Source of the DNA: an uncultured Bacteroidota bacterium | GTDB lineage: Bacteria; Bacteroidota; Bacteroidia; 2-12-FULL-35-15 | Direction of reading: 5' to 3' | DNA: 64,000 nt | Assembly: GCA_903926385.1 (NCBI GenBank) | Contig: CAIYIS010000081.1 | Location: 62,001 to 126,000 of the forward strand | Program-made: the position numbers and the translations under genes | Part shown: one piece after another, positions 1 to 64,000 of the stretch | Position numbering within the stretch: the stretch's first letter is position 1 | How the letters are laid out: each line of letters begins with the position of its first letter | Notes under the pieces: generated by a model | Database searches by the model: none | Told to the model about the DNA's origin: nothing | The model's input: the letters and a program-made list of their open reading frames with translations, nothing else

Positions 1-2155
1 CAAGTACGATATCTCCAACTTGCAATGTTCCTGCTTCAACCAAAATTGTACTCACATAACCTCTTCCTTTATCCAACTCCGACTCAATAACTGTACCTGT
101 TGCATTCTTATTTGGATTAGCTTTCAGAGCTAGCATTTCAGCTTCAAGTAGAACTTTTTCAAGCAATACATCAATATTTAATCCTTTCTTTGCAGATATT
201 TCCTGACACTGAAATTTACCGCCCCATTCTTCTACCAAAATATTCATCTGAGATAATGCCTGACGTATATTATCAGGATTAGCTCCGGGTTTATCAATTT
301 TATTAATCGCAATAACTATAGGAACCCCTGCTGCCTGAGCGTGGTTAATAGCCTCCACTGTTTGAGGCATCACACTATCATCAGCAGCAACAACAATAAT
401 AGCGATGTCTGTAACTTGAGCTCCACGAGCACGCATAGCTGTAAAAGCTTCGTGTCCTGGTGTATCTAAGAAAGTAATTGTTTTTCCATTTTCAAGTGTT
501 ACATTGTATGCTCCAATGTGTTGAGTAATTCCCCCTGCCTCACCTGCAATAACATTGGCTTTACGAATATAATCCAGCAAAGATGTTTTCCCGTGGTCAA
601 CGTGACCCATTACCGTTACAATCGGAGATCTATCCACTAAGTCTTCCGGTTTATCGGCTTCTTCTCTTATCGCCTCCTGAACTTCCACACTAACAAATTC
701 AAGTTTGTATCCAAACTCTTCTGCCACTATCGAAAGTGTTTCAGCATCTAATCGCTGATTTATGGAAACAAACATACCCAAACTCATACATGTAGAAATG
801 ATTTCGTTCACTGGTACACTCATCATTTGCGCCAACTGATTAGCTGATACAAATTCTGTAACTTTAATTATCTTTTTTTCCGATTCCTGTAAATCTGCAG
901 CCTCCTGTATTCTTTCACTAACAGCTTCTCTCTTTGATTTACGATGTTTTGATGCTTTGGATTTACCCGCACCACTCAAACGAGCAAGGGTTTCTTTTAC
1001 CTGCTGCTGAATCTGATCAGGAGTCAATTCTACTTTCGCAGGGCGAACAAATTTTCCTCTTGGTGTATTAGCCGGAGTACTTGGATACTGTTTCCTAGGG
1101 GCATCATTTGCCGGTTTACCCGGAACAGGCCGGGCAGCAGGTGAACCTGTCTGGCCCGCTGCTGGGGCTCCCGAATTACTTTTTGGATCCCAATTATCAC
1201 CTAAAGTTCCACCTCCAAAATTTTTCTTTATCCGTTTACGTTTCTTTTTATCATTATTTGAAGCTCCGTGCGAAGAAGCAACTGGCTTTTTGCGTTCATC
1301 CTTAGTAGGAAGTTCAATCTTACCCATTATTTTAGGGCCTTCCAACTTCTCTATTTTGGTTTGATGATGTTCAATAACGGGTGGTAGTTCCACCACTAGA
1401 ACTACTGGAGGTATAACAACCTCTTCTTCTTTCTTCTTCTTTACTTCTATTTCTTGAACAGGTTCTTGTTCAACTTTCTTTTCCTCTTCTTTTTTTGATT
1501 TGCTCTTTGTTGCTTTGGCCGGTTTTTCAGCGCTTGATTCTGTTTCTTCTTTTTCTTTTTCCGCTTTCGTTCCCTTTTTAGGGGCTTTCTCCTCTCGTTG
1601 TTCTTTTAATTCAGTTTTAGATTTTTTATCCGGTCTGGTTTTAGAATTAATTTCATCCAAATTAATTTTGTCAACCACCTTAAATTTCAAATCCGATTTT
1701 CCTTCTACTTTAATAATGTCAACCTCAGGTTCTGCCTTTTTCTCTTCATCAGGTTCCAGTTTTGGCTCCGGTTTAGCCGGTTCGGCACTTTTCTTAACCG
1801 TTTTTTCGTTCGTTTTTTCTTTTTCTGCCGGAGTAACAATATTTACATTCTTAATAATAAGCTCTTCTTTCTCCTCTGGCTTTTGAGGTTCAGGTCGCTT
1901 CGAATCTTCTGCAAGCATTATGCTCTCTTTTTTCAATGCCTGAGAACTTGAAGTTACCTTTGCCGCCTCTTCACCTTTTTCTTTTTCCGATTTAAATTCT
2001 TTCGCAACCATAGCAACAAGCTCGGCTGAAATTTTAATATTCGGATTGCTTTCTACAGCATGCCCTTTCTTTTTAAGAAATTCAGTAATGGTTTGCACAC
2101 CTATACTGTATTCCTTAGCTAATTTACTTAATCGTTGTTCGGTGAATTCTGACAT
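1..2155 (-). CDS. infB: Translation initiation factor IF-2 (3' end beyond window)
   Basis: IF-2 is the GTPase that brings fMet-tRNA to the small ribosomal subunit. The reading frame stays open from ATG at 2155 to the left edge (718 codons), so the C-terminal domains are missing from the window. The N-terminus starts with an IF2_N-like segment ([16 protein letters not shown]) and is followed by about 350 residues of low-complexity Lys/Glu/Pro-rich linker, as usual for Bacteroidota. A second IF2_N-like helix bundle precedes the G domain. The G1 motif GHVDHGKT begins near residue 517, followed by DTPGHEAF (G3) and NKIDKP (G4). It is the last gene of the rimP-nusA-infB operon. Confidence 0.97.
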
Positions 2156-2227
2156 ATATTTTTTTTATTATTATAAGTGAACAGTTTATTTAGTCAATAA
2201 AATTTGCAAAATTGAATTCTTTAATAA

Positions 2228-2255
2228 ACTATTCCCTACTTCTCTATTCCCTATT
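2228..2255. repeat. Imperfect heptad repeat in nusA-infB spacer
   Basis: The spacer holds CTATTCCCTA twice, 15 nt apart, with related CTACTTCT between, giving an approximate 7-8 nt period. It lies a few bases beyond the nusA stop codon. It is a weak member of the heptad-periodic spacers described under findings. Confidence 0.4.
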
Positions 2256-2261
2256 AACTGA

Positions 2262-3512
2262 TTATTCAAATTCTGATTGCAAAATTTGTTTTACTTCGTT
2301 CACAGTAATTTCTTCCAAATCGGTACGTTTTACGAGCTCTTCAGTTGTTAATTCTAAAACACTTTTCGCTGTATCACACCCTATGTTTTTTAATGCATCT
2401 AATATCCATCCTTCTATTTCGTCTGCAAATTCTTCCAAATCCACATCCTCCATATCAATATCAGTATCGCGATACACATCTATTTCATAACCGGTTAATT
2501 TGCCGGCTAATTTGATGTTATGCCCACCTTTACCTATTGCTAAGGAAACCTGATCTGGTTTTAAGAAAACTTCAGCATGCTTAGTTTCTTCATCAATTTT
2601 CACAGATGTTATTTTTGCCGGGCTTAGAGCACGGGATATAAAAAGAGATGGATTAGTTGTAAAGTTTATTACATCTATGTTCTCATTTCGCAATTCCCTT
2701 ACGATTCCATGAATACGGGAACCTTTCATTCCAACACATGCTCCAACTGGGTCAATCCTGTCGTCATAAGACTCCACAGCAACTTTTGCTCTTTCACCTG
2801 GTTCACGAACAATTTTCTTAATAGTGATTAAGCCATCAAACACCTCTGGAACTTCCAGTTCAAATAATCTTTCAAGAAAAATTGAAGAAGTACGTGAAAG
2901 AACAATTATTGGTGAATTGTTTTTCATTTCAACTCGCTGAACAACCGCTTTAATGGTATCACCCTTTTTGAAAAAATCTGAAGGTATTTGTTCCGTTTTT
3001 GGCAACATCAATTCATTTCCTTCATCATCCAGTATAAGCAGTTCCTTTTTCCAAATTTGATAAACCTCTCCAATCATTATTTCCCCAACCTTTTCCTTAT
3101 ATTTTTTGTATAAGTTATCTTTTTCCAACTCCAAAACTTTTGAAACAAGGTTTTGACGAACCGCCAATACCGCACGCCTTCCAAAATCTTCAAGTTTTAC
3201 CGGAGTAGTTATTTCCTCTCCTAATTCAAAATCTGCTTCTATTTTATGAGCTTCGGAAAGACTAATATGTTTACCAGGATCATAATCAAAACTGTCATCA
3301 GCAAATTCATCATCCACGATGGTTCTGTTATGGTAAATTTCCACATCACCACGGTCAGGATTAACAATTATATCGAAATTTTCATCTGATCCGTATTTTT
3401 TAAGAAGCATCCCTTTAAAAACATCAACAATGATGCTCATCAAGGTTGCCCGATCGATGTTTTTTACTTCTTTAAATTCCGAGAACGATTCAATTAAATT
3501 AATGGTTTCCAT
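2262..3512 (-). CDS. nusA: Transcription termination/antitermination factor NusA
   Basis: NusA binds RNA polymerase and nascent RNA and modulates pausing, termination and antitermination. The 416-residue product has the NusA N-terminal domain (residues 1 to about 130), an S1 domain (about 135-205) and two KH domains, seen as GACVGMKGSRIHGIVREL near 262 and VSLAIGKGGHNIKLAGKL near 325. A short acidic helix-hairpin tail (about 350-416) resembles the C-terminal region common in this phylum. It follows rimP by 12 nt and precedes infB, the classical operon order. The start at 3512 gives the family's usual N-terminus. Confidence 0.97.
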   Translation of the reverse strand: METINLIESFSEFKEVKNIDRATLMSIIVDVFKGMLLKKYGSDENFDIIVNPDRGDVEIYHNRTIVDDEFADDSFDYDPGKHISLSEAHKIEADFELGEEITTPVKLEDFGRRAVLAVRQNLVSKVLELEKDNLYKKYKEKVGEIMIGEVYQIWKKELLILDDEGNELMLPKTEQIPSDFFKKGDTIKAVVQRVEMKNNSPIIVLSRTSSIFLERLFELEVPEVFDGLITIKKIVREPGERAKVAVESYDDRIDPVGACVGMKGSRIHGIVRELRNENIDVINFTTNPSLFISRALSPAKITSVKIDEETKHAEVFLKPDQVSLAIGKGGHNIKLAGKLTGYEIDVYRDTDIDMEDVDLEEFADEIEGWILDALKNIGCDTAKSVLELTTEELVKRTDLEEITVNEVKQILQSEFE

Positions 3513-3524
3513 TTATTTTTCTTT

Positions 3525-3989
3525 TTAAAATGATAGTACTAGTTTTGTTTCTTTTATTTGATCTAAATTTATTTTTATTATACTCACTACTAATTTTTTT
3601 CCTTTGTTTTTTTCTCCTCTTTCTTTGGTTCTTGTTTCTAACTCTACTTGATCAGCCTTAATAGAGAGCAACTTTCCGGTCATTTTTTTTCCATCCTTGG
3701 TTACCAAATCAACTTGTTTCCCAATGTTTTTCTGATACTGCCTTGCTATTTTAAACGGTTCCGTTAACCCGGGCGACATAACATTCAATTCAAAATCTTC
3801 TATATCTCTATCCAAATTAGACTCAATATATCTGCTCAAAGCAATACAATCAACTATCGAAATACCTGCATCATTATCCAACAGAACGTTGATTTTGTTG
3901 CCGGGTTTAACAATTACATCAACAAGATAATTGGAACCTTCTGCCAATTTCACATCTGCTATTTGTCGTATTTTATCTGCTGAAATCAT
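3525..3989 (-). CDS. rimP: Ribosome maturation factor RimP
   Basis: RimP assists maturation of the 30S subunit. The protein is 154 residues from the ATG at 3989. An in-frame upstream Met at 4040 would add 17 residues that are encoded across a strong hairpin, so I reject that start. The family signature is seen in LLDNDAGISIVDCIALSRYI and in DFELNVMSPGLTEPF, with the C-terminal SH3-like barrel following. It is the first gene of the operon with nusA and infB. A predicted promoter lies about 70 nt upstream. Confidence 0.95.
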   Translation of the reverse strand: MISADKIRQIADVKLAEGSNYLVDVIVKPGNKINVLLDNDAGISIVDCIALSRYIESNLDRDIEDFELNVMSPGLTEPFKIARQYQKNIGKQVDLVTKDGKKMTGKLLSIKADQVELETRTKERGEKNKGKKLVVSIIKINLDQIKETKLVLSF

Positions 3990-4010
3990 ATCAAAATATT
4001 GGAAAAGAAA

Positions 4011-4030
4011 GAGGGGACTCTTGTCCCCTC
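4011..4030 (-). promoter_or_regulatory. Perfect hairpin in rimP leader
   Basis: GAGGGGAC and GTCCCCTC form a perfect 8-bp stem with a 4-nt loop. It lies between the predicted transcription start near 4050 and the rimP ATG, and is followed in the transcribed direction by a pyrimidine-rich stretch (TTTCTTTTCC). This could be an attenuator or a binding site in the mRNA leader; function is inference. Confidence 0.6.
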
Positions 4031-4057
4031 TGCTGTTCACTTTCCGTTTAATCGATG

Positions 4058-4089
4058 CAAAATTACATTAACTTCTGTAATTATCCAAA
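4058..4089 (-). promoter_or_regulatory. Predicted promoter of rimP-nusA-infB
   Basis: Read on the minus strand there is TTTG (4089-4086), a 20-nt spacer, and TAATTTTG (4065-4058). This matches the Bacteroidota consensus TTTG-N19-20-TAnnTTTG. The predicted transcription start is near 4050, leaving a leader of about 60 nt that includes the hairpin at 4011-4030. Confidence 0.7.
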
Positions 4090-4184
4090 TTTTTTGTTCA
4101 AAACTTTTTTTTATCAACATGCAACCTTTTATAAATATTTTGCATCTACCTAGTAGGGAGAAGCAGGTTAATGACTTTTATTTC

Positions 4185-4192
4185 TACCTTTG
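4185..4192 (+). promoter_or_regulatory. Predicted -7 promoter element (TACCTTTG)
   Basis: TACCTTTG matches the TAnnTTTG -7 consensus. It lies about 55 nt upstream of the small membrane-protein gene at 4248. No clear TTTG was seen at -33. Confidence 0.5.
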
Positions 4193-4247
4193 TCGAAGTT
4201 TTGTTGAAATCGGCATTAACACCAATATGATATTTAATATGAACATT

Positions 4248-4646
4248 ATGAAAACATTAGCAAAGTTATCTTTTCAAAGAACAAGCAAACGAGTATTGAA
4301 TTTTGTTTTGCTTTTAACTTCCTCCATGATTCTTTTTTCCTTTAATACCATGGCTCAGGACGGTCCAAGTATGGGGAATTTGAACAAAAACATTGATGCA
4401 GCTAAGGAAGAGATCTCCCATAGTGAGAAGATGCAATACTTGTATATGGGGCTAGGATTTGCTTTGGTAATTGCTATTGCTTGGTTTAGTACTAGTTTAG
4501 CTAAAAAGCGGAGAATAGCTGCAGATGCAGAAAGGGCGAAACGTAATCAGCATCTTAAACACTCATCACACGACCCTTACTTTAACCACCGTGCGCATCA
4601 TGGACATCACGGGCATGGACATCAAGATCAAAAAGTGAAAAAATAG
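4248..4646 (+). CDS. Small membrane protein with His-rich C-terminus
   Basis: I do not recognise the family. The product has about 132 residues from the ATG at 4248; an ATG at 4239 is also possible. It begins with a basic stretch and a hydrophobic segment (about 17-37) that looks like a signal peptide ending near MAQ. A single transmembrane helix follows (LYMGLGFALVIAIAWFS, about 66-82). The remaining tail is basic and then very rich in histidine (HHGHHGHGHQ), ending in Lys. The topology suggests an inner-membrane protein with a cytoplasmic basic/His tail, possibly metal binding. It is a single-gene unit divergent from rimP. Confidence 0.65.
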   Translation: MKTLAKLSFQRTSKRVLNFVLLLTSSMILFSFNTMAQDGPSMGNLNKNIDAAKEEISHSEKMQYLYMGLGFALVIAIAWFSTSLAKKRRIAADAERAKRNQHLKHSSHDPYFNHRAHHGHHGHGHQDQKVKK

Positions 4647-4658
4647 CACATTTTAGTT

Positions 4659-5165
4659 CTATTTTCTTTTATATAAAGGTATGGTGGAACAAGGTTCTCC
4701 GTACATTACACTTTTTACTACCGGCAAAAGTAAATATGTCAATTGAACATAAGCAGCCTTTGGAATTGGTAATTTTCCACATCCTTTAATAACTACTCTT
4801 GAATTTCTATAAAATTCCACATCTAATTTGGCAAGATTTTCTGCAAACAACACGATCTCCAACTCATCCAAACTTCCGAAGATAACTTTTTTTACTACCA
4901 GATTTAGTTGTATGGTGAGTAGCATGTATGCCCAGGTAGGTACTATGGCATCATTCGAACAAGTTAAAGCAACATACTTATCCTTATATTTATTCCAATC
5001 TTCATTTTTAATATATTCACGGAAGTCCTTTTCTCGTAATATCATCTCTTGAAAAAGATGATTTTTAATATCAAATAGAATACGTTCTCCAGAAGGGTAA
5101 AAATCTTCAAGGTTAATGGTAACAAGCCCACTCTCAGAAACTCTGTTTACTATTTCATTTTCCAT
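4659..5165 (-). CDS. DUF2480 family protein of the SUF operon
   Basis: This 168-residue soluble protein (start MENEIVNRV) matches the DUF2480 family, which occurs in Bacteroidota beside sufE and a DUF59 gene. Characteristic segments are NLEDFYPSGERILFDIK, ALTCSNDAIVPTWAYML and GCGKLPIPKAAYVQLT. The longer reading frame starting at 5222 overlaps the preceding gene by 55 nt and is unlikely; the ATG at 5165 leaves a 2-nt gap from that gene. Its biochemical role is unknown; context implies a link to Fe-S cluster metabolism. Confidence 0.85.
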   Translation of the reverse strand: MENEIVNRVSESGLVTINLEDFYPSGERILFDIKNHLFQEMILREKDFREYIKNEDWNKYKDKYVALTCSNDAIVPTWAYMLLTIQLNLVVKKVIFGSLDELEIVLFAENLAKLDVEFYRNSRVVIKGCGKLPIPKAAYVQLTYLLLPVVKSVMYGEPCSTIPLYKRK

Positions 5166-5167
5166 TT

Positions 5168-5497
5168 TTACATAAAACCTAATTCCACCTGAGCAACCTC
5201 GCTCATGAGGTCTTTGGTCCACATTGGCTCAAAAGTTAATTTGATTTTTGCAGATTGTATGCCCTCAATTTCTCTTAATTTCTGCTCTATTTCAGGAGGC
5301 AATGTTTCTGCTACAGGACAGGAAGGGGAAGTTAAGGTCATTGTAACATTTAGATTATTTTCCAAATCTAAATTTATTTCATAAATCAAACCCAACTCCC
5401 ATACATCTACAGGTATTTCAGGGTCATAACAGGTTTTTATAGTGTCTATTACTCGTTGCGTAAGTTCTGTATTACTCGTATTTATTATTGCCGGCAT
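5168..5497 (-). CDS. DUF59/MIP18 family Fe-S assembly protein (SufT-like)
   Basis: The 109-residue protein has the MIP18/DUF59 fold signature: DPEIPVDVWELGLIYEI near the N-terminus and the conserved TLTSPSCPVAETL motif carrying the reactive cysteine, followed by FEPMWTKDLMS. Family members take part in Fe-S cluster maturation or carriage. It sits between sufE and the DUF2480 gene in the same direction. Confidence 0.92.
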   Translation of the reverse strand: MPAIINTSNTELTQRVIDTIKTCYDPEIPVDVWELGLIYEINLDLENNLNVTMTLTSPSCPVAETLPPEIEQKLREIEGIQSAKIKLTFEPMWTKDLMSEVAQVELGFM

Positions 5498-5534
5498 TAT
5501 TTGTTATTCTTGTTTCTATTAATTTATTATTTGC

Positions 5535-5963
5535 TCAACTAACTGAATTTTTCGATTTATAAGCCAGCGCATCAAGTTTCATTTGTTTTATCATACTCAC
5601 CAATCCATTGCTGCGAGTGGGTGATAGATGTTGTGTTAGCCCTATCTTGTCGACAAAATCTAATTTGGCATTCAAAATATCATCAGGAGTGTGATTTGAA
5701 AGTACCCGAATCATGAGTGCTACCATACCTTTGGTAATTATTGCGTCACTATCAGCTGTAAAAATTATTTTACCATCCGCCAATTCCGAGTGAAGCCAAA
5801 CAGTACTTTGACACCCTTTTATTATTTTATCCTCCGTTCTATTTTTCTCAGCAAGTATCGGCAGTGATTTTCCCATATCTATAAGGAGCTCATATTTGCC
5901 CAACCATTCATCAAAAACCTCGAACTCTTCTATTATGTCCTGCTCTGTTTCCTCTATTGTCAT
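5535..5963 (-). CDS. sufE: Sulfur acceptor protein SufE
   Basis: SufE takes persulfide sulfur from SufS and passes it to the Fe-S scaffold. From the ATG at 5963 the product has 142 residues. The sulfur-accepting cysteine is in KIIKGCQSTVWL (Cys51). The start at 5963 leaves one base after the sufS stop codon, so translation is probably coupled. An upstream Met at 5993 lies inside sufS and is rejected. Confidence 0.94.
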   Translation of the reverse strand: MTIEETEQDIIEEFEVFDEWLGKYELLIDMGKSLPILAEKNRTEDKIIKGCQSTVWLHSELADGKIIFTADSDAIITKGMVALMIRVLSNHTPDDILNAKLDFVDKIGLTQHLSPTRSNGLVSMIKQMKLDALAYKSKNSVS

Positions 5964-5964
5964 T

Positions 5965-7212
5965 TTATTTAAGCATACTAATGGTTTTTTCAAGTCCTTT
6001 TATAAAAATATTTATTTCATCTTTCGTATTATAAAACGAGAACGAAACTCTAACCATTCCAGCCACTCCAAAGCGCTGCATCAATGGTTGAGTACAATGA
6101 TGCCCGGTTCTTACCGCAATTCCCAACTGGTCAAGGATAGTACCTATATCAAACGGATGCAATCTTTCTATAACAAAAGAAATTACCGCTACTTTGTGCA
6201 GAGCTGTTCCAATAATTTTTACTCCTTGTACTTTATTCAGTGCTTCTGTTGCGTATTTCAGAAGCTCATCTTCATACAATGAGATTTCTTTGAGTCCAAT
6301 TTCATTCAAATAATTTAGGGCTGCACCTAATCCTAGTCCACCTGAAATATGAGGTGTGCCGGCTTCAAATTTTAATGGCAAATCTGCAAACACTGTTTTT
6401 TCAAATGTTACTGTTTCTATCGTCCCACCACCCGTTTGATAGGGTGGCATAATCTTTAACAAACTTTCTTTCCCGTATAAAACGCCCACTCCAGTTGGTC
6501 CGTATATTTTATGTGCACTAAAGCAGTAAAAATCGCAATCAAGTTCTTGTACATCCACTGATGAGTGAGGCACAGACTGTGCACCATCAATCAACACAGG
6601 AATATTTTTTTCGTGAGCCAAATCGATTATTTCTTTTACAGGATTAATCGTGCCTAATACATTCGAAATGTGCGTCACAGCAACGATGCGTGTTTTATCG
6701 CTCAAGAGTTTTTTATACTCATCCATCACCAATTCTCCTTCATCACTTATTGGTATTACTTTCAACACGGCTCCTCGTTCTTTGCATAACTGCTGCCAAG
6801 GCAAAATATTCGAATGATGTTCCATGCATGAAATAATGATTTCATCTCCTTCAAAAATAAATTTTCTTCCAAATGAACTTGCAACAAGATTTATCGAATC
6901 GGTTGTGCCTTTGGTAAAAATTATTTCACGTGCATGCTTTGCATTTAGATGTTCCTGAACAATCGACCGTGCTTTTTCGTACTCTATTGTGATTTGTTGG
7001 CTTAGTGTGTGTACACCGCGATGAATGTTTGAATTTTGGTATTTGTAAAAAGCATCAATTGCATCTATTACTACTTGTGGCTTGTGAGCGGTAGATGCAC
7101 TGTCAAAATAAATAAGTGCTTTACCATTTACTTTTCTAGAAAGTATAGGAAAATCTTCACGAATTTTCTCAATCGGGAAATTCGTATTCGGTATGGTTTT
7201 ACTATTCGACAT
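5965..7212 (-). CDS. sufS: Cysteine desulfurase SufS
   Basis: SufS is the PLP enzyme that removes sulfur from cysteine for Fe-S assembly. The 415-residue length is typical of group II desulfurases. The PLP lysine is Lys235 in FSAHKIYGPTGVG, the His that stacks on PLP lies in CMEHHSN (about 130-134), and the catalytic cysteine is Cys373 in RTGHHCTQPLM. It leads the sufS-sufE-DUF59-DUF2480 operon. The sufB, sufC and sufD genes are not in this window. Confidence 0.96.
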   Translation of the reverse strand: MSNSKTIPNTNFPIEKIREDFPILSRKVNGKALIYFDSASTAHKPQVVIDAIDAFYKYQNSNIHRGVHTLSQQITIEYEKARSIVQEHLNAKHAREIIFTKGTTDSINLVASSFGRKFIFEGDEIIISCMEHHSNILPWQQLCKERGAVLKVIPISDEGELVMDEYKKLLSDKTRIVAVTHISNVLGTINPVKEIIDLAHEKNIPVLIDGAQSVPHSSVDVQELDCDFYCFSAHKIYGPTGVGVLYGKESLLKIMPPYQTGGGTIETVTFEKTVFADLPLKFEAGTPHISGGLGLGAALNYLNEIGLKEISLYEDELLKYATEALNKVQGVKIIGTALHKVAVISFVIERLHPFDIGTILDQLGIAVRTGHHCTQPLMQRFGVAGMVRVSFSFYNTKDEINIFIKGLEKTISMLK

Positions 7213-7223
7213 TTTTACGAGTG

Positions 7224-7231
7224 CAAAACTA
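7224..7231 (-). promoter_or_regulatory. Predicted -7 promoter element of sufS operon
   Basis: Minus strand TAGTTTTG matches TAnnTTTG. It ends 11 nt upstream of the sufS ATG at 7212, implying a leader of only a few nucleotides. Confidence 0.6.
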
Positions 7232-7470
7232 AGAATAATTCTAAATAAAAGCCTCTTCTGCTGAAAATAATGTGTTCTAAGATGAACCCAATTACTAATA
7301 ACTTGTTAAAACAGGAACATTTTTCATAAAGAGATTAAATAAGCTCAATGTATTTACAAATCAAATAATCTAAATAAAGGAGGTTTATAGACTATGCGTG
7401 TTAGTATGTAATTCACAAATTATGTCCCCAAAAAATGGCAACCAAAGATGCAATTCTTCCAAAAATTCAG

Positions 7471-9315
7471 CTAAACAAAAGCCTGCAAATCGTAGAGTTT
7501 TTTATAAGTATTGTTATTAGCCAATAAGGTGGTGTGCGTGCCTCGCTCTATTATTTCTCCTTTTTGCATTACTATTATTTCATCAGCATGCTGAATAGTA
7601 GAAAGGCGATGTGCAATAACAAGCGAAGTACGATTTTTCATCAGTTTGAACAATGCATCCTGCACTAATCTTTCGCTTTCTGTATCCAAAGCAGATGTTG
7701 CTTCATCCAAAATTAATATCGGAGGATTTTTAAGCACTGCCCTTGCTATACTGATGCGCTGACGCTGCCCTCCGCTCATTTTACTTCCTCTATCGCCTAT
7801 ATTGGTTTGATAACCATTTTGCATTTGAGAAATAAATTCGTGAGCATTAGCTATTTTGGCAGCTTCAATCACTTGCTCTTCTGTTACATTTTCAATCCCA
7901 AAAGCAATATTGTTATATACTGTATCGTTGAATAAAATAGATTCCTGAGTTACTATTCCCATAATAGCCCTCAAATCTTTTATCCGTGCTTGTTTAAGCG
8001 AAACCCCATCAATCAGTATGTCTCCTTCGGTAGTGTCATAAAAACGGGGAAGCATATCGGCCAAGGTTGTTTTTCCCGAACCCGATTGACCAACCAACGC
8101 AATAGTCTTTCCTTTCTCAATTTTTAAATTAATTTTATTTAGCACCCATCCTACTTCGCCTTCGCGGTAAGCAAACGAGACATCACGGTATTCTATTTCT
8201 TTTTCAAATTTGGTTACCGAAATTGGATTAGGTACATCTTTAATGGTTATTTCTGCATTAAGAATTTTATCTATCCTTTCGGCAGAAGCTAACCCAATTT
8301 GCACGCTATAATAAGCCGAGGTAAACGATTTGGCGGGTGTCAATATCTGATAAAACAAAGCAAGATAGGTAATGAATAGTGCCCCTTCCATGGTTTTATC
8401 TTCTATCACCATTGTTCCTCCTATATAAAGAATAGCCACCATAACGGTAACTCCTAAAAACTCACTCAATGGGGAAGCTAAATCGGCTTTACGAAACATT
8501 TTAATAGAAATGCCTGTATAAAGTTGGTTTTCGTCACGAAATTTATCGCTCACTTTTCGCTCCGCATTAAATCCTTTTATAATTCTTAATCCTCCAAGCG
8601 TTTCTTCCATTATAGAAAGTATCAACCCCATTTTCTCTTTCTGACTGGCTGACGAACGCTTCAAGCTTTTACCGATTATGGCTATCAAGCCAACTGTAAT
8701 GGGAAGTAGAGCAAGTGTAATTAACGTCAGTTTGGTACTGAGTGCAAACATCATTATCAAATACACCACTATATTCAACGGCTCTCGAAATATCATCTCG
8801 AGCGAAGCCATGATACTCCATTCAATAGCATTTACATCAGTTGTCATAAGCGACATAATATCGCCTTTACGCTCTTCCGAATAATAGGAAAGTGACAAAT
8901 CCATGGTCTTATTAAATATCTTGTTTCGCATATCGCGAACCACTCCATTGCGCACAGGCGAAAGAAAATACATGGCCAGGTAACGCGTTACATTTTTCAA
9001 AAAAATGGTAACAATGATGAATAAACAAATCCACACAAGAACAGATATTTTTCCGGCAGTAAAAGTTTGTTCAGCCAGGGTATAATTAATGGTATCTTGA
9101 ATTCCTGAGGCCGAAAAACTAAAGGCTGGTTTTCCTTTGGCAATGATTTCTTGCAGGTCATTATTATTACCCGAAAACAATATCTTTAAAAAAGGAAACA
9201 GCAGAACGATGGAAAACAGCGAAAACACTACCGAAAATATATTAAATACAATATTTAAAATGCCATATTTCCAATAGCCTTTTACGTAGCGAAGTACCCC
9301 GAAAAATTTTTTCAT
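7471..9315 (-). CDS. MsbA-like ABC exporter (fused membrane and ATPase domains)
   Basis: This 614-residue half-transporter has an ABC type-1 membrane domain with about six helices (residues about 15-340) and a C-terminal nucleotide-binding domain. Walker A GQSGSGKTT is near 410, the signature MSGGQRQRISIARA and the Walker B ILILDEATSALD follow. Homologues export lipid A, lipids or peptides; the substrate here is not determinable. The ATG at 9315 is chosen rather than 9330 because a -7 promoter element lies only 4 nt upstream, giving a predicted leaderless mRNA. It is divergent from rbfA. Confidence 0.9.
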   Translation of the reverse strand: MKKFFGVLRYVKGYWKYGILNIVFNIFSVVFSLFSIVLLFPFLKILFSGNNNDLQEIIAKGKPAFSFSASGIQDTINYTLAEQTFTAGKISVLVWICLFIIVTIFLKNVTRYLAMYFLSPVRNGVVRDMRNKIFNKTMDLSLSYYSEERKGDIMSLMTTDVNAIEWSIMASLEMIFREPLNIVVYLIMMFALSTKLTLITLALLPITVGLIAIIGKSLKRSSASQKEKMGLILSIMEETLGGLRIIKGFNAERKVSDKFRDENQLYTGISIKMFRKADLASPLSEFLGVTVMVAILYIGGTMVIEDKTMEGALFITYLALFYQILTPAKSFTSAYYSVQIGLASAERIDKILNAEITIKDVPNPISVTKFEKEIEYRDVSFAYREGEVGWVLNKINLKIEKGKTIALVGQSGSGKTTLADMLPRFYDTTEGDILIDGVSLKQARIKDLRAIMGIVTQESILFNDTVYNNIAFGIENVTEEQVIEAAKIANAHEFISQMQNGYQTNIGDRGSKMSGGQRQRISIARAVLKNPPILILDEATSALDTESERLVQDALFKLMKNRTSLVIAHRLSTIQHADEIIVMQKGEIIERGTHTTLLANNNTYKKLYDLQAFV

Positions 9316-9319
9316 TGCG

Positions 9320-9327
9320 CAAATATA
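9320..9327 (-). promoter_or_regulatory. -7 element for MsbA-like gene, leaderless
   Basis: Minus strand TATATTTG matches TAnnTTTG. Only CGCA separates it from the ATG at 9315, so transcription would begin at or next to the start codon. Confidence 0.6.
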
Positions 9328-9349
9328 CACTTTGCAGTTATTTAATTGC

Positions 9350-9357
9350 TAATTTTG
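9350..9357 (+). promoter_or_regulatory. Predicted -7 element for rbfA
   Basis: TAATTTTG matches TAnnTTTG and ends 19 nt before the rbfA ATG. It shares a compact divergent promoter region with the MsbA-like gene. Confidence 0.5.
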
Positions 9358-9376
9358 AATTTCTAAATATTTAAAA

Positions 9377-9715
9377 ATGGACTCGACACGACAATTAAAA
9401 GTATCACGATTAATACAAAAAGAACTGGGCGACATCTTTCAGAGAGAAACCCGAACACTATTTGGCAATGCGCTCATCACCGTTACTCAAGTGCGCGTTA
9501 GCCCAGACCTTAGCGTGGCAAAAGTTTATGTTAGTTTGTTCAATGTGCCCGACACTAAAATTCTTTTAAAATCTATTCAGGAACATACCAAAGAAGTGCG
9601 TATGAAACTTTCGGACCGAATTCGCAAGCAGGTGCGCATTATTCCAAACCTTGTTTTCTTTCTTGACGATTCTCTCGATTATGCCATGCGAATTGATGAA
9701 CTACTTAAAAAATAA
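9377..9715 (+). CDS. rbfA: Ribosome-binding factor A
   Basis: RbfA is a 30S maturation and cold-adaptation factor with a single KH-like domain. The 112-residue product shows the typical N-terminal helix RQLKVSRLIQKELGDIFQRE and the conserved VRVSPDLSVAKVYVS strand pair, ending with PNLVFFLDDSLDYAMRIDEL. It is followed by a LolC/E-like permease gene on the same strand, an arrangement often seen in this phylum. Confidence 0.95.
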   Translation: MDSTRQLKVSRLIQKELGDIFQRETRTLFGNALITVTQVRVSPDLSVAKVYVSLFNVPDTKILLKSIQEHTKEVRMKLSDRIRKQVRIIPNLVFFLDDSLDYAMRIDELLKK

Positions 9716-9730
9716 CCAAACAATTTATTC

Positions 9731-9767
9731 CAGTTTTGCAGTGCGCAATATAACTGTTGCAAAACTG
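9731..9767. repeat. 10-bp perfect inverted repeat between rbfA and permease
   Basis: CAGTTTTGCA and TGCAAAACTG form a perfect 10-bp inverted repeat with a 17-nt centre. No T-run follows, so it is not a typical terminator. It could be an operator or an mRNA processing hairpin. Confidence 0.5.
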
Positions 9768-9795
9768 CCCAACAAATAACTCATAAGTTGACAAA

Positions 9796-11007
9796 TTGAA
9801 CTTACCTTTTTTCATAGCCAAGCGATATTTGATTTCAAAAAAATCGCATAACGCCATCAATATTATTTCCGGTGTTTCGGTGGTTGGTGTATGCATCGGA
9901 ACTATGGCTTTGGTTATTATTCTGAGTGCGTTTAACGGCCTCACCGCTTTGGTTAAATCGTTGTATAGTTCTTTCGACCCCGAAATTTCAATAACACAAG
10001 TTCAGGGCCGAACCTTCGACCCTACTACTTCCGCTTTTCAGCAATTGCAGAAAAACCAAAACATCGCTTATTATAATGAGGTGATGGAAGGCAATGCATT
10101 ATTCAAGTTCGAAGAGAAACAATGTATCGCTACTATTAAAGGAGTAAGTAAATCCTTCCGTAAAATGAGTAGTTTCGACACGCTTATTATTAAAGGTCGA
10201 TTTAACATCGAACAGAACAATATGGTTATAGGTAAAGGCATAGCCAACATTCTGCAAACAGGCCCTGCTGAGCAATTCAGGCCCATTTCGGTATACGCTC
10301 CAAAGCGAGGAAACATCAGCTCGGTTAATCCTGAAGACGAAATGAACGAGATGAAAGCTTTTACCTCCGGCATATTTAATATCAATGATGATTTTAATTA
10401 CAAATACATCATCATGAATATTGACAAAGCCCGCCAACTACTCGATTATTCCAACGAAGTAACTTCCATCGAACTTAAACTAAAACCTCAGGCCGATTTG
10501 GAACAAGTGCAGGCCCAACTTTCGGCCACACTTGGCAGCAACTATGCTGTTAAGAACCGCGAACAGCAAAACGAAATGCTATTCAAAACAATGAAATCGG
10601 AAAAATTATGGGTATTTATCATTCTTATCTTTATCCTCATTATTGCCACCTTTAATGTTATCGGTTCGCTTACGATGCTTATCATCGAAAAGAAAAAAGA
10701 CATTGTTGTTCTCAATAATTTGGGAGCCGATATCAAATTAATTCGCAGCATATTCCTGCTCGAAGGCATATTAATAACCATCATTGGGGCGGTGTTGGGG
10801 CTGTTGCTGGGGTTGTTTATTTGCTGGTTACAAATAAAATTCAAACTGGTTACACTGGCCGAAGGATGGCTTGTGGATGCCTATCCCATAAAAATAGAAG
10901 GGCTCGATATTTTGCTTATTATTTGTATTGTTTTACTTATTGGCTTTTTGGCGGCATGGTATCCGGTCCGACTGTTTACCAAAAAACACCTCATCCAAAC
11001 CATGTAA
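9796..11007 (+). CDS. LolC/LolE-family lipoprotein-releasing permease
   Basis: The 403-residue protein has the FtsX/MacB/LolC architecture: one N-terminal helix (about 23-47), a periplasmic domain (about 48-270) and three C-terminal helices. The start NLPFFIAKRYLISKKSHNAIN is characteristic of LolC/E proteins in Bacteroidota. It begins with TTG at 9796; no nearby ATG gives this N-terminus. Family members release lipoproteins from the inner membrane with the ATPase LolD, which is not in this window. Confidence 0.85.
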   Translation: MNLPFFIAKRYLISKKSHNAINIISGVSVVGVCIGTMALVIILSAFNGLTALVKSLYSSFDPEISITQVQGRTFDPTTSAFQQLQKNQNIAYYNEVMEGNALFKFEEKQCIATIKGVSKSFRKMSSFDTLIIKGRFNIEQNNMVIGKGIANILQTGPAEQFRPISVYAPKRGNISSVNPEDEMNEMKAFTSGIFNINDDFNYKYIIMNIDKARQLLDYSNEVTSIELKLKPQADLEQVQAQLSATLGSNYAVKNREQQNEMLFKTMKSEKLWVFIILIFILIIATFNVIGSLTMLIIEKKKDIVVLNNLGADIKLIRSIFLLEGILITIIGAVLGLLLGLFICWLQIKFKLVTLAEGWLVDAYPIKIEGLDILLIICIVLLIGFLAAWYPVRLFTKKHLIQTM

Positions 11008-11021
11008 AAGCCGAGGCTAAA

Positions 11022-11708
11022 TCACCGAACATTTTCCACCGTATTCAGGTTCTTCTTCACTCCGCTCAGCATCACCGATAGGCTAATAATAATAAACACA
11101 TGCGCTATATCCTGATGAGTAAAATACTCGTTAATGGCCAGTTTAAATCCGTTTATCAATGCGGTTATAAATAGTATAACAATACCCCATGCTATCAGCG
11201 CATCGCCATTGGAACGTTTCGGATAATTAAAATGCTGAATCATTATCGGAATAAGCCCTACTGCAGTATTTACAATTACCACCAAAAAATTATGGAACAC
11301 AAACACCGCTACCACCGACAATAGCAGCTGAACCACATAAGCCCATTGCCACATTTTTTTATGTTTCGATTCGGCAAGCACCCGAGCCAAAGCAGCCCGC
11401 TGAGCACAATAAACCGACACCACATTGCATACCTGCATGGTTAACCAAAACGCCTGTCCTCCCCCCGAAAACCTATCCGTAAAAAAACCATGATTACACC
11501 CTCCTGTAAGCGATGCCATGCTTAAAAACAAATAAAATAATTTCCAGTTTTGCTTATAAATACTGAAGGAAGTAGGAAATTTATGCAGTTGCAAAAAATA
11601 AATAAAACACAGAATACATATTATAAAGTCGGTGGTGGCCGTTACCGGCTGATGAAACGCAAACCTGCCAATGGTTATCGTAGTATCAATTTTGGAATAA
11701 TCAATCAT
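11022..11708 (-). CDS. Polytopic membrane protein of unknown function
   Basis: The protein has 228 residues from the ATG at 11708; a longer start at 11744 is less likely. About seven hydrophobic segments are visible, for example TDFIICILCFIYFLQL, WAYVVQLLLSVVAVFVF and ALIAWGIVILFITALI. A SLTGGCNHGFF motif lies near residue 70. The layout resembles small 7-TM proteins such as the DUF6962-type family, but I cannot assign it firmly. It is convergent with the LolC/E-like gene. Confidence 0.6.
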   Translation of the reverse strand: MIDYSKIDTTITIGRFAFHQPVTATTDFIICILCFIYFLQLHKFPTSFSIYKQNWKLFYLFLSMASLTGGCNHGFFTDRFSGGGQAFWLTMQVCNVVSVYCAQRAALARVLAESKHKKMWQWAYVVQLLLSVVAVFVFHNFLVVIVNTAVGLIPIMIQHFNYPKRSNGDALIAWGIVILFITALINGFKLAINEYFTHQDIAHVFIIISLSVMLSGVKKNLNTVENVR

Positions 11709-11851
11709 GGCGCAAAAGTAATAAAATGTGAATTGGAAATGCAATCTTGCTTACTACCAAAAAAACGTAAACCAACCAACCAAATAAATGAATAGTTAAA
11801 AACTCGGGCAATGGTTTTTGACAAAAAAAGTAGTTAAACAGCAAAAAATGC

Positions 11852-12103
11852 AAATGGTTTATTGCAAAACCTAAATGGTTTCAGTTGCGGACCAAATGGT
11901 TTTTAGTAAAACCTAAATGGTTTTGATGCGTTCCTAAATAGTTTCGGTTGCAAACCAAATAGGATTTCGAAAAAACTAAATGGTTTCTGATAGAAACCAA
12001 ATGGTTTCGGTTGAGGACCAAATAGGATTTTGTAAAACCTAAATGGTTTTGATGCGTTCCTAAATAGTTTTGGTTGCAAACCAAATAGGATTTCGAAAAA
12101 ACC
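11852..12103. repeat. Tandem array A: 12 units of exactly 21 bp
   Basis: Units begin AAATGG or AAATAG at 11852, 11873, 11894, 11915, 11936, 11957, 11978, 11999, 12020, 12041, 12062 and 12083, all exactly 21 bp apart. Many units contain GGTTT and AAACC as an inverted pair, for example GGTTTC/GAAACC in unit 7 and GGTTTT/AAAACC in unit 3. Units from 11873 on are duplicated at 11999 on, forming a 126-bp (six-unit) higher-order repeat; units 11915 and 12041 are identical. The minus strand stays open and would encode heptapeptide repeats such as NHLVxxx, which I regard as a consequence of the period. Confidence 0.95.
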
Positions 12104-12264
12104 ATTTACCGCTAAGCCGAATGCAAATAGAATTGTTGTTAAATTACAGGAAGTTACATAAATTATTAATTAAAATATCAAAAATATGCCAAAAAAAGGC
12201 AATTCATATAAGTCCAAATCTTGCTTTAGCAGATATTGTATACGAAGCACTAACCAGGCATAAA

Positions 12265-12294
12265 AAAACTCCAAACATTTCTGTTTGGAGTTTT
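12265..12294 (-). terminator. Intrinsic terminator of the rhodanese gene
   Basis: AAAACTCCAAAC and GTTTGGAGTTTT form a perfect 12-bp stem with a 6-nt loop. On the minus strand a T-run follows. It lies about 50 nt beyond the rhodanese stop codon. Confidence 0.85.
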
Positions 12295-12345
12295 ATAACA
12301 TTTCTCTCCCCATATCTTACAGAGAAGCGATAAATAAAAAGGCAT

Positions 12346-12744
12346 CTACTTCTTCGCCACCGGCAAACCTTTTTTTACCCAGCTCGAAAATCCTTTATCC
12401 AGATTTACCACCTTTTTAAAATTGTGTTTTTCCATAAATTCTGCACAATCTCCGCTACGTCCTCCGGCTGCACAATAAATATAGTAGGTTTTATTTTTAT
12501 CCAGTTTACCCACTTGGGCCTCGTTGTCTTTTGCCAGCCAGTCCAGCTGCACAGCCCCTTTAATAAAACCTTTGGTATTCATTTCGTCAGTGGTACGCAA
12601 GTCAATAATAACCCCATTTTTGTCGGCAGCCGATAGTTTGGCAAACTCTTCGGCAGGCACAGTGCTTACTACTTTCGAAGGAGCTGTTTGAGCAAAAACT
12701 CCTGTGGCTATACTACAGATAAGAATCAGAATAATTTTTTTCAT
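12346..12744 (-). CDS. Periplasmic rhodanese-like sulfurtransferase
   Basis: The 132-residue protein starts with a signal peptide (KKIILILICSIATGVFAQ). A single rhodanese domain follows, with IDLRTTDEMNTKGFIKGAVQ and the active-site loop YCAAGGRS, where Cys is the persulfide-carrying residue. A Met at 12780 would add 12 residues before the signal peptide and is rejected. The domain probably moves sulfur in or outside the periplasm; the partner is unknown. Confidence 0.88.
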   Translation of the reverse strand: MKKIILILICSIATGVFAQTAPSKVVSTVPAEEFAKLSAADKNGVIIDLRTTDEMNTKGFIKGAVQLDWLAKDNEAQVGKLDKNKTYYIYCAAGGRSGDCAEFMEKHNFKKVVNLDKGFSSWVKKGLPVAKK

Positions 12745-12916
12745 AATAGGTATGTTTAGATTGTGTTTATTTACGTGCAAAAGTTTTCTTTGCGGTTAAT
12801 TTTCTGCAAAACTAATTCTTTTTAATAAATTTGACGCATAAAAAACCATGAAGCCGCACAAGCGCACTCTTTAAAGCAAGTATACGAGGCACAACAAAAA
12901 TAAAACAAAACGTAAA

Positions 12917-13843
12917 TTGACAGGCATAGTAATAAAATCTACCGGCAGCTGGTATTCGGTGTTTTCTGAAAACAAAACCGTAACCGAATGCCGTATCAAA
13001 GGGCTTTTTCGTACCAAAGGAATTCGCACCACCAATCCCATTGCCGTGGGCGACAGGGTAGATTTCGAAATGGAAGATGACGGAAAAGGAGTGATACATG
13101 CCATAGCCGAACGCACTAATTACATCATTCGCAAATCCATTAACCTTTCCAAACAATCGCATATCCTTGCCGCCAATGTCGACCAGGCATTGCTCATCGT
13201 AACCCTTGCCATGCCTCGCACTTCAGCCGGTTTCATCGACCGTTTTTTGCTTACAGCAGAGGCCTATCATATTCCGGTAAGCATTGTTTTTAATAAAATG
13301 GATTTGTTTACTGACGAAAAAGCAAAACACGAAATAGCCGAATTCATTAGCATTTACCGAAACATTGGCTACACCTGCTACGAAACTTCGGCCATCGAAA
13401 ACAATAATACCGAAGTGCTCCGCACATTAATAAAAGATAAAATAACACTTATTTCCGGGCATTCCGGAGTTGGCAAATCCACATTAATTAATGTACTCGA
13501 CCAATCGTTAAATCTCAAAACAGGAGAATTATCAGAAGCTCATTTTAAAGGAAAACACACCACCACCTTTGCCGAAATGCATCTGCTCTCCTTCGGAGGA
13601 TTTATAATCGACACACCCGGAATAAAAGAACTCGGGCTGGTGGATATGGAAAAAGAAGAGATATCCGGCTATTTTCCCGAAATGCGAGCCATCCGAAACC
13701 AATGCAAGTTCAACAATTGTCTTCACCTCAACGAACCCAAATGTGCAGTAATAGCCGCTGTGGAACAAGGCCAAATAGCCGCATCCCGTTACAACAGCTA
13801 TTTGGGAATAATGAATGGAGAAGAATTAGAAACGGAATATTAA
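12917..13843 (+). CDS. rsgA: Ribosome small-subunit GTPase RsgA
   Basis: RsgA is a circularly permuted GTPase that checks late 30S assembly. The 308-residue product has an N-terminal OB fold (about 1-70), the G4 motif NKMD near 128, then G1 GHSGVGKST near 180 and G3 DTPGIKELG near 233, the permuted order. The C-terminal zinc motif is CKFNNCLHLNEPKC. It begins with TTG at 12917, which gives the family's usual start (TGIVIKSTGSWYSV). It leads into dtd 41 nt downstream. Confidence 0.95.
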   Translation: MTGIVIKSTGSWYSVFSENKTVTECRIKGLFRTKGIRTTNPIAVGDRVDFEMEDDGKGVIHAIAERTNYIIRKSINLSKQSHILAANVDQALLIVTLAMPRTSAGFIDRFLLTAEAYHIPVSIVFNKMDLFTDEKAKHEIAEFISIYRNIGYTCYETSAIENNNTEVLRTLIKDKITLISGHSGVGKSTLINVLDQSLNLKTGELSEAHFKGKHTTTFAEMHLLSFGGFIIDTPGIKELGLVDMEKEEISGYFPEMRAIRNQCKFNNCLHLNEPKCAVIAAVEQGQIAASRYNSYLGIMNGEELETEY

Positions 13844-13847
13844 CAAG

Positions 13848-13882
13848 ATTTGAAATCTGGAATTTGAAATCTGGAATTTAAT
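13848..13882. repeat. Heptad direct repeat between rsgA and dtd
   Basis: The spacer consists of alternating heptamers ATTTGAA, ATCTGGA, ATTTGAA, ATCTGGA, ATTTAAT. It fills almost the whole gap between the rsgA stop codon and the dtd ATG. Confidence 0.8.
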
Positions 13883-13884
13883 AA

Positions 13885-14337
13885 ATGAAAGCAGTCATAC
13901 AGCGCGTTTCTCAGGCATCCGTAACCATTGATGGAAATATAAAAAGTTCCATCGGTTTAGGATTATTAATTTTACTGGGCATAGAAGAAGCCGATACTAC
14001 AGAGGATATAACCTGGTTAAGTTCAAAAATAATTAATCTCAGAATATTTGCCGACCAAAACGGAGTGATGAATGTATCGGTAAAAGATACAGGAGGAGAT
14101 ATCATACTCGTATCTCAGTTTACCCTTCATGCATCCACCAAAAAAGGCAATCGCCCATCGTACATCAAAGCAGCTCGCCCCGAAACCGCCATTCCTCTTT
14201 ACGAAAAAATGATTGAACAATTAACCCTCGATTTAGGAAAACCCATCAAAACCGGCACTTTTGGCGCTGATATGAAAGTAAGCTTGCTCAACGATGGGCC
14301 GGTAACGATTATTATAGATAGTAAAAGCCCCTCCTAA
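13885..14337 (+). CDS. dtd: D-aminoacyl-tRNA deacylase
   Basis: DTD removes D-amino acids (and glycine from tRNA-Ala) mischarged on tRNA. The 150-residue product begins MKAVIQRVSQASVTIDG and carries both family motifs: SQFTLHA near 79 and LNDGPVTIIID near 137, the cross-subunit GlyPro motif. The last codons (Ser-Pro-Ser-stop) lie inside a repeat element that starts at about 14324, so this element supplies the end of the gene. Confidence 0.95.
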   Translation: MKAVIQRVSQASVTIDGNIKSSIGLGLLILLGIEEADTTEDITWLSSKIINLRIFADQNGVMNVSVKDTGGDIILVSQFTLHASTKKGNRPSYIKAARPETAIPLYEKMIEQLTLDLGKPIKTGTFGADMKVSLLNDGPVTIIIDSKSPS

Positions 14338-14355
14338 CCTCCCCGAAGGGGAGGA
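14324..14355. repeat. GC-rich palindromic repeat, copy 1
   Basis: The stem CCTCCCC/GGGGAGG with loop GAA (14338-14354) is preceded by AAGCCCCTCCTAA. The same layout recurs inverted at 14437-14474. It looks like a REP-type element and contains the dtd stop codon. Confidence 0.7.
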
Positions 14356-14436
14356 AATGCAGCACTTAATAAAATCTGCCAAGAAATTATTGATACAATA
14401 AAGCAGGAAAAATTACCCTGAAATTTTTAATACAAT

Positions 14437-14474
14437 GGCTTCCTCTCCCTTTCGGGGAGAGATAGAGAGGGGCC
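14437..14474. repeat. GC-rich palindromic repeat, copy 2 (inverted)
   Basis: On the minus strand GCCCCTCTCTATC precedes a CTCTCCCC..GGGAGAG hairpin, the same design as copy 1. It abuts the stop codon of the permease gene at 14476. The pair lies between two convergent genes and may act as a bidirectional terminator. Confidence 0.7.
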
Positions 14475-14475
14475 T

Positions 14476-15717
14476 CTACTCAAATCTCAATGCATCTATC
14501 GGGTCGAGGTTAGCGGCTTTAGCAGCAGGATAAATACCCGATATCAATCCAACAAACATACATAATACAATGCCGCTGAAAATCCACAACCAGGGCACAA
14601 TAAACCCTACACCCAGCTGAAACGAAATGAGATTACCAATTATTATTCCGAACACAATACCGAGTAATCCCCCCAACTGACAAATAACAATCGCTTCCAC
14701 CAAAAACTGACTTCTGATAACTTTCTTGGTAGCACCTATAGCTTTTCGTATTCCTATTTCTCGCGTTCGCTCTGTTACCGACACCAGCATAATGTTCATC
14801 AAACCAATGGCAGCGCCCAGCAAAGTAATAATACCAATAAGTGTAGCACCGGCTGTTACTTTCTGAATGTTTTCGATTAATAAATTAGCCAAATTGTCGC
14901 TCTTGGCTACTTCAAAATTATTTTCTTCGCTCAACTGAAGATGTCGAATAATGCGAAACACTCCTGTAGCTTCGTTTACTGCCAAATCCATCAATTGCTG
15001 ATTCGTAAGCAACACACTAATAGTATAGGTCATATCCGGTCGCCCGAAATACTGCCTCACATTATTTAAAGGTAAAATACCGAGCTTATCTCCCCCAAAA
15101 CCCGAGCTATTTCCTTTCGATTTCAGCACCCCCACCACTTTGTATTTACCACTTCCAATGGTTATCACGTTGTCTATCGGGTCTTCGTTTTTGGTAAATA
15201 AAGCACTTATTACATCCTGCCCCAGAATAACCACATGATTGCCGTATTGAACTTCAGTAGGCGAAAAATTACGTCCCTTTTCCAAATCATACCCCAATGC
15301 CGCCAGATAATTTTCGTCACCTCCAAAAACCTGAATATTCGGATTGGTCTTTTTCGACTGATATTTCATCACACTGGCTCCGGATGCGCGGGTAGAAACA
15401 GAAGGACTTGCCGGAAACGAAAACTCTTTGGTAAATCGTATGGCTTCTTCATAGGTAATACTTCTGAAACGTTTTGCCTTTTTTCCATTCTGACCAATGT
15501 GCATGGTCATTTCCCGGTTTCGTATGGTAAAGGTATTGGCTCCCATACTTGCAAAATTGCTATTGATGGATGCTTTGATAGCATCAATGGAAGTAAGAAT
15601 ACCAACCAGAGCCATAATACCAAAAGCTATGATGACAGCAGTAAGCACAGTACGCAGTAATTGACTACGGATAGCACGTAATGATATTTTAATATTTTCT
15701 TTAAAAAATGAAGCCAT
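14476..15717 (-). CDS. MacB/FtsX-type ABC transporter permease
   Basis: The 413-residue protein has an N-terminal helix (about 15-40), a large MacB-type periplasmic domain (about 41-280) and three C-terminal helices, ending with ISGIYPAAKAANLDPIDALRFE, the standard MacB-family tail. GIRKAIGATKKVIRSQFLVEA is the conserved cytoplasmic coupling segment. The ATG at 15717 is chosen because a -7 promoter element at 15738-15745 excludes the upstream Met codons at 15777 and 15768. The ATPase partner is not adjacent. The substrate is unknown. Confidence 0.88.
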   Translation of the reverse strand: MASFFKENIKISLRAIRSQLLRTVLTAVIIAFGIMALVGILTSIDAIKASINSNFASMGANTFTIRNREMTMHIGQNGKKAKRFRSITYEEAIRFTKEFSFPASPSVSTRASGASVMKYQSKKTNPNIQVFGGDENYLAALGYDLEKGRNFSPTEVQYGNHVVILGQDVISALFTKNEDPIDNVITIGSGKYKVVGVLKSKGNSSGFGGDKLGILPLNNVRQYFGRPDMTYTISVLLTNQQLMDLAVNEATGVFRIIRHLQLSEENNFEVAKSDNLANLLIENIQKVTAGATLIGIITLLGAAIGLMNIMLVSVTERTREIGIRKAIGATKKVIRSQFLVEAIVICQLGGLLGIVFGIIIGNLISFQLGVGFIVPWLWIFSGIVLCMFVGLISGIYPAAKAANLDPIDALRFE

Positions 15718-15737
15718 CCCTTGTTTTTGTACAGGTG

Positions 15738-15745
15738 CAAAAGTA
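15738..15745 (-). promoter_or_regulatory. Predicted -7 element for MacB-like permease
   Basis: Minus strand TACTTTTG matches TAnnTTTG. It lies 20 nt upstream of the ATG at 15717 and decides that start. Confidence 0.6.
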
Positions 15746-15869
15746 GAAAACAAATCGGATATTGACATAAAAAGCAAAAACTGCCAATTGTCATATAAAC
15801 ATTTAACAAATTTTTAGTGTCTAAATGCCAACAAAAACGTACTTTTAGACCCAATAAAAAAACATCCTG

Positions 15870-16835
15870 ATGGAAAACGTATACTCATCAAAATATTTTA
15901 TTCTTTTTACCTTCTTATTCGTTGTTTTTATTTCCGGCCCTGCATTTTCGCAAGCCACAAAAGCTAAACCTGCAGCCGCAAAAACTACCACTGCAACCAA
16001 GACTACTGCTCCCGGAGGAAAAAACATTAAAGCAAGAGGAATAATAGCAGCAGATATGGACTGTATTGTTACCGTTAACGGAGCAAAAAAAACAGTAAAT
16101 GTTAAAGCCTTTACCGCAAGTGTGGTTATTCTGAACAGCGGATTAAATACCATTGACGCTGTATCGACCGACAAAACAATGCCTTCTTCTTACAAAACCA
16201 CCGTTACCGTTAAAGACACCAACAAACAAATTATTGAAATCTCCTTTTTTGACGACAGGAAATTTCTGGATTATGTAAAGCAAGGTATGTATACTATGGT
16301 GGAAACCGCCATTAAAAAGAATCCTGATTTGGCTAATAACGAAGGACAAATATTAGCTACCTCTCCGCTTCAAACAGCCATTACCTATTCTCAACCCGAA
16401 ATTGTAAAATTACTGGTAAACAAAGGAGCCAGCTTTACCAAGCCCGATCCTATTTTCCCAATGCACAAGGCCGTTCTTTTTGCTTCCGACCAAAAACCAA
16501 AAGATAAAGACGTAGCCCCCGACAGAGCCATAGTTGAGTTCTTCTTAACAAAAGGATGCAAGCTAACCGACAAAGATGACGGTGGAAATACTTTACTGCA
16601 CAGTGCATGCAGAGGAATTAAACTGGATATGGTTCATTATCTGATAAAAAACGGACTGGACATTAACGCTAAAAATGAGGCAGGCGATACCCCTTTAAAA
16701 ATTGCAGAAGACAAAGGGGCTGTATCCATCATTGAGTATTTAATTTCAAAAGGAGCAAAACAGGATAAAGTGGAAGAACCCGAGATAGAATATAAAACCG
16801 ATTCGGTTCCGGCAACAGAAAAAAAAGAGGAATAA
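15870..16835 (+). CDS. Secreted ankyrin-repeat protein
   Basis: The 321-residue protein has a signal peptide (about 1-28, ending FSQ), an Ala/Lys/Thr-rich linker (about 29-50), a beta-rich domain (about 51-125) and then ankyrin repeats. The repeats are visible as TSPLQTAITYSQPEIVKLLV near 172, GNTLLHSACRGIKLDMVHYL near 238 and GDTPLKIAEDKGAVSIIEYL near 272. The tail is acidic. Ankyrin repeats usually bind proteins; no partner can be named. It is divergent from the MacB-like permease gene. Confidence 0.85.
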   Translation: MENVYSSKYFILFTFLFVVFISGPAFSQATKAKPAAAKTTTATKTTAPGGKNIKARGIIAADMDCIVTVNGAKKTVNVKAFTASVVILNSGLNTIDAVSTDKTMPSSYKTTVTVKDTNKQIIEISFFDDRKFLDYVKQGMYTMVETAIKKNPDLANNEGQILATSPLQTAITYSQPEIVKLLVNKGASFTKPDPIFPMHKAVLFASDQKPKDKDVAPDRAIVEFFLTKGCKLTDKDDGGNTLLHSACRGIKLDMVHYLIKNGLDINAKNEAGDTPLKIAEDKGAVSIIEYLISKGAKQDKVEEPEIEYKTDSVPATEKKEE

Positions 16836-16963
16836 AATTCAACTTCAATGATGAGTATCAATGGCAAATCAGCCAATACTCGCTTCGCCCGATTTCCAAA
16901 ATCGCCCTTTCAGACTTTAAAAAAACAAATAATAAACAAATATAATAACACAATAATTTAATT

Positions 16964-19231
16964 ATGGCATTCGATATCGAGATGATCAAGGAAGTGTATA
17001 AAAACCTTCCAGGGAAAGTAGAGGCAGCGCGAAAATTAGTAGGACGTCCGCTTACATTAACAGAAAAAATTCTTTATTCACATTTGCATAAAGACCAGAA
17101 ACCGGAAAATTTCGGAAGAGGAAAATCGTATGTAGATTTTACACCCGACAGAGTGGCTATGCAAGATGCTACCGCTCAAATGGCATTGTTACAGTTTATG
17201 CAGGCAGGTCGCCCAAAAGTGGCTGTTCCTTCTACTGTTCATTGCGATCACTTAATTACAGCAAAAAACGGAGCAAACGAAGATTTGGCATTTGCTAACA
17301 ACGAAAGCCGCGAAGTATATGATTTCCTTGGTTCGGTATCTAACAAATATGGTATTGGTTTCTGGAAACCGGGAGCAGGTATTATCCACCAGGTGGTATT
17401 AGAAAACTATGCATTCCCTGGCGGAATGATGATTGGTACCGATTCGCATACTGTAAATGCAGGCGGATTGGGAATGATTGCAATTGGTGTAGGTGGTGCT
17501 GATGCCTGCGATGTAATGGCAGGATTAGCTTGGGAATTGAAAATGCCTAAATTGATTGGTATTAGATTGACTGGTAAATTGAATGGCTGGACAGCTCCGA
17601 AAGATGTAATATTAAAAGTAGCAGGCATACTTACCGTTAAAGGCGGAACAGGTGCAGTGGTTGAATATTTTGGCGAAGGTGCTACTTCAATGAGTTGTAC
17701 AGGTAAAGGAACAATATGTAACATGGGAGCTGAAATTGGTGCTACCACTTCTACCTTCGGTTACGATGATTCCGTGTCGCGTTATTTAAAAGCAACTGGT
17801 CGTGCTGATGTAGCCGAACTAGCTGACGGAGTAAAACAACATTTGACAGCGGATGCTGAAGTATACGCTGACCCTGAAAAATATTTCGATCAGGTAATTA
17901 CCATTGATTTGAATACATTGGAACCACATGTAAACGGTCCTTTTACTCCAGATTTAGCTACACCTATTTCTCAGTTGAAAGACGCTGCCATCAAAAACGG
18001 TTGGCCATTGAAAATTTCGGTTGGTTTGTTGGGTTCTTGCACCAATTCTTCTTACGAAGATATTTCACGTGCGGTGAGTTTGGCAAAACAAGTTTCTTCA
18101 AAAAACTTAAAATCGAAAGCAGAATACTTAATCAATCCGGGTTCGGAACAAATTCGTTATACCATCAAACGCGATGGATTTATGGAAGTGTTCGACAGTA
18201 TCGGTGCTAAAGTATTTACCAATGCCTGCGGACCATGTATAGGCATGTGGGACAGAATGGGTGCAGAGAAACAAGAGAAAAACACCATCATCCATTCGTT
18301 CAACCGTAACTTTGCTAAGCGCGCTGATGGAAATCCAAACACGTATGCATTTGTGGCATCACCCGAAATAGTTACCGCAATGGCTATTGCGGGCGACCTT
18401 ACTTTTAATCCACTTACCGATTATCTAACAAACGAAAAAGGTGAGAAAGTAAAATTGGATGCTCCATCTGGTGATGAGTTACCGTTAAAAGGATTTGCAG
18501 TGGAAGATCCGGGCTATCAAGCACCGGCTGCTGACGGAAGCAAAGTGAACATTTTAGTTTCCTCTACTTCCGACCGCTTGCAATTACTCGACCCATTCAC
18601 AGCTTGGGAAGGTGTTGACTTGAAAGGATTAAAACTCCTGATCAAAGCAAAAGGAAAATGTACTACCGACCATATCTCTATGGCTGGTCCATGGTTAAAA
18701 TATCGCGGACACTTAGATAATATTTCGAACAATATGTTGATAGGTGCTGTTAATTTCTTTAACGAAAAAACAGACTGCGTGAAAAATCAATTAACAGGTG
18801 CTTACGATGCAGTGCCTAAAGTACAACGTGCGTATAAAGCTCAATCCATCGGTTCGATAGTGGTTGGAGATGAAAATTATGGTGAAGGTTCGTCCCGCGA
18901 ACACGCAGCCATGGAGCCTCGTCACTTAGGAGTTCGTGCTGTATTGGTTAAATCATTTGCTCGTATTCACGAAACCAATTTGAAAAAACAAGGAATGCTT
19001 GGTTTAACATTTGCCGACAAAGCAGATTATGATAAAATAAAAGAAGATGATTCAATTGATATCATTGGCTTAACCTCTTTTGCTGCCAACACTCCGTTAA
19101 CAGTAGTGTTGAATCATAGTGACGGAAGCCGCGAAGAAATAAAAGTAAATCATACCTACAACGACCAGCAAATAGAATGGTTTAAAGCAGGTGGTGCATT
19201 GAATATTATTCGTGCTAATGTGAAAGCATAA
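16964..19231 (+). CDS. acnA: Aconitate hydratase (mitochondrial-type aconitase)
   Basis: Aconitase interconverts citrate and isocitrate in the TCA cycle using a [4Fe-4S] cluster. The 755-residue length fits the mitochondrial type. The three cluster cysteines are in [12 protein letters not shown] (one) and [10 protein letters not shown] (two). The swivel domain has [20 protein letters not shown] and [18 protein letters not shown]. It is monocistronic, with a strong terminator just downstream. The symbol is the general one; acn would also be fitting. Confidence 0.95.
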
Positions 19232-19261
19232 AGTTCACCAGAACTAAATCGTTCTAAAAAC

Positions 19262-19298
19262 AAAACCTCCTTACATTTGGTTGTAAGGAGGTTTTTTG
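19262..19298 (+). terminator. Intrinsic terminator of aconitase gene
   Basis: AAAACCTCCTTACA and TGTAAGGAGGTTTT form a perfect 14-bp stem with a TTTGGT loop, followed by TT. It can also serve the convergent gldC. Confidence 0.9.
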
Positions 19299-19310
19299 TT
19301 TAAGGCGCAC

Positions 19311-19643
19311 TTACTGTTTCTTCACAATCAACTTCATTTTTTCTCCAAAATGTTGAGCAAAGCCGCGCATTTCTTTCGCTGCTTCAACTTCTCCTGTGGC
19401 ACGTTCAAATGTATCGGCCATCGAAAGCAAACATTGGTGATAAAACTGTTTCATTTCATCTGCCAAAAAATCTTTTGTCCACAAATCAATACGAAGTGTG
19501 TTATTTTCCTGAGCATCCCACAGTGCTATCATAACCGATTTACTCGAACTTTGTTCGTTGGCATCAGTTGCACTCCAGTCAATTTTTTCAGGTAAATTAT
19601 TTTCATCAAGTGTTACGGTAAATTTAATTTCTGATTGTTTCAT
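19311..19643 (-). CDS. gldC: Gliding motility protein GldC
   Basis: The 110-residue protein matches GldC: it begins KQSEIKFTVTLDENNLPEKIDWSA and contains LRIDLWTKDFLADEMKQFYH and MADTFERATGE. GldC is required for or assists gliding in Flavobacterium, but its molecular role is not well understood, and homologues occur in non-gliding Bacteroidota. It has no signal peptide, so it is probably cytoplasmic. It follows gldB by 72 nt. Confidence 0.93.
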   Translation of the reverse strand: MKQSEIKFTVTLDENNLPEKIDWSATDANEQSSSKSVMIALWDAQENNTLRIDLWTKDFLADEMKQFYHQCLLSMADTFERATGEVEAAKEMRGFAQHFGEKMKLIVKKQ

Positions 19644-19715
19644 ATTTTGTATAAATAAATTTTATGGTTTGGTTAATTATTTAATCGTTTTGTAAAATTA
19701 AATGTATTTCTCTGA

Positions 19716-20726
19716 CTATTTACCAGGTTTGTATTTTGCTTTTGTTAGTATTTTTTGTGCATCTTTTTCTTTCAGCATTTGCACCATCGTAATATCCGGA
19801 TTGTTTTTCATGTACTGTTTAATAATTTGCCGCCCTATCCAATATCCTACACGAGGAGGAGCGTCTTTGCTGAAAGCAGTTGTAAACGGGCCGTCAGTTG
19901 TAAATTTCATTATCTGGGCCTGGTCTGTGGTGTATAATATTTTTTGTGCAATAAAATAACTCCACATATTAAATTCGTATTGTTTACAATAACTAGTTTG
20001 TTTTGCCGTGTATTGTGTTTTCAAAGTATCGTTCAATGACGGAGTAAGTGCATCGGTGAGATACATTATTTTTCCAAGATAAATAATTTGAGATAAAAAA
20101 TCATTCTTATCCATCATATACGGAAACTCATTGAGCATCCATCCGCGCATCACATCCGGAATAATATTTTCTTTGTTCATGCAACGGATTTTGTAACGAG
20201 GCAAACCAAGCATAGGATAAAATTTATTACCCGAACCCAAATACATTTCAAGACCAATACCCAATGTGCTGTCGAGAGTAACAACTGAATAATTAAAACC
20301 CGACATCATTGTTACTACTTTAGGCAATGGCTTTTCAGGAAAATAATGTTTAAAATATTTGAATGATTCTGAACATTCATCTCGCAAATTATTCACATCC
20401 GGAAATTCTTTCTGACAATCATTATACGCTTCGCGCATATCTTTGTCGCTGATGAACTGCTTTATTTTAATAGCTGCAGACGAGTCGTGCATACCTCCGT
20501 TATTAAGCACACCACTCAAAAACGAATTAAAAAACTTTCCGTATTTTTTCTTAATAGTTTGCACTGATGCTGTCAGGTGAAGCGTGTCCATTTTAAACAT
20601 ATCCTGCTCCAGCCTGTTGATTGACATTTCAGGAACTTTAACATCCGACACATCCACTTTTAATTCGTCATGACCGCACGAAACCAGAATGATTGCAGCA
20701 AGAATGTAAAAAATAGATTTATTCAT
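19716..20726 (-). CDS. gldB: Gliding motility lipoprotein GldB
   Basis: The 336-residue protein is a lipoprotein: a short signal peptide ends in the lipobox LVSCG with the lipidated Cys near residue 17. The rest matches GldB, including NRLEQDMFKMD, GLPRYKIRCM and APPRVGYWIGRQIIKQYM near the C-terminus. The GldB region has peptidase-like (DUF2268-type) features, but no clear HExxH motif is seen here. It pairs with gldC; nadE close by is also typical. Confidence 0.92.
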   Translation of the reverse strand: MNKSIFYILAAIILVSCGHDELKVDVSDVKVPEMSINRLEQDMFKMDTLHLTASVQTIKKKYGKFFNSFLSGVLNNGGMHDSSAAIKIKQFISDKDMREAYNDCQKEFPDVNNLRDECSESFKYFKHYFPEKPLPKVVTMMSGFNYSVVTLDSTLGIGLEMYLGSGNKFYPMLGLPRYKIRCMNKENIIPDVMRGWMLNEFPYMMDKNDFLSQIIYLGKIMYLTDALTPSLNDTLKTQYTAKQTSYCKQYEFNMWSYFIAQKILYTTDQAQIMKFTTDGPFTTAFSKDAPPRVGYWIGRQIIKQYMKNNPDITMVQMLKEKDAQKILTKAKYKPGK

Positions 20727-20812
20727 AGATTAAAAATTATGCTTAATATTGTATCCATATCCACAGGGATACAACCCGATTTGATTTTTTAAAACCCAAA
20801 AGTAAAAAAAAT

Positions 20813-21700
20813 ATGAAGAAGATTTTAATAATAACATTATTTGCATTTGGCGGAAACATTGCTTTAGCACAAGGACAGACTAAAGAAATACGGAATGTTC
20901 GATTTGGATTAATTGTTAATCCTTCACTAAACTGGTACAAACCGGATGGAAAAATAATGTCAGGTAATGGTGTAGTACCCAAAATAGGCGGAGGATTAAG
21001 CATCGAATTTCGATTAGCATCTGTAGCATCCATTGTAACCGGAGTGCAGATAGATATGGATGGAGGTAAAATAAAATATGCTAACAGTGGCCCGGAACTG
21101 AACAGCACCAACACCGTGAGTTATTACTACTCTTCAACATCTGATGAGATAGCAGGATATTTATCCCGTCCTGAAAATAATCCGGCTGACGCTCACTCTT
21201 ACGACCAAACACATAATAAATACATGCTTAATGAAAGGCAATTTAAATCCACTTACGTAACTATTCCATTCTGCATAAAATTAAAAACAAAAGAAATTGG
21301 AATGATGACTTATTTTGGACAAGTGGGAATAAACAATTCGTTCAGATGGAAAGCCAAAGCAAACGACAAAGTAATAGAACTGCCAACATCAGCCACTCTT
21401 GGCGGTGCTTCGGATACAAAATCAAATCTTAATATTACAAAGGAAATGAATTTTTATGCCGCTTCATTATACCTTGGCGCAGGATGCGAAATGAACCTTT
21501 CCGGGAGCACATCACTATTACTCGGCTTGCATTATAATTTAGGATTTACATCTGTTACTGCTAAAGAATCGCCAACTCTTGAAAAGAAAACTAACGGGCC
21601 AAACTATGTTTCGAGTTTGGGAGCAGACTATACCACTAATGCCATGCCTCAAACTTTAAAATCTAATGGTGTTGTCTTAACAGTTGGTATTTTATTCTAA
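20813..21700 (+). CDS. PorT-like outer-membrane beta-barrel protein
   Basis: The 295-residue protein has a signal peptide ending near ALAQG. The rest alternates hydrophobic and polar residues in strands typical of an 8-stranded barrel, for example RFGLIVNPSLNWYK, GGGLSIEFRLASVASIVTGVQ and the terminal GVVLTVGILF. The barrel has an extended loop insertion around residues 90-150. This is an OMP_b-brl_2/PorT-type protein; assignment to the T9SS protein PorT itself is possible but unproven. Confidence 0.75.
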   Translation: MKKILIITLFAFGGNIALAQGQTKEIRNVRFGLIVNPSLNWYKPDGKIMSGNGVVPKIGGGLSIEFRLASVASIVTGVQIDMDGGKIKYANSGPELNSTNTVSYYYSSTSDEIAGYLSRPENNPADAHSYDQTHNKYMLNERQFKSTYVTIPFCIKLKTKEIGMMTYFGQVGINNSFRWKAKANDKVIELPTSATLGGASDTKSNLNITKEMNFYAASLYLGAGCEMNLSGSTSLLLGLHYNLGFTSVTAKESPTLEKKTNGPNYVSSLGADYTTNAMPQTLKSNGVVLTVGILF

Positions 21701-21772
21701 AAATATAATTATTCGTAATTTTAATCCGATTTTAGTGAACCGCAAACAGGGGTTACAGTAATTCTCTATCGA

Positions 21773-22552
21773 ATGAAAAAAAAGGAGACAATACAATATA
21801 TCGTTAACTGGTTGAAACAATATTCCGACCAAAGCAATACCAATGGCTTTGTTATCGGCATTTCGGGAGGCATCGATTCTGCACTCACTTCTACTTTATG
21901 TGCAATGACAGGCAAACAGGTAATCTGTTTGAATATGCCCATTCATCAACACAAAGCAGAATACAATAGAGGACATGAACATATTCGGTGGCTTAAAAAT
22001 AAATTTCCTTATGTCACAGCTCAGGAAGTAGAACTTACTGAAACATTTCAAAGTATCAGCAATGCATTGCCTGCCGACACACAAGATTGGGTGACGATGG
22101 CCAACACTCGTTCTCGCTTGCGAATGACTACCCTTTTTGCGTTTGCTTGTCATCATAAATTGCTTGTTGCTGGCACTGGTAATAAAATAGAAGATTTCGG
22201 AATAGGCTTTTTTACAAAGTATGGTGATGGGGGTGTTGATATTTCTCCTATTGCTGATTTAATGAAATCAGAAGTATATGCACTGGCTACCGAATTAGGT
22301 GTGGTTAATTCCATACTTATTGCTCCTCCCACAGATGGACTGTTTCACGATGGACGTAGTGACGAAGATCAGATAGGTGCATCGTATGATGAATTGGAAC
22401 AAGCCATGAAATTTATTGCTAATCCTCATCATTTTTCAGCACTTACCGAACGTCAAAAAATTGTACTTGATATATACACACGAATGAATAAAGCAAATCA
22501 GCACAAGATGAATCCAATTCCTGTTTGCCTTATTCCTGATGAATTGAAATAA
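21773..22552 (+). CDS. nadE: NH3-dependent NAD+ synthetase
   Basis: NadE amidates nicotinic-acid adenine dinucleotide to NAD+. The P-loop SGGIDSALTSTLC is near residue 31. Other family motifs are NTRSRLRMTTLFAFA and GTGNKIEDFGIGFFTKYGDGGVDISP. The 259-residue length lacks a glutaminase domain, so it uses ammonia. It precedes murF by 3 nt, suggesting coupling, and lies near gldB/gldC as in many Bacteroidota. Confidence 0.95.
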   Translation: MKKKETIQYIVNWLKQYSDQSNTNGFVIGISGGIDSALTSTLCAMTGKQVICLNMPIHQHKAEYNRGHEHIRWLKNKFPYVTAQEVELTETFQSISNALPADTQDWVTMANTRSRLRMTTLFAFACHHKLLVAGTGNKIEDFGIGFFTKYGDGGVDISPIADLMKSEVYALATELGVVNSILIAPPTDGLFHDGRSDEDQIGASYDELEQAMKFIANPHHFSALTERQKIVLDIYTRMNKANQHKMNPIPVCLIPDELK

Positions 22553-22555
22553 ATT

Positions 22556-23860
22556 ATGATTCAACAACTGTATTCACATTTCCAGAAATATCAGGCTATC
22601 TGCACTGATACCAGAGAGATTAAACCTAATGCCATTTTTTTTGCACTTAAAGGCGACAACTTTAATGCTAATCAGTTTGCCGAAAAAGCAATTCACTCGG
22701 GCTGTGCGCTGGCAGTGATTGACGAGGAGCAATACAAAATTGACGGACGATTTATAGTGGTTGAAGATGTGCTAACAGCTTTGCAAGAATTAGCCAATTA
22801 TCACCGCAAACAATTGTCGATTCCCTTGATTGGAATTACCGGAACAAATGGTAAAACAACTACAAAAGAACTGATAAATGCAGTGTTGAGTCAGAAATAC
22901 AAGGTGCTTGCTACAAGAGGTAATTTGAATAATCACATTGGTGTTCCGCTAACATTATTAAGTATTACCAAAGAACACCAGATGGCTATCATTGAAATGG
23001 GAGCGAATCATCAAGAGGAAATAGCCATGCTCTGCAATTTTGCTGAACCTGATTTTGGAATGATTACTAATATAGGAAAAGCCCACCTGGAAGGCTTTGG
23101 AGGCTACGAAGGAGTAATTAAGGCCAAACGTGAGATGTATGATTTTATTAAAGAAAGAAACGGAATTCTCTTTGTTAATTCTGATAATGATTTATTAAAA
23201 AAATTATCTGATGGAATAAAACAGGTGAATTATGGTACAGGAAATGAAAATGAATTTATCGGACTTTTTGAAGAAAGTAATCCTTTTGTACATTTTAAGT
23301 GCAAATCAAAAACTGACACCGATTCAATAGACAATAAACAGTCTATAAAAACACAATTAACTGGGAAATATAATTTTGAAAACATATTGGCTGCCGCTTG
23401 TATTGGAAATTACTTTGGTGTATCGGACGAACAAATAAAAATTGCATTAGAAAATTATATTCCATCAAACAATCGATCACAGGTAGTGCAAACGGCAAAT
23501 AATTTTTTACTGCTGGATGCCTATAACGCTAACCCATCGAGTATGCGTGCCGCCATCGAAAACTTTGCCGAAATGAAACAGCCCAACAAAATGGTTATTC
23601 TAGGCGACATGCTGGAATTAGGAAGCGAAAGTGCAAAAGAACATCATGACATTGTAAAATTATTACTTCAGAAAAATATTTCGAATGTCGTTTTGGTAGG
23701 ATGGCATTTCACCGAAGCCTGCGAAGGTAGCAACGCAAAAACCTTTGCCACCAGTGGTGATGCGTATCAATATCTTTCTCATTTGAATTTAAAAAACACA
23801 ACCATACTTATAAAAGGGTCGAGAGGTATTAAATTGGAAAAAGTGGTGGATGCACTCTAA
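22556..23860 (+). CDS. murF: UDP-MurNAc-tripeptide--D-Ala-D-Ala ligase
   Basis: MurF adds the D-Ala-D-Ala dipeptide to the peptidoglycan precursor in the cytoplasm. The 434-residue protein has the Mur ligase layout: an N-terminal substrate domain (about 1-90), the ATP-binding GITGTNGKTTTKEL near 97, MAIIEMGANHQEEI, and a C-terminal domain with LLDAYNANPSSMRAAI and ILGDMLELGSES. It is in an operon with nadE and convergent with the aldehyde dehydrogenase gene. Confidence 0.95.
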   Translation: MIQQLYSHFQKYQAICTDTREIKPNAIFFALKGDNFNANQFAEKAIHSGCALAVIDEEQYKIDGRFIVVEDVLTALQELANYHRKQLSIPLIGITGTNGKTTTKELINAVLSQKYKVLATRGNLNNHIGVPLTLLSITKEHQMAIIEMGANHQEEIAMLCNFAEPDFGMITNIGKAHLEGFGGYEGVIKAKREMYDFIKERNGILFVNSDNDLLKKLSDGIKQVNYGTGNENEFIGLFEESNPFVHFKCKSKTDTDSIDNKQSIKTQLTGKYNFENILAAACIGNYFGVSDEQIKIALENYIPSNNRSQVVQTANNFLLLDAYNANPSSMRAAIENFAEMKQPNKMVILGDMLELGSESAKEHHDIVKLLLQKNISNVVLVGWHFTEACEGSNAKTFATSGDAYQYLSHLNLKNTTILIKGSRGIKLEKVVDAL

Positions 23861-23869
23861 TAGCCCTTG

Positions 23870-25315
23870 CTATTTTAATTTAATGCATACATTTTTGGGT
23901 TCTGTAAAAAAATCAAACGCTTCAAAACCACCTTCTCTACCAACTCCAGAATTTTTAACTCCGCCAAATGGAGTTCTTAAATCGCGCAATAGCCAGCAAT
24001 TAATCCAAACAATTCCTGAATGAAGATTATTGGCCATACGGTGAGCTCTGGTTAAATTTTCTGTCCACAGAATGGAAGCAAGACCATACTGAGTAATGTT
24101 GGCAAATATCATCACTTCCTCTTCTGTTTCAAAAGGCATAATGGTTACAACCGGCCCAAATATCTCTTCCATATTAGTACGACAATTATAAGCTAACCCT
24201 TGTATCACAGTTGGAGCAATGTAATATCCGTTCGCAAACTCCCCTTCCGGTTTTACTTGATACCCTCCACACAATACAGTGCCTCCTTCCTGTTTGGCTA
24301 ATTCGACATAAGACAGCACTTTATCCATATGAGGTTTAGAGACTACCGCCCCCAAACGACTTTCTGGGTCGACAGGATTACCAACTTTCATTTTTTTAAC
24401 ACGGTCTGTAAAGTCCTTTTTGAATTTTTCGTAAATCGATTTCTCAACAAATATTCTGGAACCGCATAAACAAATTTGCCCTTGATTTGCAAACGAAGAA
24501 TTCAAAGTTGTTTTCAATGCATTTTCATAATCGCAATCAGCAAAAATGATATTTGGATTTTTCCCTCCAAGCTCTAACGACAATTTTTTAAACATCGGTG
24601 CAGCTACTCTTGCTATCTCTGCTCCTGTGTTTGTACCACCCGTAAATGAAATGAGCGGAATTTGAGGATGAGCTGAAATTGCCGCCCCCACTTTATGACC
24701 ATAACCATGAACAATATTCAAAACACCTTTGGGCAATCCGGCTTCAATACATAATTCAGAAAGGAGAAAAGCGGTCATTGGTGTAATTTCAGATGGCTTC
24801 GCAACTACACAATTTCCCGAAGCCAAAGCCGGTGCAATCTTCCAGGTAAATAAATATAACGGCAAATTCCATGGAGATATACAACCCGCCACACCAACAG
24901 GATTCCTCAGTGAATAATTAATCGCGGTATCTTCCATAGCATAACTTTGAGAAGCATAGTGCAAAATACCTGTTGCATAAAAATGAAAATTACTGGCCGC
25001 TCTGGGTATATCAACAAGTTTGGCAAGTGCTACAGGCTTTCCATTGTCCATTGATTCTGCTATGGCCAAACGTTCCAGATTTTTTGTAATTAGTTCCGAA
25101 ATTTTTATCAGAACAGCAGAACGTTCTCCTTTTGGAGTGTTGCTCCAAACAGGAAATGCTTTCAAAGCTGCTTGAGTAGCCAATTCAACATCTCTTTCGT
25201 CAGAATCTGGAATCAGCGAATATACTTTTCCAATAGCAGGATTATAATTATCAATATAGGTTTTACCGATTGGTTCTACCAGTTCTCCGTTGATATAATT
25301 TTTTAGCGTTTGCAT
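23870..25315 (-). CDS. NAD(P)-dependent aldehyde dehydrogenase
   Basis: The 481-residue protein is a full-length ALDH. The catalytic Cys is in NQGQICLCGSRIF (about residue 280) and the general-base Glu is in LELGGKNPN. It resembles 2-aminomuconate/2-hydroxymuconate semialdehyde dehydrogenases (ALDH8-like: INGELVEP start, LFTWKIAPALASGNCVV), which act in kynurenine degradation; no other gene of that pathway is in the window, so the substrate is inference. The ATG at 25315 is preferred over 25345, which lies immediately at the base of an upstream terminator. Confidence 0.85.
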   Translation of the reverse strand: MQTLKNYINGELVEPIGKTYIDNYNPAIGKVYSLIPDSDERDVELATQAALKAFPVWSNTPKGERSAVLIKISELITKNLERLAIAESMDNGKPVALAKLVDIPRAASNFHFYATGILHYASQSYAMEDTAINYSLRNPVGVAGCISPWNLPLYLFTWKIAPALASGNCVVAKPSEITPMTAFLLSELCIEAGLPKGVLNIVHGYGHKVGAAISAHPQIPLISFTGGTNTGAEIARVAAPMFKKLSLELGGKNPNIIFADCDYENALKTTLNSSFANQGQICLCGSRIFVEKSIYEKFKKDFTDRVKKMKVGNPVDPESRLGAVVSKPHMDKVLSYVELAKQEGGTVLCGGYQVKPEGEFANGYYIAPTVIQGLAYNCRTNMEEIFGPVVTIMPFETEEEVMIFANITQYGLASILWTENLTRAHRMANNLHSGIVWINCWLLRDLRTPFGGVKNSGVGREGGFEAFDFFTEPKNVCIKLK

Positions 25316-25347
25316 ATTTATTGGTTGTATTAAGTCTGAAAGCATAA

Positions 25348-25380
25348 AAAAACCATTTCTAATCTATAGAAATGGTTTTT
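25348..25380 (-). terminator. Intrinsic terminator between lipoprotein and ALDH genes
   Basis: AAAAACCATTTCTA and TAGAAATGGTTTTT form a perfect 14-bp stem with a 5-nt loop. On the minus strand a T-run follows. It separates the two genes into distinct transcripts. Confidence 0.85.
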
Positions 25381-25399
25381 CATTCACTTATATTATAAA

Positions 25400-25915
25400 T
25401 CAGGAATTCGGTTTTTCGTTAGTTGATGCTTTTAATGTTTTCGATGCTTCTACCATACCTTGAACTACAGGCTCTGTGTATATATTCCCCTTGATATCTT
25501 CTAACACATACGATACTTTACCGATTTTATTTACCATGTAAAAATGGAATTCCGGTTCGGTAATCTGCGATTCCCAAAACAATATTGTGGGTTCATCTTT
25601 TACATAACGTCTAAATTTGTTTACGTCATTTCCTGCAATATCACTTTTAGTTAGCGCTATATCCCCATCGCCTTCGGTTATTGATATTTGAAAATCTTTA
25701 CCCACCTTCACCTCTGTCGCTCCCCATGATTGCTCAGTAACTTCCAGCTTCCCTTTTTGAGCATCAGGAACAATTATTGAAAGTGGATTACCGTTAATTT
25801 TCAACTGAACTTCCTGCATTCCTGGGGGTACAGCAGTTCCTTCAGTTTTAGCTCCTCCGCAACTTGATATAAAATAAACAGCAGAAGCAAATAGAATAAA
25901 ATACAATTTCTTCAT
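25400..25915 (-). CDS. Lipoprotein of unknown function
   Basis: The 171-residue protein has a signal peptide with a lipobox (ISSCGG, lipidated Cys near residue 19). The mature part is mixed alpha/beta without membrane segments. No family is recognised. The GNPLSIIVPDAQKGKLEV and YVLEDIKGNIYTEP stretches may help in searches. It is followed by its own terminator. It is divergent from the dipeptide epimerase gene, 222 nt away. Confidence 0.75.
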   Translation of the reverse strand: MKKLYFILFASAVYFISSCGGAKTEGTAVPPGMQEVQLKINGNPLSIIVPDAQKGKLEVTEQSWGATEVKVGKDFQISITEGDGDIALTKSDIAGNDVNKFRRYVKDEPTILFWESQITEPEFHFYMVNKIGKVSYVLEDIKGNIYTEPVVQGMVEASKTLKASTNEKPNS

Positions 25916-26137
25916 ATGGAATGAATTTTAAATTTGCATGACAAAGATATAACATAAATACAATATACAATACATTCAGTGGGGAGGAAATAATTAACAA
26001 ATCAGAAATAAGTTTTTTAGGTAGCCTAATATTATTTTACTTTCGTTCCACCAAAATTAGAATCGGCTTCACATGAGATTGATCTCAACCGAACGAAAAG
26101 TTGGAATAATTGCAACATTCAAGTAACAGAAGAAAAT

Positions 26138-27166
26138 ATGAAACTCACCTTCGCACCACACACACTTCATTTCAAACGGCCATTTAAAATAGCCCATGGC
26201 ATTCGTTCGTCTACACCTATTGCATTAATCGAGATTGAATGTGAAGGCCAAACAGGATATGGCGAAGCTTCCATGCCTCCCTATCTTGGAGAAACACACG
26301 AAACAGTTATTTCATTTCTTCGCAATTCTGGTGACATTATCAGTAAATATTCAAATCCATTTGAACTAGGAAACATAATAAACGAAGTTGACGCCATCGC
26401 TCCAGGTAACACCGCTGCAAAAGCTTCGCTGGATATTGCTCTCCATGATTTGAAAGGTAAAATGGAAAACAAATCCTGCTGGAAAATGTTCGACTGTAAT
26501 AAAGACAACACTCCATACACTACCTACACACTAGGCATAGATGAACCCGAAATAATAAAACAAAAAATAAAAGAAGGAGAGTCTTTTAAATATTATAAAG
26601 TAAAACTTAACGGTGAGAACGATAAACTTATTATAAGTACCATCAGAAGTGCTACCGATAAACCAATAGCTATTGATGTCAATCAAGGATGGAAAAATAA
26701 ATACATTGCTTTGGAAATGATAGAATGGTTGAGTAATCAAAATGTATTATTTGTTGAGCAACCCTTGGCAAAAGAAAATTTAGATGACGCACACTGGCTT
26801 TATGAACGAAGCCCCTTGCCAATATTTGCCGATGAATCTGTTCAGCGATTTAATGATATTGAAAAAGTGAGTGGTTGCTTTCATGGCATAAATATAAAGC
26901 TGATGAAGTGTACCGGATTATATGAAGCAAACAAAATGATTAAGCGTGCAAGAGAATTAAATTTAAAATTACTCATCGGGTGCATGAGCGAAACTTCGTG
27001 TGCTATTTCTGCCGCAGCTCAACTTTCTCCATTGGCAGATTATGCCGATTTGGATGGAGCTTTATTAGTGAAAAATAATTTGTTTGACGGAATAGAATTT
27101 ATGAACGGAAAAATAACCCTAAATGAATTGCCCGGTATTGGCGCTGTTCGGAAGCTTGAGTTGTAA
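26138..27166 (+). CDS. Dipeptide epimerase (enolase superfamily)
   Basis: The 342-residue protein belongs to the muconate-lactonizing subgroup of the enolase superfamily and most resembles L-Ala-D/L-Glu epimerases. The catalytic lysine motif is YYKVKL (KxK), the metal ligands are in IDVNQGW, FVEQPL and FADES, and the second catalytic lysine is in INIKLMKCTG. The C-terminal CMSETSCAIS fits dipeptide epimerases. A role in murein peptide recycling is plausible. The start at 26138 is well matched to the family's KLTFAPHTLHFKRPFKIA. Confidence 0.88.
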   Translation: MKLTFAPHTLHFKRPFKIAHGIRSSTPIALIEIECEGQTGYGEASMPPYLGETHETVISFLRNSGDIISKYSNPFELGNIINEVDAIAPGNTAAKASLDIALHDLKGKMENKSCWKMFDCNKDNTPYTTYTLGIDEPEIIKQKIKEGESFKYYKVKLNGENDKLIISTIRSATDKPIAIDVNQGWKNKYIALEMIEWLSNQNVLFVEQPLAKENLDDAHWLYERSPLPIFADESVQRFNDIEKVSGCFHGINIKLMKCTGLYEANKMIKRARELNLKLLIGCMSETSCAISAAAQLSPLADYADLDGALLVKNNLFDGIEFMNGKITLNELPGIGAVRKLEL

Positions 27167-27197
27167 TTTAATTTGAAGGAGGGGAAAAACGGACAAA

Positions 27198-27223
27198 AAA
27201 AAGGGCTCTTGCGAGCCCTTTTT
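27198..27223. terminator. Bidirectional intrinsic terminator
   Basis: AAAAAGGGCTC and GAGCCCTTTTT form a perfect 11-bp stem with a TTGC loop and A/T-runs on both sides. It serves the dipeptide epimerase on the plus strand and the small Lys/Ala-rich gene on the minus strand, whose stop codon starts 1 nt away. Confidence 0.9.
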
Positions 27224-27224
27224 C

Positions 27225-27332
27225 TTACTTTTTCTTAGCTACTTTTTTAGCTGCTTTTTTTGGAGCTGCTTTTTTAGCTACTTTCTTAGCTGCTTTTTTA
27301 GGAGCTGCTTTTTTTGCTGCTTTTTTTGCCAT
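27225..27332 (-). CDS. 35-residue Lys/Ala-rich histone H1-like protein
   Basis: An ATG at 27332 opens a 35-codon frame ending at 27225. The product is built almost only from Lys, Ala, Pro and Val in the pattern AAKK/AAPKK/VAKK. This is the composition of bacterial histone H1-like C-terminal tails, which bind DNA without sequence specificity. It is much shorter than typical Bacteroidota H1-like proteins. Evidence that it is a real gene is the perfect pattern, the A-rich leader and the terminator directly behind the stop codon. It is too short for most ORF finders. Confidence 0.75.
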   Translation of the reverse strand: MAKKAAKKAAPKKAAKKVAKKAAPKKAAKKVAKKK

Positions 27333-27768
27333 GGTTTTTTTTGTTTATTAATTATTATGCCACGAAGTACGAGAATTTATTAATACAAAAATTATTTATG
27401 CACCTTATTTTATTAACACAAATTTGTTGATAACAGTGAATATCCCGTTTTCAATTTCCATATCTGCATTAATTATTTCTGTAATTTTTTCTTTTTTAAA
27501 AACTTTTTTCATTATTTAGTTTTTTACGAACCCTCTACACATATTGATTTGTCTACATGTTCAGAGCATTCTATTTTTATCAAACAATTTTATTTTTTTA
27601 TTCAATAAAGAAAAACGGAATTTCAAAATCAATTGTGTTTATCTTTTCTCCATCAAAATATTTTTCAAAATATTTTTTCTTTTTTAAATATTTGTGTAAA
27701 TATTTTCTGATTGATGTGAAAAACGAAAGAACAAAACACAAAAACAGATTCATTGCTTTTTATGAAAA
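27333..27768. other. 436-bp AT-rich intergenic region
   Basis: The region is very AT-rich, with repeated AAATATTTT motifs near 27655-27710. I see no gene. An open frame at 27557-27799 is Phe/Tyr/Lys-rich and overlaps the end of the methyltransferase gene; it looks like composition only. The promoter of the small basic protein should lie at its left end, but no exact TAnnTTTG was found. Confidence 0.6.
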
Positions 27769-29004
27769 TTATTTTTTACGCTCCAACAATGCCATATAAA
27801 ATCCGTCTGCATGGTGTGTTTCGGGAGCATATCTTTTTTCACCAAGGAAATTCCATTTATCTCCTACTTGTTCCAAAAACCATTTCACTTGCTCTTCACC
27901 TTCACTCGGAAGTATACTACATGTAGCATACACCATCTTTCCACCAACTTTGGTTATATCCGAAAATCCAGAAAGTATTTCTCGTTGAATAATTTTTACA
28001 CGTTCTATTTCCTCCGGATTTAATTTCCACTTACTATCTGGATTCCTGCGCAGAACACCCAATCCGGAGCATGGCACATCTAATAACAATCGGTCAGCCG
28101 AATCTTTTAATCGCTTAATTACTTTTGAAGAATCTATCCCTCTTGTTTCAACAATTCTTACATCTGCTCTAGCGGCACGTTTTTTTAATTCCAGTAATTT
28201 TCGCTCTTTAACATCCAGAGCAATGATGCGTCCTTTATTTTTCATTAACGCTGCCAGATGTAAAGTTTTTCCACCAGCCCCTGCACAGGCATCTACCACA
28301 CGCATTCCGGGTTGAACATTTAAAAACTCAGAAACCATTTGCGAAGCGGCATCTTGTACTTCGAACAAACCTTTATGAAAACTCTCCGTACGAAAAACAT
28401 TTCTCGGATATTTTAATTCAACTGCATCGGGCGACCAAATAATAAGAGAAGAGTCCGTTATTTTTTCTTCATCCAAAACAGCTTGTAATTCTTTGGGAGT
28501 AATTTTAAGTGTATTTGCTCGCAGCACTGTGGCTGGTTTCTGATTAAGTGCACGTATGGTATTGTCCCAATTCTTACCCAATTCTTTTTCGCCCAATGCA
28601 TCCAACCAATCAGGAATCGATTCTCTAATTTTTCTTATTTTATGAAACTTCTCTAATTGTGAAACAATCTTTTTTTCGTTGAGCCCTTTAAAATAATTGC
28701 TGTCGGGTAAATCATATCCGTCAAATACCAGATAGGTACCAAAAACAAACCAAAGATTTTTATCAATTAGCCTCGCATCAGGTTCTAAACCCGAAGAAGC
28801 AAAAAGCAAACGCCAGTTGCGAACTATATCATAAGTAACATCCGAAACAAAACTACGTTCGCGTACATCCCAGTATTTATTTGCACGCATTACTTTTTCT
28901 ATGGCTTTGTCAGCATATTCATTTCTTTCAAAAATATCTTTCAGAGCAACGAATATTGCTTTGATATGAAAGGTGTGGTGTTTTAAGTAAAATTCTTTTG
29001 TCAT
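27769..29004 (-). CDS. RsmB/RsmF-type rRNA m5C methyltransferase
   Basis: The 411-residue protein is a SAM-dependent RNA cytosine-5 methyltransferase of the NOP2/NSUN/RsmB family. Motif I is VVDACAGAGGKTLHLA (about 230); LLDVPCSGLGVLRRNP carries the motif IV cysteine and MVYATCSILPSEGEEQ the motif VI catalytic cysteine. The N-terminal part has an antitermination NusB-like helical region. The exact rRNA target cannot be told. A -7 promoter element lies 4 nt upstream of the ATG, so the mRNA is predicted leaderless. Confidence 0.9.
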   Translation of the reverse strand: MTKEFYLKHHTFHIKAIFVALKDIFERNEYADKAIEKVMRANKYWDVRERSFVSDVTYDIVRNWRLLFASSGLEPDARLIDKNLWFVFGTYLVFDGYDLPDSNYFKGLNEKKIVSQLEKFHKIRKIRESIPDWLDALGEKELGKNWDNTIRALNQKPATVLRANTLKITPKELQAVLDEEKITDSSLIIWSPDAVELKYPRNVFRTESFHKGLFEVQDAASQMVSEFLNVQPGMRVVDACAGAGGKTLHLAALMKNKGRIIALDVKERKLLELKKRAARADVRIVETRGIDSSKVIKRLKDSADRLLLDVPCSGLGVLRRNPDSKWKLNPEEIERVKIIQREILSGFSDITKVGGKMVYATCSILPSEGEEQVKWFLEQVGDKWNFLGEKRYAPETHHADGFYMALLERKK

Positions 29005-29008
29005 ACCG

Positions 29009-29016
29009 CAAAAGTA
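29009..29016 (-). promoter_or_regulatory. -7 element for rRNA methyltransferase, leaderless
   Basis: Minus strand TACTTTTG matches TAnnTTTG; only CGGT separates it from the ATG at 29004. Confidence 0.6.
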
Positions 29017-29098
29017 ATATTATATAGTATAGTTAAAACAATTTCATTTTATAAAAATTATCCCATTGGTTTCCTTATAAAATGTCTTTTATTTTTAC

Positions 29099-29112
29099 AC
29101 ATATATATATGT
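29099..29112. repeat. AT-palindrome upstream of first CotH gene
   Basis: A perfect 14-bp palindrome with a (AT)n core, ACATATATATATGT. The same core is inside the 36-bp palindrome downstream of this gene (31340-31375). Confidence 0.6.
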
Positions 29113-29210
29113 ATACTTTTAGGCTTCCTACTATCATTTTCTGTCCAAGCAATCATAGAAGAACTCTTCATTTTAATAATTTATCTTACTTTTAGACAAA
29201 ATTTTTATTT

Positions 29211-31286
29211 ATGAAAAAATTACTACTCATTTCAGCCAGCCTGTTCCTATCTCTCTTTACAGGTGCGCAAACCTTCACCAGCAATGCACTCACCGCAATA
29301 CCCGATGCAGGCCCGATCATGACTATTCCAATTGTTGTATCCGGATTAAGTCCGGCAAACATAGATACTATCTTTGGGATAGAAACAGTTTGTTTTGATA
29401 TAACACACACTTACGATGCCGATTTGCATATTTCTCTTCAGGCTCCTGACGGAACTATTGTTGACCTATCGATTTCGAACGGAGGTGGGGGAGCTAATTT
29501 TACCGGAACTTGTTTAAACCAAAGTGCGGCAAACTCAATTGTCACGGGGAGCGCTCCTTTTACCGGCACCTACCGCCCTCAAGGTTTTATAGGAGCGATG
29601 AATAATGGACAAGTGGGTAACGGCACATGGAATTTGTTGGTACAGGATGTAGCTGGTGCCGATACAGGTTCTGTGCATAGTTGGAGTATTACATTTGGCA
29701 ATGCACCTGCACACCCCTTTCTTTTTTCATCCAGCAATTTGCCTATCGTAGTTTTAAACACCAACAATCAGAATATTGTTGATTCGCCAAATATTCTCGC
29801 TCAGATGGGCATTATTGATAATGGTCCCGGAATCAGAAATCATGTTACAGATTCATTAAACACTTATAATAATAAAATACTTATCCAACTTAGAGGTTCA
29901 AGTTCGCAATCCTTCCCTCAGAAATCTTATGGACTCACAACACTCGATATTAACGGAACTTTACACGACACCATTATTATGGGTATGCCTGCCCAAAGCG
30001 ACTGGATTCTGTATGCTCCCTATGACGACAAAACATGTATGCGTGATGTATTGACCTACGATATTGCAAACCAAACAGGGCATTATGCTTCGCGAACTCG
30101 ATTTTGCGAATTGATGTTAAACGGACAATATCAGGGAATATATGTAATGATGGAAAAAATAAAAAGGGATAGCAATCGTGTATCTGTTTCAAAACTCACC
30201 CCTCTCGATATTACCGGTGATGAATTAACCGGAGGGTACATAATAAAAATAGACAGAGACGATGGACCCGGAAGCTATTGGACTTCTCCTTTTTATTCTA
30301 ACACTGGTGTTCCTATTAACTTTGTGTATGTATATCCTAAATACACATTGATGGCTCCCATTCAAAAAACCTACATTCAAAGTTTTGTTGACTCGTTTGA
30401 GTTGGCGTTGAACGGCCCCAATTTTACGGATCCGGTAAACGGTTACAGAAAGTATATTGGAGTAGGTTCGTTTATCGATTATTTTTTATTGAACGAAGTC
30501 AGCAAAAATGTAGATGGTTACCGATTGAGCACTTTTTTTCATAAAGAAAAATTGAGTAAAGGAGGAAAACTAAAAGCCGGCCCGGCCTGGGATTACAATC
30601 TGGCATGGTGGAATGCCAATTATTGTGGTGGTGATTCAGATACAGGTTGGGTGTATCAGCAAAACAATATTTGCAGTAGCGGATGGCAAAGTACATTCTG
30701 GTGGGAGCGTTTTCTGGACGACCAAAGTTACACCTATCAGTTAAAATGTCGCTGGGTTGAGCTACGTCAATCAGTATTGAGCATTACACGAATTAATAAT
30801 TATGTCGACTCCATTGCACTTTATCTGGACGAAGCTCAACAACGACATTTCACCGTTTGGCCAATTATTGGGGTATACACTTGGCCCAATCCTAGCCCCA
30901 TTCCGACCAGCTATGCTGACGAAATAACAGCAATGAAGAATTGGATATTCAACAGAATTACTTGGATGGATGCTCATTTGCCCGGAAATTGTAATACATT
31001 AGTAAACGAAAATTCGATTGCCTCCGAAAATGTAAATGTTTATCCCAATCCATTCTCATCTGGTTTTCATCTGAATTTCTATTTACCACATAACACCTTT
31101 CTAAAAATAGAAGTAACCGATGTTTTAGGGAAAACAATAAAGAACATGGAGCAAAAGAACTTTGCCGAAGGCGAAAATAATTTGGAAGTAAATTTTACGA
31201 GTGATGAACTAAAAACAGGAATGTATCTATTAAAAATTATTTCCCCTTCGGGAACAATTGTAAAAAAAGTAAATAAGATTGATTAA
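29211..31286 (+). CDS. Secreted CotH-kinase protein with P-domain and T9SS tail
   Basis: The 691-residue protein has a signal peptide (about 1-20), a proprotein-convertase P-domain-like region (about 25-165: DADLHISLQAPDGT, GNGTWNLLVQD) and a CotH kinase-like domain (about 175-580: RGSSSQSFPQKSYG, GGYIIKIDRDDG, AGPAWDYNLAWWNANYC). CotH proteins are secreted atypical kinases. The C-terminal 80 residues (VYPNPFSSGF..) are a type A T9SS sorting domain, so it is exported across the outer membrane by T9SS. The gene is paralogous to the next one. The substrate is unknown. Confidence 0.9.
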   Translation: MKKLLLISASLFLSLFTGAQTFTSNALTAIPDAGPIMTIPIVVSGLSPANIDTIFGIETVCFDITHTYDADLHISLQAPDGTIVDLSISNGGGGANFTGTCLNQSAANSIVTGSAPFTGTYRPQGFIGAMNNGQVGNGTWNLLVQDVAGADTGSVHSWSITFGNAPAHPFLFSSSNLPIVVLNTNNQNIVDSPNILAQMGIIDNGPGIRNHVTDSLNTYNNKILIQLRGSSSQSFPQKSYGLTTLDINGTLHDTIIMGMPAQSDWILYAPYDDKTCMRDVLTYDIANQTGHYASRTRFCELMLNGQYQGIYVMMEKIKRDSNRVSVSKLTPLDITGDELTGGYIIKIDRDDGPGSYWTSPFYSNTGVPINFVYVYPKYTLMAPIQKTYIQSFVDSFELALNGPNFTDPVNGYRKYIGVGSFIDYFLLNEVSKNVDGYRLSTFFHKEKLSKGGKLKAGPAWDYNLAWWNANYCGGDSDTGWVYQQNNICSSGWQSTFWWERFLDDQSYTYQLKCRWVELRQSVLSITRINNYVDSIALYLDEAQQRHFTVWPIIGVYTWPNPSPIPTSYADEITAMKNWIFNRITWMDAHLPGNCNTLVNENSIASENVNVYPNPFSSGFHLNFYLPHNTFLKIEVTDVLGKTIKNMEQKNFAEGENNLEVNFTSDELKTGMYLLKIISPSGTIVKKVNKID

Positions 31287-31339
31287 TACATTAAACTGAG
31301 TTAATAAAGAGAAAGCACTTTTTCATCTATTTAATTTTT

Positions 31340-31375
31340 AACGAGGGTATACATATATATATGTATACCCTCGTT
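31340..31375 (+). terminator. 36-bp perfect palindrome, probable terminator
   Basis: An 18-bp arm (AACGAGGGTATACATATA) is followed by its exact complement, with no unpaired centre. TTTTTATTTT follows on the plus strand, so it probably terminates the first CotH gene. A perfect palindrome of this length is unusual for a terminator. Confidence 0.8.
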
Positions 31376-31728
31376 TTTATTTTACACAATTATATTTATC
31401 AACTTCGAAATTCAGAATTGCCGCATTCTTAAAAAATAACTTCGCAAAGGATGTAAAGATATAATTCATGAATTCTGTATTCATTAATCACTGGCCCAAT
31501 TTTCCGGAAGTTCATTTAAAAAAGTACGTTTGTATGAACGTTTAGTAAAACAATCATTAACAAGTCCGTTGCTGTTGATTACATAACAAAGATTTCTAAC
31601 AAAATGTGATTTATATCATTTTCTCTGCCTTTGAATTAATTTTAACCTTATCTTTAACATCTAAAATTAATAGAACATTAACAATTCAATAATCAATAGT
31701 TGATTCGCAAAACAAAATTAATTACCAA
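31376..31728. other. 353-bp intergenic region between the CotH paralogues
   Basis: No gene or repeat is seen. It is AT-rich and presumably holds the promoter of the second CotH gene; no exact TAnnTTTG was found near the ATG. Confidence 0.5.
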
Positions 31729-34700
31729 ATGAAAAAAATAATACTCTCTATTTTCTTTTCTACGGCAGCGCTTCTGATGAGTGCCCAGACGTTTACTAAT
31801 ACAGTAGGTGGCGCCATAACGGATAATAATATTTATACATTATTTCCAATAACAGTAAGTGGATTACCCACTCAAATAAACACCAGTAGCTTCGGGTTAG
31901 AATGGGTTAATATTAATATAGTTCATCCCAACAATGCCGATTTGAGAATTAAATTAATGGCACCTAACGGAACCACCTTTTGGGGCTTAAATCAGTTGGG
32001 TTTATCCTCCGGTGCTAATTTCACGAACACCACTTTCAGCGATACTGCTTCTGTTTTAATTGGTGCTGGAGTTGCTCCTTATACAGGTTTTTTCAAACCT
32101 GTTGATGCTCTTGCACTCTTTAATAACACGTTGAATCCAAACGGAATTTGGTATTTAGAGGTAAGAGATGCCAACACAGGAAATATTGGAAGTGTCATCA
32201 ACTGGAGTCTTCATTTTGGCAACCACCCTGCCGGAGGAATAAATTTTACCAGCAGTAATTTGCCTATTGTTCTCATCTCTACCGGAGGAATTACTATTCC
32301 CGACAATCCTAAAATAGGAGCATGGATGGGTATTATAGATAATGGTCCCGGAGTTAGAAACTACTTGGTAGACCCACACAATAATTACAACGACAGTATA
32401 GGAATTGAAATCAGAGGCTCCTCTTCAGCCGGTTTCCCTCAAAAACAGTACGGAATTGAAACCCGTAATACTTCAGGAGTAGTACTCGATACCAATGTGC
32501 TTGGTATGCCTCCGGAACACGATTGGGTATTGTACGCTCCTTATGATGACAAAACCTGTATGCGCAATGTGCTTACCTACGATTTAGGAAATAAAATGGG
32601 ACATTATGCACCACGAACAAGATTTTGTGAAGTGATATTAAACGGGCAATATCAAGGAATATACGTGATGATGGAAAAAGTAAAACGAGATGCCAATCGT
32701 GTTAACATTGCTAAACTCGACTCTAACGATTTGGCAGGCGATTCGCTTACGGGAGGCTATATCATCAAGATTGACAAAACGACAGGAACTCAAACCGGAG
32801 GATGGAATTCGAGTCATCTTTCCGTTCCTTCCAATCATACCATTTTTATACAGTACGATTATCCCGGTTCTAGCATTCTTCCTGCTCAGCAAGCTTATAT
32901 CCACTCTTATGTGGATTCGTTCGAAACAGCACTTAGCGGACCTAACTTTGCCGACCCCACTATTGGTTTTCGAAAGTACATTGGCGAAGGCTCTTTTATT
33001 GATTATTTTATAGTCAACGAAATCAGTAAAAATGTGGATGGCTACCGACTGAGTTCGTATTTTCATAAAGATAAATACAGCAACGGTGGCAAGCTAAAAG
33101 CTGGCCCATTATGGGATTTCAACCTTGCCTGGTGGAATGCTAATTATTGTAATGGAAATTTAAGTACAGGATGGGCTTATCAATTTAATACGGTCTGCGG
33201 TTCGGATGGTTATCAAATTCCTTTCTGGTGGGACAAATTATTACAAGACCCAGCTTATGCTGCTGCATTAAAATGCCGATGGAATGAACTCCGGCAAACT
33301 ACTCTGAGTACAACCACGCTCAATAATTATGTCGATTCGATTGCTGCATTTCTAAACGAAGCAGAGGCAAGACATTTTACTCAGTGGCCAATATTAGGTG
33401 TGTACACATGGCCTAACCCTACTCCTCTTGCTACTACTTATGCAGGAGAAATAACAGCATTAAAAAACTGGATATCTACCCGTATGGCTTGGATTGATGC
33501 TAATCTGCCGGGAACGTGTACACCTTCTGTTGCTAATTTTTACACCAATCATCCGGTGGTTTGTGCAGGCGACTCTATCAAGTTTCATGACAACAGTTCA
33601 CTTTATCCTACTACCTGGTCATGGAGTTTTCCGGGCGGAAGTCCTTCTTCTTCTACCTTGCAAGACCCAAAAATATTATACACTACACCCGGAACGTATG
33701 ATGTAACGTTAACCGTTACTAACTATGCCGGAACGGGAGCTCCTCTTACAATGACAAATTTTGTAACCATAAATCCTTTGCCAGTAGTAACAACTCCTGC
33801 AAACATTATTGTGTGTAACGGTGCATCAGTGCCTGCTTCGGCATTTAACAGTTCGGTGGCGGGAACCACCTATACATGGGTAAACTCAGACTCAACTATA
33901 GGTTTACCTTCTGGCGGAACAGGAAATTTAAATTCGTTTACTGCTGTGAATACAACTGCAAATCCTATCACCGCTGTTATAACAGTTACACCAACTGCAA
34001 ACGCTTGTCCCGGCAATCCGATTTCTTATTCCATCACAGTAAATCCAATTCCGGTAGTCAATGTAAACTCGGCTTCCATTTGTCAAGGAAGCACCGCATC
34101 ACTTACAGCTAACGGAGGAACCACCTATACGTGGAGTGCAGGAACAACTTCAACAGGAGTAAATACTGCTAATGTTACCCCAGCTATAACTACTACTTAT
34201 ACAGTAACGGGTAGCACTGCGGGCTGTTCTTCTACGGCTGTTTCTACCATCACTGTTCAGCCTGCCATAACGGTTACCATAAATTCTTCGACAATATGCA
34301 GCGGACAAACTGCATCATTAACTGCAAACGGAGCCACTTCTTATACATGGAGCACAGGAGCTACTTCTACAGGAAGCAATACTGCTAACGTGTCGCCAAT
34401 GACAACTGCAACTTACACCGTTACCGGAACCGATAACTTATGTTCGGCAAGTGCCATCTCTACTATTTCTGTTGATCCGAGTATAACGGTTTCTGTAAAT
34501 TCTTCATCTGTTTGTACAGGGCAAACCGCCAATCTTGTTGCGAATGGTGCGGCTTCCTACACGTGGAGTGCGGGTGCTGCGGTTACCGGAACTAATACTG
34601 CTGATGTATCGCCAACCACTACTACTACTTATACCGTAACCGGAAATTCGGGAGTATGCAGCGATACCGCTACATCAACAGTGGTTGTTGTATCTTCGCT

Positions 34701-35622
34701 CAATGTAAGTGTAAATTCGCCTACTATCTGTGCCGGACAAACAGCTAATCTTATAGCCAATGGCGCTAATAACTATACATGGAGCACAGGGATTACAAGT
34801 ACCGGAACCAATACCGGTGACGCTGCTCCTGTAACTACTACTACTTATACGGTAACCGGAAATTCGGGCTCATGCTCCGATACAGCTATTGCAACAGTAA
34901 CAGTGGCTGCCGGAGTTAATGTTACTGTTAATTCGCTTACCATTTGTGCAGGTCAAACAGCCAATCTGGTAGCCAATGGTGCTACTACTTATACTTGGAG
35001 TGCAGGCGTTACCAGCACAGGTGCCAACACAGGCGATGCTTCTCCAACAACCACCACTACTTACACCGTAACCGGAAATACCGGATTCTGCACAGGTGCT
35101 GCTGTAGCTACTGTAACAGTGGATACGTTACCGACTACACCTACCATAACTGTAATAAGTGGAAATGTATTAATGTCGAGTTCGGCTACCGGAAATCAAT
35201 GGTATTTTAATGGCAGTCCCATAGTGGCGGCTATTGGTCAATTCTACACTATGTTCTCTTATGGAACGTACACATTAACTGTTTCTAATTCCCTTTGTAC
35301 ATCTTCGGTATCTCTGCCTTTCGTTTTTTCTTCTGTTGGAATTGATGCTTTAACTACAAACAACTCAATAGTTATTTATCCAAATCCATTTACAGATAAT
35401 TTCTCAGTCGATTTCTATTTACAGCATGCCTCTGTTATTTCAATAGAAATAACAGATGTATTGGGAAGAAATATTAAAACACTGGAAGGAAAAGAATTTG
35501 CAGAAGGAAAAAACAATGTAGAAATTACATTTGCCAACGGAGATTTGAAAGAAGGAATTTATTTCCTCAAATTAATTTCGCCCGAAGGAATACTGGTAAA
35601 CAAAATTACTAAGATGAAATAA
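31729..35622 (+). CDS. Large secreted CotH-kinase adhesin-like protein (T9SS cargo)
   Basis: The 1297-residue protein repeats the plan of its upstream paralogue: signal peptide (to about 20), P-domain-like region (about 25-165) and CotH kinase domain (about 175-600, with GGYIIKIDKTTG and AGPLWDFNLAWWNANYC). It then adds a PKD domain (about 603-690), an unassigned region and five near-identical 72-residue Ig-like repeats (about 777-1136, each with NGxxxYTWS and TTTTYTVTG). A type A T9SS sorting domain ends the protein (from about 1205, IYPNPFTDNFSV). It is probably a cell-surface enzyme or adhesin; function is inferred from domains. Confidence 0.9.
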   Translation: MKKIILSIFFSTAALLMSAQTFTNTVGGAITDNNIYTLFPITVSGLPTQINTSSFGLEWVNINIVHPNNADLRIKLMAPNGTTFWGLNQLGLSSGANFTNTTFSDTASVLIGAGVAPYTGFFKPVDALALFNNTLNPNGIWYLEVRDANTGNIGSVINWSLHFGNHPAGGINFTSSNLPIVLISTGGITIPDNPKIGAWMGIIDNGPGVRNYLVDPHNNYNDSIGIEIRGSSSAGFPQKQYGIETRNTSGVVLDTNVLGMPPEHDWVLYAPYDDKTCMRNVLTYDLGNKMGHYAPRTRFCEVILNGQYQGIYVMMEKVKRDANRVNIAKLDSNDLAGDSLTGGYIIKIDKTTGTQTGGWNSSHLSVPSNHTIFIQYDYPGSSILPAQQAYIHSYVDSFETALSGPNFADPTIGFRKYIGEGSFIDYFIVNEISKNVDGYRLSSYFHKDKYSNGGKLKAGPLWDFNLAWWNANYCNGNLSTGWAYQFNTVCGSDGYQIPFWWDKLLQDPAYAAALKCRWNELRQTTLSTTTLNNYVDSIAAFLNEAEARHFTQWPILGVYTWPNPTPLATTYAGEITALKNWISTRMAWIDANLPGTCTPSVANFYTNHPVVCAGDSIKFHDNSSLYPTTWSWSFPGGSPSSSTLQDPKILYTTPGTYDVTLTVTNYAGTGAPLTMTNFVTINPLPVVTTPANIIVCNGASVPASAFNSSVAGTTYTWVNSDSTIGLPSGGTGNLNSFTAVNTTANPITAVITVTPTANACPGNPISYSITVNPIPVVNVNSASICQGSTASLTANGGTTYTWSAGTTSTGVNTANVTPAITTTYTVTGSTAGCSSTAVSTITVQPAITVTINSSTICSGQTASLTANGATSYTWSTGATSTGSNTANVSPMTTATYTVTGTDNLCSASAISTISVDPSITVSVNSSSVCTGQTANLVANGAASYTWSAGAAVTGTNTADVSPTTTTTYTVTGNSGVCSDTATSTVVVVSSLNVSVNSPTICAGQTANLIANGANNYTWSTGITSTGTNTGDAAPVTTTTYTVTGNSGSCSDTAIATVTVAAGVNVTVNSLTICAGQTANLVANGATTYTWSAGVTSTGANTGDASPTTTTTYTVTGNTGFCTGAAVATVTVDTLPTTPTITVISGNVLMSSSATGNQWYFNGSPIVAAIGQFYTMFSYGTYTLTVSNSLCTSSVSLPFVFSSVGIDALTTNNSIVIYPNPFTDNFSVDFYLQHASVISIEITDVLGRNIKTLEGKEFAEGKNNVEITFANGDLKEGIYFLKLISPEGILVNKITKMK
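34057..35136 (+). repeat. Five in-frame 216-bp repeats within the second CotH gene
   Basis: Units begin at 34057, 34273, 34489, 34705 and 34921, each exactly 216 bp (72 codons). They encode the Ig-like repeats. DNA similarity is high between neighbouring units, especially the last three, so copy number can change by recombination. Confidence 0.9.
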
Positions 35623-35669
35623 AGCAACACAGATTTTTTTCGTCCCATTTTATAGTTGATGTAAAACTA

Positions 35670-35701
35670 AAAAGCCTCGCATATATTGCGGGGCTTTTTT
35701 T
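35670..35701 (+). terminator. Intrinsic terminator of second CotH gene
   Basis: AAAAGCCTCGCA and TGCGGGGCTTTT form a 12-bp stem (one G-T pair) with a 5-nt loop and a T-run. Its stem sequence is nearly the same as that of the atp terminator at 36157-36189. Confidence 0.85.
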
Positions 35702-35770
35702 AGTTTCAGGTTTCAGGTTGGTGTTTAGTATGAATTTTGTTGATGGTGGCAAGACATTACCTGTGAACGA

Positions 35771-35952
35771 CTGTCAGCAACCCGCTGACGGCTGTCGGCA
35801 AACCGCTGATGACTGTCGGCAACCCGCTGACGGCTGTCGGCAACTTGCTGACGACTGTCGGCAACCTGCTGATGACTGTCGGCAACCTGCTGACGACTGT
35901 CGGCAACTTTCGGATGACTGTCGGCAACCCGCTGACGACTGTCAGCAACTTG
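35771..35952. repeat. Tandem array B: 9 units of exactly 21 bp
   Basis: Units start with CTGTCRGCAA at 35771, 35792, 35813, 35834, 35855, 35876, 35897, 35918 and 35939, the last one partial. The consensus is CTGTCGGCAACCYGCTGAYG plus one base. Between neighbouring units GCTGAC and GTCGGC/GTCAGC form a 6-bp inverted repeat with a 4-nt centre; the last is perfect. It is GC-richer than its surroundings. Both strands are open and would encode heptapeptide repeats (DDCRQPA on plus), probably a consequence of the 21-bp period. Confidence 0.95.
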
Positions 35953-36117
35953 TAAACCATCGTTCCTGACCTATGAACTTTAAACCGAATGCCTTCGAAA
36001 CGAAGCCGTAACAGAGCAATTGCTGCTGCTGATTGGGTACAGGCGATTCATTTGAACAGATTTAAGAATGGTGATACTTTAGAGATTGCTTCGCTTCGCT
36101 CGCAACGACAAACTGAA

Positions 36118-36138
36118 ACTTTAAACTTTGAACTTTAA
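36118..36138. repeat. Heptad repeat near the atp terminator
   Basis: ACTTTAA, ACTTTGA and ACTTTAA are consecutive heptamers, with a degenerate ACCTTCC following. Confidence 0.65.
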
Positions 36139-36156
36139 ACCTTCCAACTTTGCACC

Positions 36157-36189
36157 AAAAAAGCCCCGCAAAATTTGCGGGGCTTTTTT
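36157..36189 (-). terminator. Terminator of the atp operon
   Basis: AAAAAAGCCCCGCAAA and TTTGCGGGGCTTTTTT flank a single A, a 33-bp near-perfect palindrome with A/T-runs on both sides. It ends the atp operon and can also work for the opposite strand. Confidence 0.9.
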
Positions 36190-36215
36190 GGTTAGATGAA
36201 TACTGAATAAAACGG

Positions 36216-37091
36216 TTATCCGTTTAGAGCTTCGGCACCGCCAACAATTTCCAAAATTTCGTTGGTAATGGCAGCCTGACGCGCTTTGTTATACATTAAT
36301 TTTAGTTCTTTAATTAACGAACCGGCATTGTCGGTGGCTTTGTGCATTGCGGTCATACGAGCACCATGTTCTGATGCCAGCGAATCGCGAAGTGCTGCAA
36401 ACAATTGCGTTTTCAAGGAAAGAGGAACTAATGTTTTCACAATTTCGTCTTGATTAGGTTCGTAAATATAGTCGATAGAATGTTTTTTTGCTGAAGTAAC
36501 TGCAGGAGGCATTACCGGTAAAAACTGTTCAACAGTAGTTATCTGCACAGCAGCATTTTTAAATTGATTGTAGATCAATTCTACTTTATCAAATTTTTCG
36601 GCAGCAAACAACTCCATTACTTTTTCGGCTACAGGCGCCACATTAGCAAAGGTAAGGCGGTCGAAAAGTTCGTTTGTGTTTTGAGCCATATCTCCTGTGA
36701 TGTTGGCCAATGGACTTTTTTTGAAAAAATCTCCTCCTTTTTTACCAATGTTCAAAATAGTAACATTAGCTCCTTTGTACTCTTCGCGAGCCAAACGGCT
36801 TGCCTGTTTGATAACATTCGCGTTAAACCCTCCGCATAAACCTCTGTTAGAAGTAATGACTACCAACAAAACGTTTTTTACTTCGCGTTGCTGAGAATAT
36901 TTACCATCAGATAAGCTTGCACTTAAATTTTCGAGTATTTCTTTAAGCTTGCCGGCATACGGACGCATAGCTGTAACAGCGTCCTGTGCTTTACGCAACT
37001 TGGCAGCACTCACCATTTTCATGGCGCTTGTTATCTGCTGCGTACTGCTTACAGATGTTATACGAATACGAACCTCTTTTAAATTTGCCAT
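36216..37091 (-). CDS. atpG: ATP synthase gamma subunit
   Basis: The gamma subunit is the central rotor shaft of F1. From the ATG at 37091 it has 291 residues and begins MANLKEVRIRITSVSSTQQI; the C-terminal helix MHKATDNAGSLIKELKLMYN KARQAAITNEILEIVGGAEAL is the conserved coiled coil. An upstream Met at 37154 lies in the hairpin repeat of the spacer and is rejected. It is the last gene of the operon. Confidence 0.96.
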   Translation of the reverse strand: MANLKEVRIRITSVSSTQQITSAMKMVSAAKLRKAQDAVTAMRPYAGKLKEILENLSASLSDGKYSQQREVKNVLLVVITSNRGLCGGFNANVIKQASRLAREEYKGANVTILNIGKKGGDFFKKSPLANITGDMAQNTNELFDRLTFANVAPVAEKVMELFAAEKFDKVELIYNQFKNAAVQITTVEQFLPVMPPAVTSAKKHSIDYIYEPNQDEIVKTLVPLSLKTQLFAALRDSLASEHGARMTAMHKATDNAGSLIKELKLMYNKARQAAITNEILEIVGGAEALNG

Positions 37092-37104
37092 TCTATATTG
37101 ATTA

Positions 37105-37171
37105 GATTTGAGTAGTGAGTATTGAGAAGTGAGAAACGGTTTCTCAATACTCAATACTCAAATCTCAATAC
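37105..37171. repeat. Inverted heptamer array in atpA-atpG spacer
   Basis: On the plus strand four heptamers (GATTTGA, GTAGTGA, GTATTGA, GAAGTGA) are followed by the palindromic centre GAAACGGTTTC and four complementary heptamers (TCAATAC, TCAATAC, TCAAATC, TCAATAC). It fills the spacer and ends exactly at the atpA stop codon. In the transcript it would fold into a long hairpin of about 30 bp with some mismatches. Confidence 0.9.
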
Positions 37172-38749
37172 TTATTTATATCCTTTCGATAAATCCTTCG
37201 CTACTGTCTCCAACACGTTAGTGATTTCGTCAGTAAGTTTTCCTGCTTTTAAATCGTTCAACACATTTTTGTGTTTGGATTCTAGGAAAGCTAAAAACTC
37301 TGCTTCAAATTCTCTTACTTTGATTACCGGAACATCTCTTAAAAGTCCTTTTGTTCCACAATAAAGAATAGCAGTTTGATGCTCTACCGTCATTGGAGAA
37401 AACTGACCTTGTTTCAAAATTTCCACGTTACGAGCTCCTTTATCAAGAACTGCTTTGGTAGCAGCATCCAAATCGGAACCAAATTTAGAGAACGCCTCCA
37501 ACTCGCGGTATTGTGCCTGGTCAAGTTTAAGAGTACCAGCCACTTTTTTCATTGATTTAATCTGAGCATTACCACCCACACGCGATACCGATATACCCAC
37601 GTTGATAGCAGGACGAACACCTGCATTAAACAAGTTTAACTCCAAAAATATCTGTCCGTCTGTAATCGAAATAACGTTTGTAGGTATGTAAGCTGATACG
37701 TCTCCTGCTTGTGTTTCGATAATTGGTAAAGCTGTTAACGAACCGCCACCTTTTACAATTCCTTTTATAGAATCAGGTAAATCGTTCATGTTTTTAGCAA
37801 TGGCATCATTCGAGTTGATTTTAGCGGCACGCTCCAGTAATCTGCTGTGTAAGTAAAATACGTCACCAGGATAAGCCTCACGTCCCGGAGGTCTACGTAA
37901 TAAAAGAGATACTTCACGATATGCCACAGCTTGTTTCGATAAATCATCATAAACAATTAATGCCGGACGACCGCTGTCGCGGAAAAACTCGCCAATAGCA
38001 GCCCCTGCAAAAGGAGCATAAAACTGCATCGGTGCCGGGTCGGAAGCCGTTGCCGAAACAATAACTGAATAAGCCATCGCTCCTGTTTCTTCCAACACAC
38101 GTTGAATATTAGCTACTGTAGAACCTTTTTGTCCGATTGCTACATATATACAAAACACAGGTTGTCCTGCTTCATAAAATTCTTTTTGATTTATGATGGT
38201 ATCAATAGCCACAGCTGTTTTACCAGTTTGACGGTCACCGATGATCAACTCACGTTGTCCGCGACCAATAGGAATCATGGCATCTACCGCTTTCAAACCG
38301 GTTTGTAACGGTTCGTTTACCGGCTGACGATAAATAACTCCGGGAGCTTTACGCTCCAATGGCATTTCGTATAATGTTCCGGTGATAGGTCCTTTTCCGT
38401 CAATAGGAAGTCCCATGGTATCAACCACACGGCCCAACATACCTTCGCCAACCATAATGGAAGCAATTTTTCCTGTACGTTTTACTACATCGCCTTCTTT
38501 AATATTGTTAGAAGAACCAAGGGTTACAGCACCTACGTTGTCTTCTTCAAGATTGAGTACGATACCTTTTAAACCGCTTTCGAATTCAATCAACTCACCT
38601 GATTGTACTTTAGAAAGACCATAGATACGAGCGATACCATCGCCCACTTCTAATACGGTTCCTACTTCTTCCAATTCTTGCTCCGACTTAAAGCCAGATA
38701 ATTGTTGTCTTAAAATTGCAGATACTTCTGCTGGTTTTACTTCTGCCAT
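37172..38749 (-). CDS. atpA: ATP synthase alpha subunit
   Basis: The alpha subunit forms the non-catalytic nucleotide sites of F1. From the ATG at 38749 ([13 protein letters not shown]) it has 525 residues. The P-loop is GDRQTGKTA (near residue 170), and [25 protein letters not shown]-type and [23 protein letters not shown]-type segments are present, the latter containing the alpha/beta signature. It lies between atpH and atpG. Confidence 0.97.
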
Positions 38750-38842
38750 TATTTTGTTTGTTAGCGGCTGTTCCAATTCCCTGTAGAGGATTTTTGCAGC
38801 ATTTTATTTAGTTAATTTATTATTTTACTTTTTTTTATTTCA

Positions 38843-38868
38843 CCTCTCATCTTCTCTTTTTGGAGAGG
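38843..38868 (-). repeat. Small hairpin in atpH-atpA spacer
   Basis: CCTCTC and GAGAGG form a 6-bp stem with a 14-nt pyrimidine-rich loop. It recalls the palindromic repeat pair at 14324-14474 in composition. It lies beyond the atpH stop codon. Confidence 0.4.
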
Positions 38869-38880
38869 ATGGAAAGGATA

Positions 38881-39438
38881 TTAAAACTCTTTTATAAACG
38901 GATTCTCATTAAAGCTTCTCTTCAGGCTGTTCAATTTGCGGGCAATACTTGCATCCACTTGTTTGTCGCCTACACGAATGATAAAACCTCCGATAATATC
39001 TTTATCCACTACTTCTTTTAATACCACAGCGCTATCTGTAACCCCTTTCACTATTTCCATAACTTGTTTACGGATACTGTCGTCAATTCCGCTTGCAGTA
39101 GTTACTACAGCTGTAAGTATTTTGTTTTTTGTTTTATATTGCTCAATAAATTCATGTGCAATTTCGGCAAGATAAATTTCTCTTCTTTTAGCAGTGATTA
39201 AATGAATATAAGAATCAGTTACTTTAGAAAGTTTTCCATTGAATATTTCTTTCAACACAATTTGTTTCTTATCCGTTTTGATAACAGGGCTTTTTAAGAA
39301 AATAACAAATTCGTGTGTGGATGCGCAAACATCAGCGATGTATTTCATATCAATGTATGCCTGCTCCAACGAACCTTGCTCTATTGCTAGGTCGATAAAT
39401 GATTTCGCATATCGTGCTGCTACTCTTGTTCCTTCCAT
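38881..39438 (-). CDS. atpH: ATP synthase delta subunit
   Basis: The delta subunit (OSCP) joins the peripheral stalk to F1. The 185-residue product begins EGTRVAARYAKSFIDLAIEQG and ends with the conserved DKDIIGGFIIRVGDKQVDASIARKL-type segment. It follows atpF, with an inverted heptamer array in the 74-bp spacer. Confidence 0.95.
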   Translation of the reverse strand: MEGTRVAARYAKSFIDLAIEQGSLEQAYIDMKYIADVCASTHEFVIFLKSPVIKTDKKQIVLKEIFNGKLSKVTDSYIHLITAKRREIYLAEIAHEFIEQYKTKNKILTAVVTTASGIDDSIRKQVMEIVKGVTDSAVVLKEVVDKDIIGGFIIRVGDKQVDASIARKLNSLKRSFNENPFIKEF

Positions 39439-39448
39439 TTTTTGTTTG

Positions 39449-39513
39449 GTTGTTAGTTGTTAGTTGTTAGTTGTTGGTGCTGGACTAACAACTAACAACT
39501 AATAACCATCAAC
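39449..39513. repeat. Inverted heptamer array in atpF-atpH spacer
   Basis: On the plus strand three GTTGTTA and one GTTGTTG are followed by a 9-nt centre (GTGCTGGAC) and four complementary heptamers (TAACAAC twice, TAATAAC, CATCAAC). It reaches the first base of the atpF stop codon. Layout is the same as in the atpA-atpG spacer but the sequence is unrelated. Confidence 0.9.
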
Positions 39514-40007
39514 TAATTTAAGTTAACGTCTTTTAATAAAGTATTCACTAAAGCTTTTTGTTTTTCGTCCGAAGCGAGTTCAGCTTTCAAAACTTTTTCA
39601 GCAATTTCTAAAGATAAAACACCTACCTGATTTTTCAATTCAGTAATAGCTGCCATTTTTTCGTTTTGAATATTTTCGCGAGCCGATTTAAGCATACGCT
39701 CACCTTCTTTAGCAGCTATACCTTTTGCCTCAGCAATCATTTTCTCTCTTATTTCGCGAGCATCTTTAAGTAATTGGTCGCGTTCGTGACGAGCATCTGC
39801 CAATATTTTTTCGTTACCAGCTTGTAAAGCTTTCATTTCTTCTTTTGCACGTTCAGCAGAATCTAATGCTTCCTGAATGGAAGTTTCTCTGTCGTTTAAC
39901 ATTTTCAGGATTGGTTTCCAGGCGAATTTACCCAGAATGTACAATATAATCCCGAAGGAAATACACATCCAAAATATAAGACCAAATGCGGGTTTAACTA
40001 ATTCCAT
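39513..40007 (-). CDS. atpF: ATP synthase b subunit
   Basis: The b subunit is the membrane-anchored peripheral stalk. The 164-residue product has one N-terminal transmembrane helix (PAFGLIFWMCISFGIILYILG) and a long charged helix (about 30-150, with ERAKEEMKALQAGNEKIL). It follows atpE by 104 nt. Confidence 0.95.
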   Translation of the reverse strand: MELVKPAFGLIFWMCISFGIILYILGKFAWKPILKMLNDRETSIQEALDSAERAKEEMKALQAGNEKILADARHERDQLLKDAREIREKMIAEAKGIAAKEGERMLKSARENIQNEKMAAITELKNQVGVLSLEIAEKVLKAELASDEKQKALVNTLLKDVNLN

Positions 40008-40111
40008 TATTATTAAAAATTATAAATTATAGATTATGAAATATAAATGTTTTTGTTTTAAAAAATCTGTACTGCAACCAACCGTTGCAGTACAGAAAAT
40101 TTGTTTGCGGA

Positions 40112-40387
<276 letters not shown>

Positions 40388-40438
40388 TTATTTGTTTTTC
40401 CTTCGATTTATTCGCTGTCGAAGAAATTCAGCGTTTTT

Positions 40439-41536
40439 TTAATGATGTGCTTCCTCGTGATGATGTTCTTCTATAGCAGAACCAAAATACATGGCAGCTA
40501 ATAAAGTGAACACATACGCCTGTAAGAATGCTACTAATAACTCAAGCATTCCCATAAATATTGTAAATGCTACCGAAAACACAGCTACTCCGTAACCAAG
40601 GCCGGTATTCATTTCAGCAAAAATAAAAATCAAGCAGAAGAATGATAGTGCAATAATGTGACCTGCCAACATGTTTGCGAAAAGTCGTATCATCAATACC
40701 ATCGGTTTCAAAAACATTCCGAAAATTTCGATTGGAGTAAGAATAAATAATACTCCGAAAGGTACTCCGGGCATAGCCAATATATGTCTCCAGTAATTCC
40801 AGTTAGCACTAAAAATAGTAATTAAGAAAACAATAATAGCAAGTGTCATCCCAACTGCGATATTGCCGGTAAGGTTAGCTCCTCCCGGAATAAAAGGGAT
40901 AAGACCTAACATATTATTAATCCAAATAAAGAAAAATACGGTAAGTAAGAAAGGCAGGTATTTTTTATATTTCTTTTCTCCAATAGCCGATTTAGCTATG
41001 TCGTCTCTAACAAAAATAATCAATGGCTCCAATAACGACTGCATTCCTTTTGGCGCTTTGCCCGGATTGCGAGAATATGCTTTAGCAGCTGAAATAAACA
41101 TCCAAAGCATCAAAACAATGCTCACAAACATGGAAGCAACGTTTTTGGTAATGGATATATCCCAAAGTTTGGAAGTAGCCACCTCATCTGTAGTGCCATC
41201 TGCATTAACGGCAACAATTTCGTTTTTATTTAATTTGTATCCGTTATATACCTCACCGCCTTCCAAATGTGAAGAAGCAAATACGCTTAACCCTTTGTCC
41301 TGAGAATAAAGTATGACAGGAAGAGGTACAGCAAGATGACCGGCAATATGCCATTCGTGAGAATCGGTAATGTGGTCGATAATCAGTTCACCGGCATTAA
41401 ATTTTGCTGGTTTTGGTGCTTCGGCACCGTTTTCGGTTTGAGCAAAAACGGAGAAAGAAACGAATACTGAAAACAGAAGCAAAAAGCGCTTGTATATATT
41501 GATTTTATTAGTCATTGCAGAGAATATGTCGTTCAT
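40439..41536 (-). CDS. atpB: ATP synthase a subunit with extended N-terminus
   Basis: The a subunit carries the proton half-channels. The 365-residue length and signal-peptide-like start (RFLLLFSVFVSFSVFAQ) with a periplasmic domain (about 33-130) are typical of Bacteroidota. The essential Arg is in MIRLFANMLAGH, and helices 5-6 (FTIFMGMLELLVAFLQAYVF) are conserved. The tail is His-rich (EEHHHEEAHH). ATG 41536 or 41515 are both possible starts; the A-rich sequence before 41536 favours it. Confidence 0.95.
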   Translation of the reverse strand: MNDIFSAMTNKINIYKRFLLLFSVFVSFSVFAQTENGAEAPKPAKFNAGELIIDHITDSHEWHIAGHLAVPLPVILYSQDKGLSVFASSHLEGGEVYNGYKLNKNEIVAVNADGTTDEVATSKLWDISITKNVASMFVSIVLMLWMFISAAKAYSRNPGKAPKGMQSLLEPLIIFVRDDIAKSAIGEKKYKKYLPFLLTVFFFIWINNMLGLIPFIPGGANLTGNIAVGMTLAIIVFLITIFSANWNYWRHILAMPGVPFGVLFILTPIEIFGMFLKPMVLMIRLFANMLAGHIIALSFFCLIFIFAEMNTGLGYGVAVFSVAFTIFMGMLELLVAFLQAYVFTLLAAMYFGSAIEEHHHEEAHH

Positions 41537-41553
41537 TTTTTTGAAATCGGGTG

Positions 41554-41561
41554 CAAATGTA
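41554..41561 (-). promoter_or_regulatory. Predicted promoter of atpB-led transcript
   Basis: Minus strand TACATTTG matches TAnnTTTG and lies 18 nt upstream of the ATG at 41536. It suggests that atpB and the genes after it have a promoter separate from bactofilin and the small genes. Confidence 0.55.
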
Positions 41562-41637
41562 TAAAATTAAACTATCTGTAGGGAAAAAATAAACGACTTT
41601 TTGACGAAATCTTTCAACAAAAAGCATCTGTTTTAGA

Positions 41638-42000
41638 TTACTTTTTCTTTAAATCCTTTTGTAAGGAAATGATTTCGAAAATCAAAAACAGAAAATAAAA
41701 TGCCAGAAAGGAAAGTGAAAACGCCATGGCTCCCGTTCGGTCGATAAGCATGTAAGCTATAATGACTATCAGATTCAGAAAAATACGGAAAGTGGTTGTC
41801 CCAAGATAGGCTCTTACAAATCCCTGGGCAGATTGTTTATTGACTTTTATTAAAAACTGGTGAGTAAAAACCGTGGAAATAAAAAAATAAACCACAATAA
41901 AGGGCATTGCCGGAGAAGTCAGTTTTTCGGGAACAAAATGATTCCAGGCAAGTGAAATCAGTATTAAAAGTATGGAAAAAACAATTGAATTTTTAATCAT
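41638..42000 (-). CDS. Small 4-TM protein of the ATP synthase locus
   Basis: The 120-residue protein has four hydrophobic helices (IVFSILLILISLAW, PFIVVYFFISTVFTHQF, IFLNLIVIIAYMLI, FSLSFLAFYFLFLIFEI). It lies between the AtpZ-like gene and atpB, the usual position of an AtpI-like protein in Bacteroidota. A role in ATP synthase assembly or ion supply is inferred from position only. Confidence 0.7.
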   Translation of the reverse strand: MIKNSIVFSILLILISLAWNHFVPEKLTSPAMPFIVVYFFISTVFTHQFLIKVNKQSAQGFVRAYLGTTTFRIFLNLIVIIAYMLIDRTGAMAFSLSFLAFYFLFLIFEIISLQKDLKKK

Positions 42001-42015
42001 TGAGAAAGTGGATGG

Positions 42016-42252
42016 CTATTTTTTCTTAAGAAAATCTTTAATTACCATATATATTGCTCCAAAAACGGAAAGCAACGACAGGACTAAAGTAAAAACAGGG
42101 AATTTTTTTAAACCCAGATATTCATCTAATTTAATACCTCCATACATACCGAGAAAAATGATGGCTCCCATTTGAAAGCCCATTGTCGAATATTTGGCGT
42201 AATCGTTAAGCGGTTTTTTCGTTGACTTTTGATTTTTCTTGTTGCTGAGCAC
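42016..42252 (-). CDS. AtpZ/AtpI family protein
   Basis: The 78-residue protein has a polar Lys-rich N-terminus and two transmembrane helices with the family signature YAKYSTMGFQMGAIIFLGMYGGIKLDEYLG-type (seen in shorter parts: GFQMGAIIFLGMYGG, KLDEYLG). AtpZ/AtpI proteins help c-ring assembly or magnesium supply. Its first 47 nt overlap the end of the bactofilin gene in another frame; no internal Met gives a shorter plausible start. Confidence 0.85.
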   Translation of the reverse strand: MLSNKKNQKSTKKPLNDYAKYSTMGFQMGAIIFLGMYGGIKLDEYLGLKKFPVFTLVLSLLSVFGAIYMVIKDFLKKK

Positions 42253-42631
42253 CTTTTATGTCTTTTATTACTCCTCCCATAGAGCACGAGCCGGAGAAAG
42301 TAGCTCCCGGTTCAACAGCTATTTTGTTGGTAATAATATCGCAGGTTAATTTGGCCGATGCTTTTAAGGACAATAATTCGGCAACTCCAATTTTACCTTT
42401 TACGGTACCCGAAATATCGGCATTCTGACAGATAATTTCTCCTTCTATGCTTCCGGAGGCTCCCACCACTAGTTTACCTTTTACATTTATCGAACCGGTT
42501 AATGTTCCGTCAATACGGATATCACCATTGGTTACTATATCGCCTTCTATTTTGGTGCCTGCACCAAGAATATTTACGGAAGGATTTTCTGAAACGCTTG
42601 CTTTTTCTGTTGAACTGTTGAACATTGCCAT
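42206..42631 (-). CDS. Bactofilin
   Basis: Bactofilins are small polymer-forming cytoskeletal proteins. The 141-residue product has the beta-helical core with regular repeats (GTKIEGDIVTNGDIRIDG, GKLVVGASGSIEGEIICQN) and flexible ends. The start could be 42631 or 42625. Its end overlaps the AtpZ-like gene by 47 nt, and porW/sprE lies 54 nt upstream, so a common transcript is likely. Confidence 0.92.
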   Translation of the reverse strand: MAMFNSSTEKASVSENPSVNILGAGTKIEGDIVTNGDIRIDGTLTGSINVKGKLVVGASGSIEGEIICQNADISGTVKGKIGVAELLSLKASAKLTCDIITNKIAVEPGATFSGSCSMGGVIKDIKGAQQQEKSKVNEKTA

Positions 42632-42685
42632 AGTAGTTGTGTTTTTGAGTTAGCGAAGATATATATTTTTATTTAATAATATGCA

Positions 42686-45346
42686 TTACTGATAATTTTG
42701 TGCAAAAAACTCCTGATAATCGTTTACATTTTTGTCTTTATAAAAAGTAGTATAATTTTCGGCCGAAATAATGAAGGACTGATAACTGCCTTCCTGCAAA
42801 TCGGTGTACGTTTCGGTTCGGTCCTTAAAGAAATTATAATAATTCATGGCCTCCGCTTTTCCGTCAAGTGTTTTGACAGTAATAATTTGGTGAGCCAAAT
42901 CAAGGAAGATGCTTGAAATAGATAAATCCTGAGTTCCGAACGACTCGGTGGTGGCATTAGAAAGTTTCATTTTAAAATTATTGATATTTCCTTTGCCGTT
43001 ATCCCATACCATTACCCAATAATATTCTCCGTCTTCTTTAAACACGAATTTTTGTTCCTGAATTATTGAGTCTTTGCCAACAGTTGTTTTTACCGAATCG
43101 GTTTGCACTTTATTAACTGCCGCAGCCGATGCTTTTTGCTTTTTGATAGCATCTAAAATGTCTTGCGCTTTAGCTTTCACTTCGTTTTTCGGGTATTTAA
43201 TAACCACCTGCTGCAAGGCTGCCTCAAAGGCATTGATATCTTGAGTTCGACCTATACACAAGGCTTTGATAAATGCAAACTGAGAAATAAGCGCACTGCG
43301 TGCATAATCGGTTTCGGCTTTCTGACAGTTGGCAAGTGCTTCGGCATATCTGCCCGAAGTGTACATACCATAGGTGCCGGTGTAGAACATTTCCACTTCC
43401 GATTTGCTTGCCATTAAATCTTTGGCCTTGCCCGGGTCTCTGATAATCTGAGCATATTGTGTATCCGAATAATCGTTCAGGATAATATTTTTATAATAAT
43501 CCGATTTTTGCTGATTATTCATGGCCAGATACGTTCGGTAAAGCTGATAGTAGCAAGAAAGTTTATATTTATTTTCCGGAAAGCGTTTCAATAATTCTTC
43601 CAGTGTTTCGACCGATTTTTTATTATTTAAAATTTGCTCTTTATAGATAGTTCCCGCATTGTAATACGCATCGGTAATTCGGATATCAGACTTAGCAAGA
43701 GCTTCGGGGGTAAGCGGTATTTTCTTTAGATAAAAATCGCGATCCTTTTTGTTTTTTCCTTTTACAGCCACATCTTTTGTTCCTCCCTGTCCGGTGGTAT
43801 CGTTACCTTCGGCAGCGAGCGACTGAACAATACTTTTATCCGCACGATTCCAATCGTCTTCTAATTTACGGCTTCCCCATTTCTTAATAAATTCGCCTGC
43901 ACCAAAACTAACTGTAGCCGGATTGTAAAAATACCAAGACCCGTTTTGCGCCCCGCCCCCTGCTGTTGTGCCCGGTTTGGTGTCAGGTATTGCATTTTGT
44001 GCATTCAGTATGGCTTCCTGTTTGGCTTCTTCTTTGGCTTTTTCTTCTTCTTCTATACGGGTAATCATTTTATCGATTATTCCGTTTCTCTCTTTCTCGT
44101 TCATTCTTGCAAGGGTTTGCAAGCTGTCTTCCATTTCTATTACTTTTAGATTAAGCACCAATGCCGACAACGATTTTTGTTTTTCGTCAATCTTGGCATA
44201 ATCGGGATAATCTTTTGGCAACACCTGCATGGTGGTATCGTAATTAGATTCGGCTGCTTTGTAATTGGCCTGATCGAAATTAATATCTCCCCGTTTAAGA
44301 TAAGTAAGTGCTTTTTGAGTGGTGTTGGTGGTACTTGCCTTAATGGATTTGTTCAAATAATCCATGGTAGCCGGCATATCTTTTTCGCGGTAAGCAATGT
44401 TGGCAAAGGCAAAATAAATCTGATCGCGGTAATCTATGTTTTTATCATCCTTCAGCATTTTGGTAAGTTGCTGTTTGATGAGTTTGCTGTCGCCATTTTC
44501 GGCATCGAACAAACGGGCCTGATTAATTTTGGCGTTAAACTCCATTTCGTAGTTAGGGTGAAGAGGAGGAACTTTTCCGAACAATACCGAAGCGTTTTTA
44601 GTATCGCCCACTTTTTCGTAAAGCTGAGCCAAAACGTAAGTATAACGCCCTTTTTCGGCTTTCTTTTTGGTGAGTAAAATTCCTTTTTCCAAATCGCGAA
44701 TGGCCGATGCATACTCCCCTTGTTTAATTTCTAAATCGGCAGTAACCAGTGCATATTCTTTCTGAAAGGTGCGGTCGGTGGGAACATCCTTGGCGTTGCG
44801 AATTTCGTCAATCACTTCTACGGACAGCGAATAACTGCCAATTTCGTTGTTGGCATGCATCATCCAAAGCATTCCGTTATATTTTGCATTCGGATTTTTA
44901 TAAATCTTCGACACATATTCAAATGCTTCGAGGCCCGAAAATAAATCGCGTTTGTAAAAATGAGCCTTGCCTATCAGCATATAATTCTCGTCAATCCATT
45001 TGCAGGCGTTCGGAATTTCCTTTTTATTTTTATCGGTGATGCAATGACGCTGAATGCAGGAAGACGACTTTTTGATGGATTTATCGAAGTCGGCATAAAA
45101 GCTTTTTGCGGTTTTGTTATCGGGATAAACCCAGATTGGAAGCAGTTTGGTATAGTTTTCTTTGTTGGCTGTTTCCACCTTTTTGATGGCCTCTTTCATG
45201 TTTTCGCGCGAATAATAATAGCCATTGTAACGGGCATTTACATTGTGATACCAGCGATAGTTCCATTTGTTTTTGGTGGTTTTGCAACCGGCCATAACAA
45301 GCATCACAGCGGTGAATAAAAGAAGATATAATTTTTTAAATTTCAT
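42686..45346 (-). CDS. porW: T9SS/gliding lipoprotein PorW/SprE
   Basis: PorW (SprE in Flavobacterium) is an outer-membrane lipoprotein needed for the type IX secretion machine. From the ATG at 45346 it has 886 residues. The signal peptide ends in the lipobox VMAGCK, and KWNYRWYHNVNARYNGYYY is the family's conserved start. TPR-like helices fill residues about 100-420 and 560-740, separated by a coiled charged segment (KERNGIIDKMITRIEEEEK). The reading frame continues upstream to 45523, but this part is not protein-like. The symbol sprE would also apply. Confidence 0.9.
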   Translation of the reverse strand: MKFKKLYLLLFTAVMLVMAGCKTTKNKWNYRWYHNVNARYNGYYYSRENMKEAIKKVETANKENYTKLLPIWVYPDNKTAKSFYADFDKSIKKSSSCIQRHCITDKNKKEIPNACKWIDENYMLIGKAHFYKRDLFSGLEAFEYVSKIYKNPNAKYNGMLWMMHANNEIGSYSLSVEVIDEIRNAKDVPTDRTFQKEYALVTADLEIKQGEYASAIRDLEKGILLTKKKAEKGRYTYVLAQLYEKVGDTKNASVLFGKVPPLHPNYEMEFNAKINQARLFDAENGDSKLIKQQLTKMLKDDKNIDYRDQIYFAFANIAYREKDMPATMDYLNKSIKASTTNTTQKALTYLKRGDINFDQANYKAAESNYDTTMQVLPKDYPDYAKIDEKQKSLSALVLNLKVIEMEDSLQTLARMNEKERNGIIDKMITRIEEEEKAKEEAKQEAILNAQNAIPDTKPGTTAGGGAQNGSWYFYNPATVSFGAGEFIKKWGSRKLEDDWNRADKSIVQSLAAEGNDTTGQGGTKDVAVKGKNKKDRDFYLKKIPLTPEALAKSDIRITDAYYNAGTIYKEQILNNKKSVETLEELLKRFPENKYKLSCYYQLYRTYLAMNNQQKSDYYKNIILNDYSDTQYAQIIRDPGKAKDLMASKSEVEMFYTGTYGMYTSGRYAEALANCQKAETDYARSALISQFAFIKALCIGRTQDINAFEAALQQVVIKYPKNEVKAKAQDILDAIKKQKASAAAVNKVQTDSVKTTVGKDSIIQEQKFVFKEDGEYYWVMVWDNGKGNINNFKMKLSNATTESFGTQDLSISSIFLDLAHQIITVKTLDGKAEAMNYYNFFKDRTETYTDLQEGSYQSFIISAENYTTFYKDKNVNDYQEFFAQNYQ

Positions 45347-45451
45347 TTCAGTTTTAATTTTCTGTTTCCGTATTTCATTTTTCGAACAATAATTACTTTG
45401 CTCAAAAATTAGAAAACGAAAACATTTTTCCCTTAATAAACGAAAGGAGTG

Positions 45452-45459
45452 CAAAAATA
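45452..45459 (-). promoter_or_regulatory. Predicted promoter of porW
   Basis: Minus strand TATTTTTG matches TAnnTTTG. Transcription would start near 45446, giving a leader of about 100 nt, and it excludes the upstream start codon at 45523. Confidence 0.5.
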
Positions 45460-45526
45460 TTGTATTTTTTTGAAAAAAAAGGTTTATTTTTAACTGAATT
45501 GCGATAATTCGATTTATTAACACACT

Positions 45527-45970
45527 TTATTTTGAGTTTACGAGCAATCTGATGAGTTGAGAAGTGGTAATTACATCTTTAAAACCTTTTAACAAGAGTC
45601 CGTTTGCTAATTCTTTATCACCTGTCCAGAGTTTTGCTTTTAGGTGTTTGGTTAACGCCACAAAAGGAGTGTCGTTAATATCTATAAGTTCTACTAATTT
45701 TACAGCATAATGAATTGTTTTATGCGGCAACAGGTCTTCGTTGATAAAAGTGATATTATTTGTAACTAATGCAACCAATTCTTCAATTTCTGAATCCGAG
45801 AGTTTGGTGTATTTCTTTAGTTTATTGCGATGTTTCAGTAATTCGAGATTCAAAAAACTGCAAGAATAAAATTGAAAATGAGAGGGTGAATGAATAAGTA
45901 TTTTTGGAATGCTACTGTTCGAATTGAGTATTGCGCTGAACACAATATTGGTGTCGACAATTATTTTCAC
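45527..45970 (-). CDS. PIN-domain toxin (VapC-like RNase)
   Basis: The 147-residue protein has the PIN-fold acidic residues: IIVDTNIVFSAIL at the start, a central Glu (LNLELLKHR), INDTPFVALTKHL and WTGDKELANGL near the end. PIN proteins of this kind cleave RNA and are toxins of type II modules. Its start overlaps the antitoxin stop by 4 nt (ATGA), so translation is coupled. It belongs to the family of putative PIN toxins separate from classical VapC. Confidence 0.85.
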   Translation of the reverse strand: MKIIVDTNIVFSAILNSNSSIPKILIHSPSHFQFYSCSFLNLELLKHRNKLKKYTKLSDSEIEELVALVTNNITFINEDLLPHKTIHYAVKLVELIDINDTPFVALTKHLKAKLWTGDKELANGLLLKGFKDVITTSQLIRLLVNSK

Positions 45971-46170
45971 TTCGCAAACCTTTTACTATTTTTTGTCCAC
46001 CAGTCTTTGTTTACTTTACTTGCCAAACCGTCCACTGTTTTTTGAGACACATTTGTTTTTGCAGTCAACTCACTGTATCGTGCATAATTCAGAAAATCCT
46101 GCAAATCGTCCGTATCCATAGTTGCAGGTAATCGAATGATTACTTCTTTATCGGTTCTTTCTATTAACAT
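45967..46170 (-). CDS. Antitoxin partner of the PIN toxin
   Basis: The 67-residue protein lies directly upstream of the PIN gene with a 4-nt overlap. Its first half (IERTDKEVIIRLPATMDTDDLQDFLNYARY) resembles short antitoxins of this toxin class, and the second half is basic and Trp-containing, probably the part that binds the toxin. No clear DNA-binding motif is seen. A promoter element (TATATTTG, minus strand) is at 46195-46202. Confidence 0.75.
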   Translation of the reverse strand: MLIERTDKEVIIRLPATMDTDDLQDFLNYARYSELTAKTNVSQKTVDGLASKVNKDWWTKNSKRFAK

Positions 46171-46194
46171 TTTTTCGGTACATTAAATTACGCA

Positions 46195-46202
46195 CAAATA
46201 TA
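46195..46202 (-). promoter_or_regulatory. Predicted -7 element of toxin-antitoxin operon
   Basis: Minus strand TATATTTG matches TAnnTTTG, 24 nt upstream of the antitoxin ATG. Confidence 0.6.
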
Positions 46203-46284
46203 CAATATTATTTATTGCCAACCATTAGTTTCATTACTTCCTTCCGGTTTTTGACTCAACAAATGTAATAAAAAAACTCCCTTT

Positions 46285-46659
46285 TCACTTCCCCCCCTTC
46301 AAAATATCCTTCAGAATTTCCACTTCGAGTTTTAGTTTTTCTATTTCTTTATCCTTTTCGGCCAATTTTTGAACGGCCTGTTCATTGCCGTTAGCAAGGG
46401 TAAAGTTGGTTTTCTCGTCAAGAGCCTGGGCTATTTCGTGAAAAAAATTATACCCAATGGCTTCGCTTATTTCCCATAACAAATAGGTTTGCATAGAAGG
46501 TCGCCTTAGTAATGGGTTAACAGCTCCATTTGCTCTGCCTATTTTACGGGCAATTGCAGACTTTTGCAGTTTTCTTTCATTTATTACCTTTTGCAATAAC
46601 TCACCAATATTCACTGTCATCATATCTGTTTTTTTCTTTCCTCTATTTAAATAACTCAT
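46285..46659 (-). CDS. Helix-turn-helix protein with C-terminal coiled coil
   Basis: The 124-residue protein has an XRE-like helix-turn-helix (about 17-60: GELLQKVINERKLQKSAIARKIG, then AVNPLLRRPSM) followed by SEAIGYNFFHEIAQ and a C-terminal coiled coil (about 95-122, EKDKEIEKLKLEVEILKDIL). It is probably a dimeric DNA-binding protein. The Met at residue 13 or 14 is an alternative start. Array C lies 36 nt upstream of its start codon, so the array would be in its promoter or leader. Confidence 0.75.
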   Translation of the reverse strand: MSYLNRGKKKTDMMTVNIGELLQKVINERKLQKSAIARKIGRANGAVNPLLRRPSMQTYLLWEISEAIGYNFFHEIAQALDEKTNFTLANGNEQAVQKLAEKDKEIEKLKLEVEILKDILKGGK

Positions 46660-46694
46660 TTTATCTATTATTAATATTTTAAAATATGCCGGAT

Positions 46695-46812
46695 AGGTTT
46701 TAAACCTTGCGCTCTAGGTTTTAAACCTCGCGGTCTAGGTTTTAAACCTCATGCTCTAGGTTTTAAACCTCGCGGTCTAGGTTTTAAATCTCAAAGTATA
46801 AGTTTAAAACCT
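46695..46812. repeat. Tandem array C: 6 units of exactly 21 bp
   Basis: The core AGGTTTTAAACCT, palindromic around one central T, begins at 46695, 46716, 46737, 46758, 46779 and 46800 (last copies degenerate), always 21 bp apart. The 8 nt between cores vary: TGCGCTCT, CGCGGTCT, CATGCTCT, CGCGGTCT. It lies between the HTH gene and the terminator of the next gene upstream. Confidence 0.95.
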
Positions 46813-46829
46813 ATTATTAGGTATTAAAC

Positions 46830-46870
46830 AAAAAAAATGTAGTCCGATTTAATTATTCGAACTACATTTA
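46830..46870 (-). terminator. Terminator of the gene at 46886
   Basis: AAATGTAGTCCGA and TCGAACTACATTT form a stem of 13 bp with one mismatch and an 8-nt loop; a T-run follows on the minus strand. Confidence 0.8.
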
Positions 46871-46885
46871 ATACACTATTATATA

Positions 46886-47329
46886 TTACTTAAAAAACTG
46901 TTTGTATTCGGCCGACTTGGTATCGTAAAGCGCTCCACCACCTGTATCGGCTTTGTAATCGGTGTATTTTTTGTCGAGCAAACCGTTTTGATAATTATCG
47001 TAATCGTGCATACGTTTGGTTTCGGTACAAGCCTTAGAAATGGCATCTAACCGCATAGCTGTGTTTTGAAGAGCCGAACGGTCGAAATAATCTTTCGAAA
47101 ACTCCGCCCAGTCTACATCCGGACTCATTAGCGATGGCTGATTATTGCTATAATCATTCACCTTGTTTACAAATAATTTGTTGGTTTCGTCAATACTTCC
47201 GTAACGACTGTTTTCCTCGTCCGTCAGGTTTTGAAGTTTGGCCGAAATCAAAGCTTCCAACTCGTCTATTTTGGTATTAATAGCCGTGAGGTCGGATGCC
47301 GAAAAATGTTTCTCAATAATGTTCTGCAT
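46886..47329 (-). CDS. Hypothetical helical protein
   Basis: I do not recognise this 147-residue protein. It has no signal peptide or membrane segment, is acidic and mostly helical, with a coiled-coil-like first third (SDLTAINTKIDELEALISAKLQNL). Codon use is like its neighbours. A terminator directly follows. It might be a structural or regulatory protein; no evidence supports either. Confidence 0.6.
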   Translation of the reverse strand: MQNIIEKHFSASDLTAINTKIDELEALISAKLQNLTDEENSRYGSIDETNKLFVNKVNDYSNNQPSLMSPDVDWAEFSKDYFDRSALQNTAMRLDAISKACTETKRMHDYDNYQNGLLDKKYTDYKADTGGGALYDTKSAEYKQFFK

Positions 47330-47443
47330 ACTGTTTTTGTTTTTGGATTAGTACATATTTTTTGATGGATAAAATTTCCGTCAGCGAAAATAATAGTAAA
47401 CACAAAAACATCAAGCAACTTTTTTGTGAAGACGTCATGTTTT

Positions 47444-48013
47444 TTATGAAGGCGTCATTTTGGGATTATATTTTGGGTCATTGAAAAGTTGTATGCCCAT
47501 TTTTGGCGACACATTTAACACAGTTCCGTCATTAAGCCGGACCATAAACAAGCGCTTTATTTTAAACACTTGTTTTATCTGCCCGCCATGCACAACAAAC
47601 GAACGGTGTATCCTTATAAAATCGGCCGAAAGCAGAGGACAAATATGTTTCAGATTTTTGCTGATGTTATACTTTCGCCCATTAAGGAGATGCACTTCAG
47701 TGTACGATTCATTAGCCTGGCAATACAAAATATCGGTAAACAGAATATCAAAGCCAAGGCTGGTATCTTTGCTTTTCAATCGGTCGGTTTGTTTATCTGC
47801 ATTTTCTGTTTTGCGAAGCATATGCAAGGGAATGTAAATATCACCCTTAATGTGCACTATCTCGCCTTCGGCCAATTGCTCAATATTGGCGGGCAGTTCG
47901 ATGGTAATTATTTTTTTATTATCGCGGGTAATAATTTCGATAGGAGGCCGCTTGGCTTTGCTAGCGCCAAATATAAAGAGTGCTTTTACAAATGTCAATA
48001 TACGTTTCTTCAT
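47444..48013 (-). CDS. LytTR-domain DNA-binding protein without receiver
   Basis: The 189-residue protein ends in a LytTR domain (about 90-180: FTDILYCQANESYTEVHLLNG, FIRIHRSFVVH, DGTVLNVS). The first 85 residues have no receiver domain; a short hydrophobic N-terminus (ILTFVKALFIFGAS) is followed by beta-rich sequence. It lies on the same strand as the hybrid kinase and downstream of it by 161 nt. It could be a target of that signalling system, or independent. Confidence 0.8.
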   Translation of the reverse strand: MKKRILTFVKALFIFGASKAKRPPIEIITRDNKKIITIELPANIEQLAEGEIVHIKGDIYIPLHMLRKTENADKQTDRLKSKDTSLGFDILFTDILYCQANESYTEVHLLNGRKYNISKNLKHICPLLSADFIRIHRSFVVHGGQIKQVFKIKRLFMVRLNDGTVLNVSPKMGIQLFNDPKYNPKMTPS

Positions 48014-48174
48014 CCCGGAACGAATATGTTATTTTAGGAAAACTAAATTACAAAAAATAATATTTCGTAAACCGATGAAGGGCAATTATTTTTTGGGAGA
48101 TTATTTTAACACAACTGCACACCCTGCCATTAAAGGGAATTGGTGGGTGGAAAAGAAAATTAATTTTTAAATTT

Positions 48175-51100
48175 TCAGGAAATAAATGGTTTCATTTCGG
48201 CCACAGTTGCCAGCAATATGGTTCTGAAAGAGGATAGCTGCTCGTAGGTGACAGTCGAAAAATTGCCTTTCGATTTTGCCATCATTTCTGTAAAAGCCGA
48301 AAGATAATCGGGTGCCACAAACATAACAACACTAGGCGTTACATCGTGTACCATCAATCTATATGCTTTATGATTTTTTTCAACAAATCTGTCTATGAGT
48401 TGCTGCCACTTGTTTTCTATCGATTGGGCAAAAGCAGCACCTACTTTTTTCTCAATATTTTCATCTCCACCTATCCTTTGCAACACACCCGCTCTGTTGT
48501 AATACCGCAACCCGGTGTATGGATTCAATTGCTTCGAAATTTTTTCGAGCAAATTATCCAGTTCATAGGGTTTGCTTATGTAGTCGTCCATTCCGGCTTG
48601 CATGGCCTTTTTAATTTGTGCGGTAAGTGCATTAGCCGAAAAACCAATAACCGGAATGCGAAGAGCCATTTCGTTTCTGATAATTTTGGTGGCTTTTATT
48701 CCATCCATTTCGGGCATTTGCAAATCCATTAATATCACATCAGCATCATTTTCTTTTAAATATTCGAGCAATGGTTTGGCCCTGTCGAAACTGATGATTT
48801 GTTTAAAATAGGGTTTCAACATTTCTTCTGCCAATACCTGATTTACGATATTATCTTCGGCCAGCAACAGTGTTGATACCGCCAATCGCGACTTGTCGAA
48901 CGTTTTATTTTTTACCTCGGTTGATGTTTGTTTATCTGCAATAAGAAATGGAAGGGAAAAATAAAATTTACTTCCCACCTTCTTTTTGCTTTCTACAAAC
49001 AATTCTCCACCTAGTAATTCAATCAGTTCTTTCGAAATACTTAATCCCAAACCGGTGCCACCGTATTTTTTTATGATGGATACATCTTCTTGCGAAAATG
49101 GCTCAAACAGGCCTTTCAGATACTTTTTCGAAACACCTATGCCTGTATCTATAACTTCAAAATTGACCTGTATTTTTCTTCCAATAATTTTCGAAACACT
49201 TACATTTATTTTCACTCCGCCCTTTTCGGTAAATTTAATAGCATTGCTCACCAAGTTATGCATAACCTGAGCCACTCTAAAAGCATCGCCAATTAGGTAG
49301 TTCGGAATATCATCACTCACTTCGAGTTCAAAAGTTATGTCTCTTTTATCTGCTAATAATTTATGCTGATTAAACACCGAATTCATCATTTCGTGAATAG
49401 CAAATGGTCGTTTTTCGAATTCTATTTTTCCGTTTTCAATCTTGGCTAGATCCAGAATATCGTTAACAATAGACAATAAGGAGGCAGAAGCATTGCGGAT
49501 AATTTCGGTGTAATCAATACCTTTTTTCGAAGGGTCTGTTTTGTCGAGCAATGTGGCCGCACTGGCTATAGCATTAAGAGGTGTTCGGATTTCATGGCTC
49601 ATGTTCGATAAGAACGCCTGCTTTGCATTAGCCGATTTTAAAGCCAGTTTTGTTTGTTCTTTCAGCTGCTTTTCCACTTCTTTCTGACGGCTCATATCGA
49701 GCAATATTCCAATAGAACCTATAATCTTTTTTTCGATATCAAACAGTGGAGAGCCGCTCACCAGAACCGGGACAAGGCTTCCGTCACTTCGTTTCATCAA
49801 TACCTCATACACATTGGATGCCCCTGTTTTTCTTCGCTTATTTTCTGCTTTTATAAATTTTTGACTTTGCGGTGGAAATAACAATTGTGTAGTTACTTTA
49901 TTTATAACATCACTTTCATTCTTGTAATTTAAAATTTCCAGCATTCGTTTATTGGTTCCAACCAATATATCGTTTTTATCTGCTTCCAGAAAACCCAGGC
50001 CCATATTCTCAATAATACTTTCGTATTTATCTTTTGTAATTTGCAATACTGTCTGGGCTTTGCTCCTCTCCGTTATATCTGTGTATTTCCACAAATGCCC
50101 TTGATATTCTTCATTTCGGTAAATAGGAATGTAGCTACGCTCTATAATTTTTCCTGACTCCATTTCCAACACTTCGCCCAATACCAATTCTCTTTTATTA
50201 ACTATTTCATTAATTCGGGCAATAAATTTTTGAGGATGTTTAAAAAGTAAAGCCAACTGCCTAGCACTATCAATAGAATTAGCCCCTACAAGCGAATCCG
50301 GAGTTTGGTCAATAGAAAATATGGAACAAAACATTTTATTTATTAAAACGATTTTATGTTCCTCATTTTCGAGCAATATTCCTTGGTTGAGATTGGTAAT
50401 AAGCGAAGACAAGCGAGCATTCGATGTTTCCATTTCCAACTGCTGCAGCTTCTTTTCGGTAATATTCCGAATAGAAACGGTAACCGAAATTTCATTATTA
50501 AATTCGAAGTAATTAAACTGAGCATTGAACCAATCATCATTTTGCGGATGCCGATATTCCAAATCTAATGTCTCTTTCAACCGAAGTACCTGTTGAATAG
50601 ACAAAACAATCTTTTCTCCAAAACTATCTGGAAACACTTGTGTTACGTGACGTCCAATAATTTTATTTTTTGGAAGAAACAAATCTTTTTCGTTTCTCAC
50701 CCAAGCTTCTGAGAAAATTAAATCCGCATTTATTTCAAAAATAATATCGTGAGTAGAATTAATAATTTTGTGAAGCCTGCGCTCCGAAAATTCCAGGTCC
50801 TGATTTTTATAATTGTATTGGTTGGTAATTTCTTTCAATTCTCTGTTCGATTTTTCGAGAAGCTGAATAAGATGGAGCAAATCAATTGTATTGTCGGAAA
50901 GAGAAAAATCGGTTAAGGCAATATTGTTATCGGTCAGGTCCGAACTCTTATTAATCCAAGGAGTTCCGAAATAAAATAGATCATCATCAATTTTTATAAA
51001 CTGTCCTTGAAATATAAGCGAGGAGTTTTCTTTTCGCACCACCACCAAGATTCCTTCTAGTTTCGATTGATCAGTGTTTTCTCTTATATTATCAGGGCTT

Positions 51101-51252
51101 ATGAGCGTAAATTCCTGTTCAAAATCTTTACCAATTGCCTCTGGAAAATGTTTTAAAAGCGAGGGACCAGCATTTTGAATTTTCCAGGATTGGTTAAATG
51201 AGAAATAAAATGGATATAATTTCGAAAACAGTTTATGAAGTTCATTTTTCAT
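48175..51252 (-). CDS. PAS-rich hybrid sensor histidine kinase
   Basis: The 1025-residue protein has no clear transmembrane helix, so it is cytoplasmic. After an N-terminal sensing region (about 1-150) there are three PAS domains (about 155-265, 280-395, 405-520). The HisKA domain has the phosphoacceptor His553 in SNMSHEIRTPLN. The ATPase domain has NLVSNAIKFT, DTGIGV and GGTGLGLSIS. A receiver domain follows (phosphoacceptor Asp843 in LMDLQMPEMDG, Lys894). The C-terminal 110 residues resemble an HPt domain with His969 in MVHDVTPS. A LytTR response regulator gene is divergent, 204 nt away. Confidence 0.92.
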   Translation of the reverse strand: MKNELHKLFSKLYPFYFSFNQSWKIQNAGPSLLKHFPEAIGKDFEQEFTLISPDNIRENTDQSKLEGILVVVRKENSSLIFQGQFIKIDDDLFYFGTPWINKSSDLTDNNIALTDFSLSDNTIDLLHLIQLLEKSNRELKEITNQYNYKNQDLEFSERRLHKIINSTHDIIFEINADLIFSEAWVRNEKDLFLPKNKIIGRHVTQVFPDSFGEKIVLSIQQVLRLKETLDLEYRHPQNDDWFNAQFNYFEFNNEISVTVSIRNITEKKLQQLEMETSNARLSSLITNLNQGILLENEEHKIVLINKMFCSIFSIDQTPDSLVGANSIDSARQLALLFKHPQKFIARINEIVNKRELVLGEVLEMESGKIIERSYIPIYRNEEYQGHLWKYTDITERSKAQTVLQITKDKYESIIENMGLGFLEADKNDILVGTNKRMLEILNYKNESDVINKVTTQLLFPPQSQKFIKAENKRRKTGASNVYEVLMKRSDGSLVPVLVSGSPLFDIEKKIIGSIGILLDMSRQKEVEKQLKEQTKLALKSANAKQAFLSNMSHEIRTPLNAIASAATLLDKTDPSKKGIDYTEIIRNASASLLSIVNDILDLAKIENGKIEFEKRPFAIHEMMNSVFNQHKLLADKRDITFELEVSDDIPNYLIGDAFRVAQVMHNLVSNAIKFTEKGGVKINVSVSKIIGRKIQVNFEVIDTGIGVSKKYLKGLFEPFSQEDVSIIKKYGGTGLGLSISKELIELLGGELFVESKKKVGSKFYFSLPFLIADKQTSTEVKNKTFDKSRLAVSTLLLAEDNIVNQVLAEEMLKPYFKQIISFDRAKPLLEYLKENDADVILMDLQMPEMDGIKATKIIRNEMALRIPVIGFSANALTAQIKKAMQAGMDDYISKPYELDNLLEKISKQLNPYTGLRYYNRAGVLQRIGGDENIEKKVGAAFAQSIENKWQQLIDRFVEKNHKAYRLMVHDVTPSVVMFVAPDYLSAFTEMMAKSKGNFSTVTYEQLSSFRTILLATVAEMKPFIS

Positions 51253-51279
51253 TTTGTCAGTCCTTTTTACGCTAAACAG

Positions 51280-51294
51280 CCAAATGGCATTTGG
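51280..51294. promoter_or_regulatory. Palindromic operator candidate in kinase/regulator spacer
   Basis: CCAAATG and CATTTGG form a perfect 7-bp inverted repeat around one G. It lies 28 nt upstream of the kinase ATG, between divergent genes. It could be an autoregulatory site. Confidence 0.5.
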
Positions 51295-51410
51295 AGTGAA
51301 TTCTGTTTTTTCTCTTCAACAAAAGAAAGCCCTGAACAACTCATATATCGTGACTAATCACTCTTCTTTCGGCACATAGTAAAAATTCGATACTGCAATA
51401 GTAATAAAAA

Positions 51411-51442
51411 TTTGTACGCATATCAAAAAAATACTATGTTTG
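51411..51442 (+). promoter_or_regulatory. Promoter of the LytTR response regulator
   Basis: TTTG (51411-51414), a 20-nt spacer and TATGTTTG (51435-51442) match the Bacteroidota promoter consensus fully. Transcription would start about 9 nt before the ATG. Confidence 0.75.
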
Positions 51443-51456
51443 CGTAAAATCTAATC

Positions 51457-52152
51457 ATGGATAAAGCAATAATAATAGACGATGACATAGTAACTTGTGA
51501 ATTGATATCCGGTTATTTGTCAAAAATAGAAGACATCTCATTAGAAAAATCGTTTACAAACCCTCTGGAAGCAATTTCATATATTAAGGAAAACAGTGTA
51601 GATTTAGTATTTTTAGATATAGAGATGCCGAATATTAACGGTATTGAATTTCTTAAACTCACCAAAAGCGAATTAACTTCTTACATTATTATTTCTGCTC
51701 ACGAAAAATACGCCTTAGCCGGCTTCGAACTTGATGTGGTAGATTACTTACACAAACCCGTTTCGTTTGCGCGACTTGTGGCTGCAGTAGAAAAATTTAA
51801 AAAACGTAAGTTATTTACCTCCAAAAGCATTGAAGAAAATAAAGAGTTTGTATTTCTTAAAAATGAACAATTTATTGTGAAATACAAAAAGGACGATATC
51901 AGTTTTATTAAAGCACTAGGAGACTATGTATCTATTCATATTGGAGAAGAACGCATCATATTGCACAGCACCATGAACGAAGTAGAGAAAAAAATAAATT
52001 GGCACAGCTTGATTAGAGTACATCGATCTTATATTGTTAATATTAACAAAATAAAGAACATAGAAGACACGACCATTTCCTGCGGTAACGAACTAATACC
52101 AATCGGAATACGATACAAAGAAGCCTTTTTTGCGTTTATTAAACCCATTTAA
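51457..52152 (+). CDS. LytTR-family response regulator
   Basis: The 231-residue protein has a receiver domain (about 1-115; Asp8-Asp10 acidic cluster, phosphoacceptor Asp54 in VFLDIEMPN, Lys100 in YLHKPVS) and a LytTR DNA-binding domain (about 130-231: YKKDDISFIKALGDYVSIHI, WHSLIRVHRSYIVNI). It is divergent from the hybrid kinase and is the most likely phosphotransfer partner. Targets are unknown. Confidence 0.92.
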   Translation: MDKAIIIDDDIVTCELISGYLSKIEDISLEKSFTNPLEAISYIKENSVDLVFLDIEMPNINGIEFLKLTKSELTSYIIISAHEKYALAGFELDVVDYLHKPVSFARLVAAVEKFKKRKLFTSKSIEENKEFVFLKNEQFIVKYKKDDISFIKALGDYVSIHIGEERIILHSTMNEVEKKINWHSLIRVHRSYIVNINKIKNIEDTTISCGNELIPIGIRYKEAFFAFIKPI

Positions 52153-52241
52153 AGCTCTTTCTCTACCAAAGAAAATGAGTTTTGAATTAAAAAAATCATT
52201 TTCATTCAACTATCCAAACGTTAAACTGAACTTGTTTTGGA

Positions 52242-52382
52242 TTATCCCGAACGAATATTCAATCGCGCTCCACATATATGCTTTAATTTTGGAGTATCAG
52301 CTTTAACAGAATAGCAAAACAATCCTTTTGGCAATACAAAAATAACAAACAAGCTAGTAAAAGCAAACGATATTACATTCAT
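52242..52382 (-). CDS. Possible 46-residue peptide with N-terminal hydrophobic segment
   Basis: A frame from ATG 52382 fits inside the gap between the response regulator and the barrel gene. The first 20 residues (NVISFAFTSLFVIFVLPKGL) are hydrophobic like a signal or membrane segment, followed by a short polar tail with two Cys. No family or promoter is recognised; it may be chance. Confidence 0.25.
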   Translation of the reverse strand: MNVISFAFTSLFVIFVLPKGLFCYSVKADTPKLKHICGARLNIRSG

Positions 52383-52401
52383 TTTATTTAACTTTATTGA
52401 T

Positions 52402-53046
52402 ATGAAAAAAATTAAGATTTCCACTTTGACACTCTTCGTGCTCATCACGTTTACAAGTTACTCCCAAAGTCACTGGGTTATTGGAGTAGGAACAAATGTT
52501 GTGTCCGATAATGGAGGACGATTCAGTAAACTTCTAAACTTTAATAGTTATAACTACGTTCCATATTTCTCTACATTGAGTGTCGCCAGAGAAATGACTT
52601 ACGGATTTACAGCTGAGGCGATTGGTAACTACAACAAATTATGGCAAGGAAAATTAGTTAATGGCCAGTACAACAGTCACTCATCATCCAATTATTTTTC
52701 AGTTGATTTATTGTTAAAATACGATTTTCACTACTTCTTGAAAGACAAAAAATGGTATGTCTTACCATTGGCAATGATAGGGGGCGGATACTCCGACAGG
52801 GGAATTGAAACACCTAATTATAGCGATTTAAATCACTCTAACAAGACAGGGTCACCTACGTTTGATCTTGGAGTTGGAGCAAAATTTGTTATCTATAAAA
52901 GATTTGGAGCAGTCTATCAATCTTTAGCTAAATTCGTTGTTGGAGACAAAACATCGTCTAATCATGTTCAGCATGTGCTAACTATCACCTATGCCTTACC
53001 TAGTCACAAGAGGATGTTTTTGCTTCGCAAAACGGGTAGATTCTAA
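52402..53046 (+). CDS. Predicted outer-membrane beta-barrel protein
   Basis: The 214-residue protein has a signal peptide (about 1-22, ending SYSQ). The mature part shows alternating strand patterns (HWVIGVGTNVVSD, YFSTLSVAREMTYGFTAEAIG, FDLGVGAKFVIYKRFGAVYQSL) and ends KRMFLLRKTGRF, consistent with an OmpA-like 8-strand barrel. It lies between the response regulator and the polysaccharide genes. No binding partner can be named. Confidence 0.75.
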   Translation: MKKIKISTLTLFVLITFTSYSQSHWVIGVGTNVVSDNGGRFSKLLNFNSYNYVPYFSTLSVAREMTYGFTAEAIGNYNKLWQGKLVNGQYNSHSSSNYFSVDLLLKYDFHYFLKDKKWYVLPLAMIGGGYSDRGIETPNYSDLNHSNKTGSPTFDLGVGAKFVIYKRFGAVYQSLAKFVVGDKTSSNHVQHVLTITYALPSHKRMFLLRKTGRF

Positions 53047-53289
53047 CTTTAAGAGCACATTATCTGCAAACAGTTTAGTTGTAACCAAAATTCAGCTTCC
53101 TCGTTTTTCCTTTAAGAAATAAATGAATATTTAATTAATATACCTCGAAATAATTAACTTATTTTGCGTTTGGAGTTTGATCTAACAAACTAGTTCGTTT
53201 ACTCTTTTAACTATAACTCACAACGCGAATGATATAATGTTTCAGTTGAGATGCATAATTGGGTATTTTATAATACAGAACTAACGGAG

Positions 53290-53297
53290 TATATTTG
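53290..53297 (+). promoter_or_regulatory. Predicted -7 element upstream of wbpD-like gene
   Basis: TATATTTG matches TAnnTTTG, 35 nt upstream of the ATG at 53333. No clear -33 TTTG. Confidence 0.5.
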
Positions 53298-53332
53298 TAA
53301 GCTATTTTAAATTTACTTTAACACTAACACGT

Positions 53333-53908
53333 ATGGAAAAAGGATATTATTCCCACGAAACAGCTGTAATTGATGAAGGCTGCAAAATTGGCAAGGACAC
53401 GAAAATATGGCACTTTTCTCATATTATGGCAAATTGTGTTTTAGGTGAGAAATGCAATATTGGTCAAAATGTTGTAATTTCCCCTGAAGTGGTTTTGGGC
53501 AAAAATGTAAAAGTTCAAAATAATGTTTCAATTTACACAGGAGTCACTTGTGATGATGATGTTTTCTTGGGACCATCAATGGTATTCACAAATGTAATTA
53601 ATCCCAGAAGTGCCATCAACCGAAAAAACGAATACGCCAAAACTCATGTGGGAATAGGTGCTTCAATCGGTGCAAATGCAACCATCATTTGTGGACACGA
53701 TATAGGCAAATTCGCATTTATCGGTGCCGGAGCAGTAGTTACCAAAAATGTTCCTCCTTATTCCTTGTGGGTTGGTAATCCGGCAAAACAAATGGGATGG
53801 ATAAGCGAATATGGACACCGGCTGGTATTTGATAAAAACGGAATTGGTATTTGCTCGGAAAGTAAAGAAAAATACCAACTCACCAATGGAGTAGTGAACA
53901 AAATTTAA
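53333..53908 (+). CDS. Hexapeptide N-acetyltransferase, WbpD/WlbB-like
   Basis: The 191-residue protein is a left-handed beta-helix acetyltransferase, with hexapeptide repeats from about residue 10 to 140 (IGKDTKIWHFSHIMANCVLG, IGASIGANATIICGHDIG, GAGAVVTKNVPPYSLWVGNPAK). It closely fits enzymes that acetylate the 3-amino group of UDP-2-acetamido-3-amino-2,3-dideoxy-glucuronate. The adjacent wbpB-like gene supports this. The product would be a sugar for O-antigen or capsule. Confidence 0.85.
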   Translation: MEKGYYSHETAVIDEGCKIGKDTKIWHFSHIMANCVLGEKCNIGQNVVISPEVVLGKNVKVQNNVSIYTGVTCDDDVFLGPSMVFTNVINPRSAINRKNEYAKTHVGIGASIGANATIICGHDIGKFAFIGAGAVVTKNVPPYSLWVGNPAKQMGWISEYGHRLVFDKNGIGICSESKEKYQLTNGVVNKI

Positions 53909-53914
53909 TGAACT

Positions 53915-53935
53915 GTATGCATAAAAAATGCATAC
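53915..53935 (+). repeat. Hairpin between wbpD- and wbpB-like genes
   Basis: GTATGCAT, AAAAA, ATGCATAC: a perfect 8-bp stem with a 5-nt loop in the 42-nt intercistronic spacer. No T-run follows, so it may be a processing or stability element. Confidence 0.6.
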
Positions 53936-53950
53936 TTAACATCTGCTTAT

Positions 53951-54982
53951 ATGAATAATCAAAAAATTAAATTTGCGATAATAGGTCAGGGGCATATCGG
54001 AAAAAGACATGCCGAAATGATCAGAAGAAATCCAGAAGCCGAACTGATTGCAGTATGCGATATTCTCCCAAGAGAACAATTGGGACTAAATGATATTACA
54101 GTGAAGTTTTACCCTTCCATAAGTGAGTTAATTCAAAATCATCCCGAAGTAGAAGTGGTGAATATATGTACTCCAAATGGTTTACATGCTCAACATTCAA
54201 TTACTGCTATCAAAGGAGGAAAAAATATTGTTTGCGAAAAACCAATGGCTCTTTCCAAAGCCGACTGTGAATTGATGCTTTTTACTGCCCTACAAAATCA
54301 AAAAAACGTTTTTTGTGTAATGCAAAACAGATATTCTCCACCTTCAGCTTGGTTGAAAAAAATTGTGGAAGAAGGAATTATCGGAGATATTTATATGGTG
54401 CAATTGAATTGTTACTGGAATCGCGATGCCCGATATTACAAACAAGGTGGATGGAAAGGTAATCAAGCTCTAGATGGAGGAACATTATTTACTCAATTTT
54501 CTCACTTTATAGATATCATGTATTGGCTATTTGGTGACATCACCAATATTCAGGCAAAGTTTCACGATTTCAACCATTCTGAATTGACCGATTTTGAAGA
54601 TAGTGGTTTTGTTAACTTCGATTTCCTGAATGGAGGTATGGGCAGTATTAATTATTCGACTTCTGTTTTTGATAAAAACTTAGAAAGCAGTCTTACTATA
54701 ATTGGAAAAAATGGAAGTGTAAAAGTGGGAGGGCAATATATGGACAAAGTAGAATTTTGTAATATAAAAGATTATGAACTTCCTGAACTAGCTCCTACAA
54801 ACGAAGCAAACGATTACGGCACATACAGAGGTTCTGCAAACAATCATCCCCAAATCATCACAAATGTGATTGATACCTTAAAGGGCAGGACAAGAATTAC
54901 CACAAATGCTATGGAAGGGCTTAAAGTGGTAGAGATAATTGAAAGAATCTACGCATTAAGAAAACCAAACAGAAAATCCTAA
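53951..54982 (+). CDS. Gfo/Idh/MocA oxidoreductase, WbpB/WlbA-like
   Basis: The 343-residue protein has the NAD-binding fold IGQGHIGKRHAEMI at the start, the VNICTPNGLHA segment and the catalytic-lysine motif CEKPMAL (about residue 98), followed by WNRDARYYKQGGWKGNQALDGG-type sequence (conserved parts NRDARYY, LDGGTLFTQFSHFID). This fits UDP-GlcNAcA 3-dehydrogenases (WlbA/WbpB), which act with an aminotransferase and the adjacent acetyltransferase. The UDP-GlcNAc 6-dehydrogenase (WbpA) and aminotransferase (WbpE) genes are not in the window. Confidence 0.85.
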   Translation: MNNQKIKFAIIGQGHIGKRHAEMIRRNPEAELIAVCDILPREQLGLNDITVKFYPSISELIQNHPEVEVVNICTPNGLHAQHSITAIKGGKNIVCEKPMALSKADCELMLFTALQNQKNVFCVMQNRYSPPSAWLKKIVEEGIIGDIYMVQLNCYWNRDARYYKQGGWKGNQALDGGTLFTQFSHFIDIMYWLFGDITNIQAKFHDFNHSELTDFEDSGFVNFDFLNGGMGSINYSTSVFDKNLESSLTIIGKNGSVKVGGQYMDKVEFCNIKDYELPELAPTNEANDYGTYRGSANNHPQIITNVIDTLKGRTRITTNAMEGLKVVEIIERIYALRKPNRKS

Positions 54983-55089
54983 TCCCGCTTTCATTCTAAT
55001 TTTTTTAATTCTATAAAAGATGGTGAGGGACAGATTCACAATCTTTTATCAATATCCTTTTCGGCTTTTACCAAAAACAATTGCTTAAA

Positions 55090-55136
55090 AACAAATGATG
55101 CATCAAAAACATTTGAATGTTCTTGATGCATTTGTT
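55090..55136. terminator. Bidirectional hairpin between convergent genes
   Basis: AACAAATG(ATG)CATCAAAAACAT pairs with ATGTTCTTGATGCATTTGTT in a stem of about 20 bp with a 3-nt bulge and one mismatch. It lies between the ends of the wbpB-like and sugar transferase genes. Confidence 0.65.
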
Positions 55137-55189
55137 ACAATTAGAAACTTCTCTAATTAAAATTACAATTCACCATTTCACTAATTATT

Positions 55190-56224
55190 CTAAGCACTTC
55201 TAATCTTATTAACAAATATATTATACATAGCTCTGAAAAAACAACGGGTATCTGTCATACTTCCTTTTTTCGATTTTTCAAGTAAATATTCTCGCTCCGA
55301 CTCAATCGCGTTTACCAGGCTTGCTTTTCTGTTAAAAATAACATAAGGAGGAATACAACCAGGTTTTTGTTTCAAACGCATCAGTTGAACATCTAATGGT
55401 ATATCTTCAAAATATCTGCGGCTCACTGGTCGCACACCTACTAATTTTAATTCTCCTTTCACAACATTAATTAATTGGGGTAATTCATCCAACCAATATT
55501 TCCTCATAAATCTTCCCCATGGTGTCAATCTAAAATCTTTTGCAGGTTTGCCCGATTCAGAATACCCATTCATTTTAAGAATATGATCGTGTAAGTACTC
55601 CGAAAACGGGTGCATTGTTCTGAATTTATATACTCCAATTATCTTTCCATCTTGCCCCATTCTGTCCATCTTTACCAAAGCACCGTAACTTGGGTGCAAA
55701 TCTATCCTTGGCTCTTTCACTTTTTTAACAACAAAATAAATGAGACCATCTATTTCTTTATAATCTATTATTTCAAACCCACAGCAAATCAATCTGCCTA
55801 ACACCTCTGCTTTAGACAATAATCTATTTTTTCCTTGTGTCAGGAAAAAGTAAATTTTCTTTAGTCCAGTAACTTTAGGAGCAACTCTGTTAAACAAAAA
55901 ATCTATACCAAAGAATAATTTACCCAATATAGGTACTTTTGCTATTGCCAACCTCTGTCTTCTTGCAATAATAGTTTCGAAAGTTCCAATAAACAAATCG
56001 TCATTATTCAATTTTGAATTCACTCCTTCAAAAAACTTATTTATAAACCGAATGTGATTTACTCTACACATATTAATAATGACATTCGGTTTATGACAAT
56101 CTCCCTTCACTTCCCTTAAATCTCGTGTCAGAAAGACACTTGTATGTCTAGAGGCCACATCAGCAAACCTCGAGATATAATTCTTTACTTCCTTTCCTGA
56201 TTTTTGAATAATTAAATTTTCCAT
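55190..56224 (-). CDS. Sugar transferase with unusual soluble N-terminal region
   Basis: The 344-residue protein has the catalytic domain of bacterial sugar (phosphoglycosyl) transferases at about 195-330: DRMGQDGKIIGVYKFRTMHP, LTPWGRFMRKYWLDELPQL, KLVGVRPVSRRYF. Such enzymes start polysaccharide synthesis on undecaprenyl phosphate. The reentrant membrane helix normally found just before this domain is missing; instead there is a 170-residue soluble region resembling a degenerate methyltransferase fold. ATG 56224 is chosen since the promoter at 56257-56264 excludes the Met at 56257. Confidence 0.82.
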   Translation of the reverse strand: MENLIIQKSGKEVKNYISRFADVASRHTSVFLTRDLREVKGDCHKPNVIINMCRVNHIRFINKFFEGVNSKLNNDDLFIGTFETIIARRQRLAIAKVPILGKLFFGIDFLFNRVAPKVTGLKKIYFFLTQGKNRLLSKAEVLGRLICCGFEIIDYKEIDGLIYFVVKKVKEPRIDLHPSYGALVKMDRMGQDGKIIGVYKFRTMHPFSEYLHDHILKMNGYSESGKPAKDFRLTPWGRFMRKYWLDELPQLINVVKGELKLVGVRPVSRRYFEDIPLDVQLMRLKQKPGCIPPYVIFNRKASLVNAIESEREYLLEKSKKGSMTDTRCFFRAMYNIFVNKIRSA

Positions 56225-56256
56225 AATAATGCTGTTATAAGAGTTAATTAACGTCA

Positions 56257-56264
56257 CAAAAGTA
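56257..56264 (-). promoter_or_regulatory. Predicted -7 element for sugar transferase gene
   Basis: Minus strand TACTTTTG matches TAnnTTTG; transcription near 56250 gives a leader of about 25 nt. Confidence 0.6.
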
Positions 56265-56916
56265 GATTGCCTTAAAAAACAGTGGAGTAGTATTAAAAAT
56301 GAACACTATGTAGTAAAAACAATTACAACTTTTTGCCATGTTTAACTTCTGCTCATCTCAGCTTTCAATATAACTAAACCAAATTCATTTCAATTTTATT
56401 ATCAGCTTTTACATGCGCTTCCTTAGCAATCATGAACAAATCTAACTCTTAACCGAATTACACTTTTAATTATTAGTTGAATGCAATCCTGTCTTAGCCG
56501 AATGATGTAGGTATGAAGTTCGATAGATCTGAATATATACAATTACGAAAAGAATCAAGTTCCATAATGATATCGAAAGAGGAATCACAAATGATTCTGA
56601 TTAACAAAATTTGGATAACCAAGAAGACTTAAAGTACCCTCTATATATCGATCATAAAGTAGAAACAAATTTTAATCCATTCAACATTCATAACAGCAGG
56701 TTCGGCTAAAATTTGAAGACACTGAACGAATGCATAAAATAAGACAGTTTTATAATTATACTTTCGCAGCCAAATTATTATCTCATGAATGTTTCGAACA
56801 TTTTATCTGAATTGAAAAATGAGAAAATCAAGAAGTCCTTATTTCAAATCATGAAAAATTACCTTCGTTCCGTAAATTTTCCCAATTCTTGTTTTTTGAG
56901 ATAATGATTAGAGTCA
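56265..56916. other. 652-bp intergenic region before the wza-wzc operon
   Basis: No established gene. A 39-codon open frame at 56784-56903 (MNVSNILSELKNEKIKKS..) follows a near-consensus -7 element (TATACTTTCG) and contains the small inverted repeat AATGTT-TCG-AACATT near its start. It may be a small gene, a gene remnant or a leader with regulatory function. The rest shows nothing distinctive. Confidence 0.45.
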
Positions 56917-56947
56917 TTGAAATGGCAATTATTATTTAGTAGTTTTG
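56917..56947 (+). promoter_or_regulatory. Predicted promoter of the wza-wzc operon
   Basis: TTG (56917-56919), a 20-nt spacer and TAGTTTTG (56940-56947) match the Bacteroidota promoter consensus. The wza-like ATG is 18 nt downstream. Confidence 0.65.
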
Positions 56948-56965
56948 TCGAAATTTTAAACCCTT

Positions 56966-57754
56966 ATGAATAATAGAATTATCTTATTTCTCCTTATGGT
57001 AACTTGTTTCGCATCTTGCATCAATAGCAAAAAAACTACATATTTTCAAGCGCTTGAAAGTAAAGTGGACTTGGATTCAATGACAATTAAATGCAAATTC
57101 AATGTACTAATTCAATCTGGTGATATCTTAAGTCTCAGAGTGAGTAGCCTAAGTCCAGAGGCCAACTCTATGTTTAATATCTTCCCTGAAACAGTAATTC
57201 AATCACAAACTCAAACTATTCAATCCACAGCTCCTTCCGCAGCTATTGGTTTTCTGGTTGACGAAGATGACGAGATTACATTACCAATTGCCGGCAAGAT
57301 AAAAGTAGGAGGATTGAAAACAAAAGAAGCTGCTGACCTTATTACAAAAAATCTAGACAAGTATCTTGTTCAACCAACTGTAAATGTTCGAATCATTAAT
57401 TTTAAGATTTCTATTTTAGGTGAAGTTGCTAAACCATCTGTTTATACTGTCTCAAACGAAAAAATCACACTTCCTGAAGCATTAAGTCTTGCAGGTGATT
57501 TAACTATTTATGGAAAAAGAAACAACATTCTTATCATTCGAGAAGTTAACGGAATTAGAGAATTCGCAAGAGTTGATTTAACTCAACGGAATTTGTTCAA
57601 TTCACCATATTATTTTCTTCAACCAAATGACATAATTTATGTAGAACCTGTTAAAGGTAAACTTACGACAACAAGTCGTTCTGTTCAGTTATTGCCTATT
57701 GTGCTAAGTTCTCTTTCATTTGTCGCTATTCTTACCAGTTATTGGTTAAAATAA
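56966..57754 (+). CDS. Wza-type polysaccharide export lipoprotein
   Basis: The 262-residue protein has a lipoprotein signal (lipobox FASC, Cys about 18), a polysaccharide-export domain (about 45-140: IQSGDILSLRVSSLSPEAN, ITLPIAGKIKVGGLKTKEA) and a SLBB domain (about 148-225: ISILGEVAKPSVYTV, NDIIYVEPVKG). A C-terminal hydrophobic helix (LLPIVLSSLSFVAILTSYW) is typical of Bacteroidota members. It forms the outer-membrane exit pore with the downstream Wzc-like kinase. Confidence 0.9.
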   Translation: MNNRIILFLLMVTCFASCINSKKTTYFQALESKVDLDSMTIKCKFNVLIQSGDILSLRVSSLSPEANSMFNIFPETVIQSQTQTIQSTAPSAAIGFLVDEDDEITLPIAGKIKVGGLKTKEAADLITKNLDKYLVQPTVNVRIINFKISILGEVAKPSVYTVSNEKITLPEALSLAGDLTIYGKRNNILIIREVNGIREFARVDLTQRNLFNSPYYFLQPNDIIYVEPVKGKLTTTSRSVQLLPIVLSSLSFVAILTSYWLK

Positions 57755-57780
57755 TAAAAGTTAATCAAACTTATTAAAAA

Positions 57781-60132
57781 ATGGATTCAAATACAAATCA
57801 TATCGTCACGAAAGAACAACCAGAGGAAGAGGTAAACCTAAAAGAAGCTTTTTTTAAATATCTTTATTATTGGAAGTGGTTCGTCTTTTCATTCCTGCTT
57901 TCTCTTCCTCTTGCATTCTTCTATTTAAAGTATCAGTTACCTCAATATAAAATTCAAAGTAGCATTTTAATAAAAGATGAGAAAAAAGGAATGGGAGGTC
58001 AAGATGATTTGCTAAAACAACTTGATATTTTTTCATCTAATAAAGTGGTTGATAACGAAATTGAAATCCTGAAATCATTTACATTAATGGAAAAAGTTGT
58101 AAGAGACCTAAATTTAAATATTTCCTATGGTGTAAAGATGAGATATAGAACTGTCGAAATTTATGACGAGTCTCCTATAAAGTTTGAATTAATTCAATCA
58201 AATGACCTTACATATCTAAAACCATTTAAAATAGAAATATTAAGTAATAAGAAAGTTAAAATTAAAGATATAGAATGTGCAATTAATGATTCTTCAATCA
58301 CCCCAAATGGAACTTTCAAAATTACTTTAACCGGTAAACACCCCGAACAACGAGATGTTGTAGTTAATATCGAACCACTAGATAAATATGTAGATGAACT
58401 ATTAAAGGGACTAAGTGTTTCAGCTACCGGTAAAATGTCAAGCGTTTTGAATTTAACTATTGAAAACTCTGTTCCGCAAAAAGGAAAGGACATATTAAAT
58501 CGATTAGTTGACGCATATAACCAAAATGAACTTGATGATAAAAATCGTGTGGCCGCCAACACCCTTGTTTTTATTGAAGAAAGATTGAAACTTATTTCTC
58601 AAGAACTCACAATAGCAGAAAAAGATGTAGAAGATTATAAATCTAAAGAAGGGATTATTGATATAAGTACAGAAGGGACTGAATTTTTGAGTAGTGTTCG
58701 TCAGAACGACATTCAATTGAGCCAAGTAAACATTCAGCAGATTGTGTTAGCCAACATTGAAGATTATGTGAAAGGCAAAGAGAATAAACCTGGCACAGTA
58801 CCAGCTACCCTTGGAGTCAGTGATGTTATGCTTTTAAGTTTAATTGAAAAACTAAAAGATTTGGAAACGCAACGAGAAAAGCAGATACGAATGGTTAAAG
58901 CAGATAATCCAATTATTTTGGCAATGGATGATCAAATAAGGAGTTTAAAAAACAATATTATTGAGAACATTCAAAGTTTAAAACAAAACCTGAATCTTAC
59001 AGCCATTCAGCTCGACAGCCAGAATCAACGACTTGAAAGTATGATAAAAACTATCCCCAAAAAAGAAAGAGGATTGCTTGATATCAGCCGTGAACAAGCG
59101 ATTAAGAACAACTTATTTACTTTTCTACTTCAGAAAAGGGAGGAAACAGCCCTCTCATTTGCTTCTACAGTTTCAGACAGCCGAATCATTGATGTTGCGC
59201 GTAATACAGGAAAAGTTAAACCTAATAACTTGCTTATTTATTTATTGTTTACCTTGATTGGGCTGCTAATTCCATTTATCTGTGTCTATCTAATTAATTT
59301 ATTCAATGATAGAGTTCAGTCAAGAAAAGATATTGAGCAATTCACGAAGACTCCTATTTTGGGAGAGCTTTCTTGGACTCCTCACGATGACCATCCTATT
59401 CTTATAAATAATGTAAGTCGAAACGCTTTTTCCGAGCAAATCAGATTATTTCGAACAAACCTTTCATTTCTATCAATTGGCAGAGATGCACAAACTATTC
59501 TATTCACTTCTACAATGAGTGGAGAAGGAAAGTCCTTTGTATCCCTAAACTTAGCAGCGAGTTTAGCTCTAACAGGTAAGAAAACAATTATACTCGAATT
59601 TGACATGCGTAAACCTAAATTAAGGGCGGCCCTGAATTTACCCGAAGACAAAGGGCTTAGTTCTTATCTAATCGGAAGGGCAGAAATCAACGATATTATA
59701 CAATCAGTTCCAAAACTTGACAATTTCTTTATTATACAGTGTGGACCTGTGCCGCCTAACCCTGTTGAAATGCTCCTTAATGGACGTTTAGAAACATTAA
59801 TCCAGGAACTCAAGCTTCTATTTGATCATATTATCATTGACGCCCCCCCGATTGGAGTTGTGACTGATGCCCAGATTTTGGAAAAACAAGCTGATGCAAC
59901 AATGTATATCCTTAGGTATAATTATACAAGAAAGGAAAGTGTTAGAAGTATAGACAATTTATCAAAAGAAGGAAAATTTAGCAACTTATATTTAGTCTTT
60001 AACGGAATAAAATCAGGCCGGAAATATGGGTATGGATACGGGTATGGATATGGGTATGGGTATGGATATGGGTATTACAATGACGGTGGAAATTCTAACG
60101 TGAAGGAGAATGTAAAAAAAAGGAAAAAATAA
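57781..60132 (+). CDS. Wzc-type tyrosine autokinase / chain-length regulator
   Basis: The 783-residue protein has a Wzz domain with two membrane helices (about 33-52 and 485-507), a large periplasmic coiled part, and a cytoplasmic BY-kinase domain. Walker A is STMSGEGKSFVSLNLA (about 580), Walker A' is ILEFDMRKPKLR and Walker B is HIIIDAPPIG. The C-terminal tail has a run of ten Tyr alternating with Gly, the autophosphorylation cluster, followed by a Lys/Arg-rich end. It regulates polymer length and export with Wza. Confidence 0.92.
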   Translation: MDSNTNHIVTKEQPEEEVNLKEAFFKYLYYWKWFVFSFLLSLPLAFFYLKYQLPQYKIQSSILIKDEKKGMGGQDDLLKQLDIFSSNKVVDNEIEILKSFTLMEKVVRDLNLNISYGVKMRYRTVEIYDESPIKFELIQSNDLTYLKPFKIEILSNKKVKIKDIECAINDSSITPNGTFKITLTGKHPEQRDVVVNIEPLDKYVDELLKGLSVSATGKMSSVLNLTIENSVPQKGKDILNRLVDAYNQNELDDKNRVAANTLVFIEERLKLISQELTIAEKDVEDYKSKEGIIDISTEGTEFLSSVRQNDIQLSQVNIQQIVLANIEDYVKGKENKPGTVPATLGVSDVMLLSLIEKLKDLETQREKQIRMVKADNPIILAMDDQIRSLKNNIIENIQSLKQNLNLTAIQLDSQNQRLESMIKTIPKKERGLLDISREQAIKNNLFTFLLQKREETALSFASTVSDSRIIDVARNTGKVKPNNLLIYLLFTLIGLLIPFICVYLINLFNDRVQSRKDIEQFTKTPILGELSWTPHDDHPILINNVSRNAFSEQIRLFRTNLSFLSIGRDAQTILFTSTMSGEGKSFVSLNLAASLALTGKKTIILEFDMRKPKLRAALNLPEDKGLSSYLIGRAEINDIIQSVPKLDNFFIIQCGPVPPNPVEMLLNGRLETLIQELKLLFDHIIIDAPPIGVVTDAQILEKQADATMYILRYNYTRKESVRSIDNLSKEGKFSNLYLVFNGIKSGRKYGYGYGYGYGYGYGYGYYNDGGNSNVKENVKKRKK
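60025..60078 (+). repeat. 6-bp microsatellite encoding the Tyr-Gly tail of the Wzc-like kinase
   Basis: Eight TAT/TAC-GGN units (6 bp each) followed by TATTAC. Gain or loss of units would keep the frame and change the number of phosphorylatable tyrosines. Confidence 0.9.
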
Positions 60133-60248
60133 AGCAATCGCTTTACTAACATTAGATTTGTTACGTTAATTGAAAATCATGCTGAATATAATTATTCGCC
60201 TTCATAGCTTTTTTACTGATTTTTTATTCAAATAATACAAAATAATTG

Positions 60249-61616
60249 ATGCGATTTATTACGATATTAAAAAACACAATTGGATTGGGTAATGGTCATG
60301 AACGCTCTAATCGAGCCAAAAGAAATATTGCCGCATCATTTATTATAAAAGGATTAAGTATACTTATCAGTCTTATTCTTGTACCCATGACGATTAATTA
60401 CATCAATCCAACTAAATACGGAATCTGGATTACTCTAAGTTCCATTATAGGATGGTTTAGTTTTTTTGATATCGGATTTGGAAATGGATTGCGTAATAAA
60501 TTTGCAGAAGCTGTAGCTTTAGGGAATAAAGAATTAGCAAGGAAATATGTAAGCACAACATACGCTATTCTTTCGATAATTATTGTTGTTGTTTTTTTTG
60601 TGTTTATTATTACCAATCCGTTCCTCAATTGGGCAAAAATATTAGGAGCGCCTAAAGAGATGGCTCAAGAATTAAGTTCTTTGGCATTTATAGTATTTTC
60701 TTTCTTCTGCCTGCAATTTGTTTTGCAATTAATCACAACTATTCTTATTGCTGATCAAAAACCTGCCAAAGCTTCTTATTTTAATCTTCTTGGCAGCGTT
60801 TTCTCCCTCATAACAATTTTTTTAATCACCAAATCAACCAAGGGTTCATTGATATATTTAGGTTTGGCTCTCGGCTTCTCTCCGATTCTTGTGCTCTCTG
60901 TTGCTTCAATCTGGTTTTTTACTCATGATTACAAATATTATGTACCATCCTTTAAATACATTAAATTTTCATACGCGAAAGATTTAATGCATTTGGGAAT
61001 AAAATTCTTTATTCTGCAAATTGCAGCTCTAATTCTTTATCAAACGAATAATATTATCATAACTCAGTTGATTGGACCTGCAGATGTTACTGTATTCAAC
61101 ATAGCCTACAAATATTTCGGAGTCATACCAATGGCATTTAGCATCATTACTGCTCCTTTTTGGAGTGCCTACACTGAATCATATCTAAAAAAAGATTTGG
61201 AATGGATTAAACGAAGCATTAGAACTCTTATGTATTTATGGCTCTTCACCTCACTTTTGGCTCTTCTGATGCTGTTAGTTTCTGGCTACATTTATAAATT
61301 ATGGATAGGAAGTAGAATTCCAATTCCTTTCAGTGTATCTATAGCTTGTGCACTTTACGTAATTATTGTCACTTGGGCCAATATTTTCCTAACTTTCGTC
61401 AATGGAATAGGAAAAATATCGCTCCAGCTTTACTTGACAATTATCGTTATTGTATTCAATATTCCTCTTGCAATTTTTTTGGCTAAATATCTAAACATGG
61501 GAATTAGCGGAGTACTGTTTGCTACCTGCATCGATTTTCTGATTTTCGCCATTATAATTCCTATACAATACTTAAAAATAATTAATAATAATGCTGTTGG
61601 CATTTGGAATAAATAG
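60249..61616 (+). CDS. Wzx-like polysaccharide flippase
   Basis: The 455-residue protein has 12 or more hydrophobic helices and fits the polysaccharide biosynthesis (MATE/MVF-like) flippase family: NRAKRNIAASFIIKGLSIL at the start, INPTKYGIWITLSSIIGW and GFGNGLRNKFAEA near residues 55-90. It would move lipid-linked repeat units across the inner membrane. The ATG at 60249 is preferred to the TTG immediately before it. It overlaps nothing; the next gene begins 7 nt later. Confidence 0.88.
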   Translation: MRFITILKNTIGLGNGHERSNRAKRNIAASFIIKGLSILISLILVPMTINYINPTKYGIWITLSSIIGWFSFFDIGFGNGLRNKFAEAVALGNKELARKYVSTTYAILSIIIVVVFFVFIITNPFLNWAKILGAPKEMAQELSSLAFIVFSFFCLQFVLQLITTILIADQKPAKASYFNLLGSVFSLITIFLITKSTKGSLIYLGLALGFSPILVLSVASIWFFTHDYKYYVPSFKYIKFSYAKDLMHLGIKFFILQIAALILYQTNNIIITQLIGPADVTVFNIAYKYFGVIPMAFSIITAPFWSAYTESYLKKDLEWIKRSIRTLMYLWLFTSLLALLMLLVSGYIYKLWIGSRIPIPFSVSIACALYVIIVTWANIFLTFVNGIGKISLQLYLTIIVIVFNIPLAIFLAKYLNMGISGVLFATCIDFLIFAIIIPIQYLKIINNNAVGIWNK

Positions 61617-61623
61617 ATGTTCA

Positions 61624-62313
61624 ATGAAAATAATTAAACTAGTCTTCAGCCCTTCTTTACTTTATGCATTTCTCAAAAAGAAAAGATTAGAATTCCATTT
61701 TAAAGAAAAAAAATTACAGACCAGTCTTTTTGTCAGCATGCAAAATTGCAATTTTGGATATTCTAATTTTATTGGTTCTCATGTAAACATCTCAAATTCC
61801 ACATTAGGTGATTATTCATATATTAATTGCAATACCCATATTGCCTATTCTTCAATTGGCAAATTTTGCTCAATTGCTGAAAATGTCAGAATTGGATTAG
61901 GAAAACACCCTGCACATTTCGCATCATCTCATCCAGCTTTTTATGCAAATAACAAAAAATTTAACACCTTTTCAGATAAGTTATATTATAAAGAATATGA
62001 TCAAGTTACAATTGGAAACGATGTTTGGATTGGGAACAACGCAATAGTGATGGGAGGCATAACAATTGGTGACGGAGCAATCGTTTCAGCTGGTGCGGTA
62101 GTCACCAAAAATGTACAACCTTATTCAATAGTTGGGGGGGTGCCTGCAAAACACATCAAATTCAGATTTACTGAAGAACAGATCATTGAATTGCAACATT
62201 CTAATTGGTGGAATAATAGTGAAGAATGGTTCAAAAGCAACTTTGTTCATTTTCACCATATAGATAGTTTTCTTAAGCTATGTAAGGATAAGAATTCGTC
62301 AGTAAAAAATTGA
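61624..62313 (+). CDS. Hexapeptide-repeat acetyltransferase (CatB/Vat-like)
   Basis: The 229-residue protein has a left-handed beta-helix (about 40-185) with hexapeptide repeats, and the xenobiotic acetyltransferase-type motif QVTIGNDVWIGNNAIVMGG followed by GAVVTKNVQPYSIVGGVPAKHIK. It probably acetylates a sugar of the repeat unit. The ATG at 61624 is chosen; the Met at 61591 lies inside wzx. The C-terminal WWNNSEEWF segment is common in capsule acetyltransferases. Confidence 0.85.
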   Translation: MKIIKLVFSPSLLYAFLKKKRLEFHFKEKKLQTSLFVSMQNCNFGYSNFIGSHVNISNSTLGDYSYINCNTHIAYSSIGKFCSIAENVRIGLGKHPAHFASSHPAFYANNKKFNTFSDKLYYKEYDQVTIGNDVWIGNNAIVMGGITIGDGAIVSAGAVVTKNVQPYSIVGGVPAKHIKFRFTEEQIIELQHSNWWNNSEEWFKSNFVHFHHIDSFLKLCKDKNSSVKN

Positions 62314-62410
62314 AAACAATGTTTTTTATACAACACAAATTGAAAGTAAAAATGTTCACTAGTTTTAAATTATTTTAAATAAAATTCGATTAGGTTTTAG
62401 TTTATTGACC

Positions 62411-63694
62411 ATGTATTTAAGCAGACAAGTTATCACGAATGAGCAATTGCTAAGCAATAAAAAAAGCAACTTATCTCAATTTACGATAGAAAAAAAAATT
62501 CTTTTTCGTACATATTGTCTTTTTATAATTTTTATTTGTTCTGCAACTAATGAGTTTGCCAATTCCATTTATTCTCAGCTAATTTTTATCTTATTTTCAT
62601 TTTTATTACTGCCAAGGAATAAAAAGTTTTATTACGACAAATTTAGTATTTGGTTCATCAGCTTATATTTATTAATTGAAGCATTTCATTTTGCGAGTGC
62701 GGGATTCATGTATTTGGGTTCAATAAAGTATCTAGCAATGCTAGTTTGTATTTATTTTATGATTAAAAAATACTCTTTCGTATTCACAGATACCTTGTTT
62801 ACTATTATTTATTATTTAACCATTTTAAGTTTACCTCTTTTTGCATTACATTTAGTAAACCCTGCCGTGATTAAGAGCTTATTGTCCCCATTTAATATAG
62901 CCTTTGCCACACAAAGAGATTATGGTGGAATTTATGTGTTTTTGTATAATATTAATCCATTTGACAACGCGGGAGCATTAAGAAACAGTGGATTTATGTG
63001 GGAACCTGGCGCTTTTGGAGGAATGATAATATTCACAATTATTTATTTATTTATACGAAATGGAATTGTTGTAAATAAAAAAATACTACTGCTTGCAGTT
63101 TGTGCAATTACAACATTATCAACTACTACATTTTATGGATTAATGGTTCTTCTATTTGTTTTAATTTTAAAGAAACTCAATTTAATTACTTTAATTATTG
63201 CTCTGCCACTTATTGCAGTTCTCTTTTTTCAAGTAAACCAACTATCATTCATGAATGAAAAAATAGACTCTTATTTTAAAGAAAATACAGATTATAAAGG
63301 CGTTTATAACCAAAGTTTCTTTGCAGATAAGCAGTCAATCGGTCGTTTTGCAGGAATTATGATAGAATTGGAGAACTTTAAAAAAAGTCCAATAATTGGA
63401 ACTGGCTGGCAAACCGACTACAGTAACTTAGGAATGAAACAAGACGATTGGTCCAATCCCAACGGTTTGGCTGTTATTTTAGGTAAGTTTGGATTGTCCG
63501 GAATAATCTTCATACTTGTTGGTTTGTTTTATTTTTTTAAAATAAATAACAAGTTACATTTAGTTGAAATAACATGTTTAATAATAACTACCTTAATGCC
63601 TTTATTTTCTAACCCATTTCAGTTGAATATAGTTTTTTGGCTTTTTATTTTCGCTGGATACAATGCAAATCTTTCTAAAATTAAAATAGTATAA
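62411..63694 (+). CDS. Wzy-like O-antigen/capsule polymerase
   Basis: The 427-residue protein has about 10-12 transmembrane helices and a large periplasmic loop (about 165-215) with WEPGAFGGMIIF, a motif typical of Wzy/ligase-type polymerases. GTGWQTDYSNLGM lies in a second loop. Sequence conservation in this class is low, so assignment rests on topology and position after wzx. It would polymerise the repeat units in the periplasm. The ATG at 62411 is preferred to the TTG at 62405. Confidence 0.8.
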   Translation: MYLSRQVITNEQLLSNKKSNLSQFTIEKKILFRTYCLFIIFICSATNEFANSIYSQLIFILFSFLLLPRNKKFYYDKFSIWFISLYLLIEAFHFASAGFMYLGSIKYLAMLVCIYFMIKKYSFVFTDTLFTIIYYLTILSLPLFALHLVNPAVIKSLLSPFNIAFATQRDYGGIYVFLYNINPFDNAGALRNSGFMWEPGAFGGMIIFTIIYLFIRNGIVVNKKILLLAVCAITTLSTTTFYGLMVLLFVLILKKLNLITLIIALPLIAVLFFQVNQLSFMNEKIDSYFKENTDYKGVYNQSFFADKQSIGRFAGIMIELENFKKSPIIGTGWQTDYSNLGMKQDDWSNPNGLAVILGKFGLSGIIFILVGLFYFFKINNKLHLVEITCLIITTLMPLFSNPFQLNIVFWLFIFAGYNANLSKIKIV

Positions 63695-63804
63695 ACAGTA
63701 ATAATTCCATACTTAAATCGTAATTGTATTCTTCTCGCAGTATGATTTAATTATACAAAAGAACAAACAATGTGTAGCAAATTAGTTAAACTCCCTTTTC
63801 ATTC

Positions 63805-64000
63805 ATGAATGTTATTTATTTAGGATGTAATGGGTTTCCTTTTGGTTTTGCTGAAGTTCAGAAACAAAAAATGATCAGTAAAGCATTAATAACTGCTGGA
63901 GCTTCTGTGACAATTATAAATACAAAAGGTATCCTAAGAGAAAAGAAACTTGGAGATTTAAAATTCAAGGGTAATATTGAAAATATAAAATATTTCTATT
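63805..64000 (+). CDS. Probable glycosyltransferase, N-terminal part (cut by window end)
   Basis: From the ATG at 63805 the frame is open to the right edge (65 codons). The start MNVIYLGCNGFPFGFAEVQK followed by KMISKALITAGASVTIINTKG fits the N-terminal Rossmann fold of GT4-type glycosyltransferases. The catalytic part is beyond the window. It lies 110 nt after the wzy-like gene on the same strand. Confidence 0.65.
   Translation, partial: MNVIYLGCNGFPFGFAEVQKQKMISKALITAGASVTIINTKGILREKKLGDLKFKGNIENIKYFY

Follow-up and report, generated by a model that had tools for sequence, protein, structure and literature searches.

The window, the whole stretch of 64,000 nucleotides analysed here from an uncultured Bacteroidota bacterium, carries on its forward strand an array of 12 consecutive units, each exactly 21 bp and of the form AAAT[AG]G..., at 11852-12103 (array A), an array already noted in a first, sequence-only reading of this DNA. 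Local alignment with a second contig of the same genome, C2, shows that array A belongs to a larger module. A leader (11735-11851, +) and a 5'-UTR-like segment between the array and a gene start (12104-12185, +) are both common to a paralogous locus on C2, where an array of 16 units has homologous flanks on both sides and ends about 80 bp upstream of the start of a 213-aa gene, the C2 member of what we call family 1. This paralogue is intact, while the window retains only the start codon and first codons of the gene (12186-12257, +; identified by C2 alignment and tblastn), about 22 codons in all, with a tblastn match at 12190-12255 of 64% over 22 residues (E 0.007). A terminator-like hairpin with a T run, read directly from the sequence, lies 3' of the remnant (12262-12296, +). 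As part of the operator reading developed below, we propose, with even weight for and against, that array A represents the cis-acting region ahead of a small gene that has since been disrupted. Another gene remnant was seen in genome G000 (L006:1501-1584, equal to G000:C36:77447-77530), a family-1 C-terminal fragment in a locus with no 21-bp array. In genome G011, the different arrays and genes of L009 and L016 are preceded by leaders that are almost the same over about 130 bp and end in a terminator-like hairpin.

Array A contains a duplication of several units. Five units at 11873-11977 are duplicated at a 126-bp offset at 11999-12103, with 97 of 105 bp identical, and the units at 11915 and 12041 are indeed identical; a sixth duplicated unit had been claimed, but the unit at 11978 is not repeated at this offset (6 of 21 positions identical). 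With contiguous 21-bp units, variants that recur in multi-unit duplications and no unique spacers, this lacks the repeat-spacer layout of a CRISPR array. The sequence-only reading had also seen a covariation-like pattern in the inverted pairing of the units and proposed selection on pairing or on a dyad binding site. The change of the sixth pair between C-G and T-A is there, but without a covariation signal. At least five contiguous Watson-Crick pairs form in 3 of the 12 array A units and in 9 of 28 units when the paralogue is included; dealing the 3' halves anew among the 28 units gives as many paired units (mean 8.8, p=0.59), so the pattern is not supported. A covariation test on the 23 distinct units was null in one register, where 152 of 500 shuffles reach the percentage paired, and weakly above shuffles in the other (18 of 500, both for percentage paired and for covariation score). 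With no robust covariation in array A, no strand bias in folding and A.C mismatches about as common as G.T, selection on pairing finds no support either, and in both array A and its paralogue the inverted pair has largely been lost as units diverged, an outcome that the earlier reading had itself named as speaking against it. The dyad binding site fares better: it gains support from homologous arrays, through dyad tests and the core of orthologous arrays described below, but not from array A.

Array A is one of many tandem arrays with a near-constant 21-bp period and a sequence that differs by locus. In a 404-kb sample of its own genome (four contigs), the best period is 21 bp in 21 of 33 merged arrays, which extrapolates from these contigs to about 220 period-21 arrays per genome; the same sample, shuffled, contains no TRF array of at least 55 bp. 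Many arrays of the sample lie without a gene of the three families described below alongside. A GC-rich third array of the window (35767-35949, no strand assigned; 21 bp, 8.7 copies), which adjoins ATP synthase genes, has none either. Gene loss, as at array A, is one route to such arrays. Other repeats were noticed along the way. Intergenic DNA also contains repeats such as AAACTTT and CTCAATA, whose period is 7 bp, of which 21 is a multiple; they occur in the window at 36116-36151, 37143-37172, 39449-39516 and 40012-40048 and also at L031:5829-6085. L036:11777-12615 is an 839-bp compound array with 21-, 41/42-, 62- and 103-bp periods inside a 322-codon antisense open frame.

We surveyed the genes that follow the arrays, counting an array when its TRF score was at least 50, its period 20-23 bp or a multiple and its length at least about 50 bp, within 700 bp of the gene. 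Family-1 proteins have a helical N-terminus and an Fn3-like C-terminus: the 213-aa protein has no Pfam match, several of its relatives have an fn3 match in the C-terminal half, and the family profile matches Fn3 domains among solved structures at about positions 105-210 only. Family 2 came to light because one member gene follows an array in the own-genome sample; its profile has no match among solved structures. No recognised DNA-binding domain was found in either of these Fn3-like families, an AlphaFold model built from three sequences was poor (mean pLDDT 44.9), and PADLOC gave no defence-gene match for six proteins. Relatives of family 1 came from 7 of 36 genomes of the genus, from 17 of 395 genomes of the class (in 8 of 196 genera) and from the phylum. 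At phylum level most matches are ordinary fn3 domains within long proteins, and the set was restricted to full-length matches of about 200-230 aa. Fragments, contig-edge matches and split or non-family frames (L006, L010, L020, L045, L049, L053, L055-L057, L066, L070, L071, L076, L079, L081), duplicates (L038-L044, L046-L048, L050, L051, L085) and L120 were left out, and L060, with only 71 bp upstream, is outside the 42 loci counted; for family 2, a fragment (L135) and matches without a locus were left out.

An array lies upstream of the gene in 36 of 42 family-1 loci and downstream in 1 of 39; the corresponding counts for family 2 are 27/29 and 1/29. In these two small-protein families, almost all members examined have an array close upstream. 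Control ORFs of the own-genome sample have an array in 11 of 211 cases and ordinary fn3 genes of the genome in none of three (two of them with less than 500 bp upstream). Pooled with the within-genus counts of the third family below, the totals are 77/86 upstream vs 2/85 downstream, for which p-values overstate independence because the loci are related to one another. The median distance from array to start codon is 155 bp, and the Bacteroidota promoter motif shows no more than mild enrichment in forward orientation. Viral, phage or plasmid carriage was not found for the queries tried.

The third family is represented in the window by a second 21-bp array (46677-46812, -), with the dyad AGGTTTTAAACCT in successive units. 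Directly downstream of it is a 124-aa gene (46285-46659, -) whose product has an HTH-like N-terminus and a coiled-coil C-terminus (HTH/coil). The HTH-like assignment comes from weak profile matches, to a PHROG transcriptional regulator (4.8e-4) and to Pfam HTH_37 at just 0.09; an AlphaFold model from one sequence was poor (mean pLDDT 54.5), and a fold search with it gave no match. On the other side of the array is an uncharacterised 147-aa gene (46886-47329, -), which L152 and L153 have at 63-65% identity. Two other species, G014 and G026, preserve the succession of 147-aa gene, array and HTH/coil gene, and no other neighbours matched there over the short flanks compared. Within the genus, HTH/coil genes have an array upstream in 14 of 15 cases and downstream in 0 of 17 (L161, with stops inside, was left out, and L156 and L168, with less than 500 bp upstream, are outside the 15). 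In a class-wide sample outside the genus the count is 5/25, one of the five having a doubtful period; this sample excludes L206 and L210, which have a stop inside, L184 and L192, which the genus count already includes, and matches without a locus. None of nine ordinary HTH_3 genes of the own genome has an array, and among the three families an HTH gene adjoins the array in this one only.

Comparison of units between loci shows where sequence is kept. Across three species, HTH/coil arrays agree at 0.87-0.98 over the 11 bp GGTTTWAAACC and at 0.21-0.41 over the remaining 10 bp of the unit (background 99th percentile 0.77). Less strictly, at 0.69-0.80, L005, L014, L016 and L018 have TACAAYTGTAT in common. 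In most of the remaining pairs no common unit could be recognised, and units are locus-specific across the gene-linked arrays. For family 1, unit similarity and protein identity gave no Mantel signal (p=0.098), with identity values that are rough since free end gaps produced a few false identities (e.g. 1.0). The half-site GGTTT/AAACC is common to the paralogue of array A and the HTH/coil arrays, in a different half-site geometry.

A column-permutation test found 24 of 56 arrays more palindromic than expected at p<0.05 (Fisher combined 2e-17), the other 32 being not significant; earlier, overlapping sets had given dyads in 15/29 and 16/34. These dyads could be sites on DNA or hairpins in RNA. 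In the latter case the array would be part of a transcribed leader, its repeats forming hairpins or an RNA antitoxin-like element in the style of type III toxin-antitoxin loci, and its place between leader and gene, at the median distance given above, would suit such a role, as would the strong fold-back on both strands (sense-strand z below -2 in 47/56 arrays). However, folding has no sense bias (mean z -5.13 for sense and -5.45 for antisense over 56 arrays, equal), and mismatches inside dyads show no excess of G.T over A.C (169 and 188, p=0.34), so nothing here points to RNA. In 18 of 34 arrays the best dyad has a centre of 0-2 bp, which leaves no room for a hairpin loop; four arrays of uncertain period or insufficient length were excluded from this count. 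In type III loci such as ToxIN a tandem array likewise directly precedes a single small gene; they differ from the present arrays, which have no RNA strand bias, a period locked to the DNA helix and no PADLOC match, and neither Pfam nor PADLOC found a ToxN-type endoribonuclease among the proteins scanned. Together with the missing covariation in array A, this makes an RNA leader very improbable in our estimate, and the arrays look like rows of binding sites, not RNA hairpins.

The arrays are non-coding. Repetitive peptides, with 21 bp as seven codons, might seem indicated by the many arrays that have an open frame, such as the antisense strand of the paralogous array, but 40 of 49 arrays are open in some frame where 36.6 are expected, 22-bp arrays occur within the same gene families, and 3-periodic variability is found in 0 of 49 arrays (combined p 0.9997). 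On the counts over these 49 arrays we rejected coding heptad repeats, and we give peptide coding next to no probability.

The period is more constant than the sequence. Among 71 gene-linked arrays the best period is 21 bp in 65, 22 in five and 23 in one, and 21 bp is exactly two helical turns of DNA. The 22-bp arrays track protein subfamily, not genome: L159, L163 (both G000) and L160 (G034) repeat at 22 bp in genomes whose other arrays, L151 of G000 among them, repeat at 21 bp, and in G185 the 22-bp arrays L063 and L073 stand against the 21-bp L080. This is the strongest hint that a gene-tied protein sets the spacing. It also bears on whether the arrays are unselected minisatellites, intergenic DNA multiplied by slippage and unequal exchange, whose 21-bp length would come from the mutational mechanism itself. 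Multi-unit duplication and homogenisation, fast turnover of unit sequence and the many arrays without a family gene alongside are what such expansion would leave. Different periods in one genome that follow the protein subfamily are not, nor are confinement to the upstream side of certain genes, dyad symmetry and a core kept between species beside a free spacer, and we regard unselected expansion as improbable.

The main rival to regulation as the function of the arrays is mobility. Here the array would be a structural part of a mobile gene cassette in which leader, array and gene move together, the palindromic array, sometimes with flanking inverted repeats, serving mobility or site recognition in the manner of a MITE. 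The two paralogous copies with common leader and array in one genome, the two G011 loci with nearly identical leaders before different arrays, and the absence of common neighbours across species beyond the module itself (short flanks, synteny poorly tested) all agree with it. In 13 of 56 loci, against an expectation of 2.8, the two sides of the array contain inverted repeats above the 95% null; in the other 43 they do not, the sequences of the repeats differ by locus with no common terminal sequence, and no transposase was found in the modules examined. Neither the subfamily-tied period of 21 or 22 bp nor the upstream-only position is expected from mobility alone. We consider mobility a likely history of the module, given its paralogous copies and changing neighbours, and rather doubtful as the function of the array.

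The nearest described system that we found, BrickBuilt, is of this MITE-like kind. BrickBuilt is a minisatellite/MITE of Porphyromonas gingivalis with one 23-nt family at 19 sites in one species, next to diverse genes (PMC4596501). It resembles the present arrays as an intergenic tandem array in the same phylum, with a unit of about two helical turns, leader and tail segments and a varying unit number, and its inverted ends may have a parallel in the inverted flanks seen above the null in 13 of 56 loci here (PMC4596501). The present arrays differ in their unit, which measures 21 or 22 bp and has its own sequence at every locus, and in being tied to three gene families in several genera. With 21 bp in 65 of 71 arrays and locus-specific units in place of a single 23-nt sequence family, we rejected identity with the BrickBuilt MITE.

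Two regulatory arrangements are also comparable. In plasmid iterons, a single protein specifically recognises direct repeats, about 17-22 bp long and helically phased, that precede a gene. Repeat length and phasing of this kind are found here, but the arrays are many per chromosome, have locus-specific dyads and lack a Rep gene (no Rep family match among neighbouring genes against Pfam). In homotypic operator clusters of Cro/C1-type regulators, helically phased dyads precede an HTH gene. Repeated dyads (24/56 arrays) and a conserved site with a free spacer link our arrays to them, the latter seen in HTH/coil orthologues, partly in L005, L014, L016 and L018, and absent in most other pairs. Our arrays differ in having many more sites (5-20 in each), a period locked at 21 or 22 bp, and the same layout in front of genes whose products are not HTH proteins.

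Judged from sequence comparison, we put about even confidence in the arrays being helically phased operator arrays that control the adjacent gene. Against this count the 5 of 25 HTH/coil genes with an array outside the genus, the 32 of 56 arrays with no significant dyad, the lack of a Mantel signal in family 1, the many arrays of the sample that adjoin no family gene and the weak profile matches behind the HTH assignment. In this operator reading, each array would be a row of short candidate sites that recur every 21 bp or, in a few protein subfamilies, every 22 bp; many of these sites are dyads about 11 bp long. Spacing by two turns would place bound proteins on one face of the DNA, where they could bind cooperatively, and the array would control the gene that follows it. 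In the third family, the HTH/coiled-coil regulator may act on its own array in autoregulation, and its gene product fits as the obvious candidate binder. In families 1 and 2, the arrays would control genes for small helical/Fn3-like proteins; neither family has a recognised DNA-binding domain that would mark its product as the binder, and this is the weak point of the model. Each locus would have its own site sequence, with units gained, lost and homogenised by multi-unit duplication.

A bolder version, which we offer as speculation and think unlikely on present grounds, is a cassette-like system spread over several genera. Each small gene would have a private, length-locked array read only by its own product or a co-evolving partner, and that product would dictate both the dyad and the spacing of 21 or 22 bp, such that one genome could house many cassettes that do not interfere with each other. 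On this view the helical/Fn3-like proteins would represent a novel type of array binder that assembles along one DNA face. In open-access full text we found no description of these arrays. Arrays that are fixed in length and position and free in sequence are unusual, and small-protein families elsewhere in the phylum, in other genera and other families, are marked by this layout as well. Such a feature offers a way into gene families that have no assigned function.

Follow-up and report, generated by a model that had tools for sequence, protein, structure and literature searches.

Inverted heptamer arrays fill the same core-operon spacers with changing units in a genus of Bacteroidota

The spacer between atpF and atpH in this uncultured Bacteroidota bacterium is filled by a stem-loop made of two opposed arrays of ~7-nt units, and elements of this kind recur in the genus at the atpF-atpH, atpA-atpG and rpoA-rplQ junctions. 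The same kind of element occupies some of those junctions in other families of the class. Position, periodicity, inversion and layout are conserved, and the units themselves are exchanged wholesale among close relatives. From this combination we infer an array-making process and a role in translation; at certain junctions the stem-loop architecture alone would be retained, probably because it keeps the stop codon of one gene and the start codon of the next effectively close.

The atpF-atpH array and its genomic setting

The atp genes lie on the minus strand of the window, the whole 64,000-nt stretch of DNA that was analysed. The initial annotation had placed four heptamers and, past a 9-nt centre, four inverted ones between atpF and atpH; direct reading and a tally of units show exactly this arrangement, correct to the base, with five perfect units, two with one mismatch and one with two. 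As also described, the array reaches the stop codon, sharing one base with the atpF stop (CTA on the plus strand, read as TAG), and the hairpin of the same layout with a different heptamer at atpA-atpG is real. The features are:

37092..37171, minus strand: inverted heptamer hairpin that fills the atpA-atpG spacer, with TGAGTAT-type units and a 9-nt centre (fold z -8.1)
39436..39448, minus strand: start codon of atpH (39436-39438) and, between it and the stem, an A-rich leader of 10 nt that is mostly unpaired (reading, fold)
39449..39476, plus strand: direct heptamer array, three GTTGTTA and then GTTGTTG (reading, tally; TRF period 7, 100% match), which in the atp transcript is the C-bearing, start-proximal 3' arm of the stem
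39477..39485, no strand: 9-nt centre GTGCTGGAC, the hairpin loop (reading; unpaired in the predicted fold)
39486..39513, minus strand: inverted array, on the plus strand TAACAAC twice, TAATAAC and CATCAAC (reading, fold), forming the G-bearing 5' arm in the transcript and beginning inside the atpF stop codon
39513..39515, minus strand: atpF stop codon TAG, its last base being the first base of the array (ORF 39513-40007)
40012..40037, minus strand: lone array of AATTATA-type heptamers immediately before atpF in the atpE-atpF spacer, with no well-matched inverted partner

The periodicity is far beyond chance. All 20 of 20 lag-7 comparisons match in the direct arm (27 bp), whereas Markov shuffling of the surrounding 6 kb (300 rounds, 1.79 million windows) never gave more than 16/20. 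The predicted RNA fold of the spacer has an energy of -30.8 kcal/mol (z -8.5), which none of 200 shuffles equalled. When the search pattern was strict, two perfect units followed after 3-33 nt by two perfect inverted ones, the genome of the window gave 39449-39513 as its single hit, and 394 others sampled across the phylum gave no hit. At the gathering score no Rfam family was found; the atpF-atpH array gave only sub-threshold matches to microRNA hairpins and seven related loci gave none. The intrinsic terminator, with its G+C-rich stem and U run, does not fit, the stem being followed by AACCAAACAAAAAAUG, which has no U run.

Elsewhere in this genome, heptamer periodicity is widespread. In a sample of 455 kb (the window and L027-L046, about 11% of 4.27 Mb), partly picked at sites with GTTGTTA arrays, 35 arrays of period 7 were counted against 0-5 at most other periods, with 14 and 21 also high. 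The autocorrelation of intergenic sequence has maxima at lags 7, 14 and 21, and coding sequence has no lag-7 peak. Both marks of heptameric SSRs, tandem 7-nt units in intergenic DNA and over-representation of period 7, are present, and the units belong to a limited set of types. The ribosomal-protein operon also has clear hairpins of inverted heptamers, in its rpoA-rplQ, rpsM-rpsK and rpsQ-rplN spacers. Two convergent spacers hold them as well (L039:12952-13043 and L027:3276-3469), with no start codon involved. The initial annotation had said that its reading would be refuted if the two atp spacers were the sole cases in the genome, and they are not. The first threshold gave no significant restriction of inverted arrays to short spacers in this genome (p 0.72); p 0.026 was reached only at a threshold picked post hoc.

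Two other kinds of repeat were seen in the window. Tandem repeats of ~21 bp (3 x 7) lie at 46694-46812, where they have a palindromic GGTTTTAAACC core, at 11851-12102 and at 35767-35949; the genome sample shows a strong excess of period 21. After atpE, at 40067-40095, a hairpin CTGTACTGCAACCAACCGTTGCAGTACAG is followed by a T run (atp sense). Its loop sequence is conserved in much of the genus and its stem varies, unlike the heptamer hairpins, and it is likely to be an attenuator after the c-subunit gene.

Orthologous spacers in related genomes

The atpF-atpH spacer was compared in 29 congeneric genomes, that of the window and 28 related ones (L047-L074), out of a genus set of 36. About 22 of the 29 orthologous spacers contain an inverted array. 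Judged by their letters, the units are of at least five unrelated sequences, TTGTTAG, TGAGATA, AAAGTTC, ATTGGTC and AGTATTA, the types having been assigned by eye. Of the remaining spacers, five lack a clear array and two carry a palindrome of an unrelated CCTCCC type. Loss of the inverted symmetry in relatives, which would have spoken against the initial annotation, is not what is seen; the symmetry is kept with other heptamers. The "four plus four" form, exact in the window, does not hold across genomes, since unit numbers differ and octamers are also seen. The stop codon of atpF is TAG in 19 of the 22 array-bearing genomes versus one of the seven without an array (p 0.001), a bias that arises because the stop codon belongs to the first unit.

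Exchange of the units is best seen in close pairs. L055 and L057 share 98% identity in atpF and 99% in atpH, and their other spacers are 90-100% identical (atpE-atpF 100%, atpH-atpA 90%), yet their atpF-atpH units are unrelated. The units at this junction are also unrelated in L050 and L051 (atpF 98%, atpH 97%), which differ in addition in array type at atpB-atpE and in array presence at atpH-atpA. On a tree of the atp genes the heptamer types need 10 changes, compared with 11.2 ± 1.1 for shuffled labels, of which 122 of 500 were as low; at that depth, then, unit type shows no significant inheritance. The array-less allele can be very short (1 nt in L053). Outside the genus, none of 50 genomes has a heptamer hairpin at atpF-atpH, where the median spacer is 7 nt; a genome search at the level of the order returned the same genus only.

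In the L050 spacer (locus positions 1542-1627) the same four unit variants make up both arms, but their order is circularly permuted, ABCD versus CDAB, which suggests out-of-register copying. A different palindromic family CCCTCTCC...GGAGAGGG is found at atpF-atpH of L061, L069 and L089 and also in the genome of the window, at L042:19450-19700 and L044:5468-5688.

The rpoA-rplQ junction repeats the pattern. Within the genus, 25 of 28 genomes have a period-7 or period-8 hairpin there, of several unit types, and one has an empty allele of 7 nt (L180). The closest pair, L188 and L191 (rpoA 97%), share a type and differ at the level of single units; in the next-closest pairs, at 93%, the types differ. 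In other families of the class the hairpin is present in seven of 27 genomes, which are exactly the seven with spacers longer than 60 nt (0/20 among the shorter), a division drawn after the data were seen. The units outside the genus include TGAGATN, CAGTTAT (near TAACTGA), AAATGTT and GGTCGGC. The last is the unit type of a G+C-rich relative (L243) with the same inverted heptamer layout, and the architecture in this case tracks genome base composition. At atpA-atpG, period-7/8 hairpins occur in at least six genomes outside the genus.

Not all junctions are occupied in this way. Periodic hairpins were found at atpF-atpH in 20/29 genomes, at atpA-atpG in 15/22 and at rpoA-rplQ in 25/28, as against 4/27 at atpH-atpA, 3/27 at atpB-atpE, 3/28 at rpsD-rpoA and 8/29 at rpsK-rpsD, where spacer lengths are similar. 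Fisher's test gives p 5e-5 for atpF-atpH versus atpH-atpA and p 3e-9 for rpoA-rplQ versus rpsD-rpoA, values that are optimistic because the genomes are related.

Placement of the stems and possible explanations

The initial annotation had called for a check of position relative to stop codons, and in tandem spacers the placement is precise: the 5' base of the stem lies -6 to +8 nt from the stop codon in 38 of 43 cases, and from the 3' base to the next start there are mostly 6-20 nt. The unpaired nucleotides left outside the stem between stop and start have medians of 10.5, 9 and 17 at the three junctions. Stems are roughly 16-44 bp long, commonly 22-32 bp, and the G-bearing arm comes first in 36 of 42 tandem cases. 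Three inverted arrays found in other genus members by pattern alone also lie between the stop and start of tandem genes. Some short tandem spacers hold a lone array (L031:16977-17025), so that the inverted copy is not obligatory. Among mismatches in the stems, G-U is not above A-C (70 versus 61, p 0.48), so that the spectrum does not directly point to selection for pairing in RNA as opposed to DNA. When arms were swapped, the own partner was uniquely best in 18 of 45 cases; arms match by unit type, not unit by unit. A fold-back origin of each hairpin was rejected, as the swap did not show its own arms to be better matched than arms of the same type elsewhere, although single hairpins do fit fold-back, such as that of L048, which is mirrored save for one unit.

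The account that we prefer, tentatively and with somewhat less than even confidence, has two steps, in which arrays are made and replaced and the form that folds is kept, preserving effective spacing. In the first, a mutational process would make arrays and replace them within a few percent divergence, by heptamer-array expansion combined with either template switching or fold-back copying; arrays at other loci of the genome may have served as seeds. In the second, where two genes have to remain near each other in the transcript, an array that possesses an inverted copy would survive best, because its stem would remove the ~75-nt insert from the path of the ribosome. The stem base would join the stop codon to a point ~10 nt ahead of the next start, so that effective spacing would be near 10-17 nt and the A-rich initiation region single-stranded; since any complementary unit would suffice, the words could change and the shape stay. 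This account is favoured by the conserved geometry, in which the stem removes 60-80 nt between stop and start and leaves a median of 9-17 nt unpaired, and by the alternative alleles at the same junctions, which are of 1-7 nt and not random 75-nt spacers. Its most likely consequence, so far as sequence can indicate, would be that the stem preserves or tunes translational coupling of the neighbouring subunit genes. Initiation in Bacteroidota depends on A-rich sequence that is free of structure ahead of the start codon (PMC6847099), and the stems leave that region free. Intercistronic structure is an established mechanism of coupling (PMC12548453); one library study, as cited there, reported that structure just past the stop lowers coupling.

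The heptamers might instead be neutral or selfish, with slippage producing the arrays, template switching the inverted copies, and functionless hairpins being kept wherever they do little harm. The abundance of longer-unit repeats is often put down to a general tendency to expand. The genome-wide frequency of intergenic heptamer arrays, the absence of a G-U excess and arms for which the own partner is no better a match than another arm of the same type are all as this explanation would have it; we nevertheless consider it somewhat unlikely, given the strong site specificity that persists genus-wide despite turnover, the bimodal spacer lengths at rpoA-rplQ and the precise setting of stems between stop codon and initiation region. 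A candidate mRNA processing or stability element, comparable with intercistronic REP/BIME hairpins, would be cut by RNase III or would halt 3'-5' exonucleases, so separating or protecting the cistrons. Long stems in transcribed intercistronic spacers, after stop codons in core operons, are suited to such a role, and the tolerance of these enzymes for any sequence would explain the free exchange of units. Selection at the RNA level should, however, have left the G-U excess that is not found, and the occurrence of very short empty alleles at these junctions points to a processing site being dispensable there, which makes processing improbable as the explanation.

Homologous recombination through the conserved flanking genes could import arrays from related lineages and switch units with no special maker. 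It is clear in L049 and L052, whose atpF genes are 83% identical and whose downstream spacers are 99-100% identical, and between L050 and L051 the final 10 nt of atpF contain a cluster of three differing bases, where L052 has the L051 variant. In L055 and L057, however, atpH shows no difference until 51 nt into the gene, and there are few others to either side of the spacer, so that a recombined tract would be nearly confined to the spacer; as recombination also leaves the origin of the many unit types unexplained, we doubt that it accounts for the switches. The small set of recurring unit types leaves room for copying of array segments between loci. Transposase-driven copying of a REP/RAYT-like or MITE-like mobile element is disfavoured and very improbable. 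The position after stop codons is one that REPs often have, and Y1-transposase homologues are present in 29 of the 36 genus genomes (in that of the window as weak matches). But the elements have no common sequence, and a whole-genome search found no second full-length copy of the 77-nt atpF-atpH element, only half-array matches; copying of one element was rejected on this ground, and there is no family of similar dispersed full-length palindromes of the REP/RAYT kind. G016 and G033, a sister pair that switched at atpF-atpH and in whose draft genomes no Y1 homologue was detected, likewise speak against RAYT-driven mobility. With the further cases and the different heptamers of relatives, these results uphold the initial annotation in its view that a process makes or selects 7-nt inverted arrays, as opposed to the copying of one mobile element. 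That a dedicated process writes and periodically rewrites inverted ~7-nt arrays of arbitrary sequence at chosen Bacteroidota junctions seems to us quite unlikely; if it were true, a functional stem-loop would be inherited as architecture and not as sequence.

Relation to known heptamer systems

The STRR of cyanobacteria (e.g. Calothrix) are likewise tandem heptanucleotides of several sequences, but are known as direct arrays; we know of no report of a fixed inverted, spacer-filling architecture among them. REP/BIME elements share with the present ones the form of short palindromes after stop codons within operons, giving RNA hairpins, and differ in being a conserved sequence family tied to RAYT transposases and not built from 7-nt units. 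TAACTGA heptamers have been described in Beggiatoaceae, cyanobacteria and five Bacteroidetes (MacGregor 2015, PMC4679880). These too are intergenic, some lying upstream of starts, some in ribosomal-protein operons and some in Bacteroidota, whereas they are direct repeats (with one inverted case in that genome) of a single unit, proposed as translation initiation sites (PMC4679880). The unit here is GTTGTTA/TAACAAC and not TAACTGA, although units closely related to TAACTGA occur at locus L241. Lone G-free arrays without an inverted partner (AACAACT-like, sense), right upstream of starts at L031:16977-17025 and in atpH-atpA of L048, L049, L052 and L056, are placed like the TAACTGA repeats of Beggiatoaceae.

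Neither inverted arrays that fill spacers in Bacteroidota nor exchange of whole units at orthologous sites turned up in a search of mainly open-access literature. The initial annotation, which named no inverted four-plus-four form for Bacteroidota, needs correcting in that inverted heptamer pairs as such have a precedent in Xanthomonas (PMC4692102). Elements of this kind are missed by searches for sequence conservation, because only shape and position are conserved. Both the maker of period-7 arrays and their inverted copies, and any effect of the stems on expression of ATP-synthase and ribosomal-protein genes, can now be tested.

Heptamer repeats are a known but little studied class, their over-representation in bacteria having been noted since 2007 without detailed study (PMC4692102), and inverted pairs are already known in Xanthomonas, where GGGAATC repeats form about 70 per genome (Rehm et al. 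2015, PMC4692102). As here, those arrays are intergenic, near the upstream stop codon and mostly between co-directional genes (PMC4692102), and in the inverted pairs, as in our hairpins, two arrays of one unit lie close together in convergent orientation. The Xanthomonas repeats have one G-rich, quadruplex-capable unit type that is mostly conserved between species (PMC4692102), whereas the units here are not of the GGGANTN form and contain no GGG run. Nor are the Xanthomonas repeats described as swapping units at one site or as filling core-operon spacers (PMC4692102). In the orthologous core-operon spacers examined here, close genomes are directly comparable, and the layout outlives complete replacement of the sequence.
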